Shown piece by piece: positions 1 through 64,000 of a DNA stretch of 64,000 bases. Where the stretch lies: the NCBI RefSeq assembly GCF_019312595.1, contig NZ_JAHWDQ010000002.1, positions 372,001-436,000 on the forward strand, given 5' to 3'. The DNA is from Zhongshania aquimaris. GTDB taxonomy: Bacteria; Pseudomonadota; Gammaproteobacteria; Pseudomonadales; Spongiibacteraceae. Under the pieces are notes generated by a model, which ran no database searches, was not told the DNA's origin, and was given only the letters and a program-made list of their open reading frames with translations. Position 1 is the first letter of the stretch; each line of letters starts with the position of its first letter. The position numbers and the translations under genes are program-made.

Positions 1-579
1 GAGTTCGGCTAGGCGCTGTTGAAGTTTGTCGCGTTGCGCGGCGACGATACTGGGCATTTTGCTGCGAATATCGGTGACGATGTCGTTGATGGTATCCAGG
101 CGTTGTTCGATCAATTGCGCGAGTGCGTCGCCTTCTCGTTGGCGGGTGGCAATATGTTCGTTCAACGCGGTGTCGAAACCTTCTAACAGTTGTTTGCTAA
201 GTGCGTCGTTGTCTAGCGTTTGTGGTTCGAGTACGCCGGGCCAGCGCAGTAGGTCTAAGATGTTGACGGGCGCGGTATGGGCGATGTGTGCTTTTAGGCC
301 GTTGGCAGCATTGAGTATTTGATTGGCTAGTTCGTCATTGAGCTGCAATGCTTGTTGCTGATTTTGCTGCTGTACGCGCAGTGCGCATTCTACTTTGCCG
401 CGCTGAAGCTTGTTGCGCAAGGCGTCGCGCAGGCTGGGTTCTAACTGGCGCCAGTTCTCGGGAAGTTTGAATGACAGTTCTAGGTAGCGGTGGTTAACAG
501 AGCGCAGCTCCCAAGTGACACTGCCCCAAGGGTATTCAAAACGTTGGTGGGCAAAGGCGGTCATACTGCTGGTAGTCAA
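1..579 (-). CDS. yicC: YicC family endoribonuclease, partial (3' end outside window)
   Basis: YicC/YloC family protein, known in E. coli as an endoribonuclease involved in RNA decay. The N-terminal 193 codons are present and the rest lies left of the window. Visible family features are an N-terminal SMTAF segment, WELRSVNHRYLE and RGKVEC. The start is best placed at the TTG at 577-579: AGGGGAA (584-590) sits 6 bases before it, and this gives the usual short leader before SMTAF. The in-frame ATG at 562-564 would be about 20 bases from that site. It is divergent from rph, an arrangement common in gammaproteobacteria. Confidence 0.9.
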   Translation of the reverse strand, partial: MTTSSMTAFAHQRFEYPWGSVTWELRSVNHRYLELSFKLPENWRQLEPSLRDALRNKLQRGKVECALRVQQQNQQQALQLNDELANQILNAANGLKAHIAHTAPVNILDLLRWPGVLEPQTLDNDALSKQLLEGFDTALNEHIATRQREGDALAQLIEQRLDTINDIVTDIRSKMPSIVAAQRDKLQQRLAEL

Positions 580-806
580 AGGATTCCCCTGCTTTTGTCA
601 GTGTTTAGGCGACATAGTGTAAGCCTAAACGCCCTGCAATGGCGAAAAGTTCGTGGGGAAAGTTAGCCCGTGATGAATGAAATGGTTGACGAGGTTTTTA
701 TGTTTGCTGGCAATTCTGGCGGATATATCTTGTGCTTTCTGGCAGGTTTTGACGTGTTGGCTGCGGCTAGCGGTTATACTGTGGGCTTCAGAAGAAGGAG
801 AGCAAT
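580..806. promoter_or_regulatory. Divergent yicC/rph intergenic region
   Basis: A 227-base spacer between the divergent yicC and rph starts must hold both promoters. It carries a TATACT-like hexamer at 775-780 facing rph. The nearest good TTGACG (749-754) is about 20 bases away, too far for a clean sigma-70 pair, so no promoter is assigned. GAAGGAGA just upstream of 807 is a strong ribosome binding site for rph. Confidence 0.4.
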
Positions 807-1532
807 ATGACGGTAGTAAGGCCTAGTGAGCGCGCTTACGATGAAAAACGGGCATTGCGAATTACGCGCAATTTTACCTGCCACGCCGAGGGTTCGGTGT
901 TAATTGAGATGGGTGACACCAAAGTTATTTGCACGGCCTCTGTACAGAACAGTGTGCCGGGCTTTTTGCGAGGTAAGGGCCAAGGTTGGGTAACGGCGGA
1001 ATACGGCATGTTGCCGCGATCTACCGGCAGCCGCATGGATCGCGAAGCCGCGCGGGGTAAGCAGAGCGGCCGCACACAAGAAATTCAGCGCCTTATCGGT
1101 CGTTCTTTGCGCGCCGCGATTGATTTGACGATGTTGGGCGAAAACACCATTTATTTGGATTGCGATGTTATTCAGGCTGACGGTGGTACGCGCACGGCGT
1201 CAATTACCGGCGCGTATATTGCGCTGGCCGATGCAGTTGCAAAATTACAGGCCGATGGCTTGATTACTGGCAACCCCCTGCAGCAGCAGGTGGCGGCAAT
1301 TTCTGTTGGTGTTTATCAGGGCGCGCCGGTACTGGATTTGGATTACGCCGAAGATTCTACCGCTGAAACGGATATGAATGTGGTGATGGATGATAAGGGC
1401 GGTGTTATTGAAGTTCAGGGAACCGCAGAAGGGGCCACGTTTAGTCGCACCGAAATGAACGCAATGATGGATTTAGCAGAGAAAGGGATTGCTGAGCTTA
1501 TTGCGGCGCAGAAGGAGGCGCTGAAGGCTTGA
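807..1532 (+). CDS. rph: Ribonuclease PH
   Basis: Phosphorolytic 3'-5' exoribonuclease that trims tRNA 3' ends, using phosphate and releasing nucleoside diphosphates. It is 241 residues, the normal family length. The RNase PH core is clear: [11 protein letters not shown] near residue 36, the [16 protein letters not shown] phosphate/RNA-binding block near residue 77, and [19 protein letters not shown] near residue 118, which holds the acidic catalytic residues. The ATG start has a strong GAAGGAGA site. It is followed by a hairpin and the convergent crc gene rather than directly by pyrE. Confidence 0.97.
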
Positions 1533-1570
1533 CGGGAGCGGTGATTCCGGAGTCCAGAATAATGCCGCGC

Positions 1571-1613
1571 AAGGCGGGAAAGGCGAGGATCGTGGCCTTA
1601 CCTCTCCCGCCTT
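1571..1613. terminator. Hairpin between convergent rph and crc
   Basis: Imperfect 18-bp inverted repeat: arms 1571-1588 and 1596-1613, three mismatches, 7-base loop. It lies between two convergent genes. There is no long T-run on either side, so it may act as a weak bidirectional terminator or an RNA-stabilising hairpin. Confidence 0.55.
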
Positions 1614-1633
1614 CTGTTCAGCATCAAGCCAGC

Positions 1634-2416
1634 TTAAAACGGGCTCTCTGGTAGCTCAAAGTCGTAATCCATAATGACAGGCGCGTGCTTACCAAATTCT
1701 TGCACTTTGTAGATGGCGCCGTATTCCACCCGAGGCGTTATGTGCTCGGATGTAATCTGCATATCTACTCGCCAGCCGTTGGTGCCGGGCTCGCCATCTG
1801 GCCACCAGCTAAACTCATCGGCATCGGTGTTTACAAGGCGGAAGGCGTCTGCGTAGTGCTGTTCGCGGAAAAGGCGATCCAGCCATTGCTGTTCTTCTGC
1901 CAGACTGCCTGGCTTGCCGTGGTTACCGCGGACATCTTGGATGTCGATGGCGCGATGAGCAATATTCCAGTTACCGCAAATGATAAAGTCGCGGCGCTTA
2001 TTGCGCACTTTGGTCAGGTGGTTCAAATACTGTTCAAAGAACTGATTTTTACGGATTAAGCCGGCGCTGTCGCCCTCTTCGGCAAACGGCGCTAACAAAC
2101 TGCCAATACTAATATTGTCGTAGTCAGCCTGAATGTAGAGGCCGTCCATGTCGAAGTCTAAAAAGCCGAGGCCGGTCATGATGGCTTTGGGTAGTTGACG
2201 GCAATAAATCGCCACGCCGTTGTGTTTGCCGTCGGCGGCATCGAAGAAGTAAGGGTTGTAGTCGCGGGGGAAGTAAACGTCGTCGCGGAGTTTATATTCG
2301 GCTATGCCTAGATTTTGGATGCAGATAATATCCGCGTCTTGTTTAGTGACCCAGTCAAAAAAGCCTTTCTTGGCGGCATCTACAATGCTGTCAGCACAAA
2401 AGCTGATGATTCTCAT
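1634..2416 (-). CDS. crc: Crc-type catabolite repression control protein (degenerate ExoIII fold)
   Basis: Exonuclease III-fold protein, 260 residues, that resembles Pseudomonas Crc more than a nuclease. Crc acts with Hfq to block translation of catabolic mRNAs. The ExoIII active-site positions are altered: the metal-binding Glu of LQE is Asn35 (IQN), the GDMN aspartate is Asn149 (GNWN), and the Asp before the last active-site His is Lys243 (GKHAP). D218 and H244 remain. Shared Crc-like segments include TGLGF, YIQADYD and FSWWPD. The position beside rph and pyrE matches Pseudomonas crc. The role is inferred from homology and synteny. The alternative is an uncharacterised inactive ExoIII paralogue. 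Confidence 0.85.
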   Translation of the reverse strand: MRIISFCADSIVDAAKKGFFDWVTKQDADIICIQNLGIAEYKLRDDVYFPRDYNPYFFDAADGKHNGVAIYCRQLPKAIMTGLGFLDFDMDGLYIQADYDNISIGSLLAPFAEEGDSAGLIRKNQFFEQYLNHLTKVRNKRRDFIICGNWNIAHRAIDIQDVRGNHGKPGSLAEEQQWLDRLFREQHYADAFRLVNTDADEFSWWPDGEPGTNGWRVDMQITSEHITPRVEYGAIYKVQEFGKHAPVIMDYDFELPESPF

Positions 2417-2752
2417 GTGTTTCCTATCGCGTCGATCAGGGCCAGTGTCTTGGCTTCAGTGTAAGCAGTCTCAGCGGCAAGGTGGGCCAAGCTAAGATGG
2501 TTAAATACTATTAAGTGAGCGTATTCAGGGTTTTAGATATAAACAGGGGCTTAGACTACAATGAAACCCCAACGACAACAATCACGGCGGCTAATATCTG
2601 CCAAAAAACACCTCATTTCTCACTGCCACCCAGCGCAGATCAGGGCATTTGTGTGCAATTGCCGTCTATTGTGAGATTTTTAGTAGTAGCTTTCTAAAAC
2701 AGGTGCGTAAAATGGCGGCCGAAACGTTCACCGAGTTTTTTTGAGGGTGCAG
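2417..2752. other. Intergenic region between divergent crc and pyrE
   Basis: About 336 bases between two divergent genes, so it must contain both promoters. No convincing sigma-70 pair, operator or small RNA was found. A possible 60-residue reading frame (2515-2697) has no ribosome binding site or recognisable composition and is not called. A GAGG at 2743-2746 serves the pyrE ATG. Confidence 0.4.
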
Positions 2753-3406
2753 ATGAGTATTCAGAAATACCAACAGCAATTTATTGAGCAGGCCATTGCG
2801 AGTGAGGCGCTTTGCTTTGGCGAGTTTACACTGAAGTCGGGGCGCATTAGTCCGTATTTTTTTAATGCAGGCCGGTTTAGTAGCGGCGTGGCATTGGCGG
2901 CACTTGGTCGCTGTTATGCCGATGCCATTATGGCATCTGGCGTCGAGTTTGACGTGTTATTTGGCCCTGCTTATAAAGGTATTCCATTAGCAGCCGTTAC
3001 AGCGTGTGCGCTGGCAGATCATCATCTGCGCGATGTGCCTTTTGCCTATAATCGCAAAGAGAAAAAGGATCACGGTGAGGGCGGCACGCTTGTGGGCGCT
3101 ACTTTGCAGGGCAGGGTGCTGATTATTGACGATGTTATTACGGCTGGCACTGCCATTCGTGAAGCCATTTCAATGATCGAGTCAGCGGGTGCTGACGTAG
3201 CAGGTGTGGCAATCGGTTTGGATCGGCAGGAGCGCGGTCAGGGTGAGCGCTCGGCTATTCAGGAGCTGGAGCAAGATGCTTCGCTCTCGGTCATTAGCAT
3301 TGTCGGTTTGAATGATATTGTTAATTACTTGTCTACTGCTGCGACTGATGATGACTTAGTGGGTCGTATCAATGCCTATCGCGAACGCTACGGTGTTGAG
3401 GTATAA
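2753..3406 (+). CDS. pyrE: Orotate phosphoribosyltransferase
   Basis: Joins orotate to PRPP to give OMP, the fifth step of pyrimidine synthesis. It is 217 residues from the ATG at 2753, which has GAGG 6 bases upstream; a TTG at 2741 in the same frame would overlap that site and is less likely. The family marks are [16 protein letters not shown] near residue 25, the [10 protein letters not shown] segment near 71, the lysine-rich flexible loop [11 protein letters not shown] near 101, and the PRPP-binding [10 protein letters not shown] at 125-134. It is followed after 33 bases by a secreted coiled-coil protein. Confidence 0.97.
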
Positions 3407-3439
3407 GGCGCAATAGAGCATATTTGTTAGGATCTGAGT

Positions 3440-4108
3440 TTGTGGAGCAAGGGTGTGGCTGTGAGTCGCTGGGTATTATTGGGTGCAATGATTTTTGTGG
3501 GAGCGTCGGAGTTGTCGGCGGAAACCCTCTATTATCGTTATCCAGGCGTTAACGGCACGGTGGTGATTGATAGCAGTGTGCCGCCAGAGGCGGTTCCCCG
3601 CGGTTATGATGTAATTCGTGTTGACGGCTCGGTGGTTAAAACCGTGGCACCTAAGTTGAGCGATGCCGAGCTTAAGTCGCGCGAGTTAGAGCAGGAAGTT
3701 GCGGCGGCAAGGGCTGAGGCCGACGCTAAAACACGTAAATGGGATCAGTCACTATTGCTGCGCTACAGCAGCATACAAGATATTGAAGTGGCGAAAGTGC
3801 GCGCCATTAACGATATAAAAGTGCGTATATCGATTCTGAAAAGCAATTTGTCGACGATTAAGCAGCAGATCCTAAACAATCAGAGCGAAGCCGCTGAGTT
3901 AGAGCGGCGAGGACAGGATGTCCCTTCGGCGTTAGTGGACACTCTGGCGTCGTTGCGACGCGAAGTGACGACAACCGAGCAGCATATTAATAGCCGCGTG
4001 CAAGATCTAAGTGATGTTGCTAAAAACTACGAGCGCGATAAAGATCGCTTCTCGCACTTGCAAGCTCAAGCTCAGAAGCGTTTGCAATACTACGATCCAG
4101 CCGAATAA
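3440..4108 (+). CDS. Exported DUF4124-like coiled-coil protein
   Basis: Function unknown. The N-terminus has a signal peptide (hydrophobic core about residues 11-21, likely cleavage after ELSA), followed by a short DUF4124-like beta segment (YYRYPGVNGTVVIDSSVPPE, about 31-50). The rest (about 75-215) is charged and helical with strong coiled-coil character. The start is uncertain: TTG 3440 has AGGA upstream, and GTG 3455 has GGAG at 3444-3447. Both keep the signal peptide. It is probably a periplasmic structural or adaptor protein. It lies downstream of pyrE on the same strand and could be co-transcribed with it. Confidence 0.75.
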   Translation: MWSKGVAVSRWVLLGAMIFVGASELSAETLYYRYPGVNGTVVIDSSVPPEAVPRGYDVIRVDGSVVKTVAPKLSDAELKSRELEQEVAAARAEADAKTRKWDQSLLLRYSSIQDIEVAKVRAINDIKVRISILKSNLSTIKQQILNNQSEAAELERRGQDVPSALVDTLASLRREVTTTEQHINSRVQDLSDVAKNYERDKDRFSHLQAQAQKRLQYYDPAE

Positions 4109-4122
4109 ATTCGACTGTTAGT

Positions 4123-4707
4123 TTAGCGAAAAATTGCTGCGCTTAGCTGCTGCCATTGCTCGTCCCAGTGCTCTGTTGGGCGGCGTTTAAAATCACTGCG
4201 TACAAATTGGCCAATGCGCCCCTCGGCTGCCGACAGCAGCAGATTGGCGGTGCTATTGGCGGTAATCACGGTGCGCAAGCCCTCACGCAACTCCGCTTCT
4301 CGCAATATTGTTTTTAGCTGCGTTTCTAAACGATCATAGAATTGCACAACCCGATTGCGCAGGCGCTCGTTTTCACCGGCGAGGGCGTCGCCATTAAAAA
4401 TTCGGGTAATGCCAGGATTGCGTTCAGTAAAGGTCAGCAACAGCTGCAGAATATGACCGAGCTGAGCGAGGCTTTTATCCTCTTCATTCATAATCAATGT
4501 GACACGACTGAAGATAGATTCTTCGACAAACTCAATAAGCCCTTCAAACATTTTTGCCTTGCTCGGGAAATGCCGGTATAGGGCTGCTTCCGAAACCCCA
4601 ACCTCAGCTGCTAGCTTGGCGGTGGTTATGCGGGTGCCCGGTTGGGTTTCCAGCATGGTGGCGAGGGCTTGGAGAATTTCATCGCGTCGTGAAGGACGTT
4701 TGTTCAT
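4123..4707 (-). CDS. slmA: Nucleoid occlusion factor SlmA (TetR family)
   Basis: DNA-bound inhibitor of FtsZ ring assembly over the nucleoid. It is 194 residues, the usual SlmA length. The TetR-type helix-turn-helix at about 27-47 ([20 protein letters not shown]) is nearly the same as in E. coli SlmA, followed by the SlmA-type [13 protein letters not shown] segment. The C-terminal [16 protein letters not shown] block is also typical. It is downstream of argB on the minus strand and faces the 3440-4108 gene tail to tail with a 14-base gap. Pseudomonas lacks SlmA, so this helps place the organism. Confidence 0.95.
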
Positions 4708-4756
4708 AGGGCGTAGCTGACCTTATTGGGCGCTAGGCCCTCTCTAAATAGCTTGA

Positions 4757-8160
<3,404 letters not shown>

Positions 8161-8251
8161 TGTCGTAGTTATCTGATCCTTGATGGCCTTGGCACTATTA
8201 TGTAGTCAATCGCCGCAATGCTCCCATAATGGTAGAGCGCACCCTGTCTGT

Positions 8252-9457
8252 CTAGCGAGTCTCAGCAAAGAATTTTTGTGCGATTAGCGTTATGAGTTGA
8301 GCGGCCAGCTGGTTTTTACCCATTTGTGGGATATCACATTGCCCGTCTTTCCATATTGCGGTGACCGCATTGTCATTGGCATTAAAGCCAATGGCGCTAT
8401 TCGAGACATCGTTGGCGATAATTAAATCGAGATTCTTTCGTTCCAGTTTGCCCCGCGCGTAGCGCAGGAGATCCTGGGTTTCTGCCGCGAAGCCGACTGT
8501 CACCGGCCGTTCACTGTGATTGGCAACCGTGCTCACGATGTCCGGGTTGCGGACTAGGTCGATGTGCATGCTGTCATTGTCTTTTTTAATTTTTTGATCT
8601 GCGGCCTTAGCTGGGCGATAGTCAGCGACCGCGGCGCAGGCAATAAAAAGCTCGCATTTGCCTAGGGTAGCAGTGCTGGCGTCCAGCATATCCTGCGCGC
8701 TAATCACGTCTACTCGGCTTACTCGCTCTGGACAGTTTAGGTTTGTTGGGCCGCTGATCAGTGTCACTATCGCGCCGGCATCTGCGGCTGCCGCCGCTAG
8801 GGCGTAACCCATTTTCCCAGAGCTGTGGTTGCTAATATAGCGCACGGGGTCAATGGCTTCTCGGGTTGGGCCGGCGGTAATCGTTAGGCGTACGCCATCT
8901 AATATTCGGGAGTTAAAGATACTGGCTGCGTGTGTCGCAAGTTCTTCCGCTTCGAGCATTCTGCCGGGGCCGATATCGCCGCAGGCTTGCTCGCCCGCAG
9001 CGGGGCCGAAAAGGGCAATTTTGCGGGCGCTCAGGGTGGCGATATTGTCTTGGGTTGCCTGGTCGCGCCACATGCCCTGGTTCATTGCTGGTGCTAGCGC
9101 GATGGGTGCGGGTGTTGCTAAACACAGTGTGGTGAGCAGGTCGTCGCCACGACCATTGGCTAGGCGGGCCATAAAGTCAGCACTGGCAGGAGCGACTAAA
9201 ATAAGATCGGCCCAGCGCGCTAGCTCGATATGCCCCATACCCGCTTCTGCTTCGGGGTCAAGTAAGGTGGTGTGTACCGGGTTGCCAGACAGCGCTTGGA
9301 GTGTGAGCGGTGTAATAAACTCCATAGCAGCCGCAGTCATGACGACTCGCACATCGGCGCCGTGATCTTTTAAGCGCCTGATAAGCTCTGCGCTCTTGTA
9401 AGCTGCAATGCCGCCGGTAACGCCGAGAAGAATATGCCGGTTGCTCAGTTGTTTCAT
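8252..9457 (-). CDS. coaBC: Bifunctional phosphopantothenoylcysteine decarboxylase/synthetase
   Basis: Two consecutive steps of coenzyme A synthesis: CTP-dependent joining of cysteine to phosphopantothenate (CoaB) and FMN-dependent decarboxylation (CoaC). The 401 residues are full length. The CoaC half has GGIAAYK (15-21), catalytic His76 in GHIELARWADL, the PAMNQGMW motif with Asn126, and Cys159 in the ACGDIGPGRM lid. The CoaB half has TAGPTREAIDPVRYISN from about 192, AAVADYRP and the KIKKDN lysine loop. It is divergent from radC. The dut gene that usually follows coaBC in Pseudomonas is not here. Confidence 0.97.
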   Translation of the reverse strand: MKQLSNRHILLGVTGGIAAYKSAELIRRLKDHGADVRVVMTAAAMEFITPLTLQALSGNPVHTTLLDPEAEAGMGHIELARWADLILVAPASADFMARLANGRGDDLLTTLCLATPAPIALAPAMNQGMWRDQATQDNIATLSARKIALFGPAAGEQACGDIGPGRMLEAEELATHAASIFNSRILDGVRLTITAGPTREAIDPVRYISNHSSGKMGYALAAAAADAGAIVTLISGPTNLNCPERVSRVDVISAQDMLDASTATLGKCELFIACAAVADYRPAKAADQKIKKDNDSMHIDLVRNPDIVSTVANHSERPVTVGFAAETQDLLRYARGKLERKNLDLIIANDVSNSAIGFNANDNAVTAIWKDGQCDIPQMGKNQLAAQLITLIAQKFFAETR

Positions 9458-9567
9458 ATCACCGTGTCGCTATTGGTCAGTATGGCGTTATTATGAAGCT
9501 TATCGAGGCCGCCGACTACCGCGTGGTTTGGCTGCCCTAATAAACCATGTTCACCAAGGAGGGTGTT

Positions 9568-10242
9568 ATGGCAATTACAGATTGGCCGGAAGATGAACGG
9601 CCGAGGGAAAAGTTATTGCAGCGCGGCGCCGCTGCCTTGGCAGATGCAGAGTTATTGGCCATCTTCCTGCGTACCGGTGTCAGGGGGAAATCCGCGGTGG
9701 ATTTGGCCCGAGAGCTACTGCAGGAGCACGGTGGGCTAGCTGACTTGATAGCGGCAAGCCGCGAACGATTCTGCGCGTCTCACGGCCTAGGCGACGCCAA
9801 GTTTGTGCAATTACAGGCGGTTGTGGAGATGTCGCGTCGTTATTTGGCAGAGGCGCTGCTGAACAAGCCGGTATTTGCTAGTGCGGCTGCGACACGGCAG
9901 TTTTTGCTGGCTCAGCTGCGTAATGAGGTTCGCGAGGTGTTCGCGGTGCTGTATCTCAACAATCAGCATCAGATGCTCCTTTACGAGCCGTTATTCTACG
10001 GCACCATTGATGGGGCAGCGGTTTATCCGCGTGAGATAGCGCGGCGGGCGCTAGAATTACACGCTGCCGCCCTGATCGTGGTGCACAATCATCCGTCCGG
10101 AGTGGCGGAGCCGAGCGAGGCGGATATCAAAATTACCCGCCGAATCAGGGATGCTTTGGCATTATTGGATATGCGCTTGCTGGACCACTGCGTGGTGGCG
10201 GGGCCAGAAGTTATCTCGCTAGCTGAGCGGGGTTTGATCTGA
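9568..10242 (+). CDS. radC: RadC family JAMM-domain protein
   Basis: RadC/YeeS family protein of unsettled function, historically linked to DNA repair. The ATG at 9568 has a strong AAGGAGG at 9556-9562, so the upstream in-frame ATG at 9547 is rejected; this gives 224 residues, the E. coli length. The N-terminal helix-hairpin-helix part (about 1-95, with [16 protein letters not shown]) is followed by the JAMM metallo-domain with Glu123, HNHPSG (His173, His175) and Asp186. It is divergent from coaBC and upstream of rpmB-rpmG, a conserved order. Confidence 0.96.
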
Positions 10243-10579
10243 CGCGATGGAAAATACGGGCCACTAGATTTTACGGCGTGGCCGCGGCCAGATTGGCAGC
10301 CTACGTGCCTGCAGGCAGCTTGTTCTCTGGTGGCGAGGTATCTCAGTTAGCTCCCGGGGCGAGAATGGTTGGAGATTCTTTAAGGGAAATTTCGCGACAA
10401 AACTTGCTTGCTGCCCGACCTTCTGGTATAAAGTCGCGCTCCATTTGGGCCGTGTCCGGGATGCAAAACGTCTCAGGGCACCCGAGTATTGTCAGAACCA
10501 CACGGCGGCCCGGTTTGAACCTGATTTTATAAACCTTTTGCACCGCAAAACGCGGATAAGGGTTGAAGAGGCGACTATC
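10243..10579. other. radC-rpmB intergenic and leader region
   Basis: A 337-base gap without a credible gene. It contains a good sigma-70 promoter (10404-10432, listed separately) and a roughly 140-base 5' leader before rpmB. Short reading frames on both strands here lack ribosome binding sites and overlap the promoter, so they are not called. Confidence 0.5.
10404..10432 (+). promoter_or_regulatory. Sigma-70 promoter for rpmB-rpmG
   Basis: TTGCTT at 10404-10409, a 17-base spacer, then TATAAA at 10427-10432 with a TGG extension just before the -10 element. This matches the consensus spacing exactly and lies about 150 bases upstream of rpmB, a highly expressed ribosomal operon. Confidence 0.7.
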
Positions 10580-10816
10580 ATGTCTAGAGTATGTCAAGTT
10601 ACTGGCAAGCGTCCGGTAACCGGAAACAATGTATCACACGCAAAGAACCGCACTCGTCGCCGTTTTTTGCCAAACCTGCACAGCCACCGTTTTTGGGTTG
10701 AAGCAGAGAAGCGTTTTGTCACTTTGCGTGTTTCTAGCAAAGGCATGCGTATCATCGACAAAAAAGGTATTGAGTCTGTGTTAGCAGAACTTACTGCCCG
10801 TGGCGAAAAATTCTAA
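10580..10816 (+). CDS. rpmB: 50S ribosomal protein L28
   Basis: Structural protein of the large ribosomal subunit, 78 residues, the standard length. It begins [12 protein letters not shown] and continues with [14 protein letters not shown] and [11 protein letters not shown], nearly identical to E. coli L28. The ATG at 10580 is preceded by AAGAGG at 10566-10571, 8 bases away; a longer open frame upstream is the leader and not coding. It is followed 11 bases later by rpmG in the same operon. Confidence 0.98.
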
Positions 10817-10827
10817 GGAGACTGGTC

Positions 10828-10998
10828 ATGGCTAAGAAAGGCGCAAGCGATAAAATCCGTTTAGTTTCTAGCGCGGGTACTGGTCACTTCTACACGACCA
10901 CTAAAAACAAGCGTAACACTCCGGATAAATTTGAATTCTCAAAATACGATCCAGTGGTACGTAAGCACGTGATGTATAAAGAAGCTAAAATCAAGTAA
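10828..10998 (+). CDS. rpmG: 50S ribosomal protein L33 (Cys-free form)
   Basis: Large-subunit ribosomal protein, 56 residues, beginning [17 protein letters not shown] and ending YKEAKIK. The ATG at 10828 has AAGGAG 7 bases upstream. There are no cysteines, so this is the zinc-independent C-minus type of L33. It is co-transcribed with rpmB and followed by a strong intrinsic terminator. Confidence 0.98.
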
Positions 10999-11019
10999 CT
11001 CTTGGTTTCGTGCTTCCAT

Positions 11020-11048
11020 AAAAAAACCGCGCAATGCGCGGTTTTTTT
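11020..11048 (+). terminator. Intrinsic terminator of rpmB-rpmG
   Basis: A-run, then a perfect GC-rich stem (ACCGCGC / GCGCGGT, 11026-11032 and 11036-11042) with a 3-base loop, then seven T residues (11042-11048). The A-run on the left makes it potentially bidirectional. Confidence 0.9.
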
Positions 11049-11100
11049 ATGTCTGCAGAAATGAGCAGAGCTAAGGCGCCGAGAGCGGCTGGTTCGCCCT

Positions 11101-11658
11101 TTAGTTAACGACAGTTAGCTTGTCTTCAACGTCATTAACGTGATCAAAACCTTTAGCAATCTCTATGGCTAAGTCGTGAGCAGCATCGCTTTTAACCGTG
11201 CCTGTTAGCACCACCATGCCGTTTTTAGTGTCGACATCAATGCTGGTGGCCTCAATGTCGTCATTGGCAGCATATTTCATATTGATGCCGGCGGTGGTGG
11301 TTAAGTCATACCAGGTGCGGCTAAATCTCTCGCCAGTAGCTTCCATTTTGCTTGTGTAGTTTTTATCTACAGTTAGCTTGTTGTCTACAGACTTTACACC
11401 GTCGACATTCTCAGCAATCTGTCCTGCTAAGTCCTTTTCAATTTCGCTGTTTACAGTGCCTTTGAGCGTTACGTTTGATTTTTTAACGTCAGTGTCGATG
11501 GTGAAATTGTTAAGTTCACTGTTTAGCATTAAGGCAGTTTCAATCTTCCCATCCAGCCACGCATCATTTGTTTTACCTTGCCAATCATTAGCTAATGCCG
11601 GCGTAATGCTAATAGCTGAAAGTACAATAGCGCTTGCTAGCGTTTTTTTGATAGTCAT
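11101..11658 (-). CDS. Periplasmic BON-domain protein (OsmY-like)
   Basis: Probable periplasmic, membrane-associating stress protein, 185 residues. The signal peptide ends at about residue 23 (TPALA). Two BON domains follow, about 35-100 (KIETALMLNSEL to KLTV) and about 120-184 (DIEATSIDVDTKNGMVVLTGTV to KLTVVN). The second ATG (11656-11658) is preferred over the one at 11668-11670: GGAGAAG, lying in the upstream codons, is 6 bases before it. The role is inferred from OsmY-type proteins that respond to osmotic or envelope stress. The neighbours are other small stress-type genes. Confidence 0.88.
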   Translation of the reverse strand: MTIKKTLASAIVLSAISITPALANDWQGKTNDAWLDGKIETALMLNSELNNFTIDTDVKKSNVTLKGTVNSEIEKDLAGQIAENVDGVKSVDNKLTVDKNYTSKMEATGERFSRTWYDLTTTAGINMKYAANDDIEATSIDVDTKNGMVVLTGTVKSDAAHDLAIEIAKGFDHVNDVEDKLTVVN

Positions 11659-11706
11659 ATTCTTCTCCATGAATTTGAAAGATAAAATTTATATGTGAAA
11701 TTAGTT

Positions 11707-11907
11707 TCAAGAAACTTTCTTTTTCAGCTCGTCAAATTGCTTTTCTGCTTCGTCCTTGGCCAAGCCGTAGCGCTCTTGTATAACACCTATAAAGCGTTCG
11801 TTGTTGGCTTGAGCGTAGTTAATATCATCGTCAGTTAAATCAGCCCATTTCTCTTTTATTTGGCCTTTCAACTGCTTCCATTTTCCTTCAGCGATATCTT
11901 GATTCAT
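11707..11907 (-). CDS. CsbD family stress protein
   Basis: CsbD-like small hydrophilic protein of 66 residues, with the family pattern at its N-terminus (AEGKWKQLKGQIKEKWADLTDDD) and a charged helical tail. CsbD proteins are induced in general stress in several bacteria, and their biochemical role is unknown. GAGGAG lies 8 bases before the ATG. It sits upstream of the BON gene on the same strand, so the two may be co-transcribed. Confidence 0.93.
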   Translation of the reverse strand: MNQDIAEGKWKQLKGQIKEKWADLTDDDINYAQANNERFIGVIQERYGLAKDEAEKQFDELKKKVS

Positions 11908-11962
11908 AAAAATACTCCTCTTGATAGTGAATTATTGCCCTCTTGGGCAAAGTAAGATGCGA

Positions 11963-12139
11963 TTACAACCGCGGTGGCCGTCCTCGCAAAACTTGCATTA
12001 GTAAAGAAATAACAAGTAGCACTAAAAAGATGAAAAATAAAATTTTAGCAATACTCGCTGCTGTACCTGCTATGCCGCCAAAGCCAAGTGCTGCAGAAGC
12101 TATGGCAACAATAAAAAACACAAGTGACCATCCCAGCAT
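11963..12139 (-). CDS. DUF1328 (YtjA family) small membrane protein
   Basis: A 58-residue membrane protein with two hydrophobic helices (about 4-24 and 30-50) separated by [14 protein letters not shown], ending in a basic tail RGRPPRL. The [11 protein letters not shown] start and the GFGGIAG turn are hallmarks of the DUF1328/UPF0391 family, whose function is unknown. AAGGA is a few bases upstream of the ATG at 12137-12139. It is read in the same direction as the CsbD and BON genes and away from DUF883. Confidence 0.88.
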
Positions 12140-12194
12140 GATAATTTCCTTTTTTGTTGCAGTGATAATTCTGACCTCGACTAAATAATAAGTT

Positions 12195-12228
12195 CAAAGT
12201 TTGTTTTTTTTATAAAATACAAACTTTG
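12195..12228. promoter_or_regulatory. Inverted repeat between divergent DUF1328 and DUF883 genes
   Basis: Exact 10-bp inverted repeat CAAAGTTTGT / ACAAACTTTG (12195-12204 and 12219-12228) with a 14-base AT-only spacer. It lies about 56 bases upstream of the DUF1328 start and 68 bases upstream of the DUF883 start. The position between divergent promoters suggests an operator for both sides; a hairpin role is possible. Confidence 0.45.
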
Positions 12229-12295
12229 TCTGAAATGAATTGTCCACACTGTGAAGCCAATAGTTAGTAATTTGTTAATTAAAGGGAGATACAGT

Positions 12296-12589
12296 ATGGC
12301 GAATGCAGCTGCAACGAGTGATAAAGCGCATGCAAAAGTAGATGGTGCTGCCGAGAAAATACATGAGGCTGTCGATCGTGCGGCTGCGGTGGCGGGTAGC
12401 AGTGAAGATCGCTTAATTGAGTTGGCGAATGAGTTGCGCGACCATGCAGACAGGCTCGCACAATCTGCTAAATCACGATCAGAGGCGGTTAGCTCTGCGG
12501 TAGGTGACTACACGCGTGAGAACCCCGCAAAAAGTATTGGCATCGCATTTTTGCTAGGCGCCGTTCTCGCATTTTTATTTCGTAAATAA
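12296..12589 (+). CDS. DUF883/YqjD-ElaB-like membrane-anchored protein
   Basis: 97 residues: a helical Ala-rich cytosolic part (1-75) and a C-terminal membrane anchor from about 78 (KSIGIAFLLGAVLAFLFRK). This matches the YqjD/ElaB/DUF883 layout, in which stationary-phase proteins tie to the inner membrane and associate with ribosomes in E. coli. AAGGGAGA precedes the ATG at 12296; the open frame upstream is not supported. It is the first gene of a yqjD-yqjE-yqjK-like trio. Confidence 0.88.
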   Translation: MANAAATSDKAHAKVDGAAEKIHEAVDRAAAVAGSSEDRLIELANELRDHADRLAQSAKSRSEAVSSAVGDYTRENPAKSIGIAFLLGAVLAFLFRK

Positions 12590-12594
12590 AAGAA

Positions 12595-13038
12595 ATGACT
12601 TTAAATGTGAGCAAGGGCGACGAGCAGATCTTAGCTGGTGAGCGGATACACGCGGAAGCAAAGTCGAAGTCGCTAGATTCGAACGAATCTATGGCTAGCT
12701 TGGTTCACGCGTATCGCGATCATTTGACAGGCTATTTAAGCTTGGCTGAGATGCACGGTCAGCGCTGGATGCTGCTGCTTTGCAAAATACTGGTGCTAAG
12801 TCTGGCGGTGTTTATGTTGCTGCTCGCCGGCTGGCTTAGTGTGCTGACTGCGCTCGTTGGCGTAATGATGCAGGCGGGCTTGTCACTTGCTGGAGCGATG
12901 TTGCTTGCAAGTGCGGCGAGCCTTGCGCTGAGCTGGGTTTGTTGGCGAGCTTTGCGTCGATGTATTGGCGAATTCTCGCCATCGTCTCTGGCCGAGTCTA
13001 CTCGCGATTCGAGTCCAGTGGCCGGCGGAGGGGTTTAG
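12595..13038 (+). CDS. YqjE-like (phage holin superfamily) membrane protein
   Basis: 147 residues. A polar N-terminal segment is followed by two long hydrophobic helices (about 60-87 and 90-115) and a polar tail. This topology and its place after DUF883 match YqjE, a member of a holin-like superfamily. The function is unknown. There is only a weak ribosome binding site, so it may be translated by coupling to the DUF883 gene 5 bases upstream. Confidence 0.75.
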   Translation: MTLNVSKGDEQILAGERIHAEAKSKSLDSNESMASLVHAYRDHLTGYLSLAEMHGQRWMLLLCKILVLSLAVFMLLLAGWLSVLTALVGVMMQAGLSLAGAMLLASAASLALSWVCWRALRRCIGEFSPSSLAESTRDSSPVAGGGV

Positions 13039-13040
13039 CC

Positions 13041-13358
13041 ATGGCGAGTGCAGAAACTCAGCTATTAAAAGCTATTGAGCGAAAGAGGGCACAACAAGCG
13101 CAAGACCGAGAGGTGCTTCAGCATCGGCGCAAGTTGTATCGCGAGCAGTTAGCTAATAACTTGGCTAAGCCTGAGTATCTTATTGGCGGACTTTGTCTTG
13201 GTTTTTTATTTTCTCTTCGCAAAAAAAAAAATGACTGTGGCGATAATGAGCAATGCAAAAACGTCAGCGCCGGAAACCCAGTATGGAGGCAGATTGTTGT
13301 CGATGTCTTAGATCGGCAGCTAAGTCGGCTGTTTTTTGAGATGCGTCGCCGGAGATAA
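13041..13358 (+). CDS. YqjK-like small protein with an A11 homopolymer
   Basis: 105 residues, very basic. A helical N-terminus (about 1-45, KAIERKRAQQAQDREVLQHR) is followed by a short hydrophobic segment (about 48-58) and a basic tail. The position after YqjE and the composition resemble E. coli YqjK, but the similarity is weak. A GGAGG site lies at the end of the upstream gene. Codons 61-64 are an uninterrupted run of 11 A (13221-13231); one extra A would give an immediate TGA. The coding call is moderate and the function unknown. Confidence 0.6.
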   Translation: MASAETQLLKAIERKRAQQAQDREVLQHRRKLYREQLANNLAKPEYLIGGLCLGFLFSLRKKKNDCGDNEQCKNVSAGNPVWRQIVVDVLDRQLSRLFFEMRRRR

Positions 13359-13381
13359 AAACCCGCTAATCAACGCGACTA

Positions 13382-13993
13382 TCATTCTGTAGTAAGATGA
13401 TCGCTTTGATTGAATCGAAGAAGTTGTTTGCTATTTAAGCAAAGCTCCGAAAAAGCAGTATTGCTTTTACTGTATTTTGGCCACTGCGTTGTGTCATCGT
13501 GGAGATAATGTGCCAGTGCAATACTGATCGCGACACCGTGTGAAACAATGACCACGCTTTCATTTTTATGTTTTTCACCTATCTCTTTAATCGCCGCAAG
13601 CATTCGCGCTTTTACGACATTCTGAGATTCACCATTTGGGCTGCAAAAATCTGGGTTATGTACTAGCTCGTGCAGGGTGTTGCTGCCCGTACTGCTCAGT
13701 GATTCAAAGGTTTGACCTTCCCAATCACCAAGATCCAATTCCATTAAGCGCGGATCTTGAATTACCTCTAGATTAAAACCTTGGCCTATTGCCTCGGCGG
13801 TAATGCGCGCGCGTTGCAGTGGGCTGCTATAGATAACAGTTGGTGTGATGTAGTTGCTAAAATACGCACCGAGTTTACGTGTTTGTTCATAACCTTCCGG
13901 TGTTAACTCGGTGTCGGTTTGGCCGTGCCATACTTTGTCGATATTGGCGTAAGTTTGCCCGTGACGAACAAAATAAATTTTTTCGAGTTCCAT
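13382..13993 (-). CDS. Histidine phosphatase family protein (phosphoglycerate mutase-like)
   Basis: 203-residue member of the branch-2-like histidine phosphatase superfamily. The catalytic RHG is at 10-12 (His11 is the phospho-acceptor), the second His is 152 in VSHGVA, and Glu85 lies in LMELDLGDWEG as the likely proton donor. This layout is shared by GpmB, CobC and broad-range phosphatases. Nothing around it fixes the substrate, and no cobalamin genes are nearby. It converges with the YqjK-like gene after a 23-base gap. Confidence 0.88.
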   Translation of the reverse strand: MELEKIYFVRHGQTYANIDKVWHGQTDTELTPEGYEQTRKLGAYFSNYITPTVIYSSPLQRARITAEAIGQGFNLEVIQDPRLMELDLGDWEGQTFESLSSTGSNTLHELVHNPDFCSPNGESQNVVKARMLAAIKEIGEKHKNESVVIVSHGVAISIALAHYLHDDTTQWPKYSKSNTAFSELCLNSKQLLRFNQSDHLTTE

Positions 13994-14306
13994 TATTTTC
14001 TACGCAGCAACCATCATATTATGCTGTGTTACCAAATCTTCACAGCGGCTAGAGTCGCTACATAGTAAGCCAAGCTGGCTTTCCTTGCTATAAATGTGAC
14101 GTAGAGAACCGGCTTTCTAATGTCGGCTAGCGTAAGTAATTCCGAGTGAGTGTTGTTGCCATACTCCGCAGGGGCGCTGTTGCTGCTCGTGATTAAACGG
14201 TCAGTGGCGGAGGCTTGTACAGCTAGTGATAACATCGGCTGTGCCCCGCCAGGGTTGAATAGAAAAAGGGGGCAGTCGCGCCCCAAAGCCTGGAGGGTAA
14301 GTCGGT
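13994..14306. other. Gap between TonB receptor and histidine phosphatase genes
   Basis: 313 bases between two minus-strand genes. The receptor's terminator lies at 14262-14285. An 85-residue minus-strand frame that starts inside that terminator is not accepted as a gene. No other element is seen; the promoter of the phosphatase gene should be here. Confidence 0.4.
14262..14285 (-). terminator. Intrinsic terminator after TonB-dependent receptor gene
   Basis: Read on the minus strand: GGGGC, a 6-base loop, GCCCC, then CTTTTT. It begins about 22 bases after the receptor's stop codon. Confidence 0.7.
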
Positions 14307-16802
14307 TTAGAAGTTATATGTCGCTTCGAGCCCGTACATCATTGGATCGCCGATCATGTAGTAGTCTAAACCGAAGCTGGCTTGTAAATTAATACTGTAG
14401 GTTTTGTATTGCTCGTCGGTGATATTCTTGCCCCACAGCGCAATTTGATAGCGCCCGTCGTTGTCGTACCAGCCGATGCGAGCGTTATACACGGTGTAAG
14501 CGTCTTCACGACCATACTCATAGCCAGCGGCGTCGTTATAGGCGCTAAACCACTGCTCGTCTTGGTAGTTAGCGTTTACGTTTAAAGAAAGGTATCCGCT
14601 GTCGCCGGTATAGATATCGTAGTCTGCAGATATGCTGACATTGAGCGGTGGAGCGGAAATCAATTCGTTGCCATCTAATCGGATCGTGTCATCGAGGTCA
14701 GCTAGGGTGCTGGTGTCGCGCAGTTCCAATTCGGTGTACTCGGTTTCCAGCAATCCGATGCCCAGCTGAAGTGTTAAACGCTCGGTGGCACGCCACCAAA
14801 TTTCGGCCTCTGCACCTAAAATTTCTGAGGCGCCGGCATTTTCCAGGAAGTTAGAGATACCCACTACGTTAATGAATTGCTGATCCGTGTATTCATACAT
14901 AAAGGCCGCGGCATTGATGCGAAGACTGTTGTCGAGTAAGTCGGCTTTAAAGCCGATCTCATAGGCGTCGATATACTCAGGCGATGCGTAGGATGAGTCT
15001 ATAGGGCGCGCCTCATAGTAAATCCCGCTGTTAAAAGCGCCGGCACGATAGCCCTTGCTGTAGCTTGCATAAACCATCCACTCGTCGTTAAAGCGGTAAT
15101 CCGCGCCTATTTTCCCCGTCCATTCGCGCTCAGTCGCTTCTTGTGTTGGGCCACTATCCAGGGTGTAGGATCCCTCGGTATAGCCGGGTAGTCCATAGGC
15201 GGTTAGCTGGGTGAGATAGCTGCTTGGATCTGTAAGAAAGCCAATGATGGCATTTGGGTCGCCACTGACAATGGGTGGTAAGAATACCGGTACAAAGGCT
15301 TGGTCATAGCCAGTGGTGTTGCCCGGTAAAAATGTACCACGTGGTGAGCCGTCTAAGCCAACGCGAGAGACGTTGATATAGCTTAGGCGGTTGGTGTCTT
15401 GGGTGTAACGCATGCCGAGGTCGACGCCAAAATTCGCTGTTATGTCAAAGCGCATCTGAGTATAGGCGGCGATGGTTTCTTTTTCGGTATCTTGGCGCTG
15501 ATCGACTGCACCAAAATTAAGAACAAAGGGTGCTTGCCCAGCGAGATCGGGTTTGGCGATCGCCGCGCGCGGATCTAATAAATCGCCGAATAGCTCGTAA
15601 ATATTTTGCATTTCCAATTCTTCGAGGCCGTAATAGAGGCCACCGATAATTTGGAAATTGCCGTCGAAGTTCGATGCAAATCTGAAATCCTGGGAGAACG
15701 ATCGGCTTGCGGTAAACCAATCAATTTCGAGTAGTCGAGTGGGGCCGCCGTCGTCATTAGTAAATTTATCTAATTGGGTATCGTAAAACGAGCTTACCGA
15801 GATCAGCGAGTAGTTATCGGCTTGGTAGGTTAAGGTGCCGATAAAGAGATCCATGTCGAAATTATTACGGTTTCGATCGCCGGTATTATCTTCTACCTGA
15901 TTCCAGTCGAGATTGCGCGCACTGCGATCATAGCCGGTGTAATCAATATAGCCGTTAGAGTTATATGGGTTGGTCGGTAATTTTATAGCCTCTAAGCCGC
16001 GGACATCAGTGCGAGCCTCTGCGCGCGGCACTTTCATATTGCCTCTGTTTTTCGCACGGGTATATTTGAATACCCCATTTAGCGAGTCGGTGATTTGCCA
16101 GTTTAATGAAATTCGAGCAGCGCTAAAGTCGAGGATACCGCGATCTTTACCCTCGCCGAGATTTTCCTGAACACCGTCGTTTTCTTTAACTTTAAACGCA
16201 AAGCGCCCCGCGAGTTTATCGTCAATTAGGGTGTCACCAATGGCGCCTTCGAGATTAGTCATGCCGTAGTTACCTAGGCCGGCTTTAATCTTACCGTCCA
16301 TCGGGTCGCCTATCATTGGAGTTTTGGTAATGATGTTGATGGCGCCGCCTGTGGTGTTTTTGCCGTATAGCGTGCCTTGTGGGCCGCGTAAAACTTCTAA
16401 TCGCTCGACATCGAAGAAGCTAGTTCCGTGGGTAAATACGGCGCCTAAATATGCTTCGTCTACATAAACCCCGATGGGGCTGGCCTGGTTGGAGCTGTAG
16501 TCAGACATGCTCACGCCGCGAATGGCGAATATGGGCTGGACCTCGCCATAGGGGCCGCTAACTTGCATATTGGGCACTTGCGCAGAAATATCGTTGGCGT
16601 TTTCAAAACCCAGTTTTTCCAGCGCACTATCTGCTAAGCCGGTAATCGCCACCGGTGTATCTTGCACGCTCGCTGAGCGCCGTTGAGCAGTGACCACTAC
16701 CTCTTCTAAAGCTTGCGAGTAACTGTTGGGTGTGTAGGCGCTGCTTATTGCTAGCAGCAGTCCCCATTTTTTGAATGGCTTTTTTGTTATTAAATAACTC
16801 AT
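14307..16802 (-). CDS. TonB-dependent outer-membrane receptor
   Basis: 831 residues. The signal peptide is about residues 1-31, followed directly by a TonB-box-like EEVVVTAQRR and the plug domain (DTPVAITGL, VPNMQVSGPYGEVQP, FDVERLEVLRGPQGTLYGKNTTGGAINI). A 22-strand-type barrel ends in a C-terminal aromatic residue (LEATYNF). It should import a scarce ligand using TonB-ExbBD energy. The plug style is that of the large iron/complex-carbon receptor group common in sphingomonads and marine gammaproteobacteria, and the ligand cannot be told. GGAG precedes the ATG. It lies just downstream of a GMC oxidoreductase on the same strand, with 54 bases between them. Confidence 0.95.
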   Translation of the reverse strand: MSYLITKKPFKKWGLLLAISSAYTPNSYSQALEEVVVTAQRRSASVQDTPVAITGLADSALEKLGFENANDISAQVPNMQVSGPYGEVQPIFAIRGVSMSDYSSNQASPIGVYVDEAYLGAVFTHGTSFFDVERLEVLRGPQGTLYGKNTTGGAINIITKTPMIGDPMDGKIKAGLGNYGMTNLEGAIGDTLIDDKLAGRFAFKVKENDGVQENLGEGKDRGILDFSAARISLNWQITDSLNGVFKYTRAKNRGNMKVPRAEARTDVRGLEAIKLPTNPYNSNGYIDYTGYDRSARNLDWNQVEDNTGDRNRNNFDMDLFIGTLTYQADNYSLISVSSFYDTQLDKFTNDDGGPTRLLEIDWFTASRSFSQDFRFASNFDGNFQIIGGLYYGLEELEMQNIYELFGDLLDPRAAIAKPDLAGQAPFVLNFGAVDQRQDTEKETIAAYTQMRFDITANFGVDLGMRYTQDTNRLSYINVSRVGLDGSPRGTFLPGNTTGYDQAFVPVFLPPIVSGDPNAIIGFLTDPSSYLTQLTAYGLPGYTEGSYTLDSGPTQEATEREWTGKIGADYRFNDEWMVYASYSKGYRAGAFNSGIYYEARPIDSSYASPEYIDAYEIGFKADLLDNSLRINAAAFMYEYTDQQFINVVGISNFLENAGASEILGAEAEIWWRATERLTLQLGIGLLETEYTELELRDTSTLADLDDTIRLDGNELISAPPLNVSISADYDIYTGDSGYLSLNVNANYQDEQWFSAYNDAAGYEYGREDAYTVYNARIGWYDNDGRYQIALWGKNITDEQYKTYSINLQASFGLDYYMIGDPMMYGLEATYNF

Positions 16803-16856
16803 TGCTTACTCCAGGCTGTATGACAATTAAAGTGTGTTGTCTTTTTCTTTATCTTT

Positions 16857-18467
16857 TTAAGCGGATTGCAAAATCATATCGGCGGCTTTTTCTGCAATCA
16901 TAATGGTAGGGGCATTCGTATTGCCTCCGATGATGCTGGGCATAACAGACGCGTCAACGACTCGCAAACCGTCAATTCCCCGAACTTTCAATGTGCTGTC
17001 GACTACTGCCATAGCGTCGCTTTCTGGTCCCATTTTGCAGGTGCTTGTTGGGTGATACTGGGTGTCAGCGCGGTTGCGAATGTCCGCTTCAATGGCGGCA
17101 TCATCCCGCCAGTCCACAGGGTAGATAAGCTCGGGTTGATACTTTGCAAAGTGCGCTGACTCTAATATTTTGGACTGCCTTTTTGCGCCCTTAACAAGCA
17201 GTTCGAGATCGTCGCGCTCGCTCAGGAATTTAGGGTCGATGCGCGGAGCGTCTAAGGGGTTTGCAGAATTTAGGCTAACTTCGCCACGGCTTTTGGGGCG
17301 CAGTACTTCTATATGGCAGCTATAGCCATGGCCTAGATGCATTTTGCGGCCGTGATCATCCACAACGGCGACGACAAATACCATTTGCAAATCCGGTGCG
17401 CTTAGGCCCTCTCCGGAGTAAACAAACGCGCCGGCCTCGGCGTAAGGTGTGGTCACAATTCCTTCGCGCTTGGCGGCCCATTGTGCGGCGCCAGCGGCTA
17501 CACGGGCAGAGCCGCGCAGGGAGACCCCAAAGGTGTCGCGGTTGTAATTGGTTTTATAGGCAACTGTGTAGTCGATATGGTCTTGGAGGTTTTGGCCAAC
17601 GCCGGGGAGGTGCTTTTGTACCGGGATGCCATGTTTTTGCAAAGTGTCCGCAGGCCCAATACCGGACAACATCAGCAAATGCGGCGAACCGAACGCACCG
17701 GCACAGACAATGACTTCTCGACGAGCGCGCACTTCATGAAGCTGATTGCCCTGAAAGTAGCTAACACCGACAGCGCGCTGGCCATTAAAAATAATTTTAT
17801 TAAACGGTGCTTGGGTGATAATTTTGAGATTGCTTCGCGACATGGCCGGACGCAAGTAAGCCGCATTAGCACCCCAGCGCTCGCCATTTTTTTGGGTGAC
17901 TTGGTATTGAAAGCAGCCGTGCTGCTCTTTGCCATTGTAGTCGGGGTTATGAGGGAGTCCCTGCTCTTGAGCCGAGCTGATGAAGGCCTTGTTTAGGGGG
18001 CTGGGGCAAACTAAATCGACAACATTCAGGGGGCCGGCATTGCCGTGAAATTCGCTATCGTGACCGTAGGTTTCATTGCATTCTGAGCGAATAAAATAAG
18101 GTAGTACATCATTGTAAGACCAGCCCTCATTGCCCTGCGCGGCCCAAGAATCGTAGTCATTGCGGTGACCGCGTACATATAGCATGGCATTGATGGCGCT
18201 GGAGCCGCCGAGGCATTTACCTCTGGGTTGGTAGCCGCGACGACCGTTCAAACCTACCTGGGGCGTGGTTTGGTAGGCCCAGTTGTTGATTTTGGAGCGC
18301 ATCATTAGAACCAATGCTGCAGGTGCTTTGACAACAGGGCTATTGCCGTTACCGCCAGCTTCAAGTAAGCAAACGCTGTATTTACCATTGGCAGTAAGGC
18401 GGTTTGCTAATGTGCAGCCAGCGCTGCCAGCACCTACTATAATGTAGTCAAAGGTTTCGCTGGGCAT
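16857..18467 (-). CDS. GMC family FAD-dependent oxidoreductase (alcohol/choline dehydrogenase-like)
   Basis: 536 residues. An N-terminal FAD-binding VGAGSAG (11-17) and LLEAGG, the GMC signature 1 around GKCLGGSSAINAMLYVRG (about 83-100), and signature 2 GAFGSPHLLMLSGIG. The C-terminal catalytic pair is His472 in YHPTSTCKMG and Asn518 in GGNTNAP. It oxidises a primary alcohol, and the substrate is unknown. It resembles choline dehydrogenase and alkanol dehydrogenases but lacks betaine partners nearby. It is divergent from an AraC-type regulator and upstream of a TonB-dependent receptor, suggesting a shared uptake and oxidation role. Confidence 0.93.
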   Translation of the reverse strand: MPSETFDYIIVGAGSAGCTLANRLTANGKYSVCLLEAGGNGNSPVVKAPAALVLMMRSKINNWAYQTTPQVGLNGRRGYQPRGKCLGGSSAINAMLYVRGHRNDYDSWAAQGNEGWSYNDVLPYFIRSECNETYGHDSEFHGNAGPLNVVDLVCPSPLNKAFISSAQEQGLPHNPDYNGKEQHGCFQYQVTQKNGERWGANAAYLRPAMSRSNLKIITQAPFNKIIFNGQRAVGVSYFQGNQLHEVRARREVIVCAGAFGSPHLLMLSGIGPADTLQKHGIPVQKHLPGVGQNLQDHIDYTVAYKTNYNRDTFGVSLRGSARVAAGAAQWAAKREGIVTTPYAEAGAFVYSGEGLSAPDLQMVFVVAVVDDHGRKMHLGHGYSCHIEVLRPKSRGEVSLNSANPLDAPRIDPKFLSERDDLELLVKGAKRQSKILESAHFAKYQPELIYPVDWRDDAAIEADIRNRADTQYHPTSTCKMGPESDAMAVVDSTLKVRGIDGLRVVDASVMPSIIGGNTNAPTIMIAEKAADMILQSA

Positions 18468-18504
18468 GATGTGTTTCCCCTAACTTATTATGTGCTGGTG
18501 GAAA

Positions 18505-18610
18505 TTTGCGTAAATTGAGAACGCCGACCAGTTTTATGTGGGGAGATAATAAAGATTAAATTAGCTAGGCGTTTTTCCTTTAGCGCAGACTTGTTATCCT
18601 TTTACGCAAA
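18505..18610. promoter_or_regulatory. Paired inverted TTTGCGTAAA sites between GMC and AraC genes
   Basis: TTTGCGTAAA at 18505-18514 and its exact reverse complement TTTACGCAAA at 18601-18610, 96 bases apart start to start. They flank the whole 157-base divergent promoter region, one near the GMC start and one near the regulator start. This is a plausible pair of operator half-sites for the AraC-type regulator. Confidence 0.45.
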
Positions 18611-18624
18611 AATATAAAGAGCTA

Positions 18625-19674
18625 ATGCCTATAATGAGCAAGCCATGGTTACCTGGGACACAAACCACCACCGGTACATGGGGTCGTATTCTGAGTGAGT
18701 GCTTAAAGGATGCGAACGTGGATCCACGCCCGCTATTCGAACAGGTGGATTTAGACTATGACGAATCGATAGCCCCTGATACACGCATTCCCGATGCAAA
18801 GCTCCGGCATTTATACCCCCTAGCAATACAGGCAACGAACTCCGATAGTTTCAGTCTTCAGCTCGGCGCATACGTCAAGGCGCATAGCTTTCACGCGCTG
18901 GGCATGGCTATTCTGGTGAGTAAAACCGTCGGTGATGCCTTGCAACGCTTCCAACGTCACAGTGCAATTATCTCGGACTCGGGTTATATCGATATGATTT
19001 ATGTGGGGGATAACTGTCGTTTTGACGTTAATGTGGATCGAGATATTCACGGTGTCAGGTTGCTGCCCTACGACGCAATTAACGCCTTTATGTTCGGTGT
19101 CGTGAATATGATGCGGGAAATTACTGAGGATTTTGACCTCAGCCCAGTCCGCGTTGAGCTATGCGAAGCTAAGCCCCTAGATACGTCGCCATATGAAAAG
19201 GCATTTTCATGCCCAGTCGAATTTGACAGGCCTAAAGAAACACTTATGTATAGTATAAAAGACATGGCGCAACCGGTTCGCTATGCGAATGAATCACTTG
19301 CCAAACAACATGATCAGATTACCGAATCATTTATCAAGAATATGTCGCCGGCCTTTGAAGACGAACTTTACAGGCAGATTTTAAATGAATTACCCAATGG
19401 TGAATTAAGCGTAGATAAACTGGCCTCGAGCCTAAATATGAGTCTGCGGAAATTGCAGGGCAAGCTACAGCAACAAAACACCAGTTATCAGCAATTACTC
19501 GACAAGGCGCGGAAAGAATTGGCGAGTAAGTATTTAACCAGTACCAATTACAGTATTACCGAAGTATCTTTCTTGTTGGGCTTTGCCAATAGCGCGGGAT
19601 TTTGTCGCGCATTTAAACGCTGGTTTGAATGTTCGCCAACGGATTATAGGCTTCGCGCAGTAGCCGATAGTTGA
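18625..19674 (+). CDS. AraC family transcriptional regulator (OruR/ArgR-like layout)
   Basis: 349 residues. The N-terminal part (about 20-210) has the arabinose-binding-like domain found in OruR- and MmsR-type regulators (LQLGAYVKAHSFHALGMAILVSKTVGDAL). The C-terminal AraC DNA-binding domain (about 250-345) has two helix-turn-helix units: LSVDKLASSLNMSLRKLQ and SITEVSFLLGFANSAGFCRAFKRWF. It probably activates the divergent GMC oxidoreductase and TonB receptor genes in response to a small ligand. The start may be ATG 18625 or 18634. Confidence 0.92.
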   Translation: MPIMSKPWLPGTQTTTGTWGRILSECLKDANVDPRPLFEQVDLDYDESIAPDTRIPDAKLRHLYPLAIQATNSDSFSLQLGAYVKAHSFHALGMAILVSKTVGDALQRFQRHSAIISDSGYIDMIYVGDNCRFDVNVDRDIHGVRLLPYDAINAFMFGVVNMMREITEDFDLSPVRVELCEAKPLDTSPYEKAFSCPVEFDRPKETLMYSIKDMAQPVRYANESLAKQHDQITESFIKNMSPAFEDELYRQILNELPNGELSVDKLASSLNMSLRKLQGKLQQQNTSYQQLLDKARKELASKYLTSTNYSITEVSFLLGFANSAGFCRAFKRWFECSPTDYRLRAVADS

Positions 19675-19785
19675 GTGGAAATTTTTACATAATATTGCCG
19701 CGCACAAGGGTTCATGGTCGTGGCTATTGATGTTTTCTTAGTGCTCGCAATGGGCCATCTGCAGTATTACTTCATGTCGGCAGTA

Positions 19786-20946
19786 TTAACTTACGCAAAA
19801 CCGATTGATCATTTGCTGTAACACATCAATTGTCGGCTGAATTTGATCCAGCGCCATGTACTCATCTGGCTGGTGTGCCTGATCAATTGAGCCCGGTCCC
19901 ATCACGATAGTTTGCATCCCCAGCTGCTGAAAAAACGGCGCTTCTGTGGCGAAGCCGACGGTGCCAGCGGGCTGTCCAGTAAGCTGTTCTACTAGGCTTA
20001 CAATTTCTGAATCGGCGGGTTCTTCGTAGGCGGCTAAGCCTGGCATTAAAGCGCGCAGGCCAATATTGATGGCGCGGCGCTCTGCAACGGGGGTAAGGAT
20101 TTTCTGTATCAGTGTGTCCAGCTCATCGTTGTCCATGCCTGGTGTGGTGCGAATATCAAAATGCAGTTCGCACTGACCGCAAATACGGTTCGGGTTGTCG
20201 CCGCCATGGATACAGCCGAAGTTCATAGTGGGAGTGGGCACAGAGAAACCGGGGTGCTGGTATTTTAGCGCCAGTTCTTGTCGAAGCTGGATAAGGCCGG
20301 TCATGACCTCGTGCATGGCATCCATGGCATTGTTGCCTAACAAGGGATTTGAGGAGTGCCCTGAGCGCCCCTTAATGGTGATGCCTTTCATTACGATGCC
20401 TTTGTGGGCGCGCATGGGCTTTAGACCAGTGGGTTCTCCCACCACCGCGTAGCGGGCGCCGGAAAGGTCTGCTTGCACAAGCGAGCGAGCGCCATCCATG
20501 CTGCTTTCTTCATCTGCGGTGGCCAAGATGATAAGAGGTGCTTTTAATGGTTTGTCTAGGAAGGGCTGTAATGCTTCGATGACGATGGCAAAGAAGCCTT
20601 TCATATCGGTACTGCCGAGGCCGTATAGTTTGTTGTCGCGCTCGGTGAGTGTAAAGGGATCGCTATTCCACAGGGCTTCGTTAAATGGCACGGTATCGGT
20701 GTGACCCGCGAGCACTAAACCGCCGCTGCCGGAGCCGAGGGTGGCAATTAAGTTGGCCTTGTCTTTATGACCGAGTATGGGCTGAATTTGAATTTTGAAT
20801 CCCAGTGGCTCAAGCCAAGAGGCGAGTCGCTCAATAACGCGGATATTGCCCATATCGCAACTGGATAGTGTGGAACTGACCGAGGGGAGTTTGACTAGCT
20901 CTGTCATCATCGACAGAACACTGGGAGTGATTGCTGGTTTGGCCAC
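19786..20946 (-). CDS. argE: Acetylornithine deacetylase
   Basis: M20-family zinc hydrolase that removes the acetyl group from N-acetylornithine in arginine synthesis. It is 386 residues. The metal ligands are visible as AGHTDTVP (about 80-87), GLGSTDMKG with the bridging Asp, DEESS with the catalytic Glu, GEPT, and the late QAHQPDEY His. The lid domain has GRSGHSS. The length and motifs match proteobacterial ArgE rather than DapE. It is a monocistronic minus-strand gene; the hairpin at 20994-21024 separates it from the upstream transporter pair. Confidence 0.93.
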   Translation of the reverse strand: MAKPAITPSVLSMMTELVKLPSVSSTLSSCDMGNIRVIERLASWLEPLGFKIQIQPILGHKDKANLIATLGSGSGGLVLAGHTDTVPFNEALWNSDPFTLTERDNKLYGLGSTDMKGFFAIVIEALQPFLDKPLKAPLIILATADEESSMDGARSLVQADLSGARYAVVGEPTGLKPMRAHKGIVMKGITIKGRSGHSSNPLLGNNAMDAMHEVMTGLIQLRQELALKYQHPGFSVPTPTMNFGCIHGGDNPNRICGQCELHFDIRTTPGMDNDELDTLIQKILTPVAERRAINIGLRALMPGLAAYEEPADSEIVSLVEQLTGQPAGTVGFATEAPFFQQLGMQTIVMGPGSIDQAHQPDEYMALDQIQPTIDVLQQMINRFCVS

Positions 20947-20993
20947 GATGAGTCCGCGTTATATTGCTGAGTAGCGGATCATTGTAGCGAGTC

Positions 20994-21024
20994 GCGCAAA
21001 CAAAGCCAGTGGCTTTGTTTGCGC
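20994..21024. terminator. Perfect 14-bp hairpin downstream of the phosphate transporter gene
   Basis: Arms 20994-21007 and 21011-21024 pair perfectly over 14 bases around a 3-base loop. It lies 25 bases past the stop of the minus-strand transporter and 48 bases ahead of argE. There is no terminal T-run, but one arm is T-rich. It is most likely a transcription terminator or mRNA 3'-end stabiliser. Confidence 0.6.
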
Positions 21025-21048
21025 TGCGGGAGGCTTACCGTGAGCGAA

Positions 21049-22311
21049 CTAGAAAAGCGCCTTTAAAGTAAAGAAGAACAAAATTGCCAGTCCCGCTCCG
21101 GCCGGTAGCGTAATTATCCAAGACATAAAGATATTGCGGATAACGCTCAGGTTTAGCGCCGCAATACCGCGCGCTAAGCCCACCCCTAGTACCGCGCCCA
21201 CCAGTGTGTGGGTAGTCGAAATAGGCAGGCCGGTCGCCGATGCAACAACAACGGTAGATGCCGCGCCAAGTTCAGCCGCAAAACCGCGACTTGGTGTTAA
21301 CTCAGTGATCTTGGTGCCCACCGTGGCGATAACTTTAAAGCCGTAGGTGGCAAGACCAAAGACGATACCGCCCGCACCAACCAGTAAAATCCAGCCTGGC
21401 AGTGCTGATTTAGAGGCTATTTCACCGCCAGATTGAATGACGCTAACGATCGCCGCGACTGGGCCGATGGCGTTGGCAACATCGTTAGAGCCGTGGGCGA
21501 AGGCCATCGCGCAGGCGGTAAATACCATAAGCACCGCGAACATGCGCTCGACGCTGGCGAAGCGGAAGCGACCGTCGCCTGACGGTACATCTTTGATCCG
21601 ACGCAGGAACAGCTGGCCAAGGCCTGCAACAATAACGCCGACGACTGCTGAGTAGGCTAGGCACTCGTTAAAGTTCAGCCCCAAACCGATATGCTTAAGC
21701 CCTTTGGTCATGGTGACCATGGCGATCATAAAGCCGACTAAGAACAGGTAGTAGGGAATGAATTTTTTGGCTGCTTCAAAGGGGTTGGCGGCATTCAGAA
21801 TCAAGCGCTGGGCGCTGAGAAATAAACCAAACGATATCGTGCCCGCCATCACTGGCGACACCACCCAGCTCGCAACAATTTGCCCAACCTTGCCCCAGGC
21901 GACGGCATTGCTATCGATACCGACCGCGGCAAAACCTACTAGTGCACCGACAATAGAGTGGGTGGTCGATACCGGCCACCCCATCATGCTCGCAACAAAT
22001 AGCCACACCCCGGCAGCGAGCAGCGATGACAGCATTCCGAAAACCAATAAATCGGGACTATCGGCGACATACGCCGGATCGATAATGCCTTTGCGAATGG
22101 TCTCAGTAACTTCGCCGCCCGCTAAGTAGGCGCCGCAGAATTCGAACAGCATAGCGATCAAAATCGCCTGCTTAATAGTCAGTGCTTTGGCACCGACCGA
22201 GGTCCCCATGGCATTGGCCACGTCGTTGGCGCCAACACCCCAAGCCATGAAGAAACCAAACAGACAAGCCAAAATCAGCAATAGTTGCCCGTGTTCAGCA
22301 ATAATTGACAT
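21049..22311 (-). CDS. PiT family inorganic phosphate transporter
   Basis: Inner-membrane low-affinity phosphate symporter, 420 residues. Both PiT signatures are present: GANDVANAMGTSVGAKAL near residue 27 and AHGSNDVANAIGPVAAI near 274. About ten hydrophobic segments are visible, with the two halves separated by a cytosolic loop near 235-255. AAGGA is 6 bases before the ATG. It is paired with an upstream DUF47 gene 32 bases away, the common pit-DUF47 operon, in which the DUF47 protein modulates transport. Confidence 0.95.
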   Translation of the reverse strand: MSIIAEHGQLLLILACLFGFFMAWGVGANDVANAMGTSVGAKALTIKQAILIAMLFEFCGAYLAGGEVTETIRKGIIDPAYVADSPDLLVFGMLSSLLAAGVWLFVASMMGWPVSTTHSIVGALVGFAAVGIDSNAVAWGKVGQIVASWVVSPVMAGTISFGLFLSAQRLILNAANPFEAAKKFIPYYLFLVGFMIAMVTMTKGLKHIGLGLNFNECLAYSAVVGVIVAGLGQLFLRRIKDVPSGDGRFRFASVERMFAVLMVFTACAMAFAHGSNDVANAIGPVAAIVSVIQSGGEIASKSALPGWILLVGAGGIVFGLATYGFKVIATVGTKITELTPSRGFAAELGAASTVVVASATGLPISTTHTLVGAVLGVGLARGIAALNLSVIRNIFMSWIITLPAGAGLAILFFFTLKALF

Positions 22312-22343
22312 GTGTAATCCTTATAAAAGCGGAGGCCGGCGCG

Positions 22344-23021
22344 TTAGCGGGCGATAACAATTTGCAGGCGCGAGCCGACTTTTTGTGATTTATCAGACAG
22401 TTCACCGATCAGGTTAATCGTTTGATACAGGAACATGACGTCAACGGGGGGAAGTTCTTTTTCGATAAGGTATAGGGCTGCACGGATATCGATTTGGAGT
22501 TTGTCGGCGGAATGCTCCAGGCGATCCAGCTCTTCAATTAGGGTTTCGACCAAGTTTACTTCGCGGCCTCGGAAGCCGGTTTCGAGCAGTTCGTCGAGTT
22601 CTTCGATAGCCTTCATCGCCTGAGCAGATGTGGCGATGGCGAGGTCAACATACTCACTCATCGACGCTGCCAGGGAATCAGGTATTTTCATTTGACGGCC
22701 GAGCATCAGGCCGGCAATGTCTTTGCTGCAGTTGGCTATACGGTCTTGCATGCTCACTAAATCGAGCAGATCCGAGCGCGGTACTGGCAGGAAAAGGTTG
22801 CTTGGGAGTTGCAGGCGAACTTGCTTCTTGAGCTTGTCGGCCTCGTTTTCTAAATCGACGATAACACTTTGCGCGGCGCTGGCTTTCTCCCAGTCACCCT
22901 CGAGGGCGGCGTTAATAAAGGGCTTGAGGGCGGCGGCGCAGGCTTGTGCCTGCTTCATGTGTTCTTGAATTGGCTCGAAGGGGGATTTTCCGAACAAATT
23001 ACCGAGTGAATTTAAAGGCAC
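22344..23021 (-). CDS. DUF47 (PhoU-like) phosphate transport regulator
   Basis: 225-residue all-helical PhoU-like protein of the TIGR00153/DUF47 group. Family features are the NLFGKSPFEPIQEHM start, the acidic helix with DLENEADKLKK, the LDLVSMQDRIANCSKDIAG segment and the closing YQTINLIGELSDKSQKVGSRLQIVIAR. The start is GTG (23019-23021) with AGGAG 7 bases upstream. It is transcribed first, ahead of the PiT gene, and is thought to regulate it in response to phosphate. Confidence 0.94.
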   Translation of the reverse strand: MPLNSLGNLFGKSPFEPIQEHMKQAQACAAALKPFINAALEGDWEKASAAQSVIVDLENEADKLKKQVRLQLPSNLFLPVPRSDLLDLVSMQDRIANCSKDIAGLMLGRQMKIPDSLAASMSEYVDLAIATSAQAMKAIEELDELLETGFRGREVNLVETLIEELDRLEHSADKLQIDIRAALYLIEKELPPVDVMFLYQTINLIGELSDKSQKVGSRLQIVIAR

Positions 23022-23184
23022 GGTGCGACTCCTGTTTGTCGTCGGTCGTTAAGTAGGCCGAATTATACGGAGGTCTGTCGAGGCTAACCAGTTTTTAAAT
23101 AGAAGCTTTTAATATGCGCACTGGCGCTATGAGCGTATCGCTTGCCATAATGACATTGACGATAACAATGGGATTGCCCCAGCT

Positions 23185-24963
23185 ATGCAGAGTAACATCA
23201 ATAAAACCGCGGCATTAGAGGCGGGCGGATTAATGCGGCAATTGATCGAGGACGGCGTTCTGGACCCTGCCGTGGCTAAGCGCGTGCGGCCAACACCACC
23301 TCGTATTGGCGATAAATCTCAGCATGTTCTTAATTATCTCGCCGCCGAGCAACTGCCTGACGCTAGCCGTCCCGGTCGCACGCTGAGTATGGACCGTTTA
23401 TTAGAGTGGCTATCGGGTCACTGTGAGCAGCGCTCACAGCGGATCGATCCATTAAAAATTGACGTGCCGGCGGTGACCGAGGTGATGTCCTTTGCCTTTG
23501 CTCAGCGTCACCGTATTTTGGCGGTAGCGGTCACACCGCAAGAGGTCGTTATCGCCGGTGCTGAACCGTTTATTGGCGGCTGGGAGAAAGACTTACAGCA
23601 GGTGTTGCGCCGCCCTATTCGTCGTGTGCTCGCTGATCCCGAATCGATAGACCGTTTTACGGTCGAGTTTTACAGCTTGGCAAAGTCGGTGCGCGGTGCC
23701 AGTGGCGACAGCCGCAGTGGCGGACAAGCCAACGCCAACCTTGAGCAATTGCTCGAAATTAGTAATTTAAAAGACTTGGATGCCAACGACGGCCATGTCG
23801 TCAATATCGTCGATTGGTTGTTGCAATACGCCTATGATCAGCGTGCCAGTGACATCCATATAGAGCCGCGCCGCGAGCTGGGCAATGTGCGGTTTCGTAT
23901 CGACGGGGTGTTGTACAACGTCTATGAACTACCCGCCTCGGTGCTTACCGCCGTTGTTAGCCGTTTAAAAATATTGGGCCGTATGGATGTCGCTGAAAAG
24001 CGCAGGCCGCAGGATGGCCGATTAAAAACTAAAAACCCCTCTGGGGATGAGATTGAATTGCGGCTGTCGACATTGCCCACCGCGTTTGGTGAAAAAATGG
24101 TGATGCGCATATTCGACCCCGAGGTCTTGCTGCGCAGCTTTGAAGAGCTGGGTTTGCGCGGCGAAGATCGCCAGCGCTGGGACGGTATGATTCGCGCTCC
24201 CCACGGTATTGTCTTGGTGACTGGGCCGACGGGTTCGGGAAAGACCACCACCTTATATTCCAGTCTAAAGCAGATTGCGACCAGCGAAGTGAACGTTTGT
24301 ACCATCGAAGATCCAATTGAGATGGTGGAAGACGCCTTTAATCAAATGCAGGTACAGCACAATATTAATCTCGATTTTGCCGGCGGCGTGCGCGCCTTGC
24401 TTAGGCAAGATCCCGATATCATCATGATTGGCGAGATTCGTGATTTAGAAACCGCAGAAATGGCGATTCAAGCGGCGCTGACCGGCCACTTGGTGATTTC
24501 TACCTTGCACACCAACGACGCGCCGTCGGCGGTAACCCGATTGCTAGAGTTGGGTGTGCCCGCCTATTTGATTCGCGCCACCGTGCTAGGTGTGATGGCG
24601 CAGCGCTTGGTAAGGAGTTTGTGCCCGCACTGCAAAGAGCCGGTGAGCCTGGATGAAACCGAGTGGGCCACCCTTACCGCGCCTTGGAAGGTAAGCCCGC
24701 CCAGCAATATTTATCACGCTCCCGGATGCTTGGAATGCCGCAATACCGGGTTTTATGGCCGCCAGGGCATCTATGAAATACTGCCAGTTGAAGGCCAGGT
24801 GCAAGCCGCCATTGGCGATGATGTCGAGCTAGATAAACTGCGTCGAGTGGCAATGAAGAATGGCATGCGCACACTTCGTCTCAGTGGCGCACAAAAAGTA
24901 GCGCGCGGTGAAACCACTATTGCGGAGGTTTTGCGGGTGGCGCCGCCCGTGCAGACTGGCTAG
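23185..24963 (+). CDS. GspE/PilB-family secretion ATPase (orphan)
   Basis: 592-residue hexameric type II secretion/type IV pilus-like ATPase. An N-terminal MshEN-like domain (about 20-165) is followed by the N2 domain with YDQRASDIHIEP (about 217-228). Walker A is GPTGSGKT at 347-354, the Asp box TIEDPIEM at about 373, Walker B DIIMIGE near 411, and the His box STLHTNDAPSAV near 439. The zinc tetracysteine has C480, C483, C515 and C518. No other secretion genes adjoin it, so its machine must be encoded elsewhere. Its TAG stop lies in the CTAG end of the repeat element that follows. No good ribosome binding site is seen. Confidence 0.93.
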   Translation: MQSNINKTAALEAGGLMRQLIEDGVLDPAVAKRVRPTPPRIGDKSQHVLNYLAAEQLPDASRPGRTLSMDRLLEWLSGHCEQRSQRIDPLKIDVPAVTEVMSFAFAQRHRILAVAVTPQEVVIAGAEPFIGGWEKDLQQVLRRPIRRVLADPESIDRFTVEFYSLAKSVRGASGDSRSGGQANANLEQLLEISNLKDLDANDGHVVNIVDWLLQYAYDQRASDIHIEPRRELGNVRFRIDGVLYNVYELPASVLTAVVSRLKILGRMDVAEKRRPQDGRLKTKNPSGDEIELRLSTLPTAFGEKMVMRIFDPEVLLRSFEELGLRGEDRQRWDGMIRAPHGIVLVTGPTGSGKTTTLYSSLKQIATSEVNVCTIEDPIEMVEDAFNQMQVQHNINLDFAGGVRALLRQDPDIIMIGEIRDLETAEMAIQAALTGHLVISTLHTNDAPSAVTRLLELGVPAYLIRATVLGVMAQRLVRSLCPHCKEPVSLDETEWATLTAPWKVSPPSNIYHAPGCLECRNTGFYGRQGIYEILPVEGQVQAAIGDDVELDKLRRVAMKNGMRTLRLSGAQKVARGETTIAEVLRVAPPVQTG

Positions 24964-25240
24964 TACTCCTTCAATTTGAAAATGGCGTGTTACTCTGTGG
25001 CTTGGGTTGAGCGGTAGCGACAAATTTGTGTGGAACAAATTTGGGCAGCTCTGCTGGCCCTTAGGCCGAGGCGCGGATGCGCCGAGTCATACCCAACGAA
25101 CGATGGTAGAGCATCCCGCGATGTTGGGTTTGATAAATTCTTTCGGGGCGCCCTGTCGGGCGTCCAGCAGAAGGCCTGTCGTTCCTCAGCCCAACCTGCG
25201 AACTTTGGCATTAGGTAACATCGAATTGAAGGAGTACTAG
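24960..25240 (+). repeat. Dispersed repeat element copy 1 (MITE-like, 281 bp)
   Basis: Bounded by perfect 17-bp terminal inverted repeats, CTAGTACTCCTTCAATT at 24960-24976 and its complement at 25224-25240. It fills the gap between the gspE-like gene and glnE. The left 178 bases (24960-25137) match the inverted copy at 33127-33304 without gaps, with about 13 mismatches by eye and a core of nearly 90 identical bases. The left CTAG supplies the TAG stop of the upstream gene. Internal GC-rich inverted repeats are present. No transposase is encoded, so any movement would need one supplied from elsewhere. Confidence 0.85.
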
Positions 25241-25295
25241 TTACAAATTTACTTTGTGAGCGAGCTCCGAATAATAAGCGGTAAAGGACAGTTTA

Positions 25296-28217
25296 ATGAC
25301 CACGTCGAATCAATATCTCAGTCTCCAAATTGCGGCAGGGGAGTTGCCGGCAGCGTTGGTGGCTGATGTTGAAATTCACTGGCAAAGTCTCCTCGAGCGC
25401 TGTGACGAGCAGCAGCGTAATTGGTACCAGGAATTTGCAGCTTCAGAACGACGCCAGCAATTGCTAACCGCTTTTTCCTGTAGCCCCGCACTGGCCGATT
25501 TGTGCGTGCGGAAGCCGGCCTGGCTTCCTAGCTTAGTCGCGAGCCAGGCGCTGCAGACCGGTTTAGCCAAAGATGCTTGGGTAGAGGAATTGCGCGTTTT
25601 ATGCGCCGAGTGTGAGAACGCCGACGCCCTTGCCAAAATCCTTCGCGACTTTCGCAACCGCCATTGGCTGCGTATTGTTTGGCGAGACCTTAATCGCTTG
25701 GCGGCGATGGAGGAGACCGTCAGTGATCTATCTTATTTAGCCGATGCCTGCGTCGAGATTGCGCTGGCATACCTACATCAACAGCTTATCACCGAGCGTG
25801 GTGAGCCGCGCTCGGCAGAGGGTACGCCGCAGCAATTAGTGGTTATCGCCATGGGGAAATTGGGTGCGGGGGAGTTAAACCTGTCGTCCGATATCGATCT
25901 GATTTTTGCCTACCCGTACGCCGGCTCCACCGTGGGCGGTCCGCGTAGCGATGACAATCAGGCCTTTTTTATTCGTCTTGGCCAGCGTCTTATAAAAGCC
26001 TTAGACACCCGCACCGCCGATGGCTTTGTATTCCGAGTTGATATGCGCCTGCGGCCTTATGGTCAGAGCGGCCCGCTGGTAATTAGCTTCGACGCCCTCG
26101 AAGAATACTATCAGGAGCAGGGGCGAGACTGGGAGCGCTATGCGCTTATCAAAGCGCGTTGCATTGCCGGCAATCGCGAAGAGGGGCAGCGTTTATTAGC
26201 GCAGTTGCGTCCCTTTGTGTATCGGCGCTACTTAGATTTTTCCGCCATAGAATCACTGCGCGATATGAAAGCAATGATTCAGCGCGAGGTGGTGCGTCGC
26301 CAGTTGCAAGATAATATCAAACTCGGCTCTGGCGGCATTCGCGAAGTTGAATTTATCGCGCAGTGCTTTCAATTAATTCGCGGTGGGCAGGAGCCGACCT
26401 TGCAGGTTTTGCAGCTGCAGCTAGTGCTGTCTCAGCTAGAAAAAATGGCCTATCTACCGGCCGCGGTGGTTGATGATCTGCGCAGTGCCTATCGCTTTTT
26501 GAGGAATGTTGAACACGTTGTCCAGGCCTGGCGAGATGAACAGACGCAGCAGCTTCCCGAAGCTGGCACAGCGCTGGTCGCGCTGAGTTTTGGTATGGGT
26601 TTTGGTGACGATATTGCCAGTTTTCAGCAGGTGTTGGCGGCACACCGGCAATGTGTTGCTACCCACTTTAGTAATGTGATTGCTCCGCCGGAGTCCGAGC
26701 CAGACGGACAGCACCTCAGCAATAATCGCTGGCGAGCTATGCTCGATGATCTTGATCAGGAATCCGTGCGAGCAACCTTGGAAGAAGCGGGTTTTGACGA
26801 TGCGGCAGAGGCGGCGCGTCTGCTGGTGGCACTGCTAAATGGCGCGAGCGTATTGCGTATGCAGGGCACGGGGCGGGATCGACTCTACGATTTTCTGCCG
26901 CTCTTATTAGAAGATTTATGTGAAGCGGCGTCGCCGGCATCGACCTTGCTGAGATTGATTCCTCTAATTGAATCGGTACTGCGCCGCACGGCCTATTTGG
27001 TTTTGCTGATTGAAAACCCCGGCGCCCGCAGTCGCTTGGTCGAACTCTGTGATGCCAGCCCGTGGATCGCGCGGCAATTAGCGGCGCAGCCGGTTTTGCT
27101 GGACGAACTGTTAGATGCGCGCAGCTTGTATTCGGTGCCCGAAAAGATAGGCCTAGCTGATGAGCTTCGCCAGCGCTTGCTGCGTATCGACAGCGACGAT
27201 CTCGAGACGCAAATGGAGGCCTTGCGGCATTTCCGTTTAGCTCATGTGCTTAAGGTGGCGGCGTCGGAAGTCACCGGTGGTTTACCGCTTATGAAAGTGA
27301 GTGATTACCTTACCTATATCGCCGAAGTGGTATTAGATGCGGTGCTTGATATCGCGTGGCAGCACTTACTCGCTAAACACGGCAGTCCGGTGCCAGCGGG
27401 GGATGATCAGCGTCATTTCCTTATTCTGGGCTACGGCAAGTTGGGAGGTCTGGAACTGGGCTACAGCTCTGATTTAGATTTGGTGTTTTTGCATGACCTG
27501 CCATCAAGCAATGTGAGTGACGGTGATCGACCGCTGGACGCAGGCACATTCTTTACTCGGCTCGGGCAGCGCATTATTCATATTCTTACCGTCACCACCC
27601 GTTTAGGTGCACTTTACGAGGTCGACATGCGTCTGCGGCCATCTGGCAATTCGGGCCTATTGGTGTCATCGTTTACCGCCTTTAGCGAATACCAAAACAC
27701 GCAGGCATGGACATGGGAACATCAAGCCTTAGTGCGCGTTCGCGCGGTGGCCGGCGATGAAAAACTGGCGCAAAAATTTGAAGCTTTGCGCGCTGATATT
27801 CTGAGAAAAAAACGCGACATATTAGTGCTTAAAGACGAAGTGGTGAAAATGCGCCAGAAAATGCGTGATCATCTGCTGTCTACCGGCGATAAAAATGCGG
27901 AATTTGATATTAAACAGGGTGCTGGAGGTATCGTTGATATTGAATTTATGGTGCAATATGCGGTTTTAGCATGGTCGCAACAGCACCCACCGCTTACCTA
28001 CTACACTGATAATATTCGTATACTGGAATCACTGGCTGAACAGGGCCTAATTTTAGCATCGGATACCCGGACACTGATTGACGCTTACAAGGCGTTCCGC
28101 AGTCAGGCGCATCGCCTCAGCTTACAAGAGCAAAAAGGGTTGATAGCCGAAACGGCATTGGGTACAGAGCGGGAAATTGTCAGCCGTTTCTGGCAGCAAC
28201 TGATGTTGTCTCCATAA
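25296..28217 (+). CDS. glnE: Bifunctional glutamine synthetase adenylyltransferase/adenylyl-removing enzyme
   Basis: Attaches AMP to, or removes it from, glutamine synthetase in response to PII and glutamine. It is 973 residues, full length. It has two nucleotidyltransferase domains: the N-terminal removase with GAGELNLSSDIDLIFAYP (about 190-207, Asp199 and Asp201) and the C-terminal transferase with GKLGGLELGYSSDLDLVFLHD (about 714-734). Each is followed by a helical GlnD-PII-type regulatory region (GGIREVEFIAQ and GGIVDIEFMVQ). AAAGGA precedes the ATG. It is followed by ilvE after 36 bases, the same glnE-ilvE order as Pseudomonas. Confidence 0.97.
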   Translation: MTTSNQYLSLQIAAGELPAALVADVEIHWQSLLERCDEQQRNWYQEFAASERRQQLLTAFSCSPALADLCVRKPAWLPSLVASQALQTGLAKDAWVEELRVLCAECENADALAKILRDFRNRHWLRIVWRDLNRLAAMEETVSDLSYLADACVEIALAYLHQQLITERGEPRSAEGTPQQLVVIAMGKLGAGELNLSSDIDLIFAYPYAGSTVGGPRSDDNQAFFIRLGQRLIKALDTRTADGFVFRVDMRLRPYGQSGPLVISFDALEEYYQEQGRDWERYALIKARCIAGNREEGQRLLAQLRPFVYRRYLDFSAIESLRDMKAMIQREVVRRQLQDNIKLGSGGIREVEFIAQCFQLIRGGQEPTLQVLQLQLVLSQLEKMAYLPAAVVDDLRSAYRFLRNVEHVVQAWRDEQTQQLPEAGTALVALSFGMGFGDDIASFQQVLAAHRQCVATHFSNVIAPPESEPDGQHLSNNRWRAMLDDLDQESVRATLEEAGFDDAAEAARLLVALLNGASVLRMQGTGRDRLYDFLPLLLEDLCEAASPASTLLRLIPLIESVLRRTAYLVLLIENPGARSRLVELCDASPWIARQLAAQPVLLDELLDARSLYSVPEKIGLADELRQRLLRIDSDDLETQMEALRHFRLAHVLKVAASEVTGGLPLMKVSDYLTYIAEVVLDAVLDIAWQHLLAKHGSPVPAGDDQRHFLILGYGKLGGLELGYSSDLDLVFLHDLPSSNVSDGDRPLDAGTFFTRLGQRIIHILTVTTRLGALYEVDMRLRPSGNSGLLVSSFTAFSEYQNTQAWTWEHQALVRVRAVAGDEKLAQKFEALRADILRKKRDILVLKDEVVKMRQKMRDHLLSTGDKNAEFDIKQGAGGIVDIEFMVQYAVLAWSQQHPPLTYYTDNIRILESLAEQGLILASDTRTLIDAYKAFRSQAHRLSLQEQKGLIAETALGTEREIVSRFWQQLMLSP

Positions 28218-28253
28218 TGGTATTTGCCTGAATTTGTTGAGGAGTAACACACG

Positions 28254-29180
28254 ATGTCTATGGCTGATCGTGACGGCCTGATTTGGTTCGACGGTGAAAT
28301 GGTACCTTGGCGTGATGCGCGGGTGCATGTTTTAACCCATACTTTGCACTACGGAATGGGTGTTTTTGAGGGCGTTCGCGCCTACAAAACAAATGACCGT
28401 GGCACCTGCATTTTTCGTATGAACGAGCACACAGACCGCTTGTTCCGCTCTGCGCATATTATGCGTATGGAAATGACGGTGACCAAAAAGCAGGTTAACG
28501 AAGCGCAGCGCGCGGTTGTGCGTGAAAACGGCTTAGAAGAAGCCTATCTGCGCCCAATGTGTTTTTATGGTTCAGAAGGCATGGGTCTGCGTGCCGACAA
28601 CCTCAAAATGCACGTGATTGTCGCCGCCTGGGATTGGCCTAGCTATATGAGCCCGGAGGCTCGTGACAAGGGTATTAAAGTGCGTTGCTCGTCTTACACG
28701 CGCCACCACGTCAATATCTCTATGTGCAAAGCCAAGGCCAATGGCCATTACATCAACTCGATGTTGGCGCTGCGCGAGGCACTCGATAGCGGTTGTGAAG
28801 AAGCCCTGCTTTTAGACAACGAAGGCTATGTTGCTGAGGGTAGTGGCGAGAACGTTTTTATCGTTCGCAACGGCAAGCTTTACACCCCTGAGCTGACCAG
28901 CTGCTTGGATGGTATTACCCGTAATACTATTTTTGAATTTGCCAATGAGCTGGGTTTGAAGGTTGAAGAGAAGCGCATTACCCGCGATGAAGTGTACGTG
29001 GCAGATGAGGCCTTCTTTACCGGTACTGCCGCTGAAGTTTTGCCAATCCGCGAACTCGATGGTCGTATCATAGGTTCGGGCTCGCGTGGTCCCGTAACTA
29101 ACCTGCTGCAAAATATGTATTTTGACCAAGTTAAGGGTCGTCGTGAAGAGTTTCCTGAATGGTTGACGTCAGTTAACTAG
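28254..29180 (+). CDS. ilvE: Branched-chain amino acid aminotransferase
   Basis: PLP-dependent transaminase that makes valine, leucine and isoleucine from their keto acids with glutamate. It is 308 residues. The fold-type IV marks are THTLHYGMGVFEGVRAY (about 28-44), the PLP lysine K161 in AKANGHYINS, EALLLDNEGYVAEGSGENVF near 198 and the FFTGTAAEVLPI block near 258. TGAGGAG precedes the ATG region. It ends in a strong terminator shared with a convergent lipoprotein gene. Confidence 0.96.
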   Translation: MSMADRDGLIWFDGEMVPWRDARVHVLTHTLHYGMGVFEGVRAYKTNDRGTCIFRMNEHTDRLFRSAHIMRMEMTVTKKQVNEAQRAVVRENGLEEAYLRPMCFYGSEGMGLRADNLKMHVIVAAWDWPSYMSPEARDKGIKVRCSSYTRHHVNISMCKAKANGHYINSMLALREALDSGCEEALLLDNEGYVAEGSGENVFIVRNGKLYTPELTSCLDGITRNTIFEFANELGLKVEEKRITRDEVYVADEAFFTGTAAEVLPIRELDGRIIGSGSRGPVTNLLQNMYFDQVKGRREEFPEWLTSVN

Positions 29181-29190
29181 GTCCTCCTCA

Positions 29191-29223
29191 AAACGCCGTG
29201 ACAGCAGCGCTGTTGCGGCGTTT
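29191..29223. terminator. Bidirectional terminator between ilvE and lipoprotein gene
   Basis: AAACGCCG / CGGCGTTT (29191-29198, 29216-29223), an inner ACAGC / GCTGT stem and a 3-base loop, with a small TG/TG internal loop. The T-rich end continues past 29223 on the plus strand. It overlaps the last two bases of the convergent lipoprotein gene. Confidence 0.8.
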
Positions 29224-29617
29224 ATTGTTTTGCCTGCGCCTCGGTATATCGGCATTCTCCGCGAATAACCACGTCATTCAATACCGCGTATTGATCAATG
29301 ATCACGTAGCCCAGTGGGCAATACTCTTTCAGTCGGCTGTCTTGCTCTAAGTCGTGCAGGGTCCGCTTTAGCTGTGACTCGCTGTCTTCCATGGGTTTGC
29401 TGGTGCCGTCTTCTCGCCGATTGTTTGCTGTTATCGGGCGTGCCTTTTCTCGAAATAGTGGCTGGCTATAGCTAAATAAGCGGATATCGCTGGCTTTTAT
29501 CGTGGTTTCAAATTTGCCGATAGGTTTTTTCTGGGTGGGGCCACTGGCACAGCCGTTGAGGGTGCTCAATATTAAAATGAGGCTAAATAACGTGTTAAAA
29601 TAGGCGTGTGTCCGCAT
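29222..29617 (-). CDS. Putative lipoprotein of unknown function
   Basis: 131 residues from the ATG at 29615-29617, chosen because it places a lipoprotein signal at the N-terminus: a hydrophobic segment then lipobox LNGC with the lipid-anchored Cys at about 23. The mature part is polar with no recognised domain and has two cysteines (CPLG and GEC) that may form a disulfide. An upstream in-frame start would bury the signal. It is probably attached to the outer membrane. Confidence 0.7.
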   Translation of the reverse strand: MRTHAYFNTLFSLILILSTLNGCASGPTQKKPIGKFETTIKASDIRLFSYSQPLFREKARPITANNRREDGTSKPMEDSESQLKRTLHDLEQDSRLKEYCPLGYVIIDQYAVLNDVVIRGECRYTEAQAKQ

Positions 29618-29924
29618 AGATATCTTATTCTCGTGGCTAAATTCGGGCCTTGGCGAGTTTAACATGACAAAGTCTTAATGCCAGAACAGGGCGTCCCCGA
29701 CCATCGCCGGTGGATTTATGCTCACCCCGTGGTTAGAATCCTGTTACTAGACGAACGGCATTCTTCCTTTTTACCTTATAACGTCGACATGGCGTGGGTA
29801 TGACCGCAAAGTACCTAACAGGTTGCAGGCACAGGGGAATTCCACGGTACTTACTATTCCAGCAACAATAGCCCTAAAAATAGTAGTCCAAATACTTTAA
29901 TTCGAATAATAGTGACTCCGTTTT
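29618..29924. other. Intergenic region upstream of the GT4 operon
   Basis: About 307 bases between the divergent lipoprotein and glycosyltransferase genes. It must hold both promoters. No clear sigma-70 pair, operator or hairpin stands out, and no ribosome binding site is seen directly before the glycosyltransferase ATG at 29925. Confidence 0.4.
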
Positions 29925-31244
29925 ATGCCGTCAGAACCAGCCATTGCTAGTGCGCCCCATCTCAATATTGTTCCGGCCAGTGTCACCCACTTGCCTGATA
30001 CTAAACCTCGTCGCGCATTAAAGGTGTGTTTACTGGGTTACCGCAGCGCCCCTTATGGTGGCGGGCAGGGAATTTATCTAAAGTATTTAAGTAAGGCGTT
30101 GGTAGAGGCAGGGCATCAGGTTGACGTAATCTCAGGTCAGCCCTACCCGCACCTCGATCCAAGAGTTAATCTGATCAAAATGCCGGGTATGAACTTGTTT
30201 GAAACCGGCTTAATGTCAATTCGCCCGCATCATCTGACCTCGTTAACGAATATATATGAGTGGATGGGTAAGCTCACCGGCGCCTTTTCTGAGCCATATT
30301 GCTTTGGTCGGCGGGTATTGAAATACCTTAAAAAGCATGGCCGTCACTACGATATTATTCATGACAACCAGTGCCTGAGTTATGGCATGTTAGATATTCA
30401 AAAGCAGGGCTTCCCTTTAGTCACTACCATTCATCACCCCATAACAAGTGACCTGAAGATTGCGCTGAGCGCCGCTAAATCCTGGTCGGAGCGCCTACTT
30501 ATTCGTCGCTGGCACAGTTTTTTAATTATGCAGCGCAAGGTTGCCCGTGAGCTGCATCATGTTGTGACAGTGTCTGAGCGTTCGCGAACGGATATTGCCG
30601 CGGCATTCGATATTCAGCCAGCGGGGATCAGTTTAGTACACTGCGGTATTGATACCGAGGAGTTCAGACCCCTCGAGAATGTCCAGAAAAACCCGAATCG
30701 AATCATGGCCACGGTATCCTCTGATCAGCCGCTTAAGGGTATGCGTTATTTATTAGAGGCGGTGGCGGCGGTGGTGCCAAATTATCCCGACCTTGAGTTG
30801 CTGTTGGTCGGTACACCAAAAGAAGATGGCGAAAGCGGAAAATTAATTAGTGAGCTAGGCTTAGCCAAGCATATTCGCGCTGTTAGTGGCATCAGCACGG
30901 AAGATTTGGTGCGCTATTATAACGAAGCTTCGGTGGTAGTCGTCCCCTCAATTTATGAAGGCTTTGGTCTCCCTGCTGGCGAAGCAATGGCCTGTGGTAC
31001 GGCGCTTATTTCTACCGATGGCGGTGCCTTGCCCGAAGTGGTCGGTGATGCGGCGATTCAAGTGCCAATTCGGAACAGCAAGGCCATCGCCGAAGTGCTG
31101 GAAACCCTGTTGGCGTCGCCCGCGTGGCGTGACGAATTAGCTGCGGCAGGTCGCAAACGTATTGAAGAATTGTTTTGTTGGACTCGCGCCGCACAGCAAA
31201 TGACGGACTACTACTGGCAGGTGATACAACGTGAAAACGGTTGA
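29925..31244 (+). CDS. GT4-family glycosyltransferase
   Basis: 439 residues. A roughly 30-residue polar extension precedes a GT-B fold. The N-terminal Rossmann half has VCLLGYRSAPYGGGQGIYLKYLSKAL (about 34-59). The C-terminal donor-binding half has VHCGIDTEEFRP, then SIYEGFGLPAGEAMACGTALI with the EX7E pair. It probably transfers a sugar from a nucleotide-sugar donor to a lipid or polysaccharide acceptor. It is the first gene of a tight operon with a methyltransferase (14-base overlap) and a toroid protein. The region after glnE-ilvE holds LPS core genes in Pseudomonas, so a surface glycan or lipid role is likely but unproved. Confidence 0.9.
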   Translation: MPSEPAIASAPHLNIVPASVTHLPDTKPRRALKVCLLGYRSAPYGGGQGIYLKYLSKALVEAGHQVDVISGQPYPHLDPRVNLIKMPGMNLFETGLMSIRPHHLTSLTNIYEWMGKLTGAFSEPYCFGRRVLKYLKKHGRHYDIIHDNQCLSYGMLDIQKQGFPLVTTIHHPITSDLKIALSAAKSWSERLLIRRWHSFLIMQRKVARELHHVVTVSERSRTDIAAAFDIQPAGISLVHCGIDTEEFRPLENVQKNPNRIMATVSSDQPLKGMRYLLEAVAAVVPNYPDLELLLVGTPKEDGESGKLISELGLAKHIRAVSGISTEDLVRYYNEASVVVVPSIYEGFGLPAGEAMACGTALISTDGGALPEVVGDAAIQVPIRNSKAIAEVLETLLASPAWRDELAAAGRKRIEELFCWTRAAQQMTDYYWQVIQRENG

Positions 31245-31947
31245 TTTTCGTCATTTCCACCTTAATCGTGGCGACAAAATTCTAGATTTGGGCTGCGGCG
31301 AAGGCCGCCATGTAATTTCTGCTTATGTCGAAGCAGACGTCACCGCAGTCGGGGTTGATCTTTGTCTTAAAGATTTACAAACCGCGCAAAGCCGCTTCAG
31401 TGAGTTTTGTGGTGACGAACAGGCAGAGAAAGCCTTTGGTCTAGCCAATGGCGACGCCATGCAGCTGCCCTTTGCAGATAACACCTTCGACAAAATTATA
31501 TGCTCAGAAGTGTTGGAGCATATTCCAGATTACCAAGCGGTATTAAAAGAAATTGAGCGTGTGCTTAAGCCGGGCGGTTTGTTTTGCGCCAGCGTACCGC
31601 GAGCTTGGCCAGAAAAAATCTGCTGGGCATTGAGCGACGCCTACCACGAAGTTGAGGGTGGCCATCTGCGTATTTTTAAGGCCAGCGACTTGCGCAAGCA
31701 AATTCAGGGATTAGGATTTCGCTTTTATCGCCGGCACTGGGCACACGCCTTGCATTCCCCCTATTGGTGGTTGAAGTGCGCGTTTTGGAAGAACCAGGAC
31801 TCAAACCCTATCATCAAGCAATACCATCGGTTTTTGGTGTGGGATCTGATGGACCGCCCCTTATTTACGCGGACCTTGGAAGCGAGCTTGAATCCCGTAC
31901 TCGGTAAATCGGTAGTCATGTATTTTGAAAAGGCGAAGGCAGCATGA
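31231..31947 (+). CDS. Class I SAM-dependent methyltransferase
   Basis: 238 residues. Motif I ILDLGCGEGRH (17-27), an acidic residue at VGVDLCLKD, NGDAMQLPFADNTFDKIICSEVLEHI (motifs II-III) and LKPGGLF are all visible. The start is GTG at 31231, inside the end of the glycosyltransferase gene, with AGGTGAT about 8 bases upstream, so translation is coupled. The C-terminal part has many aromatic residues (HSPYWWLKCAFWK), perhaps for a lipid-like substrate. The methyl acceptor is unknown; Met10-type or quinone enzymes are less likely given the partners. Confidence 0.9.
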   Translation: MKTVDFRHFHLNRGDKILDLGCGEGRHVISAYVEADVTAVGVDLCLKDLQTAQSRFSEFCGDEQAEKAFGLANGDAMQLPFADNTFDKIICSEVLEHIPDYQAVLKEIERVLKPGGLFCASVPRAWPEKICWALSDAYHEVEGGHLRIFKASDLRKQIQGLGFRFYRRHWAHALHSPYWWLKCAFWKNQDSNPIIKQYHRFLVWDLMDRPLFTRTLEASLNPVLGKSVVMYFEKAKAA

Positions 31948-33029
31948 GCGGACTGTTTTTAAGCAAAGGCCTTTTCCCGCAGGAATTTTTTAGGCCGACT
32001 GTGGATTTTTTACTGCGTGCTCAACAGGCCGACGGCAGCATTCCGTGGTTTGACGGCGGTCACTGCGACCCCTGGGATCACGTTGAGTCGGCTATGGGCT
32101 TGAGCATTGGCGGCGAATATAGCGCGGCGGAGAATGCCTATCGATGGCTTAAAAATGCACAGCTGGAAGACGGTAGTTGGTGGGCTGCTTATCGTGCCGG
32201 CCAAGTAGATAATCGCGAGCGTCGTGAAACGAATTTTGTGGCTTATATTGCCACCGGTGTTTGGCACCATTATTTAATAAGCGAGAACCGCGCGTTTTTG
32301 CGCGAGATGTGGCCCTGTGTTCGTCGCGCTATAGGCTTCGTTCTCGCCCAGCAGTCCCGTCACGGCGAAATAAATTGGGCAGTGGATACGCGGGGCGAGC
32401 CTATGGAAGACGCTCTCATTACGGGTTGCTCGTCAATTTACAAAAGCCTTGAATGCGCCGTGAATATCTCGGTGGTGATTGGTGATCCGCGGGTAGATTG
32501 GCGCGATGCCAGAGTGGCGCTGGGCGACGCCTTGCGCAATAAGCCTGAACGATTTGATCGAACTTGGGAAAGTAAATCGCGTTACTCCATGGATTGGTTT
32601 TACCCTGTGCTAACGGGTGCGGTGCCAACACCAAAAGCCAGCGCCCATTTACAAAAGCGCTGGGGTGATTTTGTCGAGCAGGGCTTAGGTTGCCGCTGCG
32701 TGTCAGATCAACCCTGGGTAACGGTCGCGGAATCCTGCGAGTTAACGATGGCGCTGTTGGCAGCGGGAGATCACGCCCGCGCCGTAATGGTGTACAGCTG
32801 GCTGCACCAGTGGCGGGAAAGCAACGGCGAATATTGGACTGGCTATCAGTTTGTGGAAGACGTGCTGTGGCCAGATGAGCGGCCAACGTGGACAGCGGCG
32901 GCTATTTTGTTGGCGGCAGATGCGCTAACTGAGCACACCGCTGCCCACCACTTATTTAATCAGGTTCGTTTGCTGGACGTTAAATCGGTGAACAACGTGG
33001 CAGAGAAGGGTCGCGCGCGCTCGTCCTAG
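31944..33029 (+). CDS. Alpha/alpha-toroid protein (prenyltransferase/terpene-cyclase-like or glycosidase-like)
   Basis: 361 residues. QW-like repeats LLRAQQADGSIPW (about 23-35) and WLKNAQLEDGSWW (about 68-80), plus an acidic motif GHCDPWDHVESA (about 39-50), point to an (alpha/alpha)6 barrel as in squalene-cyclase/prenyltransferase or family-15-type glycosidases. The catalytic type cannot be decided. The start overlaps the methyltransferase stop (ATGA), so the three genes form one translationally coupled unit. Its TAG stop is the left CTAG boundary of the second repeat element. Confidence 0.7.
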   Translation: MSGLFLSKGLFPQEFFRPTVDFLLRAQQADGSIPWFDGGHCDPWDHVESAMGLSIGGEYSAAENAYRWLKNAQLEDGSWWAAYRAGQVDNRERRETNFVAYIATGVWHHYLISENRAFLREMWPCVRRAIGFVLAQQSRHGEINWAVDTRGEPMEDALITGCSSIYKSLECAVNISVVIGDPRVDWRDARVALGDALRNKPERFDRTWESKSRYSMDWFYPVLTGAVPTPKASAHLQKRWGDFVEQGLGCRCVSDQPWVTVAESCELTMALLAAGDHARAVMVYSWLHQWRESNGEYWTGYQFVEDVLWPDERPTWTAAAILLAADALTEHTAAHHLFNQVRLLDVKSVNNVAEKGRARSS

Positions 33030-33304
33030 TTGCAAATTATAATAAATACGGAGTGCTTCTGAGCCGCTCTTGTCTTGTTATTGCAGTCAAGCTCACTTCA
33101 GAACATGGTAAGCATTTCTGAAGTGGTTTATCAAACCCAACATGGTGGGACGGTCTACCACCGCTTGTTGGGTACGACTCGGCGCATCCGCGCCTCGGCC
33201 TAAGGGCCAGCAGAGCTGCCCAAATTTGTTCCACACAAATTTGTCGCTACCGCTCAACCCAAGCTACAGAGCCACACGTCATTTTCAAATTGAAAGAGTA
33301 CTAG
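33026..33304 (-). repeat. Dispersed repeat element copy 2 (inverted)
   Basis: The inverted counterpart of the element at 24960-25240, bounded by CTAG at 33026-33029 and 33301-33304, 279 bases in all. The conserved 178-base half is 33127-33304. The other half (33030-33126) is unrelated to copy 1 and lacks the matching terminal repeat, so this copy is degraded or chimeric. Both boundary CTAGs serve as stop codons: TAG of the toroid gene on the plus strand and TAG of the RND transporter on the minus strand. Confidence 0.8.
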
Positions 33305-36300
33305 CTGTACTTTTCCTTGTCCTCATTTTCTGCAAGCTGAGCTTCTAACAGTCGCGTGACAGTTTGTGGCGATTTGCTGTTTCCGGCCAATAGACGATAC
33401 GCCATGGGTATAACAAGTAGCGTTAATACCGTGGCTGAGCTAACACCAAAGACGACAACAATACCAATAACGTAACGTGACTCACTGCCAGGTCCAGATG
33501 AGAGTACCAGTGGCACCGCACCCATGATGGTGGTGATGGCGGTCATCGCAATGGGGCGCAGCCGCTGGCGAGCGGATTGCAAAATGGCCTCGTCAAACTC
33601 CAGGCCTTGATCCCGTAGTTGGTTGGCAAATTCCACCAGCAAAATACCATTCTTTGCCGCCAGCCCGACCAGCATAATCAGCGCAATCTGGCTGTAAATA
33701 TTTAGGCTTTGTCCCGTGAAGTAGAGGCCGATCAAGGCACCCGCTATGGCCAGCGGTACGCTAAGCAGAATAATAAAGGGGTGAATGAAATTCTCGAATT
33801 GCGCGGCGAGTACAAGGTAGACCACCAGCAGCGCCAGGGCGAAGGTGAAATACACGGAATTGCCTGACTCGTGATAATCCAGTGATTCGCCTTTGTAATC
33901 TATGGTGGCGGCGGGGACTTTTTCCGCCACGAGATTTTCGAAATAACTCAGCGCGTCTCCCAGCGAGTAGCCATCAGCAAGGTTGGCGTCGATGGTAATA
34001 GCGCGCACGCGGTTGTAGCGATTGAGCACGGCAGCGTCGCCACGTTCTTGTAACGTCACAAGGTTGCCGAGCGGAATGAGACTGTCGGTAGTGGCCGAGC
34101 GCACATAAATATTGCTGAGATCTTCTGGACTGCGTTGTGTGTCGGGTTCGCCCTCTACAATCACATCGTACTCTTCACCCGCCATCATAAAGGTGGTGAC
34201 TCGCCGCGAACCTAACAGGGTCTCCAAGCTGCGGTTTATTTCGCTGGCATCCACTCCCAGTGTCGCGGCCCGGTCACGGTTAATCGTGACGGCTAATTGC
34301 GGTTTAGTTTGGCGGAAGTCGCTATCAATACCGAGCAGGCCGGGGTTATTTTTTGCTTCGTTTATTAGTAGCTCAGACCACTGGGCTAGCTCTTCGTAAT
34401 TGCTGCCGCCAATAACAAACGCTAGTGGTTTAGTGAATCCGCCGCCCAGCGATTGCGGCGTAATAGGGTAAACACTCAAGCCCGTAAAACCGGCGAGTCG
34501 TTTGCGAATTTCGCCGACCACCTCGGCAATGGGTTGGCGTTCTCCCCAGGGTGTTAATACCAAGATGCCTGTGGCTTCATTGAAAACGTCGGCACCGCCG
34601 CGACCGCCCGGTGCGCGAAGTAATAGGCGATTGATCGTGCCATTGTCTACCATGGGCATGAGGCGCTGCTCGATCTCGGCCAGGTGGCGCTTCACATAAT
34701 TAAATGACGCGCCTTCTGGGCCGCGAATAATCATAAATACGACGCCGCGATCTTCCTTGGGCGCAAACTCGGCGGGAACTTTTTGCAGGAAAAAAACGCA
34801 GGAGCCAATGGTGAGGACTAAGGCTAAGGCAGCTATGAAGGGATGTTTCATGCTGCGCGCTAATACGTGCCCGTAGTGGTTTTCCATGCGGTGCAGGAGT
34901 TTTTCAACAAAGCTCGCAAGTCCGCCGTGCATAGCCTCGCGGTTTAGCACTTTAGAGCAAATTACCGGTGACAGTGTTAGGGCGACAATACTAGAGAACA
35001 TGACCGCAACCGCCATGGCCACCGCGAACTCGCCAAATAAACGGCCAACGTCGCCCTCTAAAAAACTGATAGGCACAAACACGGCGACTAATACGGCAGT
35101 AGTGGCAATAACGGCAAAGCCTACCTGGCGACTGCCGCGATAGGCTGCGACCAGCGGTGGCTCGCCGTTGAGTAAGCGACGGTGCACGTTTTCAAGCACG
35201 ACAATACTGTCATCAACCACTAGTCCTATTGCTAACACCAGTGCCAGCAGGGTGAGCAAATTGACGGTATAGCCCAGCGCGTAGAGAACTGTAAATGTCG
35301 CAATGAGTGAAACCGGTACCGTGATGGCGGGAACCAGCATGGCGCGGAAGTCGCCCAAAAACAGAAATATAACTAACACCACCAGCGAGGCGGCAATAAA
35401 CAAGGTGCTGTATACCTCAGAGATAGCGCGATCTATGAAAACTGAGCTGTCGTAACTGGAATGAAGATTTATGTTGTCCGGCAGGGTTTTGCGAATTTTC
35501 TCCGCTTCGACGCGGACTGCTTCAGCAACTGCCAAGGTGTTTGATACGCTTTGTTTAACTATACCAACGCCGACCATCGGTACGCCGTTGCCATTGAATG
35601 CTTTGCGATGTTCATCGGCACCTAATTCGACTCTGGCCACGTCGCCTAGCCGGGTGAGGTAGCCCCGTTCATCGCGCTTTACAACCAGGCCTTCAAAATC
35701 GGTAGGGCTGAGAAAGTGGCGATTAATTTTTACAACAAAGTCTCGGTCTAATGATTTTAAGGTGCCGGCGGGCAGTTCAACATTCTCGCGTCGCAGCGCG
35801 TTTTCAATGTCACCAACGGTGAGCTGCCGCGCCGCGAGGGATTCGCGATCGAGCCAAATTCGCATCGCGTATTCGGGGCCGCCACTAATGCGCACCCGCG
35901 CAACACCATCGATGACAGCGAAGCGATCGACGATATAGCGCTGGGCGTAGTCGACCAGGGCGACAATGCTCATTTCGTCGGAGGTTAAATTGTGCCACAT
36001 GATGACCTGCTCATCGGCGTCGGTCTTTTGTACCTCTGGTGGATCGGCCTCCTCGGGCAAGTCGGCTAAGGCACCGGACACGCGGTCGCGCACATCATTG
36101 GCAGCGGCGTCGATATCACGTGTTAATTTGAATTCGATATTAATAGATGAAAAACCGTCGCGACTGCTGGAGTCGATGGTCTTTATTCCTTCGATACCGG
36201 CGATGCGTTCTTCGATAATTTGTGTGACTCTAGATTCAACCACCTCGGCTGAGGCGCCAACATAGACTGTGCGAATAGACACAATTGGAGGGTCTATGTC

Positions 36301-36414
36301 TGGGTATTCACGCAGTGGTAAACGCTCAAAAGCGAGCAAACCAAAAGCTACCAGTAGCAGGCTTATGACCGTCGCGAATACTGGCCGTTTTATCGCCGTA
36401 TCAGAAAGCAGCAT
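33301..36414 (-). CDS. RND efflux transporter, HAE1 family
   Basis: 1037-residue inner-membrane proton-driven efflux pump subunit of the AcrB type. It has an N-terminal membrane helix (about 10-30), a large periplasmic loop, and a transmembrane block with the proton-relay GLVVDDSIVVLENVHRR (Asp pair near residue 400). The second half repeats this layout, ending with LVGLAAKNGILLVEFANQLRDQ and a C-terminal tail. It follows its adaptor gene after 3 bases. No outer-membrane channel gene adjoins, so it probably shares a TolC-like partner encoded elsewhere. Its stop codon lies in the repeat element. Confidence 0.95.
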   Translation of the reverse strand: MLLSDTAIKRPVFATVISLLLVAFGLLAFERLPLREYPDIDPPIVSIRTVYVGASAEVVESRVTQIIEERIAGIEGIKTIDSSSRDGFSSINIEFKLTRDIDAAANDVRDRVSGALADLPEEADPPEVQKTDADEQVIMWHNLTSDEMSIVALVDYAQRYIVDRFAVIDGVARVRISGGPEYAMRIWLDRESLAARQLTVGDIENALRRENVELPAGTLKSLDRDFVVKINRHFLSPTDFEGLVVKRDERGYLTRLGDVARVELGADEHRKAFNGNGVPMVGVGIVKQSVSNTLAVAEAVRVEAEKIRKTLPDNINLHSSYDSSVFIDRAISEVYSTLFIAASLVVLVIFLFLGDFRAMLVPAITVPVSLIATFTVLYALGYTVNLLTLLALVLAIGLVVDDSIVVLENVHRRLLNGEPPLVAAYRGSRQVGFAVIATTAVLVAVFVPISFLEGDVGRLFGEFAVAMAVAVMFSSIVALTLSPVICSKVLNREAMHGGLASFVEKLLHRMENHYGHVLARSMKHPFIAALALVLTIGSCVFFLQKVPAEFAPKEDRGVVFMIIRGPEGASFNYVKRHLAEIEQRLMPMVDNGTINRLLLRAPGGRGGADVFNEATGILVLTPWGERQPIAEVVGEIRKRLAGFTGLSVYPITPQSLGGGFTKPLAFVIGGSNYEELAQWSELLINEAKNNPGLLGIDSDFRQTKPQLAVTINRDRAATLGVDASEINRSLETLLGSRRVTTFMMAGEEYDVIVEGEPDTQRSPEDLSNIYVRSATTDSLIPLGNLVTLQERGDAAVLNRYNRVRAITIDANLADGYSLGDALSYFENLVAEKVPAATIDYKGESLDYHESGNSVYFTFALALLVVYLVLAAQFENFIHPFIILLSVPLAIAGALIGLYFTGQSLNIYSQIALIMLVGLAAKNGILLVEFANQLRDQGLEFDEAILQSARQRLRPIAMTAITTIMGAVPLVLSSGPGSESRYVIGIVVVFGVSSATVLTLLVIPMAYRLLAGNSKSPQTVTRLLEAQLAENEDKEKYS

Positions 36415-36417
36415 AGT

Positions 36418-37452
36418 TTAGCCCTCCTGCGGCGAGACGGTGACACCGGGTTGCAGGGCGGTAAAGCCTTCGTAAATTAATTGTTCGCCAACGCGGATGC
36501 CGCTGCGAATTTCCACAAAGCCAGGTTTGCGCGTGCCAAGTTCGACAGTGCGACGCTCGGCTTTGTGTTCGCTATTCATAATCCAGACATAGTGCTGTAG
36601 CTGAATGCTTTGCAGCGCAGATTCAGGCACTAAGATCGCGTCGTGCTCCTTGGTCACAAGCGATACCAGCATTAGCATGCCGGGTTTTAATTTATGGTCT
36701 GGATTCTGGATAAGCGCGCGGGCGGTGATGCTGCGATCAACGGGGTTAATGCGACTGGCGATCGCCGAAATGGTGGCATTAAAGTCTTCGGCTAGTGCTT
36801 CGCTGTGGGCAATAACGCTTTGACCTGTGGTGATGGCAGTTAGGCTTAGGCTGGGCAGCTGGAAGTCCATGCGCATGACGCTGAGGTCGTCGAGAGTGGC
36901 GATGCTGGTACCAGGGCTTACCAGTGCGCCGGGGCTAAGTTCGCGCAGGCCAATAACGCCACTGAACGGTGCGCGAATATTGCGCTCGGCGAGCAAGGCT
37001 TCTATTTCTGCAATTTTACTTGCGGCCCGCAGCTTTGCGGTTTTGCGTTGATCGTATTCCGTTTGCGCGGCAGATTGCGTGGCGATAAGCCCTTTCAAGC
37101 GGGCTAACTCGCGCTCTTCCTCGGCCAAGTCGGCTTTCGCGGAACTGAGCTGCGCGGCTTCTTCGTCCTGCTGCAGGGTGATAAGCAGCTGGCCCTTGGT
37201 GACGGCATCGCCATCATTAAAATGCAGTGCGGTAATTTTTTCAGTGACGTTGCTGCTGATATCAATGGATTCTTGCGCGAGTAAAGTGCCCAGTGCCTGC
37301 ATGCGGTTTTGCACGGGCTCGGTTTTTAAAGTGCTTACTTTTACGAAGGGTGCGGGTCTCGCCATGGCGGCGGGATTTTCTGCCGGGCTGCAGGCAACTA
37401 GCAAGGTAGCGATACTGCCGAGTGCCAGCAGTTTAAATGTTGCGCTTATCAA
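36418..37452 (-). CDS. RND periplasmic adaptor (membrane fusion) lipoprotein
   Basis: 344 residues. The lipoprotein signal has lipobox LLVAC at about 17-21. An HlyD/MexA-type barrel-sandwich domain (NVTEKITALHFNDGDAVTKGQLLITL; GVIGLRELSPGALVSPGT) flanks an alpha-hairpin (about 105-150), then a beta-barrel and a membrane-proximal domain. It links the RND pump to an outer-membrane channel. The start is TTG at 37450-37452 with GGAG 7 bases upstream, the first plausible start ahead of the signal. The gene is upstream of the pump in the same operon. Confidence 0.94.
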   Translation of the reverse strand: MISATFKLLALGSIATLLVACSPAENPAAMARPAPFVKVSTLKTEPVQNRMQALGTLLAQESIDISSNVTEKITALHFNDGDAVTKGQLLITLQQDEEAAQLSSAKADLAEEERELARLKGLIATQSAAQTEYDQRKTAKLRAASKIAEIEALLAERNIRAPFSGVIGLRELSPGALVSPGTSIATLDDLSVMRMDFQLPSLSLTAITTGQSVIAHSEALAEDFNATISAIASRINPVDRSITARALIQNPDHKLKPGMLMLVSLVTKEHDAILVPESALQSIQLQHYVWIMNSEHKAERRTVELGTRKPGFVEIRSGIRVGEQLIYEGFTALQPGVTVSPQEG

Positions 37453-37584
37453 GGTAGTACTCCGTTATGCACATTGTCCGTTTTGGATGGGTCTTAGTGG
37501 ATATGATGGGTAATGTAACGGCTGACTAGCGAACAATCACCCTTTTAATAAGATGATGAAAAAACAAACGGTTTTGCGATGTTA

Positions 37585-37611
37585 CCCGCCGATGCGCATC
37601 GCATTGGCGGG
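37585..37611. terminator. GC-rich hairpin downstream of argH
   Basis: CCCGCC (37585-37590) pairs with GGCGGG (37606-37611); the loop contains the 10-base palindrome GATGCGCATC. It sits 17 bases past the argH stop on the minus strand and has no T-run. It is probably a transcription-end or RNA-stability hairpin. Confidence 0.5.
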
Positions 37612-37627
37612 AGGTCATGACGAGATT

Positions 37628-39028
37628 TTAAGCGCGCTGGTTTAGACGCATTTCGGCGCGCTCTGCCGCAGCTAGAACTTGCTGTGGTGCCGTGCCACCA
37701 ATGTGGTTGCGGGCATTCACCGAGCCTTCCAGAGTGAGCACGTCAAAGACATCGGCTTCGATATCGGTGCTAAATGAGCGCAATTCGTCCAAGCTCATTT
37801 CTGACAGGTCTTTTTCCTCTGCAATGCCATAGGCAACTGACTTACCTACCACTTCGTGAGCGTCGCGGAATGGTAAACCTTTACGCACTAAATAATCCGC
37901 TAGATCAGTTGCAGTTGAAAAACCGCGCATGGCCGCTTCTCGGGTCACGTCTTCATTTACGGTAATCGCCGGCACCATATCGGCATAGGCTTTTAAGCAG
38001 TCTTTCACCGTGTCGATAATATCAAAGATGGGTTCTTTGTCTTCTTGATTGTCTTTGTTGTAAGCCAAGGGTTGCGATTTCATCAGCGTGAGCAAGCTCA
38101 CCAGGTGGCCGTTTACCCGGCCCACTTTGCCGCGAATTAACTCTGGCACATCGGGGTTTTTCTTCTGCGGCATAATTGACGAGCCGGTGCAGAAGCGGTC
38201 GGGCAATTCAATAAACTTGAATTGGGCAGAGGTCCACAGCACCAATTCTTCGCTGAAGCGCGACATATGTGTCATCAGTACGCTTGCCGCCGCGGCAAAT
38301 TCAATCGCGAAATCGCGGTCGCTCACCGAGTCCAATGAGTTTTCCGTGGGGCGGTCAAAGCCCAATAATTCTGCGCTGTAATGACGATCAATGGGGTAGG
38401 TGGTACCGGCCAGTGCAGCCGCGCCCAGCGGGCATTGATTCAAGCGCGCAGCGCAGTCCTGGAAGCGGCTGTAGTCACGCTCTAGCATTTCATTCCACGC
38501 CAACATGTGGTGGCCGAAGGTGACGGGTTGCGCGGTTTGCAAATGGGTGAAGCCCGGCATGATGGTTTTGGCTTCGCGCTTGGCGAGGGTAATCAGGCCC
38601 AGTTGTAAGCGGCTCAGCTCTTTGCAAATTAGGGTTAATTCGTCGCGTACATAGAGGCGAATATCGGTGGCGACTTGGTCATTGCGCGAGCGACCGGTGT
38701 GCAGCTTCTTGCCGGTAATGCCGATTTTATCGGTTAAGCGCGCCTCGATATTCATGTGCACATCTTCAAGGCTCACCGACCACTCAAAGGTGCCAGCGCG
38801 AATTTCTGCGCGAATTTCTTCAAGCCCCTGTTGAATGTCTGCCAGTTCTTGCGCGGTTAACACACCGACTTTTTCCAGCATCGCCGCGTGCGCGAGTGAA
38901 CCATTGATGTCGTGATGATAAAGGCGTTGATCAAAGCTGACAGAGGCAGTGAAGCGCTCTACAAACTGGTCAGTGGGTTCGCTGAAGCGGCCGCCCCAAG
39001 GTTTGATGCTCGGATCTTTATCACTCAT
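37628..39028 (-). CDS. argH: Argininosuccinate lyase
   Basis: Splits argininosuccinate to arginine and fumarate, the last step of arginine synthesis. It is 466 residues from the ATG at 39026-39028, which places the [16 protein letters not shown] start where the family has it; an upstream frame extension is not supported. Signatures are [32 protein letters not shown] and the catalytic [12 protein letters not shown] loop. Pseudomonas ArgH is very similar. It lies upstream of an unrelated efflux operon and divergent from the beta-helix gene. Confidence 0.96.
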
Positions 39029-39234
39029 TGCACTGTGTTCCCGTATTGCTGATTGGCGTGGCGTGGATGCCGTGGTCACCCGGCGCCTAAAAGGCCGCCA
39101 TTATAGCAGTTTTAGTGGGCTTCGCGATGCGTCGGCAGACACGCTCACAATGACGGCTAGAAGTAATACCGCTGTCATATGTGGCCGCCATACTGCTGTT
39201 CCTAAAAATAGGACCGTCGAGCAGAGGAATCCCC

Positions 39235-40875
39235 ATGAGTGACGTCACGTCCCCCCGTGCCAAATTGGTTGAAATGCTGTGGCAACTTAAAAAGATCTAC
39301 GACAAGCAGGGCGACAAAGGTGTGCGTTATATCCATTTTAATACTCTTTTGAATGATCCGGCCTACCGCAAGGAATTGATCGACCAAGCTGTGGTTAGCA
39401 GCAACCCTGATATTCGTGAACTCGGCGTTGGTCTTTTAACGATTAATACCGATGGTCCGCTGACTCAAGGTCGTCATGATCGAACCCTGGGTGCTGTTAA
39501 TCCTGATGTCGCCGAGACCGTTGGCTATAAGATCGCATCAGCAAAGCCCCCGCAACGCTCGATGAAAATGCGGCTGGTAGCAATAATTGGCGTACTGCTA
39601 ATTGGCGTTATTGTCGCGGCCATTTTTAGCAAGGATCTTGAACAGGCCTTTGCGGGTACACAGATAGTGAGTGGCTCCCTGCGCGGCGAGCAAATATGGA
39701 CTAATGATAAGACCTGGATTTTAGAAGGCACAGTCTATGTCGAGGCGGGTGCCAGATTGGTCATTGAGGCGGGAACCACAGTAAAAGGACGTCCTGGCAG
39801 TGCCTTATTGGTAACCCGCGACGCCAGTATATTAGCGAGGGGTACAGCCTTGGCGCCGATCGTGTTTACCAGCTCGGCCCTAGCCGGTAAGCGTCAGGCC
39901 GGTGATTGGGGTGGCATTGTGATGCTGGGCAATGCACCTGTGAATACCGCCGATGCGCAAATTGAAGGCTTGGTTGCCGGTGATACCCGCGGCATGTTCG
40001 GGGGCACAGATGCCAGCGATAACTGCGGCGTGCTCGAATATGCTCGTATCGAATTTGCGGGCTTTGAGGTTTACGCCAACAATGAGCTGAACGGATTAAC
40101 ACTCGGCGGCTGCGGCAGCAAAACCATTGTTCGCAATGTACAGGTGCATCGAGCCCTCGACGACGGTATTGAGGTATTTGGTGGCAATGTGGATTTGCGC
40201 CATATTCTTATTACCGGTGCCGCCGACGATTCTCTGGATTGGGATATGGGCTGGACTGGCCGCGTGCAATTTTTGCAGATTCAGCAGTACGCGGGGGTAG
40301 GCGATAATGGCCTTGAGGCGGATAATCGAGAAGGCAATTATCAAGCTGAACCCGTTTCTGAACCGACTTTATATAACGTGACCTTGCTTGGCATGAATAG
40401 CCGCGAAAAATACCAGCGCGCTATGACTCTGCGCCGTGGCACCGGCGGGCATTTCAATAATATGGTAATTGCCGGTTTCTCTGGCGAAGCCATCGACATT
40501 AAAGACAGTGAAACCGTTGCCCGTATTCAAGAGGGGAAAATGAGTTTCGGCGGTTTGCTGATTGCGGATATTGCGGCGGACGGTAAGCACTATTTTGCTG
40601 AAGAGATTGGCGGGCACGACGACGATGGCGGCTTTGACGAGGCCGCTTATTTTTCGCAGTACGCCAGTCTTGGCACTAGCCCGCAATTTTTAAAAGTCAC
40701 CCAAAGTGAAAGTGAGCCGGATTATCGCGTAGCGGCGTCTTCGCCAGCAAAGAATAATGCCGTCGCAGTGCCACAGGGTGAGTTTTGGGACGAAGCCGCG
40801 AATTATCGGGGCGCTATGCGTCCCGGTGTTGGCAGCAGCTGGACAGATGGCTGGACTGCCTTTCCCCTAAATTAG
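39235..40875 (+). CDS. Membrane-anchored right-handed beta-helix protein
   Basis: 546 residues of unknown function. Residues 1-110 form a soluble helical domain at the N-terminus, a single membrane helix spans about 113-131, and about 140-546 is a beta-helix-like periplasmic or surface part. That part contains GTVYVEAGARLVIEAGTTVKG, PIVFTS, GDWGGIVMLGNAPVN and CGVLEYARIEFAGFEV, features typical of extracellular carbohydrate-active or surface proteins. AGAGGAA precedes the ATG at 39235. It sits between argH and algZ, which adjoin in Pseudomonas, so it is an insertion relative to that order. Confidence 0.75.
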   Translation: MSDVTSPRAKLVEMLWQLKKIYDKQGDKGVRYIHFNTLLNDPAYRKELIDQAVVSSNPDIRELGVGLLTINTDGPLTQGRHDRTLGAVNPDVAETVGYKIASAKPPQRSMKMRLVAIIGVLLIGVIVAAIFSKDLEQAFAGTQIVSGSLRGEQIWTNDKTWILEGTVYVEAGARLVIEAGTTVKGRPGSALLVTRDASILARGTALAPIVFTSSALAGKRQAGDWGGIVMLGNAPVNTADAQIEGLVAGDTRGMFGGTDASDNCGVLEYARIEFAGFEVYANNELNGLTLGGCGSKTIVRNVQVHRALDDGIEVFGGNVDLRHILITGAADDSLDWDMGWTGRVQFLQIQQYAGVGDNGLEADNREGNYQAEPVSEPTLYNVTLLGMNSREKYQRAMTLRRGTGGHFNNMVIAGFSGEAIDIKDSETVARIQEGKMSFGGLLIADIAADGKHYFAEEIGGHDDDGGFDEAAYFSQYASLGTSPQFLKVTQSESEPDYRVAASSPAKNNAVAVPQGEFWDEAANYRGAMRPGVGSSWTDGWTAFPLN

Positions 40876-40946
40876 ACTTTTATAGCGTATTACCGGGTTA
40901 GCGAGTCCGGCCCTGTAATACGTATCCGCTCCGCCGACAGCCTGCT

Positions 40947-42056
40947 ATGCTTTGTGAATACAAATCTAGGATGGGTGCCGTGTCGCGTAGGCAGCAAAAT
41001 GAAGCGCAGCTAAATTCTCAGCAGGTGTCGTTTATCGGCAATCTGTCTAGTCCGCAATCGCTGTTGCTTATTGTCTTGCTGGCGAGTCTGCTCGCCATTT
41101 TATTCACCGTGTTGAAATCAGGCTTGCAGAATTTCGACTGGGTCTTACTCGGTATGTCTGGCCTGTTCACCATTTGGTGCTTGCTGGGTGCGGCAGCCGT
41201 GCTTCAGCTTCTTAAACCTGTGTTTGCACAAATGTCGACGGCGGTGACGGCCGGTTTGAGCTTTGTGGTGTGCCTTATATGGGTTGCCTGCGTTACTGTG
41301 TTTGCGCAGTGGTTTGCACGTGGCGGATTGCAAAACGAGGTGTGGCTGTTCGACGGCTGGGCGCTGGCAGAAATTTTAGCGGTCGCGACGATATTGCTCG
41401 GTGTGGGTATGCGCTATGCCTATTTGAGTTTGCAATACCGCCTGCGCGAGCAAAGTAGTTTACACGCGCGCTTAGACGCGCTGCATTCCAGAATTCGGCC
41501 CCATTTTTTATTCAATACGCTAAACAGTATTAGCAGTTTAATCAGCGTTGCTCCCGATAAAGCCGAGCAAGCTGTCGAGGATTTGGCGGCGCTGTTTCGC
41601 GCTAATTTGCAAAGCGGTATGAGCGTGGTGCGCTGGGTCGATGAACGCGAACTATGTGAACGCTATTTGCGAATTGAGCGCGCCCGCTTAGATGAGCGCC
41701 TGCAAGTTGACTGGCAAGATAATGATATAAGTGACGATATCGCGGTGCCATCGCTGCTGCTGCAACCGCTGATAGAAAATGCCATCACCCACGGTATTCA
41801 GCGTTTACAAGAAGGGGGTGTGGTAAGTATTCGCGCTCATGTTGCGGAGGGAATGGTGGAGATTGAGGTTCAAAATCCCGTGCCTGAATTTGCCGATGTG
41901 GTCGAGGGTAACGGCATCGCCAGCGACAATATTCGTCTTCGTTTGCAAGCCCTATTTGGCGACCAGGCCAGATTTACCTGCCAGCGATCGGAGGGGCAAT
42001 ACCAGGTGCGAGCGGTTTTCCCGATGAAAAAGCTGACACAGGCAGCCTCCGCGTGA
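40947..42056 (+). CDS. algZ: AlgZ/LytS-family sensor histidine kinase
   Basis: 369-residue HPK family-8 kinase. The N-terminal part has about four hydrophobic helices (about 38-56, 65-90, 100-122, 138-160). The His_kinase block is RIRPHFLFNTLNS with the likely phospho-His186, then an ATPase C-terminus with LLLQPLIENAITHGI and GNGIASDN. P. aeruginosa AlgZ (FimS) controls alginate and twitching through AlgR. Here the pair follows argH and precedes hemC, as in Pseudomonas. The start is uncertain: ATG 40947 or 40971, or GTG 40980. Confidence 0.85.
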   Translation: MLCEYKSRMGAVSRRQQNEAQLNSQQVSFIGNLSSPQSLLLIVLLASLLAILFTVLKSGLQNFDWVLLGMSGLFTIWCLLGAAAVLQLLKPVFAQMSTAVTAGLSFVVCLIWVACVTVFAQWFARGGLQNEVWLFDGWALAEILAVATILLGVGMRYAYLSLQYRLREQSSLHARLDALHSRIRPHFLFNTLNSISSLISVAPDKAEQAVEDLAALFRANLQSGMSVVRWVDERELCERYLRIERARLDERLQVDWQDNDISDDIAVPSLLLQPLIENAITHGIQRLQEGGVVSIRAHVAEGMVEIEVQNPVPEFADVVEGNGIASDNIRLRLQALFGDQARFTCQRSEGQYQVRAVFPMKKLTQAASA

Positions 42057-42787
42057 AAGTGTTAATCGTTGACGATGAGTCTTTGGCTCGCCAACGCGCC
42101 GCGCGATTATTGCAGGAGTTAGGCGGTATTGAGTTGGTGGGCGAGGCGGCGAACGCCGAACAGGCGCTGGCAGAAATAGAGCGCCTGCAACCCGATGCCC
42201 TGCTTTTAGATATTGCCATGCCCGGTATCAGTGGCATCGACTTAGCGCGGCAATTGGCTGAGCGCGAGTCATCTCCCGCGATTGTGTTTTGCACTGCCTA
42301 TGACGAATACGCGCTTGCGGCGTTTGACGCACAGGCGGTGGCCTATCTGCTAAAGCCTATTCAGCGGGAGAAGTTGGCGGCGGTATTCAGCCGACTGACG
42401 CGCTTAAACAAAGCCCAAATAGCCGCACTTGCAGACTTAGATACACCGGCTCAACGCAGCCAGCTATCGTCCTCTGGCCCGCAGGGTATCAGCGTGCTGC
42501 CGGTGTCTGCGGTGCGTTATTTTCACGCCGACAATAAATACGTAAGCGCGGTGCACCCAGATGGTGAATTACTAATCGATGATAGCCTGCGTGACTTAGA
42601 GCAGGAGTTTGCCAGTCAGTTTTTGCGCGTTCACCGCAACGCCCTCGTCGCGCTGCGGTATTTGCAGGGCATGGAACGTCACGGCGTAGCGGCTTATCGG
42701 GTGAAATTACAGGGAGTGGCAGTGGGGCCGCAGATTAGTCGGCGTTATTTACCTGCCCTGCGCGCTCGCCTTAGTAAAGGCATTTAG
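42053..42787 (+). CDS. algR: AlgR-type LytTR response regulator
   Basis: 244 residues. Receiver domain (1-118) with the acidic pair VDDES, phospho-acceptor Asp53 in LLDIAMPG and the late KP pair in YLLKPIQ. The LytTR DNA-binding domain is about 135-240 (VRYFHADNKYVSA, FLRVHRNALVAL). The start is GTG at 42053, overlapping the kinase stop (GTGA), so the pair is translationally coupled. It corresponds to AlgR, which regulates alginate and type IV pilus genes; the targets here are not known, though pilT-pilU and a long algC are in the window. Confidence 0.9.
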   Translation: MKVLIVDDESLARQRAARLLQELGGIELVGEAANAEQALAEIERLQPDALLLDIAMPGISGIDLARQLAERESSPAIVFCTAYDEYALAAFDAQAVAYLLKPIQREKLAAVFSRLTRLNKAQIAALADLDTPAQRSQLSSSGPQGISVLPVSAVRYFHADNKYVSAVHPDGELLIDDSLRDLEQEFASQFLRVHRNALVALRYLQGMERHGVAAYRVKLQGVAVGPQISRRYLPALRARLSKGI

Positions 42788-42871
42788 TCCATTGTAGTGC
42801 TAGGTTTTCGGTTTTGTCAGCGCGCTCGCTGACGTATCATGGTGACCCCACGGAGTACTACGGAAATATTC

Positions 42872-43799
<928 letters not shown>

Positions 43800-43822
<23 letters not shown>

Positions 43823-44597
43823 TTTGCGGGTGCTGGTGACGCGGCCGGCGGATCGAAGCGCGGAATTTGCCGCCGCCTTAACGGAGGCGGGCGCTACGGT
43901 GAGCTTACAGCCGCTGCTGGATATAGCGCCGCTGTCGTCTCCAGAGCACAGCGAGGCAATGCAGAAAAGTCGCAGCCTGTTGATGAACCTCGATAGCTAT
44001 CAGCAGATTATTTTTATCAGCGTCAACGCCGTGCACTACGGCCTAGATCAAATTGACCAATACTGGCCGCAATGGCCGCTGGGTATCCAGGTTTATGCCA
44101 TTGGCGCGGCGACGGCAGCGGCCCTTGCCGAGCGAGATATCGCCGTACACCACAGCGCTCAGGCAATGAATAGCGAAAGCCTGCTGGCCTGCGCCGACCT
44201 TCAGCACATCAGCCATTCCAAAATATTAATCATCCGGGGCGTGGGTGGCCGTGAGCATTTGGCCGAGCAACTTAGGCAGCGAGGCGCCGCGGTAGATTAC
44301 GCAGAGTGCTATCAGCGCTGCAAACCAGATATTGACGGTGGCCAACTGCGGTCATTGCTGTTAAAACACAGCATAAATATAGTGGCATTAAATAGCGGCG
44401 AGACCCTGGCTCATTTCAGTGACTTAATGGGTGAGGCGGCGTTGACTTACCCCGTGTTGGTGCCGGGTGATCGTGTCGCAGACTTAGCGAGAGCGCAGGG
44501 CTATCAAATCGTGATTCAGGCCGACAATGCCGGCACGGCAGCAAGTCTTGCCGCTTTAAGGCGTTATGCGGAAAGCAATTCCTCTATCCATCATTAA
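43800..44597 (+). CDS. hemD: Uroporphyrinogen-III synthase
   Basis: Cyclises hydroxymethylbilane with D-ring inversion to uroporphyrinogen III. It is 265 residues from the ATG at 43800, which overlaps the hemC end. Visible family segments are [48 protein letters not shown] and [22 protein letters not shown]. This family is poorly conserved, so gene order (hemC-D-X-Y) adds support. Confidence 0.93.
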
Positions 44598-44617
44598 ATA
44601 GATTTTGAGAGAACATA

Positions 44618-45754
44618 ATGAGCGGCGATAAACCGGAAGATAATAAAGACACAGCGACGGTAGCAGCGCAAAAGCCATCGGTAATTAGCGCGTCCGAGCC
44701 GCCGTCGAATAATAAGAAGACCAAGGAAAAGCCCGCCGCTAAAAAGAGTGGCGGCGGCAATGTGCTGGGCTTGTTGGCGCTATTAATTGCACTCGGCGCC
44801 TTGGTGTTGGCGGGGTGGATGTACCAGCAAGGCCAGTTGCTAGCCGCACAAGAAAAAAGCACTAGCGCCGGTTTTAGAGCCGAGCTGCGCGCATTGACTG
44901 ACTCGCAGTCAGAGCTCACGTCCTTGCTCAGCGCTCAGCGCGAAGCGCTTTCCCAATTGCGTAGCGACAGCAGTACACGTCTAGATGCGCTGGCCCGCCG
45001 CAGTCAGGATCTCGAAGTCTCGGTGCAGTCATTAGCCACCGTAGACCGCCAAGATTGGCTGTTGGCAGAGGCAGAATATTTACTGCGGGTCGCCAATCAG
45101 CGCGCGCAATTAAGTGGCGACGCCCGCTCAGCCGCGCAATTGCTGGCGAGCGCAGATGAAATATTACAAGACTTAGACGACGCGGCCTTGCATCCGGTGC
45201 GCGCAGAGATCGCCAGAGAAATAGCCGCCCTGCAAAGCAGCGCCGAGCGCGATGTGGAAGGCAGCTACTTGGCGCTACAGGCGTTAGCAAACGAAGTGGC
45301 TAAACTAAAAATCTACCAAGCGCCGAGTTATCAGCCCGCACCAACTGAGACACAAGCGACAGATTGGAAACAGCGCCTGCAAGTGGGCTTCGCTGCGGCA
45401 TGGGAAAAACTGCAGAGCTATATTCGGGTTCGCGAGCACGACGAAAATTTCCGCGCACAAATAGTCCCTGAACAAGAAGGCGCGCTGCGGGTGAGCTTGC
45501 AGCTTATGTTTGAACAAGCCCAGTTAGCACTGCTGGCAAATCAACCGCGTTTGTATCAGCGCTCTTTGCAAAAAGCGACAGACTGGTTGAACCGATACTA
45601 CCAATTAGATGAACACCGCGACGCGCTGTTGGATGAAATTAATACCCTGTCAAAAGTGCGGGTGAACTCAGAAATCGCGGATATTTCTGGCTCATTAAAA
45701 AGCCTGAAAGAATATATAAAAAGTAATCGTTGGCAGAAAGAGGCTCGCCAATGA
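44618..45754 (+). CDS. hemX: HemX-type membrane protein
   Basis: 378 residues. A charged, lysine-rich cytosolic start (1-45) is followed by one membrane helix (about 49-68) and a long helical, coiled-coil periplasmic domain. It belongs to the proteobacterial HemX family (formerly annotated as uroporphyrin-III methyltransferase), a likely non-enzymatic membrane component in heme operons. Its last bases overlap the hemY start (ATGA). GAGAG precedes the ATG. Confidence 0.88.
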   Translation: MSGDKPEDNKDTATVAAQKPSVISASEPPSNNKKTKEKPAAKKSGGGNVLGLLALLIALGALVLAGWMYQQGQLLAAQEKSTSAGFRAELRALTDSQSELTSLLSAQREALSQLRSDSSTRLDALARRSQDLEVSVQSLATVDRQDWLLAEAEYLLRVANQRAQLSGDARSAAQLLASADEILQDLDDAALHPVRAEIAREIAALQSSAERDVEGSYLALQALANEVAKLKIYQAPSYQPAPTETQATDWKQRLQVGFAAAWEKLQSYIRVREHDENFRAQIVPEQEGALRVSLQLMFEQAQLALLANQPRLYQRSLQKATDWLNRYYQLDEHRDALLDEINTLSKVRVNSEIADISGSLKSLKEYIKSNRWQKEARQ

Positions 45755-46971
45755 AAATATTTATTGCAGTCTTAATAGTGTTGCTTGTCGCGCCGATTTT
45801 GGCAGCGGGGATTCAGCACGACTCTGGTTATATTCTTATCGCCTACGGCAAAACCACCATCGAAATGACAATATGGGTTGGCGTCGCAGTTCTTGCAGCC
45901 GTTCTACTATTGTTTACGATTGTATTTATCAGTTTGCGCCGTGGTGCAAAAGTGTCTGACAAAATTGCCAGCTTTTGGAGTGACCGCAAAGTTAACCGCG
46001 GTCGCAGTCACACCACCTTGGGCATGATTGCCTTTATAGAAGGCAATTGGGAAAAGTCGCGCCGTCTTCTAACCGATGCCATAAAGGGCAGCGAAGCGCC
46101 GCTAGTGAATTATTTATTAGCGGCCCGTGCCAGTCATGCCCTGGGTGATGCGGCAGCAAGTCGCCACTATTTAGGTTTGGCAGAGGAAACCAGCGCCAAA
46201 GCCAGTATTGCCGTAGCGCTCACCCAAGCGGAAATGCAGGTTGACAGGGGCCGCCTGGAAGAAGCGCTGGCAACCCTGACCCGCGCTCGCCGCAATGCCG
46301 AACGTCACCCTTCCGTACTGAGCTTATTAGAAAAAGTGTACTCCGGCCTTCGCGACTGGAAGTCGCTGTTAGAATTGCTGCCCGATTTGCGTAAGCACAA
46401 TATCCTAGCCGCCGAAGAAATCGACCGCCTAGAGCGTGTGGCCTTAATGGGTCAGCTAGAACACGCCGCAGGTCAGGGTGACGTTGCCGCCTTACAGCAG
46501 TGGTGGAAGCATCTCTCCCGTGCCTGGCAGCGCGACGTGGATCTCTGCTTAGCGTATTGCAGAAACCTAGTGGTCTTAAATGATCAAGCGGCGGCAGAGA
46601 AAGTCTTGCAGCAAATGCTCAAGCAGAACTGGTCGCCGAATTTGGTGTCGCTCTACGGCTTAATTGCAGGCGCCGATATCACGCGACAGCTAAGCACCGC
46701 AGAAACATGGCTAAAGGAGCACGGTGACGACCCAGCGCTGCTGCTTAGTTTAGGTCGCTTATCCCTACGCAATGAATTATGGGGTAAGGCCAAAGAATAT
46801 TTTGAACAAGGCTATCGCCGCAGTCCAAATGCAGAACTGTGTTTTGAACTAGGCCGTTTGCTCAGCAATATGGGTAATCAGGCCGAGGCCGAACGCTACA
46901 CCCTGGAAGCCCTGCAGCTGCAGGGGCAAGCTTTGCCAGAACTTCCGCAGCCGCGTTTGGCCGGTTATTAA
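45751..46971 (+). CDS. hemY: HemY-type tetratricopeptide membrane protein
   Basis: 406 residues with two N-terminal membrane helices (about 4-22 and 40-63), then a TPR-rich helical domain to the end (AALTRARRNAERHPS, AERYTLEALQLQG). This is the HemY_N family of heme operons, not protoporphyrinogen oxidase. The start is the ATG at 45751 with GAGG upstream; it overlaps the hemX stop. It is coupled to a small TPR gene one base later. Confidence 0.9.
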   Translation: MKIFIAVLIVLLVAPILAAGIQHDSGYILIAYGKTTIEMTIWVGVAVLAAVLLLFTIVFISLRRGAKVSDKIASFWSDRKVNRGRSHTTLGMIAFIEGNWEKSRRLLTDAIKGSEAPLVNYLLAARASHALGDAAASRHYLGLAEETSAKASIAVALTQAEMQVDRGRLEEALATLTRARRNAERHPSVLSLLEKVYSGLRDWKSLLELLPDLRKHNILAAEEIDRLERVALMGQLEHAAGQGDVAALQQWWKHLSRAWQRDVDLCLAYCRNLVVLNDQAAAEKVLQQMLKQNWSPNLVSLYGLIAGADITRQLSTAETWLKEHGDDPALLLSLGRLSLRNELWGKAKEYFEQGYRRSPNAELCFELGRLLSNMGNQAEAERYTLEALQLQGQALPELPQPRLAGY

Positions 46972-46972
46972 T

Positions 46973-47281
46973 ATGAATATCGACGCACTAGAAAAAATGC
47001 TCGCCAAAGGCAACGACAGCGCCATGCTGCGTTTCGGTTTGGGTAAGGCCTACCTCGATAATAAAAAGCCAGACGACGCCATAACGCATTTACAACATTG
47101 CGTAGAACAAGACCCTGACTATTCAGCGGCGTGGAATTTGCTCGGTAAAGCCCATTTGCAGTTGGGTGACAAAGCCTCAGCAGAAACGGTCTGGCAGTCA
47201 GGCTTGGATGTGGCTGTGCGAAAAGGCGATAAACAAACCGAAAAAGAAATTACGGTTTTTTTGAAAAAGCTGAAGAAGTAA
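46973..47281 (+). CDS. Small tetratricopeptide repeat protein
   Basis: 102 residues with two or three TPR motifs (about 15-80: LRFGLGKAYLDNKKPDDAITHLQHCVEQDP, AAWNLLGKAHLQLGDKASAETVWQSGLDV). It begins one base after hemY and is almost certainly co-translated with it. The function is unknown; it is probably an adaptor working with HemY. Confidence 0.85.
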   Translation: MNIDALEKMLAKGNDSAMLRFGLGKAYLDNKKPDDAITHLQHCVEQDPDYSAAWNLLGKAHLQLGDKASAETVWQSGLDVAVRKGDKQTEKEITVFLKKLKK

Positions 47282-47550
47282 ATCTATTCCTTGTATTTTG
47301 TTAGTTGTTTCGGTTAAGTGCTTTAGACTAGCGATAAAAAGTAATTCGCTGATGTGATAATTTCAGGGAGTGAATTTTAAATACGAGCAGGGAAGGAGTT
47401 TAGTGTACATATGGATATGACTATAAAATTAAACACTTAATCGGAGGTATACGTCAAAGTGACGTGTTTAATCAAGTCGTCTAGACGTATATTTAGCTGT
47501 TGGGCGTATTTGAAATATCTGAGTTAACCCTACCCAATTGAGGCAAGAGC
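47282..47550. other. Boundary of the cassette-like island
   Basis: 269 bases, visibly AT-richer than the flanking hem genes. It holds the degenerate attC-like site at 47435-47505 and no credible gene. Confidence 0.4.
47435..47505 (+). other. Degenerate attC-like site upstream of GFA gene
   Basis: Right end GTTGGGC (47499-47505) fits the attC 3' consensus GTTRRRY fully. The left end ACTTAAT (47435-47441) fits RYYYAAC except for the final base. Inner complementary boxes TACGTC (47450-47455) and GACGTA (47484-47489) pair, with spacers of 8 and 9 bases to the outer boxes. The total is 71 bases. It could be the recombination site of a lost preceding cassette. Confidence 0.45.
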
Positions 47551-48021
47551 ATGGCGACTTACCAAGGGGGTTGCAGCTGTGGCGAAACCCGATATCAATT
47601 GATGCGTGGCCCGATGATTGTGCATTGCTGTCACTGCTGCTGGTGCCAAAGGGAGTCTGGTTCAGCATTTGCAGTAAACGGACTAATTGAAGCAGTTGAA
47701 GTTCAATTGCTTAGAGGTGAGCCTGAAGTAATTGATACGCCGTCTAATAGTGGCGGTGGGCAACAAATCACTCGGTGCTCTATCTGCCGCATTGCGCTAT
47801 GGAGTAATTACAGTGCGGCGAAAGACGCGATAAGGTTCGTACGGATGGGAACGCTTGATAAGCCTCAGGCCTTTCCTCCAGATATACATATATTTACTTC
47901 GTCGAAACAATCTTGGATCAATCTAGAAAACGAGCGTTTTGTAGTCGATGAATATTACAGACGGTCGGATTACTGGTCCGAACAGAACATTGCTCGCTAT
48001 AAGGCTGCTATGGGTAAATAG
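47551..48021 (+). CDS. GFA/CENP-V family zinc-binding protein
   Basis: 156 residues of the glutathione-dependent formaldehyde-activating-like family. Zinc cysteines: C8/C10 (GGCSCGETRY), C27/C29/C32 (HCCHCCWCQ) and C76/C79 (RCSICR), with GSAFAVNG following. Members are mostly of unknown activity. It sits between attC-like sites, as a gene cassette would, and is AT-richer than its core-genome neighbours. Confidence 0.88.
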   Translation: MATYQGGCSCGETRYQLMRGPMIVHCCHCCWCQRESGSAFAVNGLIEAVEVQLLRGEPEVIDTPSNSGGGQQITRCSICRIALWSNYSAAKDAIRFVRMGTLDKPQAFPPDIHIFTSSKQSWINLENERFVVDEYYRRSDYWSEQNIARYKAAMGK

Positions 48022-48050
48022 CTCATGATTGTTTACTTAAGTGCGAATAC

Positions 48051-48150
48051 ACCTAACAAATCATTGCAGCGGACATTTTGACCCGCCACCCATTTTTACT
48101 GGCGCAAAAATAGGCGTCGCCTCAAGTTCCGCTGAATTTAGGCGTTACGC
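48051..48150 (+). other. attC integron recombination site
   Basis: Left outer box ACCTAAC (48051-48057) matches RYYYAAC exactly; right outer box GTTACGC (48144-48150) matches GTTRRRY with one change. Inner boxes CAGCGGA and TCCGCTG are perfect complements, each separated from its TAAC/GTTA core by 9 bases. A variable stem-loop with an ATTTTT / AAAAAT inner hairpin lies between. The site starts 30 bases after the GFA stop and ends 18 bases before the next ORF, as in gene cassettes. Confidence 0.8.
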
Positions 48151-48168
48151 ATTTTTAGAGGGATAATA

Positions 48169-48507
48169 ATGATTCAAGCGGCAATAGCATCAGTGCTTCT
48201 TATTTGTGTCTACAAATTTATAAAGACAAATAATGAATATGAGATAGATTGGTGGATGGCATTTGTTTTTGTGCTTGTTCCGGTGCTGCTGATGTTTCTT
48301 ATCTCTATAGGCTTGGGAGTTCTTGAGTTACCACAAGAGTACGCATTGCTAGGGTATCTCTTCTATCTTATCGTGCCGTTCTCGATTCTCAAGTTCGGCC
48401 TTGATTTCAATGCCACAACTGCAATGAAGTTTAGTATATGGGTTCCGGTGGCCGCTGTAATTGCTGAGATACCTTTCGTCATTCTGATGGGCGTGGGCAA
48501 TGCATGA
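48169..48507 (+). CDS. Small integral membrane protein (cassette gene)
   Basis: 112 residues with three to four hydrophobic helices (about 3-15, 28-50, 56-78, 85-108) and no recognised family. GAGGGATAATA is just upstream of the ATG. It lies directly downstream of the attC site and its stop overlaps the next attC-like sequence, the compact layout of integron cassettes. The function is unknown. Confidence 0.7.
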   Translation: MIQAAIASVLLICVYKFIKTNNEYEIDWWMAFVFVLVPVLLMFLISIGLGVLELPQEYALLGYLFYLIVPFSILKFGLDFNATTAMKFSIWVPVAAVIAEIPFVILMGVGNA

Positions 48508-48560
48508 CAAGGCAGTGTTGTCGCAGCGTAAAAAGCGTGCTGCTGGGACGCATTAGCTAT
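48502..48560 (+). other. Weak attC-like sequence after membrane-protein gene
   Basis: From GCATGACAAGGCAG, overlapping the upstream TGA stop, to GACGCATTAG, with a GCAGC / GCTGC inner hairpin. The outer boxes are poor matches to RYYYAAC and GTTRRRY. Its position exactly where a cassette site is expected is the main support. Confidence 0.3.
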
Positions 48561-48615
48561 CGCTCCGGGCCCAAAATCTCAGCGTCGTGTTGAATCAAGC
48601 TGGCGAATTTAAGTA

Positions 48616-48909
48616 ATGATATTTGCGGAATTAAATTACAAAGAACACTATGATGATTTTCATCAATCATTACTTGAATATGTCGATGCTCACTTTGAAC
48701 GCGTGGATTCTGGCCACCAAGGTGATTCCTGGATATGGATTTACGAAGGAGAAAACAAGGTAGCGATAGATACCTTTTCATCTATGAAGCATCAAGTTAA
48801 ATCTGAAACTAGGCAAAACTCACTTGTTCAAAAGGTAATAGAAATACTGCAAAGGAAATACGATTTAGTCGTATATAGTGAACCGAGATCAGAGGGCCAC
48901 GAAGATTAA
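48616..48909 (+). CDS. Hypothetical cassette-type protein
   Basis: 97 residues, soluble, acidic, with HQGDSWIWIYEGENKVAIDTFSSMKHQVKS at about 34-63 and a C-terminal LVVYSEPRSEGHED. The compact alpha/beta composition is typical of small proteins carried on integron cassettes, and the central segment resembles such proteins from memory, unchecked. No function is assigned. There is no strong ribosome binding site, and a GTAATG start context. AT-rich sequence follows it to 49090. Confidence 0.6.
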   Translation: MIFAELNYKEHYDDFHQSLLEYVDAHFERVDSGHQGDSWIWIYEGENKVAIDTFSSMKHQVKSETRQNSLVQKVIEILQRKYDLVVYSEPRSEGHED

Positions 48910-49090
48910 ATTTAAAAGCACATTACAATTTTGGAGTGCCTGTCCTATTGCCCTTTTAATAGGTGAACATATTAGTCGTTACTGGTGATTATATTGTTTG
49001 GAGTTGTATAAGTAGTAATTCAACACTAATGAATAGTCATATATACAGCGTGATTTACCGCTGCCAAATACCAATAAAGGATGTTGAAAG

Positions 49091-50914
49091 ATGACGGAGT
49101 TTGCTCGGGTAATACGCGACTTGGTTTCTGTGCTGCCGGCGGTTTTATATCGACCTCCGAAAGACAATGAAAAGAAATCTCTAGGCCGACTTTTTCAAGA
49201 AACTGCAGCGCGCTATGCAGATAAGTCCGCGATTGTCTTTGAGGGTCGTGAATTAAGCTGGGGTGAATTCAATATCTTAGTTAATCGCCTTGCCCATGCC
49301 TTAAAAGGTCAGGGTGTACAGCGCGGTGATTGCGTTGGTCTTCTAATGGAAAACCGTATCGAGATGCTAGCCTGTTTTTTCGCGCTGGCTAAGCTTGGTG
49401 CGGCGACGGGATTGATTAATACCAGCTTGCAAAGCAAGTCACTGGTTCACTGTATTAATATTACTAATGCAACTAAGTGCATTGTTGGTCAAGAGCTGAT
49501 AGGCAGTATTGCCGACGTTAAAGATGAGTTACCGCTGTCAGACAATGATTTTATTTGGGTTAAAGACGAGGCGCTGACTAGTTCTGTTGCTGAGGTGGGC
49601 CCCGACTCTTTGGCGCCCTCATGGGCCTTAGATGTGATGGCAACATTAGATACTATGCCCAGCGATAATTTGCCCGAGACCCTCGATATTCGAGCGGGCG
49701 AAAAGGCCTGTTATATACTTACCTCTGGCACAACGGGCTTGCCTAAGGCCGCGCTTATATTGCACCGTCGGTATTTGGCCGCATCAGAGCCGTATGCCCG
49801 TATTGGGTTTCGTGCCAAGCAAACAGATAGAATTTATCTTTGCTTGCCGCTCTATCATTTCACAGGTTTAGGTCCCGGCGTTGGGACTAGTCTTTACTCC
49901 GGTGCATCGATATTTCTACGCCGACGTTTTTCGGCTAGTAATTTTTGGTCCGAGGTTCGGGAGCATCAAACGACATTATTTGTATACGTTGGGGAGTTGT
50001 GCCGGTATTTGGCTATGCAAAAAGAATCCCCCGATGAGAAAAATAATCCGATTCAGACCATGGTCGGTAATGGCTTGCGGCCAGATGTGTGGGATGTGTT
50101 TCGACAGCGATTCAAAATACCTCGTATAACGGAGTTTTATGGCTCCAGCGAAGGAAACGCGTTTTTTATTAATTTGCTAAACAAAGATAAAACGATTGGT
50201 ACCACGTCGGCCGATATATTGTTGGTGAAGTATGATTTTGATGCGGATGAAATGGTTCGTGATGCCAAAGGGAAGTTGGCTGAGGTGAATGACGGGGAGC
50301 CCGGTGTTCTCCTGATGAAAATTGATGATCGTTTTAAATTTGATGGTTATAACGACAAGAAAGCATCGAACAGTAAAGTATTGTCAGATGTGAGAAAAAA
50401 GGGTGATCGTTGGTTTAATACTGGTGATGTCATCAAAAAGATTGATGTTGGTTTCGCCCTCGGCCTAGCGCATTATCAATTTGTCGACCGATTGGGTGAT
50501 ACATTTCGATGGCGCTCAGAAAACGTGTCTACGAATGAAGTGGGCGAGATTCTAAATGCGAATTCACAGATTGAGATCGCTAATGTGTATGGCGTAGAAG
50601 TTCCGGGCGTCGAGGGTCGCGCGGGGATGGCGGCAATAACCTTAAGACACGGTGTGGAATTCGATTCTGACGAGTTTTCAAACTACGTTATGACTGAGAT
50701 GCCAGCCTACGCACGACCCGTGTTTATACGGATTCAGCCTGCGGCGGAGACTACCGTCACCTTCAAGTTATTCAAGGCGAGTTTGCGCAAGCAGTCATAT
50801 AATCTTAGTGAAGTTGAGGATGTGATCTATGTGTTAAAACCAAAGTCTAGCCGCTATGAAGTGTTAGATAATGAGTTTTACCAGTCCATTATTAATGGTC
50901 AGCATGGCTACTAA
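49091..50914 (+). CDS. FATP-type long-chain acyl-CoA synthetase
   Basis: 607-residue ANL-superfamily ligase. The P-loop is YILTSGTTGLPKAA (about 211-224), the adenylate-binding segment is TEFYGSSEGN, and the hinge is WFNTGDVI. The GDTFRWRSENVSTNEV segment is typical of the FATP/SLC27 very-long-chain acyl-CoA synthetase group rather than FadD. It should activate fatty acids or related acids with ATP and CoA, perhaps coupled to uptake. It follows the cassette-like island and ends at a strong terminator. Confidence 0.92.
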   Translation: MTEFARVIRDLVSVLPAVLYRPPKDNEKKSLGRLFQETAARYADKSAIVFEGRELSWGEFNILVNRLAHALKGQGVQRGDCVGLLMENRIEMLACFFALAKLGAATGLINTSLQSKSLVHCINITNATKCIVGQELIGSIADVKDELPLSDNDFIWVKDEALTSSVAEVGPDSLAPSWALDVMATLDTMPSDNLPETLDIRAGEKACYILTSGTTGLPKAALILHRRYLAASEPYARIGFRAKQTDRIYLCLPLYHFTGLGPGVGTSLYSGASIFLRRRFSASNFWSEVREHQTTLFVYVGELCRYLAMQKESPDEKNNPIQTMVGNGLRPDVWDVFRQRFKIPRITEFYGSSEGNAFFINLLNKDKTIGTTSADILLVKYDFDADEMVRDAKGKLAEVNDGEPGVLLMKIDDRFKFDGYNDKKASNSKVLSDVRKKGDRWFNTGDVIKKIDVGFALGLAHYQFVDRLGDTFRWRSENVSTNEVGEILNANSQIEIANVYGVEVPGVEGRAGMAAITLRHGVEFDSDEFSNYVMTEMPAYARPVFIRIQPAAETTVTFKLFKASLRKQSYNLSEVEDVIYVLKPKSSRYEVLDNEFYQSIINGQHGY

Positions 50915-50977
50915 AATGTAAAAATACTGGGCAGGCACTGCAATGCTGTGCCCTTCGCAAAGAGTTATTTATACAAA

Positions 50978-51016
50978 TAAAAAGGGCGCGTCTCAATGTG
51001 AGGCGCGCCCTTTTTT
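50978..51016. terminator. Strong bidirectional intrinsic terminator
   Basis: Stem AAAGGGCGCG-T-CTCA / TGAG-G-CGCGCCCTTT (50981-50995, 50999-51013) with a 3-base loop and one T-G pair, an A-run to the left and TTTTTT to the right. It serves the acyl-CoA synthetase and the convergent minus-strand gene. Confidence 0.92.
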
Positions 51017-51039
51017 ACCGACTTAAGTTGAATTAAGAC

Positions 51040-52683
51040 CTACATCATTTCTTTCATCAAGGCTTGCAGCGCTGCTTCGCGATCACCCAGTAGATCCTGG
51101 TATTGGCTTAGCATGTTTTGCTTGTCTTGGAGTTGCGCCATTTGTGGGCCGTAGTCTTCGCTCAGTTTGGATTTCAGCTTGGTCTGCGCATCGGCGAGTT
51201 GTGATTTCAGTTCCGCGCCCAGCACGTCACCCAGGATGCGATCCAGGTTGGATTTAAGTTTAATGGCGGGGTCGTTGACGGTGCCGTTTACGCTTAAATC
51301 CATAACGAGTTTGCTAACGTCCTCTAGCGCTGCGGCTAGTAAGTTTGCGGTTTTGTTGTCGCTGGCAGTTTTGGCTACCAGGAGTTTTGCTTGATTGACT
51401 AAGCCGGCAACAGATCCTTTGAGATTGTCGCCATCAATAGAAAAGTTCGCTGCAATGTCAGCAATCCCTTTTTCTAATTGCAGTGGCAGTTCTGGGCTTT
51501 GAGAAAGGGATACACCAGATAGAGCGAGTTGCTTTAAGCCCATATTGAAAACACTTTTTAAGGTGTCGTTGCGCTGATCAAAGATACCGTCGATGACCAA
51601 TTGTGATTTCTGTTCCATGCCACCGCGCAGCGCCATGGTGATGGGTTTGTTCCAGTAGTCTTGCTTGTCGGTGACGTCGTTAATTTCGCCTGAGTAAGCA
51701 AGCTTTTCACCGCCGATTACTTGGTAACCGTCGATGAGGATTTTGCGAATTAATATATTTACTGGCAAGTCTGCAGCTGGCTCTGTGCTAGGTGCAGGTT
51801 CTTCTGCACTCGCCATTTTGCCCATAGTTTCTTTATAAAGGGTCAGGCCACGCTGTACAGTGGCATTGACTTCGTCGCCCAGTAAAAAGCGCAACATGCC
51901 TTCAGTGCCTTGGTCTAAACCGTATTTCGACATCATGCGCTTAGATTGATCTGCCGGTAAATTGGCAGCGCGTAGGCTGAGTGACTTGACGGCGGCAGAG
52001 TCGGCTTTCAAATCTTCTTTTAAATTGTCGAACTGGCGGAGCTCGGCTTTGATGTCGTCGCGCAATTCTTTTGCACCGGCGAGACGCTCGATCACGTTTT
52101 TGTTTTTTAGCTCATCCCAGCGTTTTTTGTACTGGTCGAACTGGGTTTGATCAGGGACTTTCTCGGACTTGGTTTTCCAGCGCGATTCAATGTCGGTAAA
52201 GCCAGTTTGAATCTCGGTAACTTCCGCCTGGATGTTGGCTTTTTCTTCCGCCAGCAAGGCATTTGGATCGGGCAGGCTTATGCTTGGCATTCCGCTGGCG
52301 CTGTCTTCCTTAGGTGGCGGCATGCTGCCATCTAAGGTGCCCGGGGTGCTGCGCTCGGTATACATTTGCAGGCCAGATAGCACTACTTGGTCGGCGATAA
52401 CCTGCATTTTCAGCAGGGCTTTGGCGTCGACATCGGCGGAGACTTTTTCGCTTTGCAGAAGGTTGCGCATAGGCTCTTGCGGATTGGCGACAGTAAGGCC
52501 GTTGAGTGCGACGTGGGTGGGATAAAAACTAATATCCACACTATCGACATCGACACGGGCGCCAACTTGTTTGCTACCTTCGCTTTCGATCACAAATTTG
52601 GCAATGGGCTCAAGGGCGAAAACAACACCGATGACCGCGACTACTAGCAGGATGACAATACCCTGCAAAATCCGTTTGAACAT
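51040..52683 (-). CDS. AsmA-like membrane-anchored protein (TIGR03545-like)
   Basis: 547 residues from the ATG at 52681-52683, the first with GGAG upstream (about 10 bases). An N-terminal membrane helix (about 6-25) is followed by a beta-rich AsmA-like segment (VDSVDISFYPTHVALNGLTVANP). A long coiled-coil helical region (about 145-240), further beta structure and a second coiled-coil near the C-terminus follow. The overall form matches the TIGR03545 group. Its usual small TIGR03546 partner is not next to it. Its role is probably envelope lipid or outer-membrane homeostasis, by analogy only. Confidence 0.75.
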   Translation of the reverse strand: MFKRILQGIVILLVVAVIGVVFALEPIAKFVIESEGSKQVGARVDVDSVDISFYPTHVALNGLTVANPQEPMRNLLQSEKVSADVDAKALLKMQVIADQVVLSGLQMYTERSTPGTLDGSMPPPKEDSASGMPSISLPDPNALLAEEKANIQAEVTEIQTGFTDIESRWKTKSEKVPDQTQFDQYKKRWDELKNKNVIERLAGAKELRDDIKAELRQFDNLKEDLKADSAAVKSLSLRAANLPADQSKRMMSKYGLDQGTEGMLRFLLGDEVNATVQRGLTLYKETMGKMASAEEPAPSTEPAADLPVNILIRKILIDGYQVIGGEKLAYSGEINDVTDKQDYWNKPITMALRGGMEQKSQLVIDGIFDQRNDTLKSVFNMGLKQLALSGVSLSQSPELPLQLEKGIADIAANFSIDGDNLKGSVAGLVNQAKLLVAKTASDNKTANLLAAALEDVSKLVMDLSVNGTVNDPAIKLKSNLDRILGDVLGAELKSQLADAQTKLKSKLSEDYGPQMAQLQDKQNMLSQYQDLLGDREAALQALMKEMM

Positions 52684-52896
52684 GAGACGACTTCTCCATC
52701 TGGCGGAATGTACACCGTGGTGCAGAACTTCCGGCATGATTTATTTTGAATTTAATGGGCTTGGTGCGCAGTGTAGCGCTATATCGCCAGCATAGCGCGT
52801 TAGCTATGTCACATAAACCGCTGGCGGTTTAGACCGCCGAGTTGGGCTTTAGTGCGGCGCGAGCTGGGATTAAAATATAGGGCTTTTACAGGCTAG

Positions 52897-53532
52897 CTAG
52901 GCATCGTTGCTGACAATATATTTGCCCACGCCTGAGCTCTGCTGATATGCGGCCTGAGCGGACAGAGCGGTGGTTTGATTGATGTTGGCCCACAGCAGTT
53001 GACGGTGATTTTGATGCTCCCGCCACAAGGTGAATTGGCCGCTGTGGTCGCGGTCTATGGTGATTAGGCTGACAACACTGTTTTCCGCTGTGATGGCGCT
53101 GGGATTTGTTAGCGCAATGCTGCGTCCGGCGACGTGGGCAATCTCATTCACTTCTACGCCATTCACAAAAAGTATGGCGCAGATATCCCCTTGCAGCGGC
53201 GGTGTTTGTCGGCCTGCCGGCAGAAGTAATTGTTGAGGGCTTTGCCGCTGACAGCGCCAGTGACTGGGGAGCTGACTGAGGGGAATATCGCTGATCTGCA
53301 GGTCTTCTATGGCATAGGCAATGCACAGCGGCACTGTCGCTGGTGATTGTAAAAGATTGCCATTGCGGAGCCTGACTTGCCCTTGCAGCAGCTTACTGTC
53401 ACAGCGCCCGCAGTTGCCATTGCGGCAGCTGCGAGTAACCGGCAGAGTGGCAGCAAGACATTGTTCAAGCAGATTTTGGTCTTTGTTGATGGTCAGGCTA
53501 AGTGCGGTATCGACAATACTTAGCGTGACCAT
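52897..53532 (-). CDS. [2Fe-2S] ferredoxin-type protein with a C-terminal extension
   Basis: 211 residues. Plant-type ferredoxin N-terminus: C36-x4-C41-x2-C44 in SCRNGNCGRC, and a fourth Cys at 70 after a 25-residue spacing. Residues about 85-211 form an unrecognised domain rich in beta-strand patterns and free of cysteines. The ATG at 53530-53532 is 2 bases from the rdgB stop, so it is probably co-translated with rdgB. It likely carries electrons to an unknown partner; no oxygenase or reductase adjoins. Confidence 0.72.
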   Translation of the reverse strand: MVTLSIVDTALSLTINKDQNLLEQCLAATLPVTRSCRNGNCGRCDSKLLQGQVRLRNGNLLQSPATVPLCIAYAIEDLQISDIPLSQLPSHWRCQRQSPQQLLLPAGRQTPPLQGDICAILFVNGVEVNEIAHVAGRSIALTNPSAITAENSVVSLITIDRDHSGQFTLWREHQNHRQLLWANINQTTALSAQAAYQQSSGVGKYIVSNDA

Positions 53533-53534
53533 GG

Positions 53535-54158
53535 TTAGGCGCCTAGGTATTCGGTGCGCAATCTGGGTAGCAGTTGTTGCAGTGCCAGTGCGCGGTGACT
53601 GATTTTGTTTTTTTGCTCTTTGCTTAGTTCTGCAGAGCAGCAGTCTAGACTGGCGATGTAGAACAGCGGGTCGTAGCCGAAGCCATTGTCGCCGCGTGGC
53701 GCGCTTAGGATTTCGCCATGCCATTGGCCTTCGCACACTAGCGGCGCAGGATCGTCGGCGTGGCGCACAAAGGCGAGCGCGCAGTGGAAATGCGCGCCGC
53801 GATTGCTGTGTGCCTTTAGTGTTTCTAATAGCTTGGTATTGTTGTCGGCATCTTGTGCGTTGGCACCCGCGTAGCGCGCGGAGTAAATGCCGGGTGCACC
53901 GCCCAACGCATCAACGCACAGACCTGAGTCGTCGGCCAGTGCAGCAAACCCGGTTTGGCGTGCCGCGTTGCGTGCCTTGAGAATAGCATTCTCGATAAAG
54001 CTGAGACCGTTCTCTTCTGCTTCGACTACATCGAAATCTGCTTGGCTGCGCAGGGTAATGCCTAAGCCGTTTAGTAAATCACTTAACTCACGTAATTTGC
54101 CGCGGTTGCCGCTGGCAAGAACCACGGTATTCTCAGCGAAAGAGGGTGTAGTGGTCAT
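53535..54158 (-). CDS. rdgB: dITP/XTP pyrophosphatase
   Basis: Hydrolyses non-canonical purine NTPs (dITP, XTP) to keep them out of DNA and RNA. It is 207 residues, normal length. Ham1 family marks are [13 protein letters not shown] (13-25), [42 protein letters not shown], and the terminal FGYDPLF and KISHRALAL blocks. It is part of the conserved rdgB-DUF4426-metW-metX order seen in Pseudomonas. Confidence 0.96.
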
Positions 54159-54161
54159 TGT

Positions 54162-54632
54162 CTACTCGTCATCGACATATATCATTTTGTTGAACTGAAT
54201 ATCGTAGCTGGGACGATTGTCTACGCTCACCGAAAGGCGGAAGTCTTGGCGCTCGTCATTGCTGATTTCAAATTCCGCGATGTAGTAAATAGCGTCTTGT
54301 TCAATGATTTCTCTAAATTCTAAGGGCGTGCGATGAATAAGGTCGGAGCTAGTGCCTTCAACTTTGGCTCGCACAGCAAGGTTGGTGGTGTCGAGTTGGC
54401 GGCGCACTGACACGTTAATTAAAAACTTATTGTCACCGCGAATTATGCCGTAGCTTTTGGCGACTTGCGGTGTGAGAAAGGTGGAGTTGACTACGCTGTA
54501 ATGCACCGTGTCTTTGCCGAAGCTGGAGCTGGTGGCGGTAACCGGCGGCGCTTCTTGTGCGCTGGCAGCCGCGCTAAATAGCGCGCTAAATACTAGTGTG
54601 AAGATGGCGGTGTAGTTCGTGATTCTTTTCAT
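54162..54632 (-). CDS. DUF4426 exported protein
   Basis: 156 residues with a signal peptide (hydrophobic about 8-22, cleavage near SAAASA). The mature part is beta-rich with HYSVVNSTFLTPQVAKSYGI, matching the DUF4426 family found between rdgB and metW in Pseudomonas and relatives. The function is unknown. The gene lies 3 bases upstream of the rdgB start and 22 bases after the metW stop. Confidence 0.85.
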   Translation of the reverse strand: MKRITNYTAIFTLVFSALFSAAASAQEAPPVTATSSSFGKDTVHYSVVNSTFLTPQVAKSYGIIRGDNKFLINVSVRRQLDTTNLAVRAKVEGTSSDLIHRTPLEFREIIEQDAIYYIAEFEISNDERQDFRLSVSVDNRPSYDIQFNKMIYVDDE

Positions 54633-54654
54633 ATTAGACTCGGTGTGCGCTGAA

Positions 54655-55245
54655 TTATTTGCTTATGTGGTAAACCGCAGTCACGCCCAATAAATTGGGG
54701 AAGCGGTTAGCTAATGGTGACTGGCTATTGTCGGCGCCGATCACGCTGCTATTTAGAATGCGTATATTTTTTTCGTCGCAAAGTGTTTCAAAATCCTTCA
54801 CGGTACAAAAGTGAATATTGGGGGTGTCGTACCAGGTGTAGGGCAAAAATTTTGACACAGGCATTTTGCCGCGATGACCCAAATACCAGCGGCTGCGCCA
54901 GTGACCAAAGTTTGGGAAAGTAACAATGCACTCGCGGCCAACCCGCAGCATTTCGTCGATGACCAAATGCGGATAGCGCAGGGTTTGCAGTGCCAGTGTC
55001 ATCACCACCATATCGAAGCTGTCGTCGCGGAAATTGCCCAAGCCGACGTTAAGATCGTGCTCTATGACATTGACGCCGCGGGCGAGCGCGCGGGTAATAT
55101 TGTCTGGGTCGATCTCAAGACCGACGCCAGAGATATTTTTTTCTTTGCCTAAAGTTTCCAGCAACATGCCGTCGCCACAGCCGAGGTCGAGCACCCGGCT
55201 ATTGGCATTAATCCACGGCTGAATCAGGGTGAGGTCAAAACGCAT
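54655..55245 (-). CDS. metW: MetW methyltransferase-like methionine-synthesis protein
   Basis: 196-residue Rossmann methyltransferase-like protein that supports homoserine acylation by MetX in many bacteria. It has [17 protein letters not shown] (about 17-33), [42 protein letters not shown], and [15 protein letters not shown]. The ATG at 55243-55245 has AGGAG 7 bases upstream; this start overlaps the metX end by 11 bases. It is translationally coupled to metX. Confidence 0.95.
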
Positions 55246-56419
55246 GGCCAAGCTCCTGTTTGAGTCGCTTCATATAGCCGTGGAAGACGTCCATATAGCG
55301 GGGGATGGGAATAAGGAAAGCATCGTGGCCGTGGTCTGCTTCTATTTCTGCGTAGCTTACCGATTTATTGGCGGCGACAAGGGCGTCGACAATTTCACGC
55401 GAACGGGCGGGCGCGAAGCGCCAATCGGTGGTGAAGGAGGCCACTAAAAATGCACACTTGGCGTGCTTAAAGGCCTCGACCGGATCGTCATTGTATTCGC
55501 GGGCGAGGTCGTAGTAGTCCAGCGCCTTGGTCATCAGTAAATAGGTGTTGGCGTCAAAGCTGCCAGAGAAGGCTTCGCCTTGATAGCGCAAATAACTTTC
55601 GACCTCAAACTCCACCGCCGTTTCTGACCCTGCGCCCAGCGCAAGGTTGCCGGTTTTAAGTTCGCGGCCAAATTTTTGCTTCATGCCGTCTTCAGACAGG
55701 TAGGTGATATGGCCGACCATTCTCGCCAGACCGAGGCCCTGTTTTGGCAGGGTGTTGTGCTCAAGGTAGCGACCTTCGTGGAAGTTGGCGTCTGAGGTGA
55801 TGGCGCGGCGTGCAATCTCATTAAAGGCAATATTTTGCGCAGACAGCTTCATGGCTGAGGCAATCACGATGCAGTGACGCAGGGCGTCCGGGTATTCGAG
55901 CGCCCAGCGCATGGCTTGCATACCGCCCAAGCTGCCACCGATGACGGCGGCCCATTGCGAAATGCCGAAATGCTGCATCATTAAATACTGGCTTTCTACC
56001 CAATCGCGACAGCGCAGCGGTGGAAAGTCTGGGCCCCAGGGTTTGCCGGTTGTTGGGTTGATCGAGGTGGGGCCAGTTGAGCCGTGGCAGCCGCCAATAT
56101 TGTTAATACTTAATACAAAGAAAACATTGGTATCGATGGGTTTGCCCGGCCCAATGCAGCTGTCCCACCAGCCAGTTTTACGATCGTCGGCGCTGTGCTT
56201 ACCGGCTGCGTGATGATGGCCGCTCAGGGCGTGACAAATTAAAATCCCATTGGATTTTTCTGCGTTCAGTTCGCCGTAGGTTTCGTAAACAATATCGTGC
56301 TCTGGCAGCGCGCGGCCGCAGGCTAGCTGCAGCGGCTGATCGAAGTGCAGCGTTTGCGGCACGACAATGCCGACGCTGTCGTTATCCGCAGTAGGTGTGC
56401 TGGGCGGAGCTTCTGTCAT
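55235..56419 (-). CDS. metX: Homoserine O-acyltransferase MetX
   Basis: 394-residue alpha/beta-hydrolase acyltransferase that makes O-succinyl- or O-acetylhomoserine in methionine synthesis. The nucleophile is Ser163 in [12 protein letters not shown], flanked by [17 protein letters not shown], the GPDFPPLR loop and the C-terminal DHGHDAFL with the catalytic His. Gammaproteobacterial MetX next to MetW is often succinyl-specific (MetXS), but the donor cannot be fixed from sequence alone. It is transcribed just ahead of metW, with overlap. Confidence 0.95.
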
Positions 56420-56510
56420 GTGGACCGATATCCTTGTTGGCCGGTGCTTGATTTTACCGTCTTGCCGGCAGTTTGTGCATTTGGTGTCGGCCGTTTAAAA
56501 CGGACTTGGT

Positions 56511-56813
56511 TTACGGTTGTTCTATATTCAGCGCACTTGGTATTGTTGTGGGCGCCAAAATCTTAAAGGTTTTCTGCCGGCTTTGTGAGCCCGTACTAAG
56601 TTCTACAGCCTGTTTGCTTACGGCAAATTGCTCGGCCAGAAAAGCGCATAAACTGGCGTTGGCCTTGCCTTCGATTGCCGCTGAACGAACCCGTATTTTT
56701 AAACGGTCGCCATGTTGGCCGGCAAACTCGTTGGCGCTGGCGCCCGCTTGAATATGGCAGAACAATATTAAATTATCACCTTGCCAGCGACAAAACGCGG
56801 GCATCTCTGCCAC
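56511..56813 (-). CDS. yggU: DUF167/YggU family protein
   Basis: 100 residues. YggU-type alpha/beta protein with IQAGASANEFAGQHGDRLKIRVRSAAIEGKAN (about 21-52) and the closing SRQKTFKIL. The function is unknown, and it usually lies with yggT and proC. The gene is 3 bases after yggT on the minus strand and about 90 bases before metX. Confidence 0.9.
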   Translation of the reverse strand: MAEMPAFCRWQGDNLILFCHIQAGASANEFAGQHGDRLKIRVRSAAIEGKANASLCAFLAEQFAVSKQAVELSTGSQSRQKTFKILAPTTIPSALNIEQP

Positions 56814-56816
56814 TAT

Positions 56817-57404
56817 TTACAGCCCCATAATCAGGGCGGGATGGAGGCCGACGCCGGCTGCCACATGGCGCAGTATCACTTCGAGTACATTGATACACAA
56901 AAAAACCAAAATGGGTGACAAGTCCAGGCCGCCCATGGTGGGTAGCAGTTTGCGGAATGGCGCCATCACCGGCTCAGTGATTTGATACAAAATTTGTGCG
57001 GCGGGGTGAGCGCCGCCCTGGGCGACCCAGCTCATGATGATATTGGCGATGATCGCAAAGAAGTACAGGTTTAACACGGCGCTGCACAGGCCGATCACCG
57101 ACCAAATTAATAACTGCGCTGGGTTGGGAAAGCCGCCGCCGTAAAGTTGCAATAGCAGGGTAATGCCCACAGCTTGCGCAATGAATGCGAGTAGTAGCGA
57201 GGCAGTGTCTATTTTACCGACGCTGGGAATAATTTTGCGCAGTGGAATCACCAGCGGATTAGTGGCTTTAACTAAAAACTGGCAGATGGGGTTATAAAAG
57301 TCTGCGCGTACTAATTGCAAAATCATCCGCAGTAAAAAAGCCACAATGGCTAAGCTGATGACGGTGTTCAACAACATGGTGGTAATTTCTGCAGCAGCTG
57401 ACAT
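56817..57404 (-). CDS. yggT: YggT family membrane protein
   Basis: 195-residue inner-membrane protein with two YGGT repeats, each of about two helices (about 1-30 with 57-80, and 95-125 with 155-185). The QFLVKATNPLVIPLRKIIP and QITEPVMAPFRKLLP motifs repeat. YggT homologues have been linked to osmotic or cation stress. It lies between proC and yggU, the standard order. Confidence 0.93.
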   Translation of the reverse strand: MSAAAEITTMLLNTVISLAIVAFLLRMILQLVRADFYNPICQFLVKATNPLVIPLRKIIPSVGKIDTASLLLAFIAQAVGITLLLQLYGGGFPNPAQLLIWSVIGLCSAVLNLYFFAIIANIIMSWVAQGGAHPAAQILYQITEPVMAPFRKLLPTMGGLDLSPILVFLCINVLEVILRHVAAGVGLHPALIMGL

Positions 57405-57409
57405 GTGTC

Positions 57410-58237
57410 TTATTCCCCTTCAAGTTCGATGGCTAGCTCTTCGGCGCGGATGCGTGCGCCCTCTAGTGCCTGCGCGAATAATTGGCGCAGGCCGCCCTCT
57501 TCTAACATATTGATAGCGCGTTCGGTGGTGCCCTTGGGTGAGGTTACTCGGCGGCGGAGTTCGGCGGCGTCGACATCACTGTTAACGGCCATTTGGGCTG
57601 CGCCCAACGCGGTTTGCAGGGTGAGCTGCTTGGCGACGTCTTCACTTAAGCCCATATTTTGACCGGCGGCTTGCATGGCTTCCATCACTAAAAAGAAATA
57701 CGCGGGGCCGCTGCCAGATACGGCGGTAACCGCGTCGAGTTGATTTTCTTGTTCTACCCAAAGCGCTACGCCTACAGCTTCTAATATCGCTGTGGCTTGC
57801 TGGCGTTGGCTGTCATTCACTTGCGAGTTGGCGAATAAGCCGGTGGCGCCGCTGCGAACCAGTGCGGGTGTATTGGGCATGCAGCGAACAATGGCGGGCG
57901 CGCCGCCGAGCCACGTTGCCAGACTGCCGCTGGTAACGCCGGCGGCAATGGTGATGACCAAGGGTTGGTGTACCTGCACCGACGCGGCAATGTCTAGCGC
58001 CACCACTTTCATAATTTGCGGTTTTACCGCCAGAATAATTACATCGACTTGGGCAATGAGCGCATGGTTGTCATTGCCGGTGTTGACAGGGGCAACGTTC
58101 TTTAGCTTGGCTAGGCTGTCGGCATTGGGATCGCTGGCCCAAATATTGTTGGCGGCCATGCCGCTGGCAACGAGCCCACCGATGATACTGGAGGCCATAT
58201 TGCCGCCGCCGATGAAGCCGATTTTCATCTCTTTCAC
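57410..58237 (-). CDS. proC: Pyrroline-5-carboxylate reductase
   Basis: Last step of proline synthesis, reducing pyrroline-5-carboxylate with NAD(P)H. It is 275 residues. The nucleotide-binding GFIGGGNMA is at 7-15. MPNTPALVRSGATGLFAN and the dimerisation block AVSGSGPAYFFLVMEAM, plus LRRRVTSPKGTTERAI, are typical. The GTG at 58235-58237 is preferred because GAGGA is 6 bases upstream; the in-frame ATG three codons later has no spaced site. Confidence 0.96.
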   Translation of the reverse strand: MKEMKIGFIGGGNMASSIIGGLVASGMAANNIWASDPNADSLAKLKNVAPVNTGNDNHALIAQVDVIILAVKPQIMKVVALDIAASVQVHQPLVITIAAGVTSGSLATWLGGAPAIVRCMPNTPALVRSGATGLFANSQVNDSQRQQATAILEAVGVALWVEQENQLDAVTAVSGSGPAYFFLVMEAMQAAGQNMGLSEDVAKQLTLQTALGAAQMAVNSDVDAAELRRRVTSPKGTTERAINMLEEGGLRQLFAQALEGARIRAEELAIELEGE

Positions 58238-58343
58238 GCTAGTTCCTCAATTCGCTTAATGCCCAGCCTTGGATTCTGACGAGTCGCCGACTGGAAAATT
58301 CCGCCCGCAGTATAGCAGTCCGGTTTTGATACTGGCAGTCGCA

Positions 58344-59051
58344 TCACTTTACTTGGGCTATCCGTGGGCCAAATATATCGCTGCCGATACGCACGATGGT
58401 GGCGCCTTCGGCAACCGCAGCTTCCATGTCTGATGACATCCCCATCGACAAGGTGTCGAGCGGAGCCTCTGGAAATTGCGTTTGTAGCGAAGTGAAAATA
58501 CCGCGTAGCGCAGCGAAGTTTTGTCGTTGCTGTTGGAGGTCGTCGGTATTGGCGGGAATAGCCATTAGCCCGCGCAGCCGCAAATGAGTTTGGCTGAGCA
58601 CTAATTTGGCAAGCTCGGCGACTTCGTCGATGTTGGCCCCGGCCTTACTGTCTTCATCGTTGATGTTGACTTGCAGGCAAATATTTAATGGCCCGCGCTG
58701 AGCGGGGCGCTGCTCATTGAGTCGAGTAATGATTTTGGCGCGGTCGACGCTGTGCACCCAGTCGAAGTGGCTGGCGATGGCGCGGGTTTTATTGGTTTGG
58801 ATAGGGCCAATAAAGTGCCAAGCGTCTGGTTGAACTCTTAGCTCTGCCTGCTTACTCAGTGCCTCTTGCAGATAGTTTTCGCCAATGTCAGTAATTCCGG
58901 CCGCGATAGCAGCGCTAATTTCTGTGACATTGCGGGTTTTAGTGACAGCCATGAGCCGTGGCGGTGATTGTCGCTCATAAAGTTGGCAGGCGGCCGCTAT
59001 TCGCGCCTGAATTGCTGCTATATTGGCTATTATGGTTGCTTGATTGCTCAT
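58344..59051 (-). CDS. yggS: YggS family PLP-homeostasis protein
   Basis: PLP-binding protein (PLPHP) that buffers pyridoxal phosphate. It is 235 residues from the ATG at 59049-59051. The PLP lysine is K38 in AVTKTRN, followed by GENYLQEALSK, WHFIGPIQTNK and the phosphate-binding SMGMSSDMEAAVAEGATIVRIGS. It is located between proC and the divergent pilT, as in Pseudomonas. An upstream in-frame ATG is also possible, but the ribosome binding sites are weak. Confidence 0.95.
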   Translation of the reverse strand: MSNQATIIANIAAIQARIAAACQLYERQSPPRLMAVTKTRNVTEISAAIAAGITDIGENYLQEALSKQAELRVQPDAWHFIGPIQTNKTRAIASHFDWVHSVDRAKIITRLNEQRPAQRGPLNICLQVNINDEDSKAGANIDEVAELAKLVLSQTHLRLRGLMAIPANTDDLQQQRQNFAALRGIFTSLQTQFPEAPLDTLSMGMSSDMEAAVAEGATIVRIGSDIFGPRIAQVK

Positions 59052-59292
59052 GGTTAAGATTATGCCTGATGCGGCCTGCATCTGTTGATGTTTACGTTGT
59101 ATCTTAAAATAAAAACTTTGTGCTGTACGGCAAACCCTGCGCGTTATACAGTTTTGAATTGATACTAGTTAGCTTACTAAAGTTGGTTGCTGGGCGTTGT
59201 TTGCCATAAGCCCCGCTACGTAATTTTGGTGCAATAGACATTTTTCGTGGGTTCGCTCACCCACAGATGCTTCGATGCCGTTGAGGATGTTC

Positions 59293-60327
59293 ATGGATAT
59301 CACAGAGTTACTGGCGTTTAGTGCCAAGCAAAATGCCTCGGATTTACACTTGTCGGCGGGCTTGCCGCCGATGATTCGGGTTGACGGCGATGTGCGGCGC
59401 ATTAATTTGCCGCCGATGGAGCATCGCGAAGTACATAGTTTGATTTATGAAATTATGAATGACCGCCAGCGCCGTGATTACGAGGAGTTTTTAGAAACTG
59501 ACTTCTCGTTTGAAGTGCCCGGCGTGGCGCGCTTCCGGGTTAACGCCTTTAACCACAACCGCGGTGCCGGTGCGGTTTTTCGGACCATTCCGTCTAAAGT
59601 CTTGTCACTGGAAGACCTCGGTATGGGGCAGGTGTTTAAAGATATTTCGATGTTCCCGCGCGGCCTGGTCTTGGTCACTGGGCCAACGGGCTCGGGTAAA
59701 TCCACCACGCTGGCGGCGATGATCGACTATATCAACGACAATAAATTCGATCACATCTTAACCATTGAAGACCCAATTGAATTCGTTCACGAATCAAAAA
59801 AATGTCTGCTCAACCAGCGTGAAGTCCACCGTGATACCCATGGCTTTAACGAGGCCCTGCGTTCGGCGCTGCGTGAAGATCCGGATATTATTCTGGTTGG
59901 TGAGTTGCGGGATTTAGAAACGATTAGGCTGGCACTCACCGCAGCAGAAACTGGGCATTTGGTATTCGGCACCCTGCACACCACCTCTGCTGCAAAAACC
60001 ATAGACCGGGTAGTGGATGTATTCCCCGGTGACGAAAAATCGATGGTGCGCTCGATGCTGTCGGAATCGCTGCAGGGCGTTATTTCACAAACCCTGCTTA
60101 AACGCCCCGAGGGTGGCCGTGTCGCGGCTCACGAAATCATGATTGGCACCCCCGCGATTCGTAACTTGATTCGTGAAGACAAGGTGGCGCAGATGTACTC
60201 TGCCATTCAGTCTGGTGCGGCCGTGGGTATGCAAACCATGGATCAGTGTTTGAAAAACTTGCTGCAAAAACGCCTGATAAGTCGCGATGCAGCGCGTCTT
60301 AAAGCCCGTTTCCCAGAAAATTTCTGA
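59293..60327 (+). CDS. pilT: Type IV pilus retraction ATPase PilT
   Basis: Hexameric motor that powers pilus disassembly and twitching. It is 344 residues from the ATG at 59293 with GAGGA 5 bases upstream. ASDLHLSAGLPPM (15-27), Walker A GPTGSGKS (130-137), the Asp box TIEDPIEF, and DPDIILVGELRD / THLVFGTLHT blocks are all present. No zinc tetracysteine is present, as expected for PilT. It is followed by pilU after 39 bases. Confidence 0.97.
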   Translation: MDITELLAFSAKQNASDLHLSAGLPPMIRVDGDVRRINLPPMEHREVHSLIYEIMNDRQRRDYEEFLETDFSFEVPGVARFRVNAFNHNRGAGAVFRTIPSKVLSLEDLGMGQVFKDISMFPRGLVLVTGPTGSGKSTTLAAMIDYINDNKFDHILTIEDPIEFVHESKKCLLNQREVHRDTHGFNEALRSALREDPDIILVGELRDLETIRLALTAAETGHLVFGTLHTTSAAKTIDRVVDVFPGDEKSMVRSMLSESLQGVISQTLLKRPEGGRVAAHEIMIGTPAIRNLIREDKVAQMYSAIQSGAAVGMQTMDQCLKNLLQKRLISRDAARLKARFPENF

Positions 60328-60366
60328 TGTTGCTAGAATCGCTACATTGGGCTGAGGAGTTACACA

Positions 60367-61524
60367 TTGGAAATTGAAAAATTACTGCGCATCATGCAAG
60401 AAAAGGGCGCGTCAGATTTGTTTATCTCTGCTGGCGTGGCGCCATCAGTTAAGGTGAATGGCCAGTTAGTGCCATTGAGCAGCAATGCCCTTAGCCCGGA
60501 GCAAACCCGTGAAGTGGTGATGGGGGTAATGAACGACCAGCAACGCCGCGAATTTGTGCGCGACAAAGAGTGTAACTTCGCCATCAGTGCGCGGGGTATC
60601 GGCCGCTTCCGAGTGAGTGCATTTTATCAGCGCAATTTGGTCGGTATGGTCTTGCGTCGCATTGAAACCAATATTCCGACCACTGATGAGTTGGGCTTGC
60701 CGGAACTGGTTAAAGAGCTGGCGATGACCAAGCGCGGCTTGATTATTTTTGTCGGTGCAACTGGCACGGGTAAGTCAACCTCGCTGGCGGCGATGATCGG
60801 CCATCGCAATGAAAATTCCCGCGGTCATATCATCACGGTAGAAGACCCCATTGAATTTGTGCATCAGCATCGCGGCTGCATAGTTACCCAGCGCGAAGTC
60901 GGCATCGATACTGAATCTTTTGAAGTGGCCTTGAAGAACATGCTTCGACAGGCTCCCGACGTGATCATGATTGGTGAGATCCGTACCCGCGAAGCCATGG
61001 AGCAGGCGATCACCTTTGCCGAAACCGGGCATTTATGTCTTTGCACTCTACATGCGAACAATGCCAACCAAGCCCTGGATCGCATACTTCATTTCTTCCC
61101 CGCCGAGCGTCATCAGCAGCTGTGGATGGATTTGTCTCTAAATCTGAAGGCCATGGTTGCCCAGCAGTTGATTCCGACCCGCGACGGGACGGGGCGGCGA
61201 GCCTGTGTGGAAATTTTATTGAACACCCCCTTGGCATCAGACTTAATTCGCAAGGGCGATGTGTCGGGTGTAAAGGACTTGATGAGGCAGTCTACCGAAC
61301 TCGGTATGCAAACCTTTGATCAGGCGCTTTACGATTTATATACGGTTGGCGAGATTACCTACGAAGACGCCATCGCTCATGCGGATTCTGCCAATGATTT
61401 GCGCTTGCTGATTAAACTGGGTGCCGACAATAACCCTGAGCAAATGCGGAAAATGGCGGGCGGTTTGACGATGGAGGAGGACGGCACTAAAAAACCGCCA
61501 TCGCGGGGTATTAATCGCCGCTAG
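60367..61524 (+). CDS. pilU: PilU retraction ATPase
   Basis: Auxiliary type IV pilus ATPase that works with PilT. It is 385 residues. GASDLFISAGVAPSVKVNG (14-32), Walker A GATGTGKS (130-137), TVEDPIEF, and PDVIMIGEIRTRE blocks are visible, and the C-terminal tail is longer than PilT's. The start is TTG at 60367 with GAGGAG at 60354-60359, 7 bases upstream; no ATG fits the reading frame start. It converges with ruvX. Confidence 0.96.
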   Translation: MEIEKLLRIMQEKGASDLFISAGVAPSVKVNGQLVPLSSNALSPEQTREVVMGVMNDQQRREFVRDKECNFAISARGIGRFRVSAFYQRNLVGMVLRRIETNIPTTDELGLPELVKELAMTKRGLIIFVGATGTGKSTSLAAMIGHRNENSRGHIITVEDPIEFVHQHRGCIVTQREVGIDTESFEVALKNMLRQAPDVIMIGEIRTREAMEQAITFAETGHLCLCTLHANNANQALDRILHFFPAERHQQLWMDLSLNLKAMVAQQLIPTRDGTGRRACVEILLNTPLASDLIRKGDVSGVKDLMRQSTELGMQTFDQALYDLYTVGEITYEDAIAHADSANDLRLLIKLGADNNPEQMRKMAGGLTMEEDGTKKPPSRGINRR

Positions 61525-61533
61525 TAATGGCGC

Positions 61534-61959
61534 TTATGACGAGCTGCGCATCCAGCTTTCCAGAATAATAGCGGCGCTGCGACTGTCTACCGATTGGTTT
61601 TTAAAGTCGCGGGAACCGGTATCGTCAATGATGTTGCCACGAGCTTCAAAACTGCTGAGTCGCTCATCGGCAAAGTGCACTGCAATACCAAAGCGGCCGT
61701 GAATGCGGTTCCCGAATTTGCGCGCCCTATGGGACATCTCCGATACGCTGCCATCCATATTCAATGGCAGCCCAACCACCACCGCGTCTGGCTTCCATTC
61801 AGCGATGAGTTTGTCGATATCTTCCCAGCGCGGAATACCATCTTTGGCTTGCAGTGAGGGCTGGGGACTGGCGGTACCGGTCAGGGTTTGACCAATTGCA
61901 CAGCCTATCCAGCGCAGACCAAAGTCAAAGCTGAGCAGGGTTTGGGGAGCGTTGCTCAT
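61534..61959 (-). CDS. ruvX: RuvX/YqgF family Holliday-junction resolvase-like protein
   Basis: 141-residue RNase H-fold protein. LLSFDFGLRWIGCAIGQ (8-24) holds the first acidic residue, VVGLPLNMDGS follows, and the late VHFADERLSSFEA and DSRSAAIIL supply the other acidic residues. YqgF members are implicated in 16S rRNA maturation or Holliday junction processing. It is 16 bases downstream of yqgE, in the conserved gshB-tonB-yqgE-ruvX run. Confidence 0.94.
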   Translation of the reverse strand: MSNAPQTLLSFDFGLRWIGCAIGQTLTGTASPQPSLQAKDGIPRWEDIDKLIAEWKPDAVVVGLPLNMDGSVSEMSHRARKFGNRIHGRFGIAVHFADERLSSFEARGNIIDDTGSRDFKNQSVDSRSAAIILESWMRSSS

Positions 61960-61975
61960 GGTATTGCGCGCATCC

Positions 61976-62545
61976 TTAGGCGTGGCCGCTATCCGGCGCG
62001 ATTTGTGAAAAATGGATGCCTAGGCTGGCGAGGGCGGCATCGACCTTGTTCTCTGCATCGACCTCAAACAAAACATGGTCGCTCGCCGGCACCGTTAGCC
62101 AGGTGTTGTCCTGCAATTCTTCTTCTAGCTGTCCTGCGTCCCAGCCGGCGTAACCCAAGGCAATCAGGCATTGGCGGGGGCCGCAATCACGCGCAATGGC
62201 GTCGAGAATATCCAGTGAGGTGGTCAGCGTAACGGTGTCTGTCACGTCGACGCTGGCGTCCCATTGTTTGCCATCGCGGGGGTGCAGGACAAAGCCGCGG
62301 TCGGTGTGCACCGGTCCGCCTGCGTAAACGGGTTGCTGGTGGTTGTAGACATGCCCATCCAATTCGAGTTGCTCTAGAATTTCATCGACGTCCATATCCA
62401 GCGGCCGATTGATAATAATACCCATGGCGCCCTGTTCGTCATGTTCACAGAGATAGGTGATGCTATGGGTAAAAATGCCGTCTTTGAGCGCGGGGAGTGC
62501 GATCAAAAAGTGATTTTTAAACGATGGGAAGGTGGTGTCGGTCAT
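61976..62545 (-). CDS. yqgE: YqgE/AlgH family protein
   Basis: 189 residues from the ATG at 62543-62545. UPF0301/AlgH family: FLIALPALKDGIFTHSITYLCEHDEQGAMGIIINRP (about 12-47), VYAGGPVHTDRGFVLH, and LIALGYAGWDAGQLEEEL. The function is unknown. An upstream frame extension of 54 codons overlaps tonB and is rejected, because the family always starts near this ATG. Confidence 0.93.
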   Translation of the reverse strand: MTDTTFPSFKNHFLIALPALKDGIFTHSITYLCEHDEQGAMGIIINRPLDMDVDEILEQLELDGHVYNHQQPVYAGGPVHTDRGFVLHPRDGKQWDASVDVTDTVTLTTSLDILDAIARDCGPRQCLIALGYAGWDAGQLEEELQDNTWLTVPASDHVLFEVDAENKVDAALASLGIHFSQIAPDSGHA

Positions 62546-62606
62546 GACCCTAAGTATCGATGAAATTACAGTAAAAACAAGCTTGTTACGGATATTAAAC
62601 GTGGAT

Positions 62607-63491
62607 TTAGCCTTGGTTTGTCTTGAGTGATTGACGCTCAAAACGCCAAGTGCGAACGATGCCGAGGCGGTTTTTGCCGTCCAGCACGTCACTGGGAATG
62701 GCTTCATAAGGCGCTGCCAGGCGCACGATACGGTGAGCAGCTCGGTCTAATATCGGGTTGCCAGAGCTGCTGAGTATGCGGACTTCATCAATTCGGCCGT
62801 CCGGCATGAGCATGAGCAGCAGCCTGAGCTCGCCCTCTATTCCTAGGCGGCGGGCCTCCTCGGGGTAATTGGCGTTGCCAACCGTTTCGACGCGTTTTTC
62901 CCAGCGGTTTAAATAGAGTGCGTCGGGGGAGCCTTTAGTCGCCACTGAGGTAATGAACTTAGGTCGTGGCATGCGCGCGTAACTTTGGTTTAGATTTTCG
63001 AGCTGCGCTTCAAGAGCCGAAATATTTTCACTGAGTTGGTTTTGTGCGTCGCTGCCGTCCCACTGCTGCTGTTGATGAAGCATTCTGGTTTGCTGCGGCT
63101 TAGTGCTGCGAGTGGCGTCACCGGTGGTGCTAAGTAGTGCGGAACCCGCCGTTTCTGGAACCGACTTGGCTAATTTTAGGGCCTCCTCTTCCTTGGCGGT
63201 ATTGTCGTGGAAGGCACTTTCGCTGGTGGCGCTCAGTTCGGCCTTGTCTTTCAAGTTGCCACTGCCGATTTGGTCGTACTGGGCTAAATAGTCAGCGTTC
63301 TCGGGTGCATCTTTGCTTTGGTATTGCGCCAAGGTGATTTCTAGGTTCGGCAACTTAACACTCGGCTCGGGCGCCGCGAAGGTAATGCCCAATATGAGTG
63401 CGAGGTGCATTGCCGTGGCGACAACGATGATAAACCCCAGCCGTTCTGGCGGGGTGTGATCATCAGTCATGGGCAAAGTGGCTGCCGTCAT
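62607..63491 (-). CDS. Energy transducer TonB (TonB3-like)
   Basis: 294 residues. An N-terminal membrane helix (about 18-38) is followed by a long polar periplasmic linker (about 50-190) rather than a Pro-rich one. The C-terminal TonB domain (about 200-290) has GNANYPEEARRLGIEGELRLLLMLMPDGRIDEVRILSSSGNPILD. It belongs to the group next to gshB and yqgE in Pseudomonas (TonB3), which affects twitching in P. aeruginosa. Its ATG overlaps the gshB stop by one base (TAATG). exbB/exbD are not in view. Confidence 0.9.
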   Translation of the reverse strand: MTAATLPMTDDHTPPERLGFIIVVATAMHLALILGITFAAPEPSVKLPNLEITLAQYQSKDAPENADYLAQYDQIGSGNLKDKAELSATSESAFHDNTAKEEEALKLAKSVPETAGSALLSTTGDATRSTKPQQTRMLHQQQQWDGSDAQNQLSENISALEAQLENLNQSYARMPRPKFITSVATKGSPDALYLNRWEKRVETVGNANYPEEARRLGIEGELRLLLMLMPDGRIDEVRILSSSGNPILDRAAHRIVRLAAPYEAIPSDVLDGKNRLGIVRTWRFERQSLKTNQG

Positions 63492-64000
63492 TATGAACGA
63501 TGTTTCCCGGCAGCAAGCTTGGCGGCGATACAGTCCATGAGCTGGCCGCCGATATCGGTGCCAAACTGAGTGTCGATTTCACGGATGCAGGTCGGGCTGG
63601 TGACGTTAATTTCTGTGAGCGAGTCGCCGATGACGTCTAAGCCAACAAACAGCAGGCCTTTTTCGCGGGCGACAGGGCCAACTTCGGCTGCGATGCGGCG
63701 GTCCGCGTCGCTAAGGGCTTGGGCTCGACCGGTGCCGCCCGCCGCTAAATTACCGCGGGTTTCGCCTTTGGCCGGGATGCGGGCGAGGCAATACGGTACC
63801 GGTTCGCCATCTATCAGCAGGATCCGCTTATCGCCATCGCGAATTTCCGGCAGGTACACTTGGGCCATGATGGTAGTTTGGCCGTGATTGGTAAGGGTCT
63901 CTAAAATAACACCGACATTGGCATCATCCGGCTTTAGCCTGAATATCGAACTGCCACCCATGCCATCCAGAGGCTTCATGATCACGTCACCGTGTTCGGC
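63491..64000 (-). CDS. gshB: Glutathione synthetase, partial (5' end outside window)
   Basis: C-terminal 169 residues of the ATP-grasp enzyme that joins gamma-glutamylcysteine to glycine. Visible motifs are [13 protein letters not shown] (substrate/ATP loop), [49 protein letters not shown] and [25 protein letters not shown]. The N-terminal half runs off the right edge of the window. It is followed by tonB with a one-base overlap. Confidence 0.96.

Follow-up and report, generated by a model that had tools for sequence, protein, structure and literature searches.

A probable chromosomal integron without its integrase gene in Zhongshania aquimaris, and attI leaders at dispersed attC loci of its genus

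Clusters of attC sites that lack an integrase (CALINs) can be either broken integrons or cassettes lodged at secondary sites, and the two are hard to distinguish. Secondary integron insertion sites are called attG. Insertion at such sites by the integron integrase, IntI, has been reported, as cited in the consulted parts of PMC12444791 and PMC12901181. CALINs have been proposed to be degraded integrons (consulted part of PMC9024848), and in Xanthomonas they recur at certain loci outside the main integron, with intI loss leaving attCs behind (consulted part of PMC12444791). In T. phagedenis, too, attCs remain without intI (PMC3607928, excerpt), and an early survey found nearly a third of intI genes to be pseudogenes and 20% of bacteria to have more than one intI (PMC2426708, excerpt). 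A further arrangement is that of the delta-attI cassettes described for class 1 and 2 integrons, in which the place of the attC behind the gene is taken by a shortened attI (14-18 nt for attI1, longer in some; PMC12901181, excerpt).

The locus described here resembles a CALIN in having attC sites and cassettes with no intI nearby. It lies in the 4.25-Mb, 12-contig genome of Zhongshania aquimaris (G000), in a stretch of 64,000 nucleotides that we call the window (G000:C5:372001-436000). Looking for the attI of unknown integron classes is a direct test between the two origins, and at this locus, as at most dispersed loci sampled in the genus, it favours the broken integron.

The locus, its recombination sites and its cassettes

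The locus occupies a convergent gap between a TPR gene (46973-47281) on the left, behind genes that we take from position and sequence to be hemX/hemY-like, and an opposite-strand gene (51040-52737) on the right. The gap holds three small open reading frames and one acyl-CoA ligase gene. The small genes had been described as AT-rich, and their G+C contents are indeed 47.1, 41.9 and 36.4% (GFA protein, membrane protein and 97-aa ORF, in that order) against 51.4% for the window. The ligase belongs to a plus-strand block (48952-50918) that is not a cassette; its DNA is 94.3% identical to that of contig C24 of a relative, G005 (L118:10001-11967), where the counterpart stands at a different position in the genome. 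Rfam models at the gathering threshold gave zero matches in the window.

We searched for attC sites with a covariance model, R1, whose training set was 20 attCs taken from intI-linked arrays in the genus and a sister genus. Of fifty candidates collected beside intI genes, 30 were dropped on visual inspection because they looked unlikely, closely duplicated others, were short or aligned badly; the window and the rest of its genome were excluded, and the attC types closest to the window's site (L124:14110, L125:3562, L136:9343) were kept out. A box search was used solely for collecting candidate array sites, its matches on real loci being barely above those on shuffled sequence. The training alignment was given a hairpin with unpaired extrahelical positions; 88.9% of its cells are paired, against 62.8% after shuffling, and 17 of 22 pairs changed on both sides. 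The E-values of R1 are rough. Twelve genomes of the order with no intI match at 1e-20 were scanned as controls, and as seven of them gave R1 matches up to E 1 and five gave none, they are not clean negatives. Two of the seven, the complete genomes G083 and G114, have 19 and 10 R1 matches up to E 1 and no integron-integrase match at 1e-20.

Run over the whole window with filters off, R1 matched 48051-48150 at 28.3 bits (E 4.7e-5), and its eight remaining matches up to E 10 reached at most 12.2 bits. The covariance-model check suggested with the initial annotation thus bears out the attC claimed there. The site is read on the plus strand as the attC of the first cassette, and the box search locates it on the minus strand. 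It has outer boxes ACCTAAC and GTTACGC and inner boxes CAGCGGA and TCCGCTG, each 9 bases from its outer box, as had been noted. Its bottom-strand DNA fold is better than chance (z = -3.1; 2 of 200 shuffles equally good), with the inner boxes paired and the outer boxes open in the minimum-energy structure. It resembles attCs of other arrays, being 84% identical over 96 nt to one in the intI-linked array L136 and 81% identical over 104 nt to one in L122. This is a genuine, near-intact attC.

A second, weak attC had been proposed at 48502-48560. That part of the claim which made it an attC stands: a profile of array attCs from four intI-linked loci (L124, L136, L036, L131) matches 48502-48585 on the plus strand at 59.0 bits (E 2.1e-17), against a best score of 11.3 bits on 20 shuffled windows. 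The extent was too short, and the site, placed at 48502-48590, is a decayed attC. We call it decayed because the R1 scan of the window found no match at 48502-48585, its core is GTC instead of the conserved GTT, and it folds no better than its shuffles (z 0.7), so that neither the conserved core nor the hairpin of an attC is present. It belongs to an attC family other than that of 48051-48150.

The leftmost site, at 47435-47505, had been taken for a degenerate attC. R1 has no match there, and the sequence is instead a conserved one with homologues beside broken intI genes of relatives. In a blastn search of a nine-locus database, the window locus (L170) aligned with an orphan attI locus of G005 (C63, L173) over 168 nt at 69% identity (E 1.7e-9), the alignment covering 47337-47501 with the core included. 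A model of the eight other copies of this type, which we call attI-B, matched 47387-47501 (nhmmer, E 1.9e-13) and gave zero matches in 20 shuffled windows; a leader profile without the 42-nt core was not significant against the window. The core, TGACGTGTTTAAWCAMGTC-N15-TAGCTG^TT, stands at 47460-47501 on the plus strand, with the crossover G at 47499. With its fixed 15-nt spacing, the attI-B pattern occurs at nine places in 4 of 145 genomes, and the pattern read backwards at none.

The surroundings of these copies are those of an attI. The window's attI is tied by blastn to L137 (G005:C19) and to a locus in G011, and the L137 copy immediately precedes the divergently oriented start of a broken intI. 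The copies at L172 and L176 adjoin shorter intI fragments, so that fragments lie beside three of the nine copies, all on the expected side. An R1 attC match follows within about 0.75 kb downstream of the window copy and of six of the eight others. The window core, which ends in G^TT, is thus homologous to a sequence with a divergent intI on one side and the first cassette on the other, and we take 47435-47505 for an attI and not an attC, its presumed function following from position and conservation. The plus-strand sequence at 47337-47459, which in a complete integron lies between intI and attI, is a leader remnant with no intI left.

From the attI rightwards, the locus reads as attI, GFA cassette, attC, membrane-protein cassette, decayed attC and likely third cassette, all on the plus strand. 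The first cassette (47500-48144) carries a gene for a 156-aa protein (47551-48021) whose assignment to the GFA family is confirmed by Pfam PF04828 (E 8.9e-27). An 82% identical homologue lies in an attC array on an unrelated 3.8-kb metagenome-assembled contig labelled Bdellovibrionales (L162; three R1 matches, E 0.003, 0.01 and 0.06). The DNA alignment of the two runs from 47507, 6 nt past the attI core, to 48147, at the attC core, so that the homology starts and stops at the ends of the cassette in the window. The right end in L162 is an attC (E 0.01); on the upstream side about 220 nt separate the aligned part from the end of the closest R1 match, leaving the left end without a recognised attC. 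Followed by an attC, recurring in another array with matching ends and matching the window's attI crossover on the left, the GFA gene is a cassette that begins at that crossover. A plasmid search listed 43 records with GFA homologues below 60% identity.

The second cassette (48145-48584), bounded by the two attC cores, encodes a small protein of 112 aa (48169-48507), called a membrane protein by eye from its composition. A 56% identical homologue (L184, G005:C30) is directly followed by a weak attC-like sequence, GCATAAC...GGCGTTATAC (R1 14.6 bits, E 0.11). The 97-aa hypothetical protein (48616-48909) is not followed by an attC: R1 found none after it in the window and had no match at the locus of its homologue (L186). 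Since the ligase block, 94% identical to DNA elsewhere in G005, already begins at 48952, this likely third cassette is cut short or has no visible attC. Neither of the two proteins matched a Pfam family over the cut-off. The plasmid search had no match for the membrane protein and listed 11 records with distant Synechocystis proteins for the 97-aa one (best 36%).

At the locus itself tblastn found no remnant of intI, and so the initial picture, in which integron cassettes and their attC sites have no integrase close by, holds. For the genome as a whole the absence is partial, since half an intI is kept on contig C10. This N-terminal fragment (104.8 bits) is the best match to the integrase profile, none being over the 265-bit cut-off; four other matches reached at most 54.8 bits, and we take them for other tyrosine recombinases. 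The assembly is in 12 contigs, and contig ends are where several of the attC loci are found, so that a gap could hide an intact intI. The fragment on C10 (L014:2808-3239), the sole recognised integron integrase of the genome, is 143 aa long, an N-terminal half followed by a different end, and goes with an attI leader, a first cassette formed by a 752-aa ORF, and a 65-bit attC at the contig end. Similar starts of a transposase-like ORF were seen by eye right behind attC sites at a contig end (L014:1-80) and at another locus (L214:5524-5715).

The initial annotation had also asked whether the three genes are conserved here in relatives. None was found near the same TPR gene in fetched stretches of 16 relatives (tblastn, E 1e-10), and with the R1 match at 48051-48150 neither outcome that the annotation had named as refuting it was observed. 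The TPR gene and the 51040 homologue are adjacent in eight relatives, the interval there holding other genes, and no alignable empty site was found among these eight intervals. In G016 and G017 the same TPR gap contains a class A intI-attI leader (E 4e-24 to 5e-24) and, by eye, a toxin-antitoxin-like gene pair; in G003 it contains a weak attC (22.3 bits, E 0.0085), the sole R1 match in 20 loci. The class A leader and the weak attC suggest that this gap took in integron material more than once. The toxin-antitoxin-like pairs, judged by eye, stand at L102:2780-3031 (G016) and in L103 (G003), in the same gap as the window cassettes.

Leaders at dispersed attC loci in the genus

Whole-genome R1 scans gave at least 21 matches up to E 1 in the Z. 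aquimaris genome (150 of 1403 candidates scored) and, in seven relatives, at least 79 matches at E 0.001 or better, in 45 clusters (150 candidates scored each). These counts are lower bounds, because 150 of 1174-1757 candidates were scored per genome and rescans of fetched loci added sites. Thirty-five of the 45 clusters lie over 20 kb from the intI matches considered, and all of them were examined, together with 11 further loci of the Z. aquimaris genome. We searched up to 5 kb upstream of the attCs for leaders of matching orientation, with profiles of three classes, A, B and C, and with single leaders of other intI genes.

A leader in the right orientation was present at 30 of the 35 clusters and at 9 of 12 loci in the Z. 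aquimaris genome (the window counted, L014 not); the models found no attI at the remaining five and three. Pieces of intI were detected by tblastn at 9 of 53 loci overall, at six of the 35 clusters (L233, L241, L246, L250, L251, L255) and at none of the 12 own loci. L219-L224 had been chosen for their attI-B; they stay out of the leader count except for L222, which belongs to the 35 clusters as well. Among 20 loci picked for other reasons (L102-L121), leader matches occurred in L102, L104 and L120 only. In this genome and its relatives, the majority of the dispersed attC loci examined thus have a leader with attI, mostly without intI. At L222:4828-6881 (G011:C1) a class A leader leads straight into a pair of class B attI sites that stand 1.6 kb from each other and enclose a cassette, an arrangement of stacked platforms.

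Many of these leaders share a left end. Twelve of 18 class A leaders start at model positions 50-61 (the others being L222, L225, L227, L232, L248 and L256) and 7 of 10 class C leaders at 48-54, with L211, L215 and L247 full-length; for the 12 and the seven alike, the left end lies roughly 50 nt from the intI start. By eye, three G006 loci (L226, L228, L229) have a common junction, ...GTCAGTCGCTGA, with the leader immediately after it, and L231 and L218 have another. The intact integron L126 carries the same left sequence directly behind its intI stop, and the integrase-free units therefore resemble products of internal deletion in which intI was lost together with its promoter. A left-end motif, GTCACATTAGCGG[AT]CA, occurs within 220 nt upstream of 8 of 36 class A, B and C leaders against 19 of 2000 random windows; searched on both strands, it does not recur in inverted orientation at the opposite end of its units. 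A repeated element around GGCTCTAGCGTCACATTAGCGG[AT]CA was seen at the left ends of some integron units (L226:673, L228:5264, L231:4117) and three times in the TPR gap of G005 (L105).

All 28 class A and C leaders carry a TTGA-N-TATGAT-like element, against 268 of 2000 random 260-nt stretches, and no promoter of this type was found in the window's leader. Trees of the leaders do not unite the integrase-free ones into a single clade, either in class A or in class C, and 3 of 22 and 3 of 9 branches are supported, respectively. Because there is no single clade and few branches are supported, repeated formation of the shared left end is at least as likely as a single origin. We infer repeated losses of intI and its promoter with a preferred end, in which the part carrying attI and the presumed cassette promoter stayed behind; active spread of the deleted form is possible.

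Tentatively, one can go further and suppose that across the genus the integrase-free platforms, each of leader, attI and cassettes, are a dispersed non-autonomous element, spreading as ready-made expression platforms that are filled or emptied in trans by an IntI coded elsewhere. What prompts the idea is the left end at the presumed -35 of the intI promoter, seen in two leader classes and several lineages, and the same deletion junction at three G006 loci. The failure of the leader trees to unite the deleted forms weakens it, and we regard it as rather doubtful.

Origin of the locus

Because an attI precedes the first cassette, the simplest reading is that of a chromosomal integron, at 47337 to about 48950, whose integrase gene was lost; we give this a probability of about 0.8. 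Weighing against it are the leader profile that is not significant without the core, the lack of a class A/C-type promoter in the window's leader, the miss of the second site by R1, the open outer boxes of the first, the left end of the GFA cassette in L162, the third ORF with no attC, and the chance that an intact intI sits in an assembly gap. With the sites and cassette ends located, the attI identified by homology and by the position of its homologues, no recognisable intI at the locus, and the same layout of attI without intI at most of the dispersed attC loci examined, we infer what the locus once did, in which order it changed and how it could serve now. IntI would have inserted the cassettes at attI (attC x attI). 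Later intI would have been deleted and the array would have frozen. The probable third cassette, its end gone, abuts an unrelated ligase block. With an IntI acting in trans, the GFA cassette's near-intact attC may still be mobilisable.

The initial annotation had instead supposed cassettes dropped into the chromosome, which the attI ahead of the first cassette does not support. In its attG form, this explanation has IntI placing cassettes in a secondary chromosomal site, with an upstream sequence that is merely attI-like. Scattered loci with a single attC are what secondary insertion would leave, and the clusters and own loci at which the models found no attI would fit as well. At the window, however, the left flank of the cassettes is an attI with its leader and not the plain chromosome of an empty site; about 115 nt upstream are homologous to attI regions, some of them beside intI remnants, which is unlike a short secondary site. 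As most other dispersed loci examined also have an attI leader, secondary insertion seems a poor candidate here. An account by chance motifs in an AT-rich gap between two operons holding ordinary small genes could appeal to the AT-richness and to the two genes without a Pfam family, but the R1, attI-B and decayed-attC matches stand so far above the rest of the window and the shuffled controls that it is refuted for practical purposes and has next to no probability.

It is less improbable than either of these, if still unlikely, that the attI travelled with the cassettes as an attI-bearing unit, comparable to the delta-attI type, and that no integrase was ever at the locus. Such travel would account for the five attI-B copies of G011, two of which stand 1.6 kb from each other on either side of a cassette, for the many class A and C orphan leaders with one common left end, and for the presence of two attI classes in one gap, the TPR gap holding a class A leader in G016 and G017; delta-attI cassettes also provide a precedent. 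Those described, however, have mostly short pieces of attI downstream of the gene, and here about 115-165 nt of attI and leader lie upstream of the first cassette. That three of the nine attI-B copies keep intI fragments in the expected place also speaks against a travelling unit.

Comparison with known systems

The locus has two attC-derived sites and no intI, and a CALIN asks for at least two attCs. Since R1 recognises one of the two, a search that requires two attCs might miss it. Its difference from a CALIN is that it keeps an attI, a feature not reported for CALINs in the consulted part of PMC9024848. With the chromosomal integrons of its relatives G008, G006 and G001 it shares attC families, the attI-leader architecture and cassettes read away from attI; it differs from them in having no intI, few cassettes and one attC in decay.

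Like the loci of Xanthomonas and Treponema, it has attC sites that outlast intI. Here, in contrast, an attI leader is kept at most dispersed loci examined, in several classes and in the genome itself as well as in seven of seven relatives. The delta-attI cassettes likewise have attI sequence outside its usual place, whereas the window's long attI leader stands upstream of the cassettes. In a literature search that covered few subscription papers, we met no account of integrase-free platforms that carry an attI and are scattered through a genus. This natural set of integrase-free platforms with promoter-like leaders is suited to tests of mobilisation in trans and of selection against the integrase. 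The CALIN and the decayed integron are known forms, and the form that keeps its attI and is dispersed genus-wide is new.
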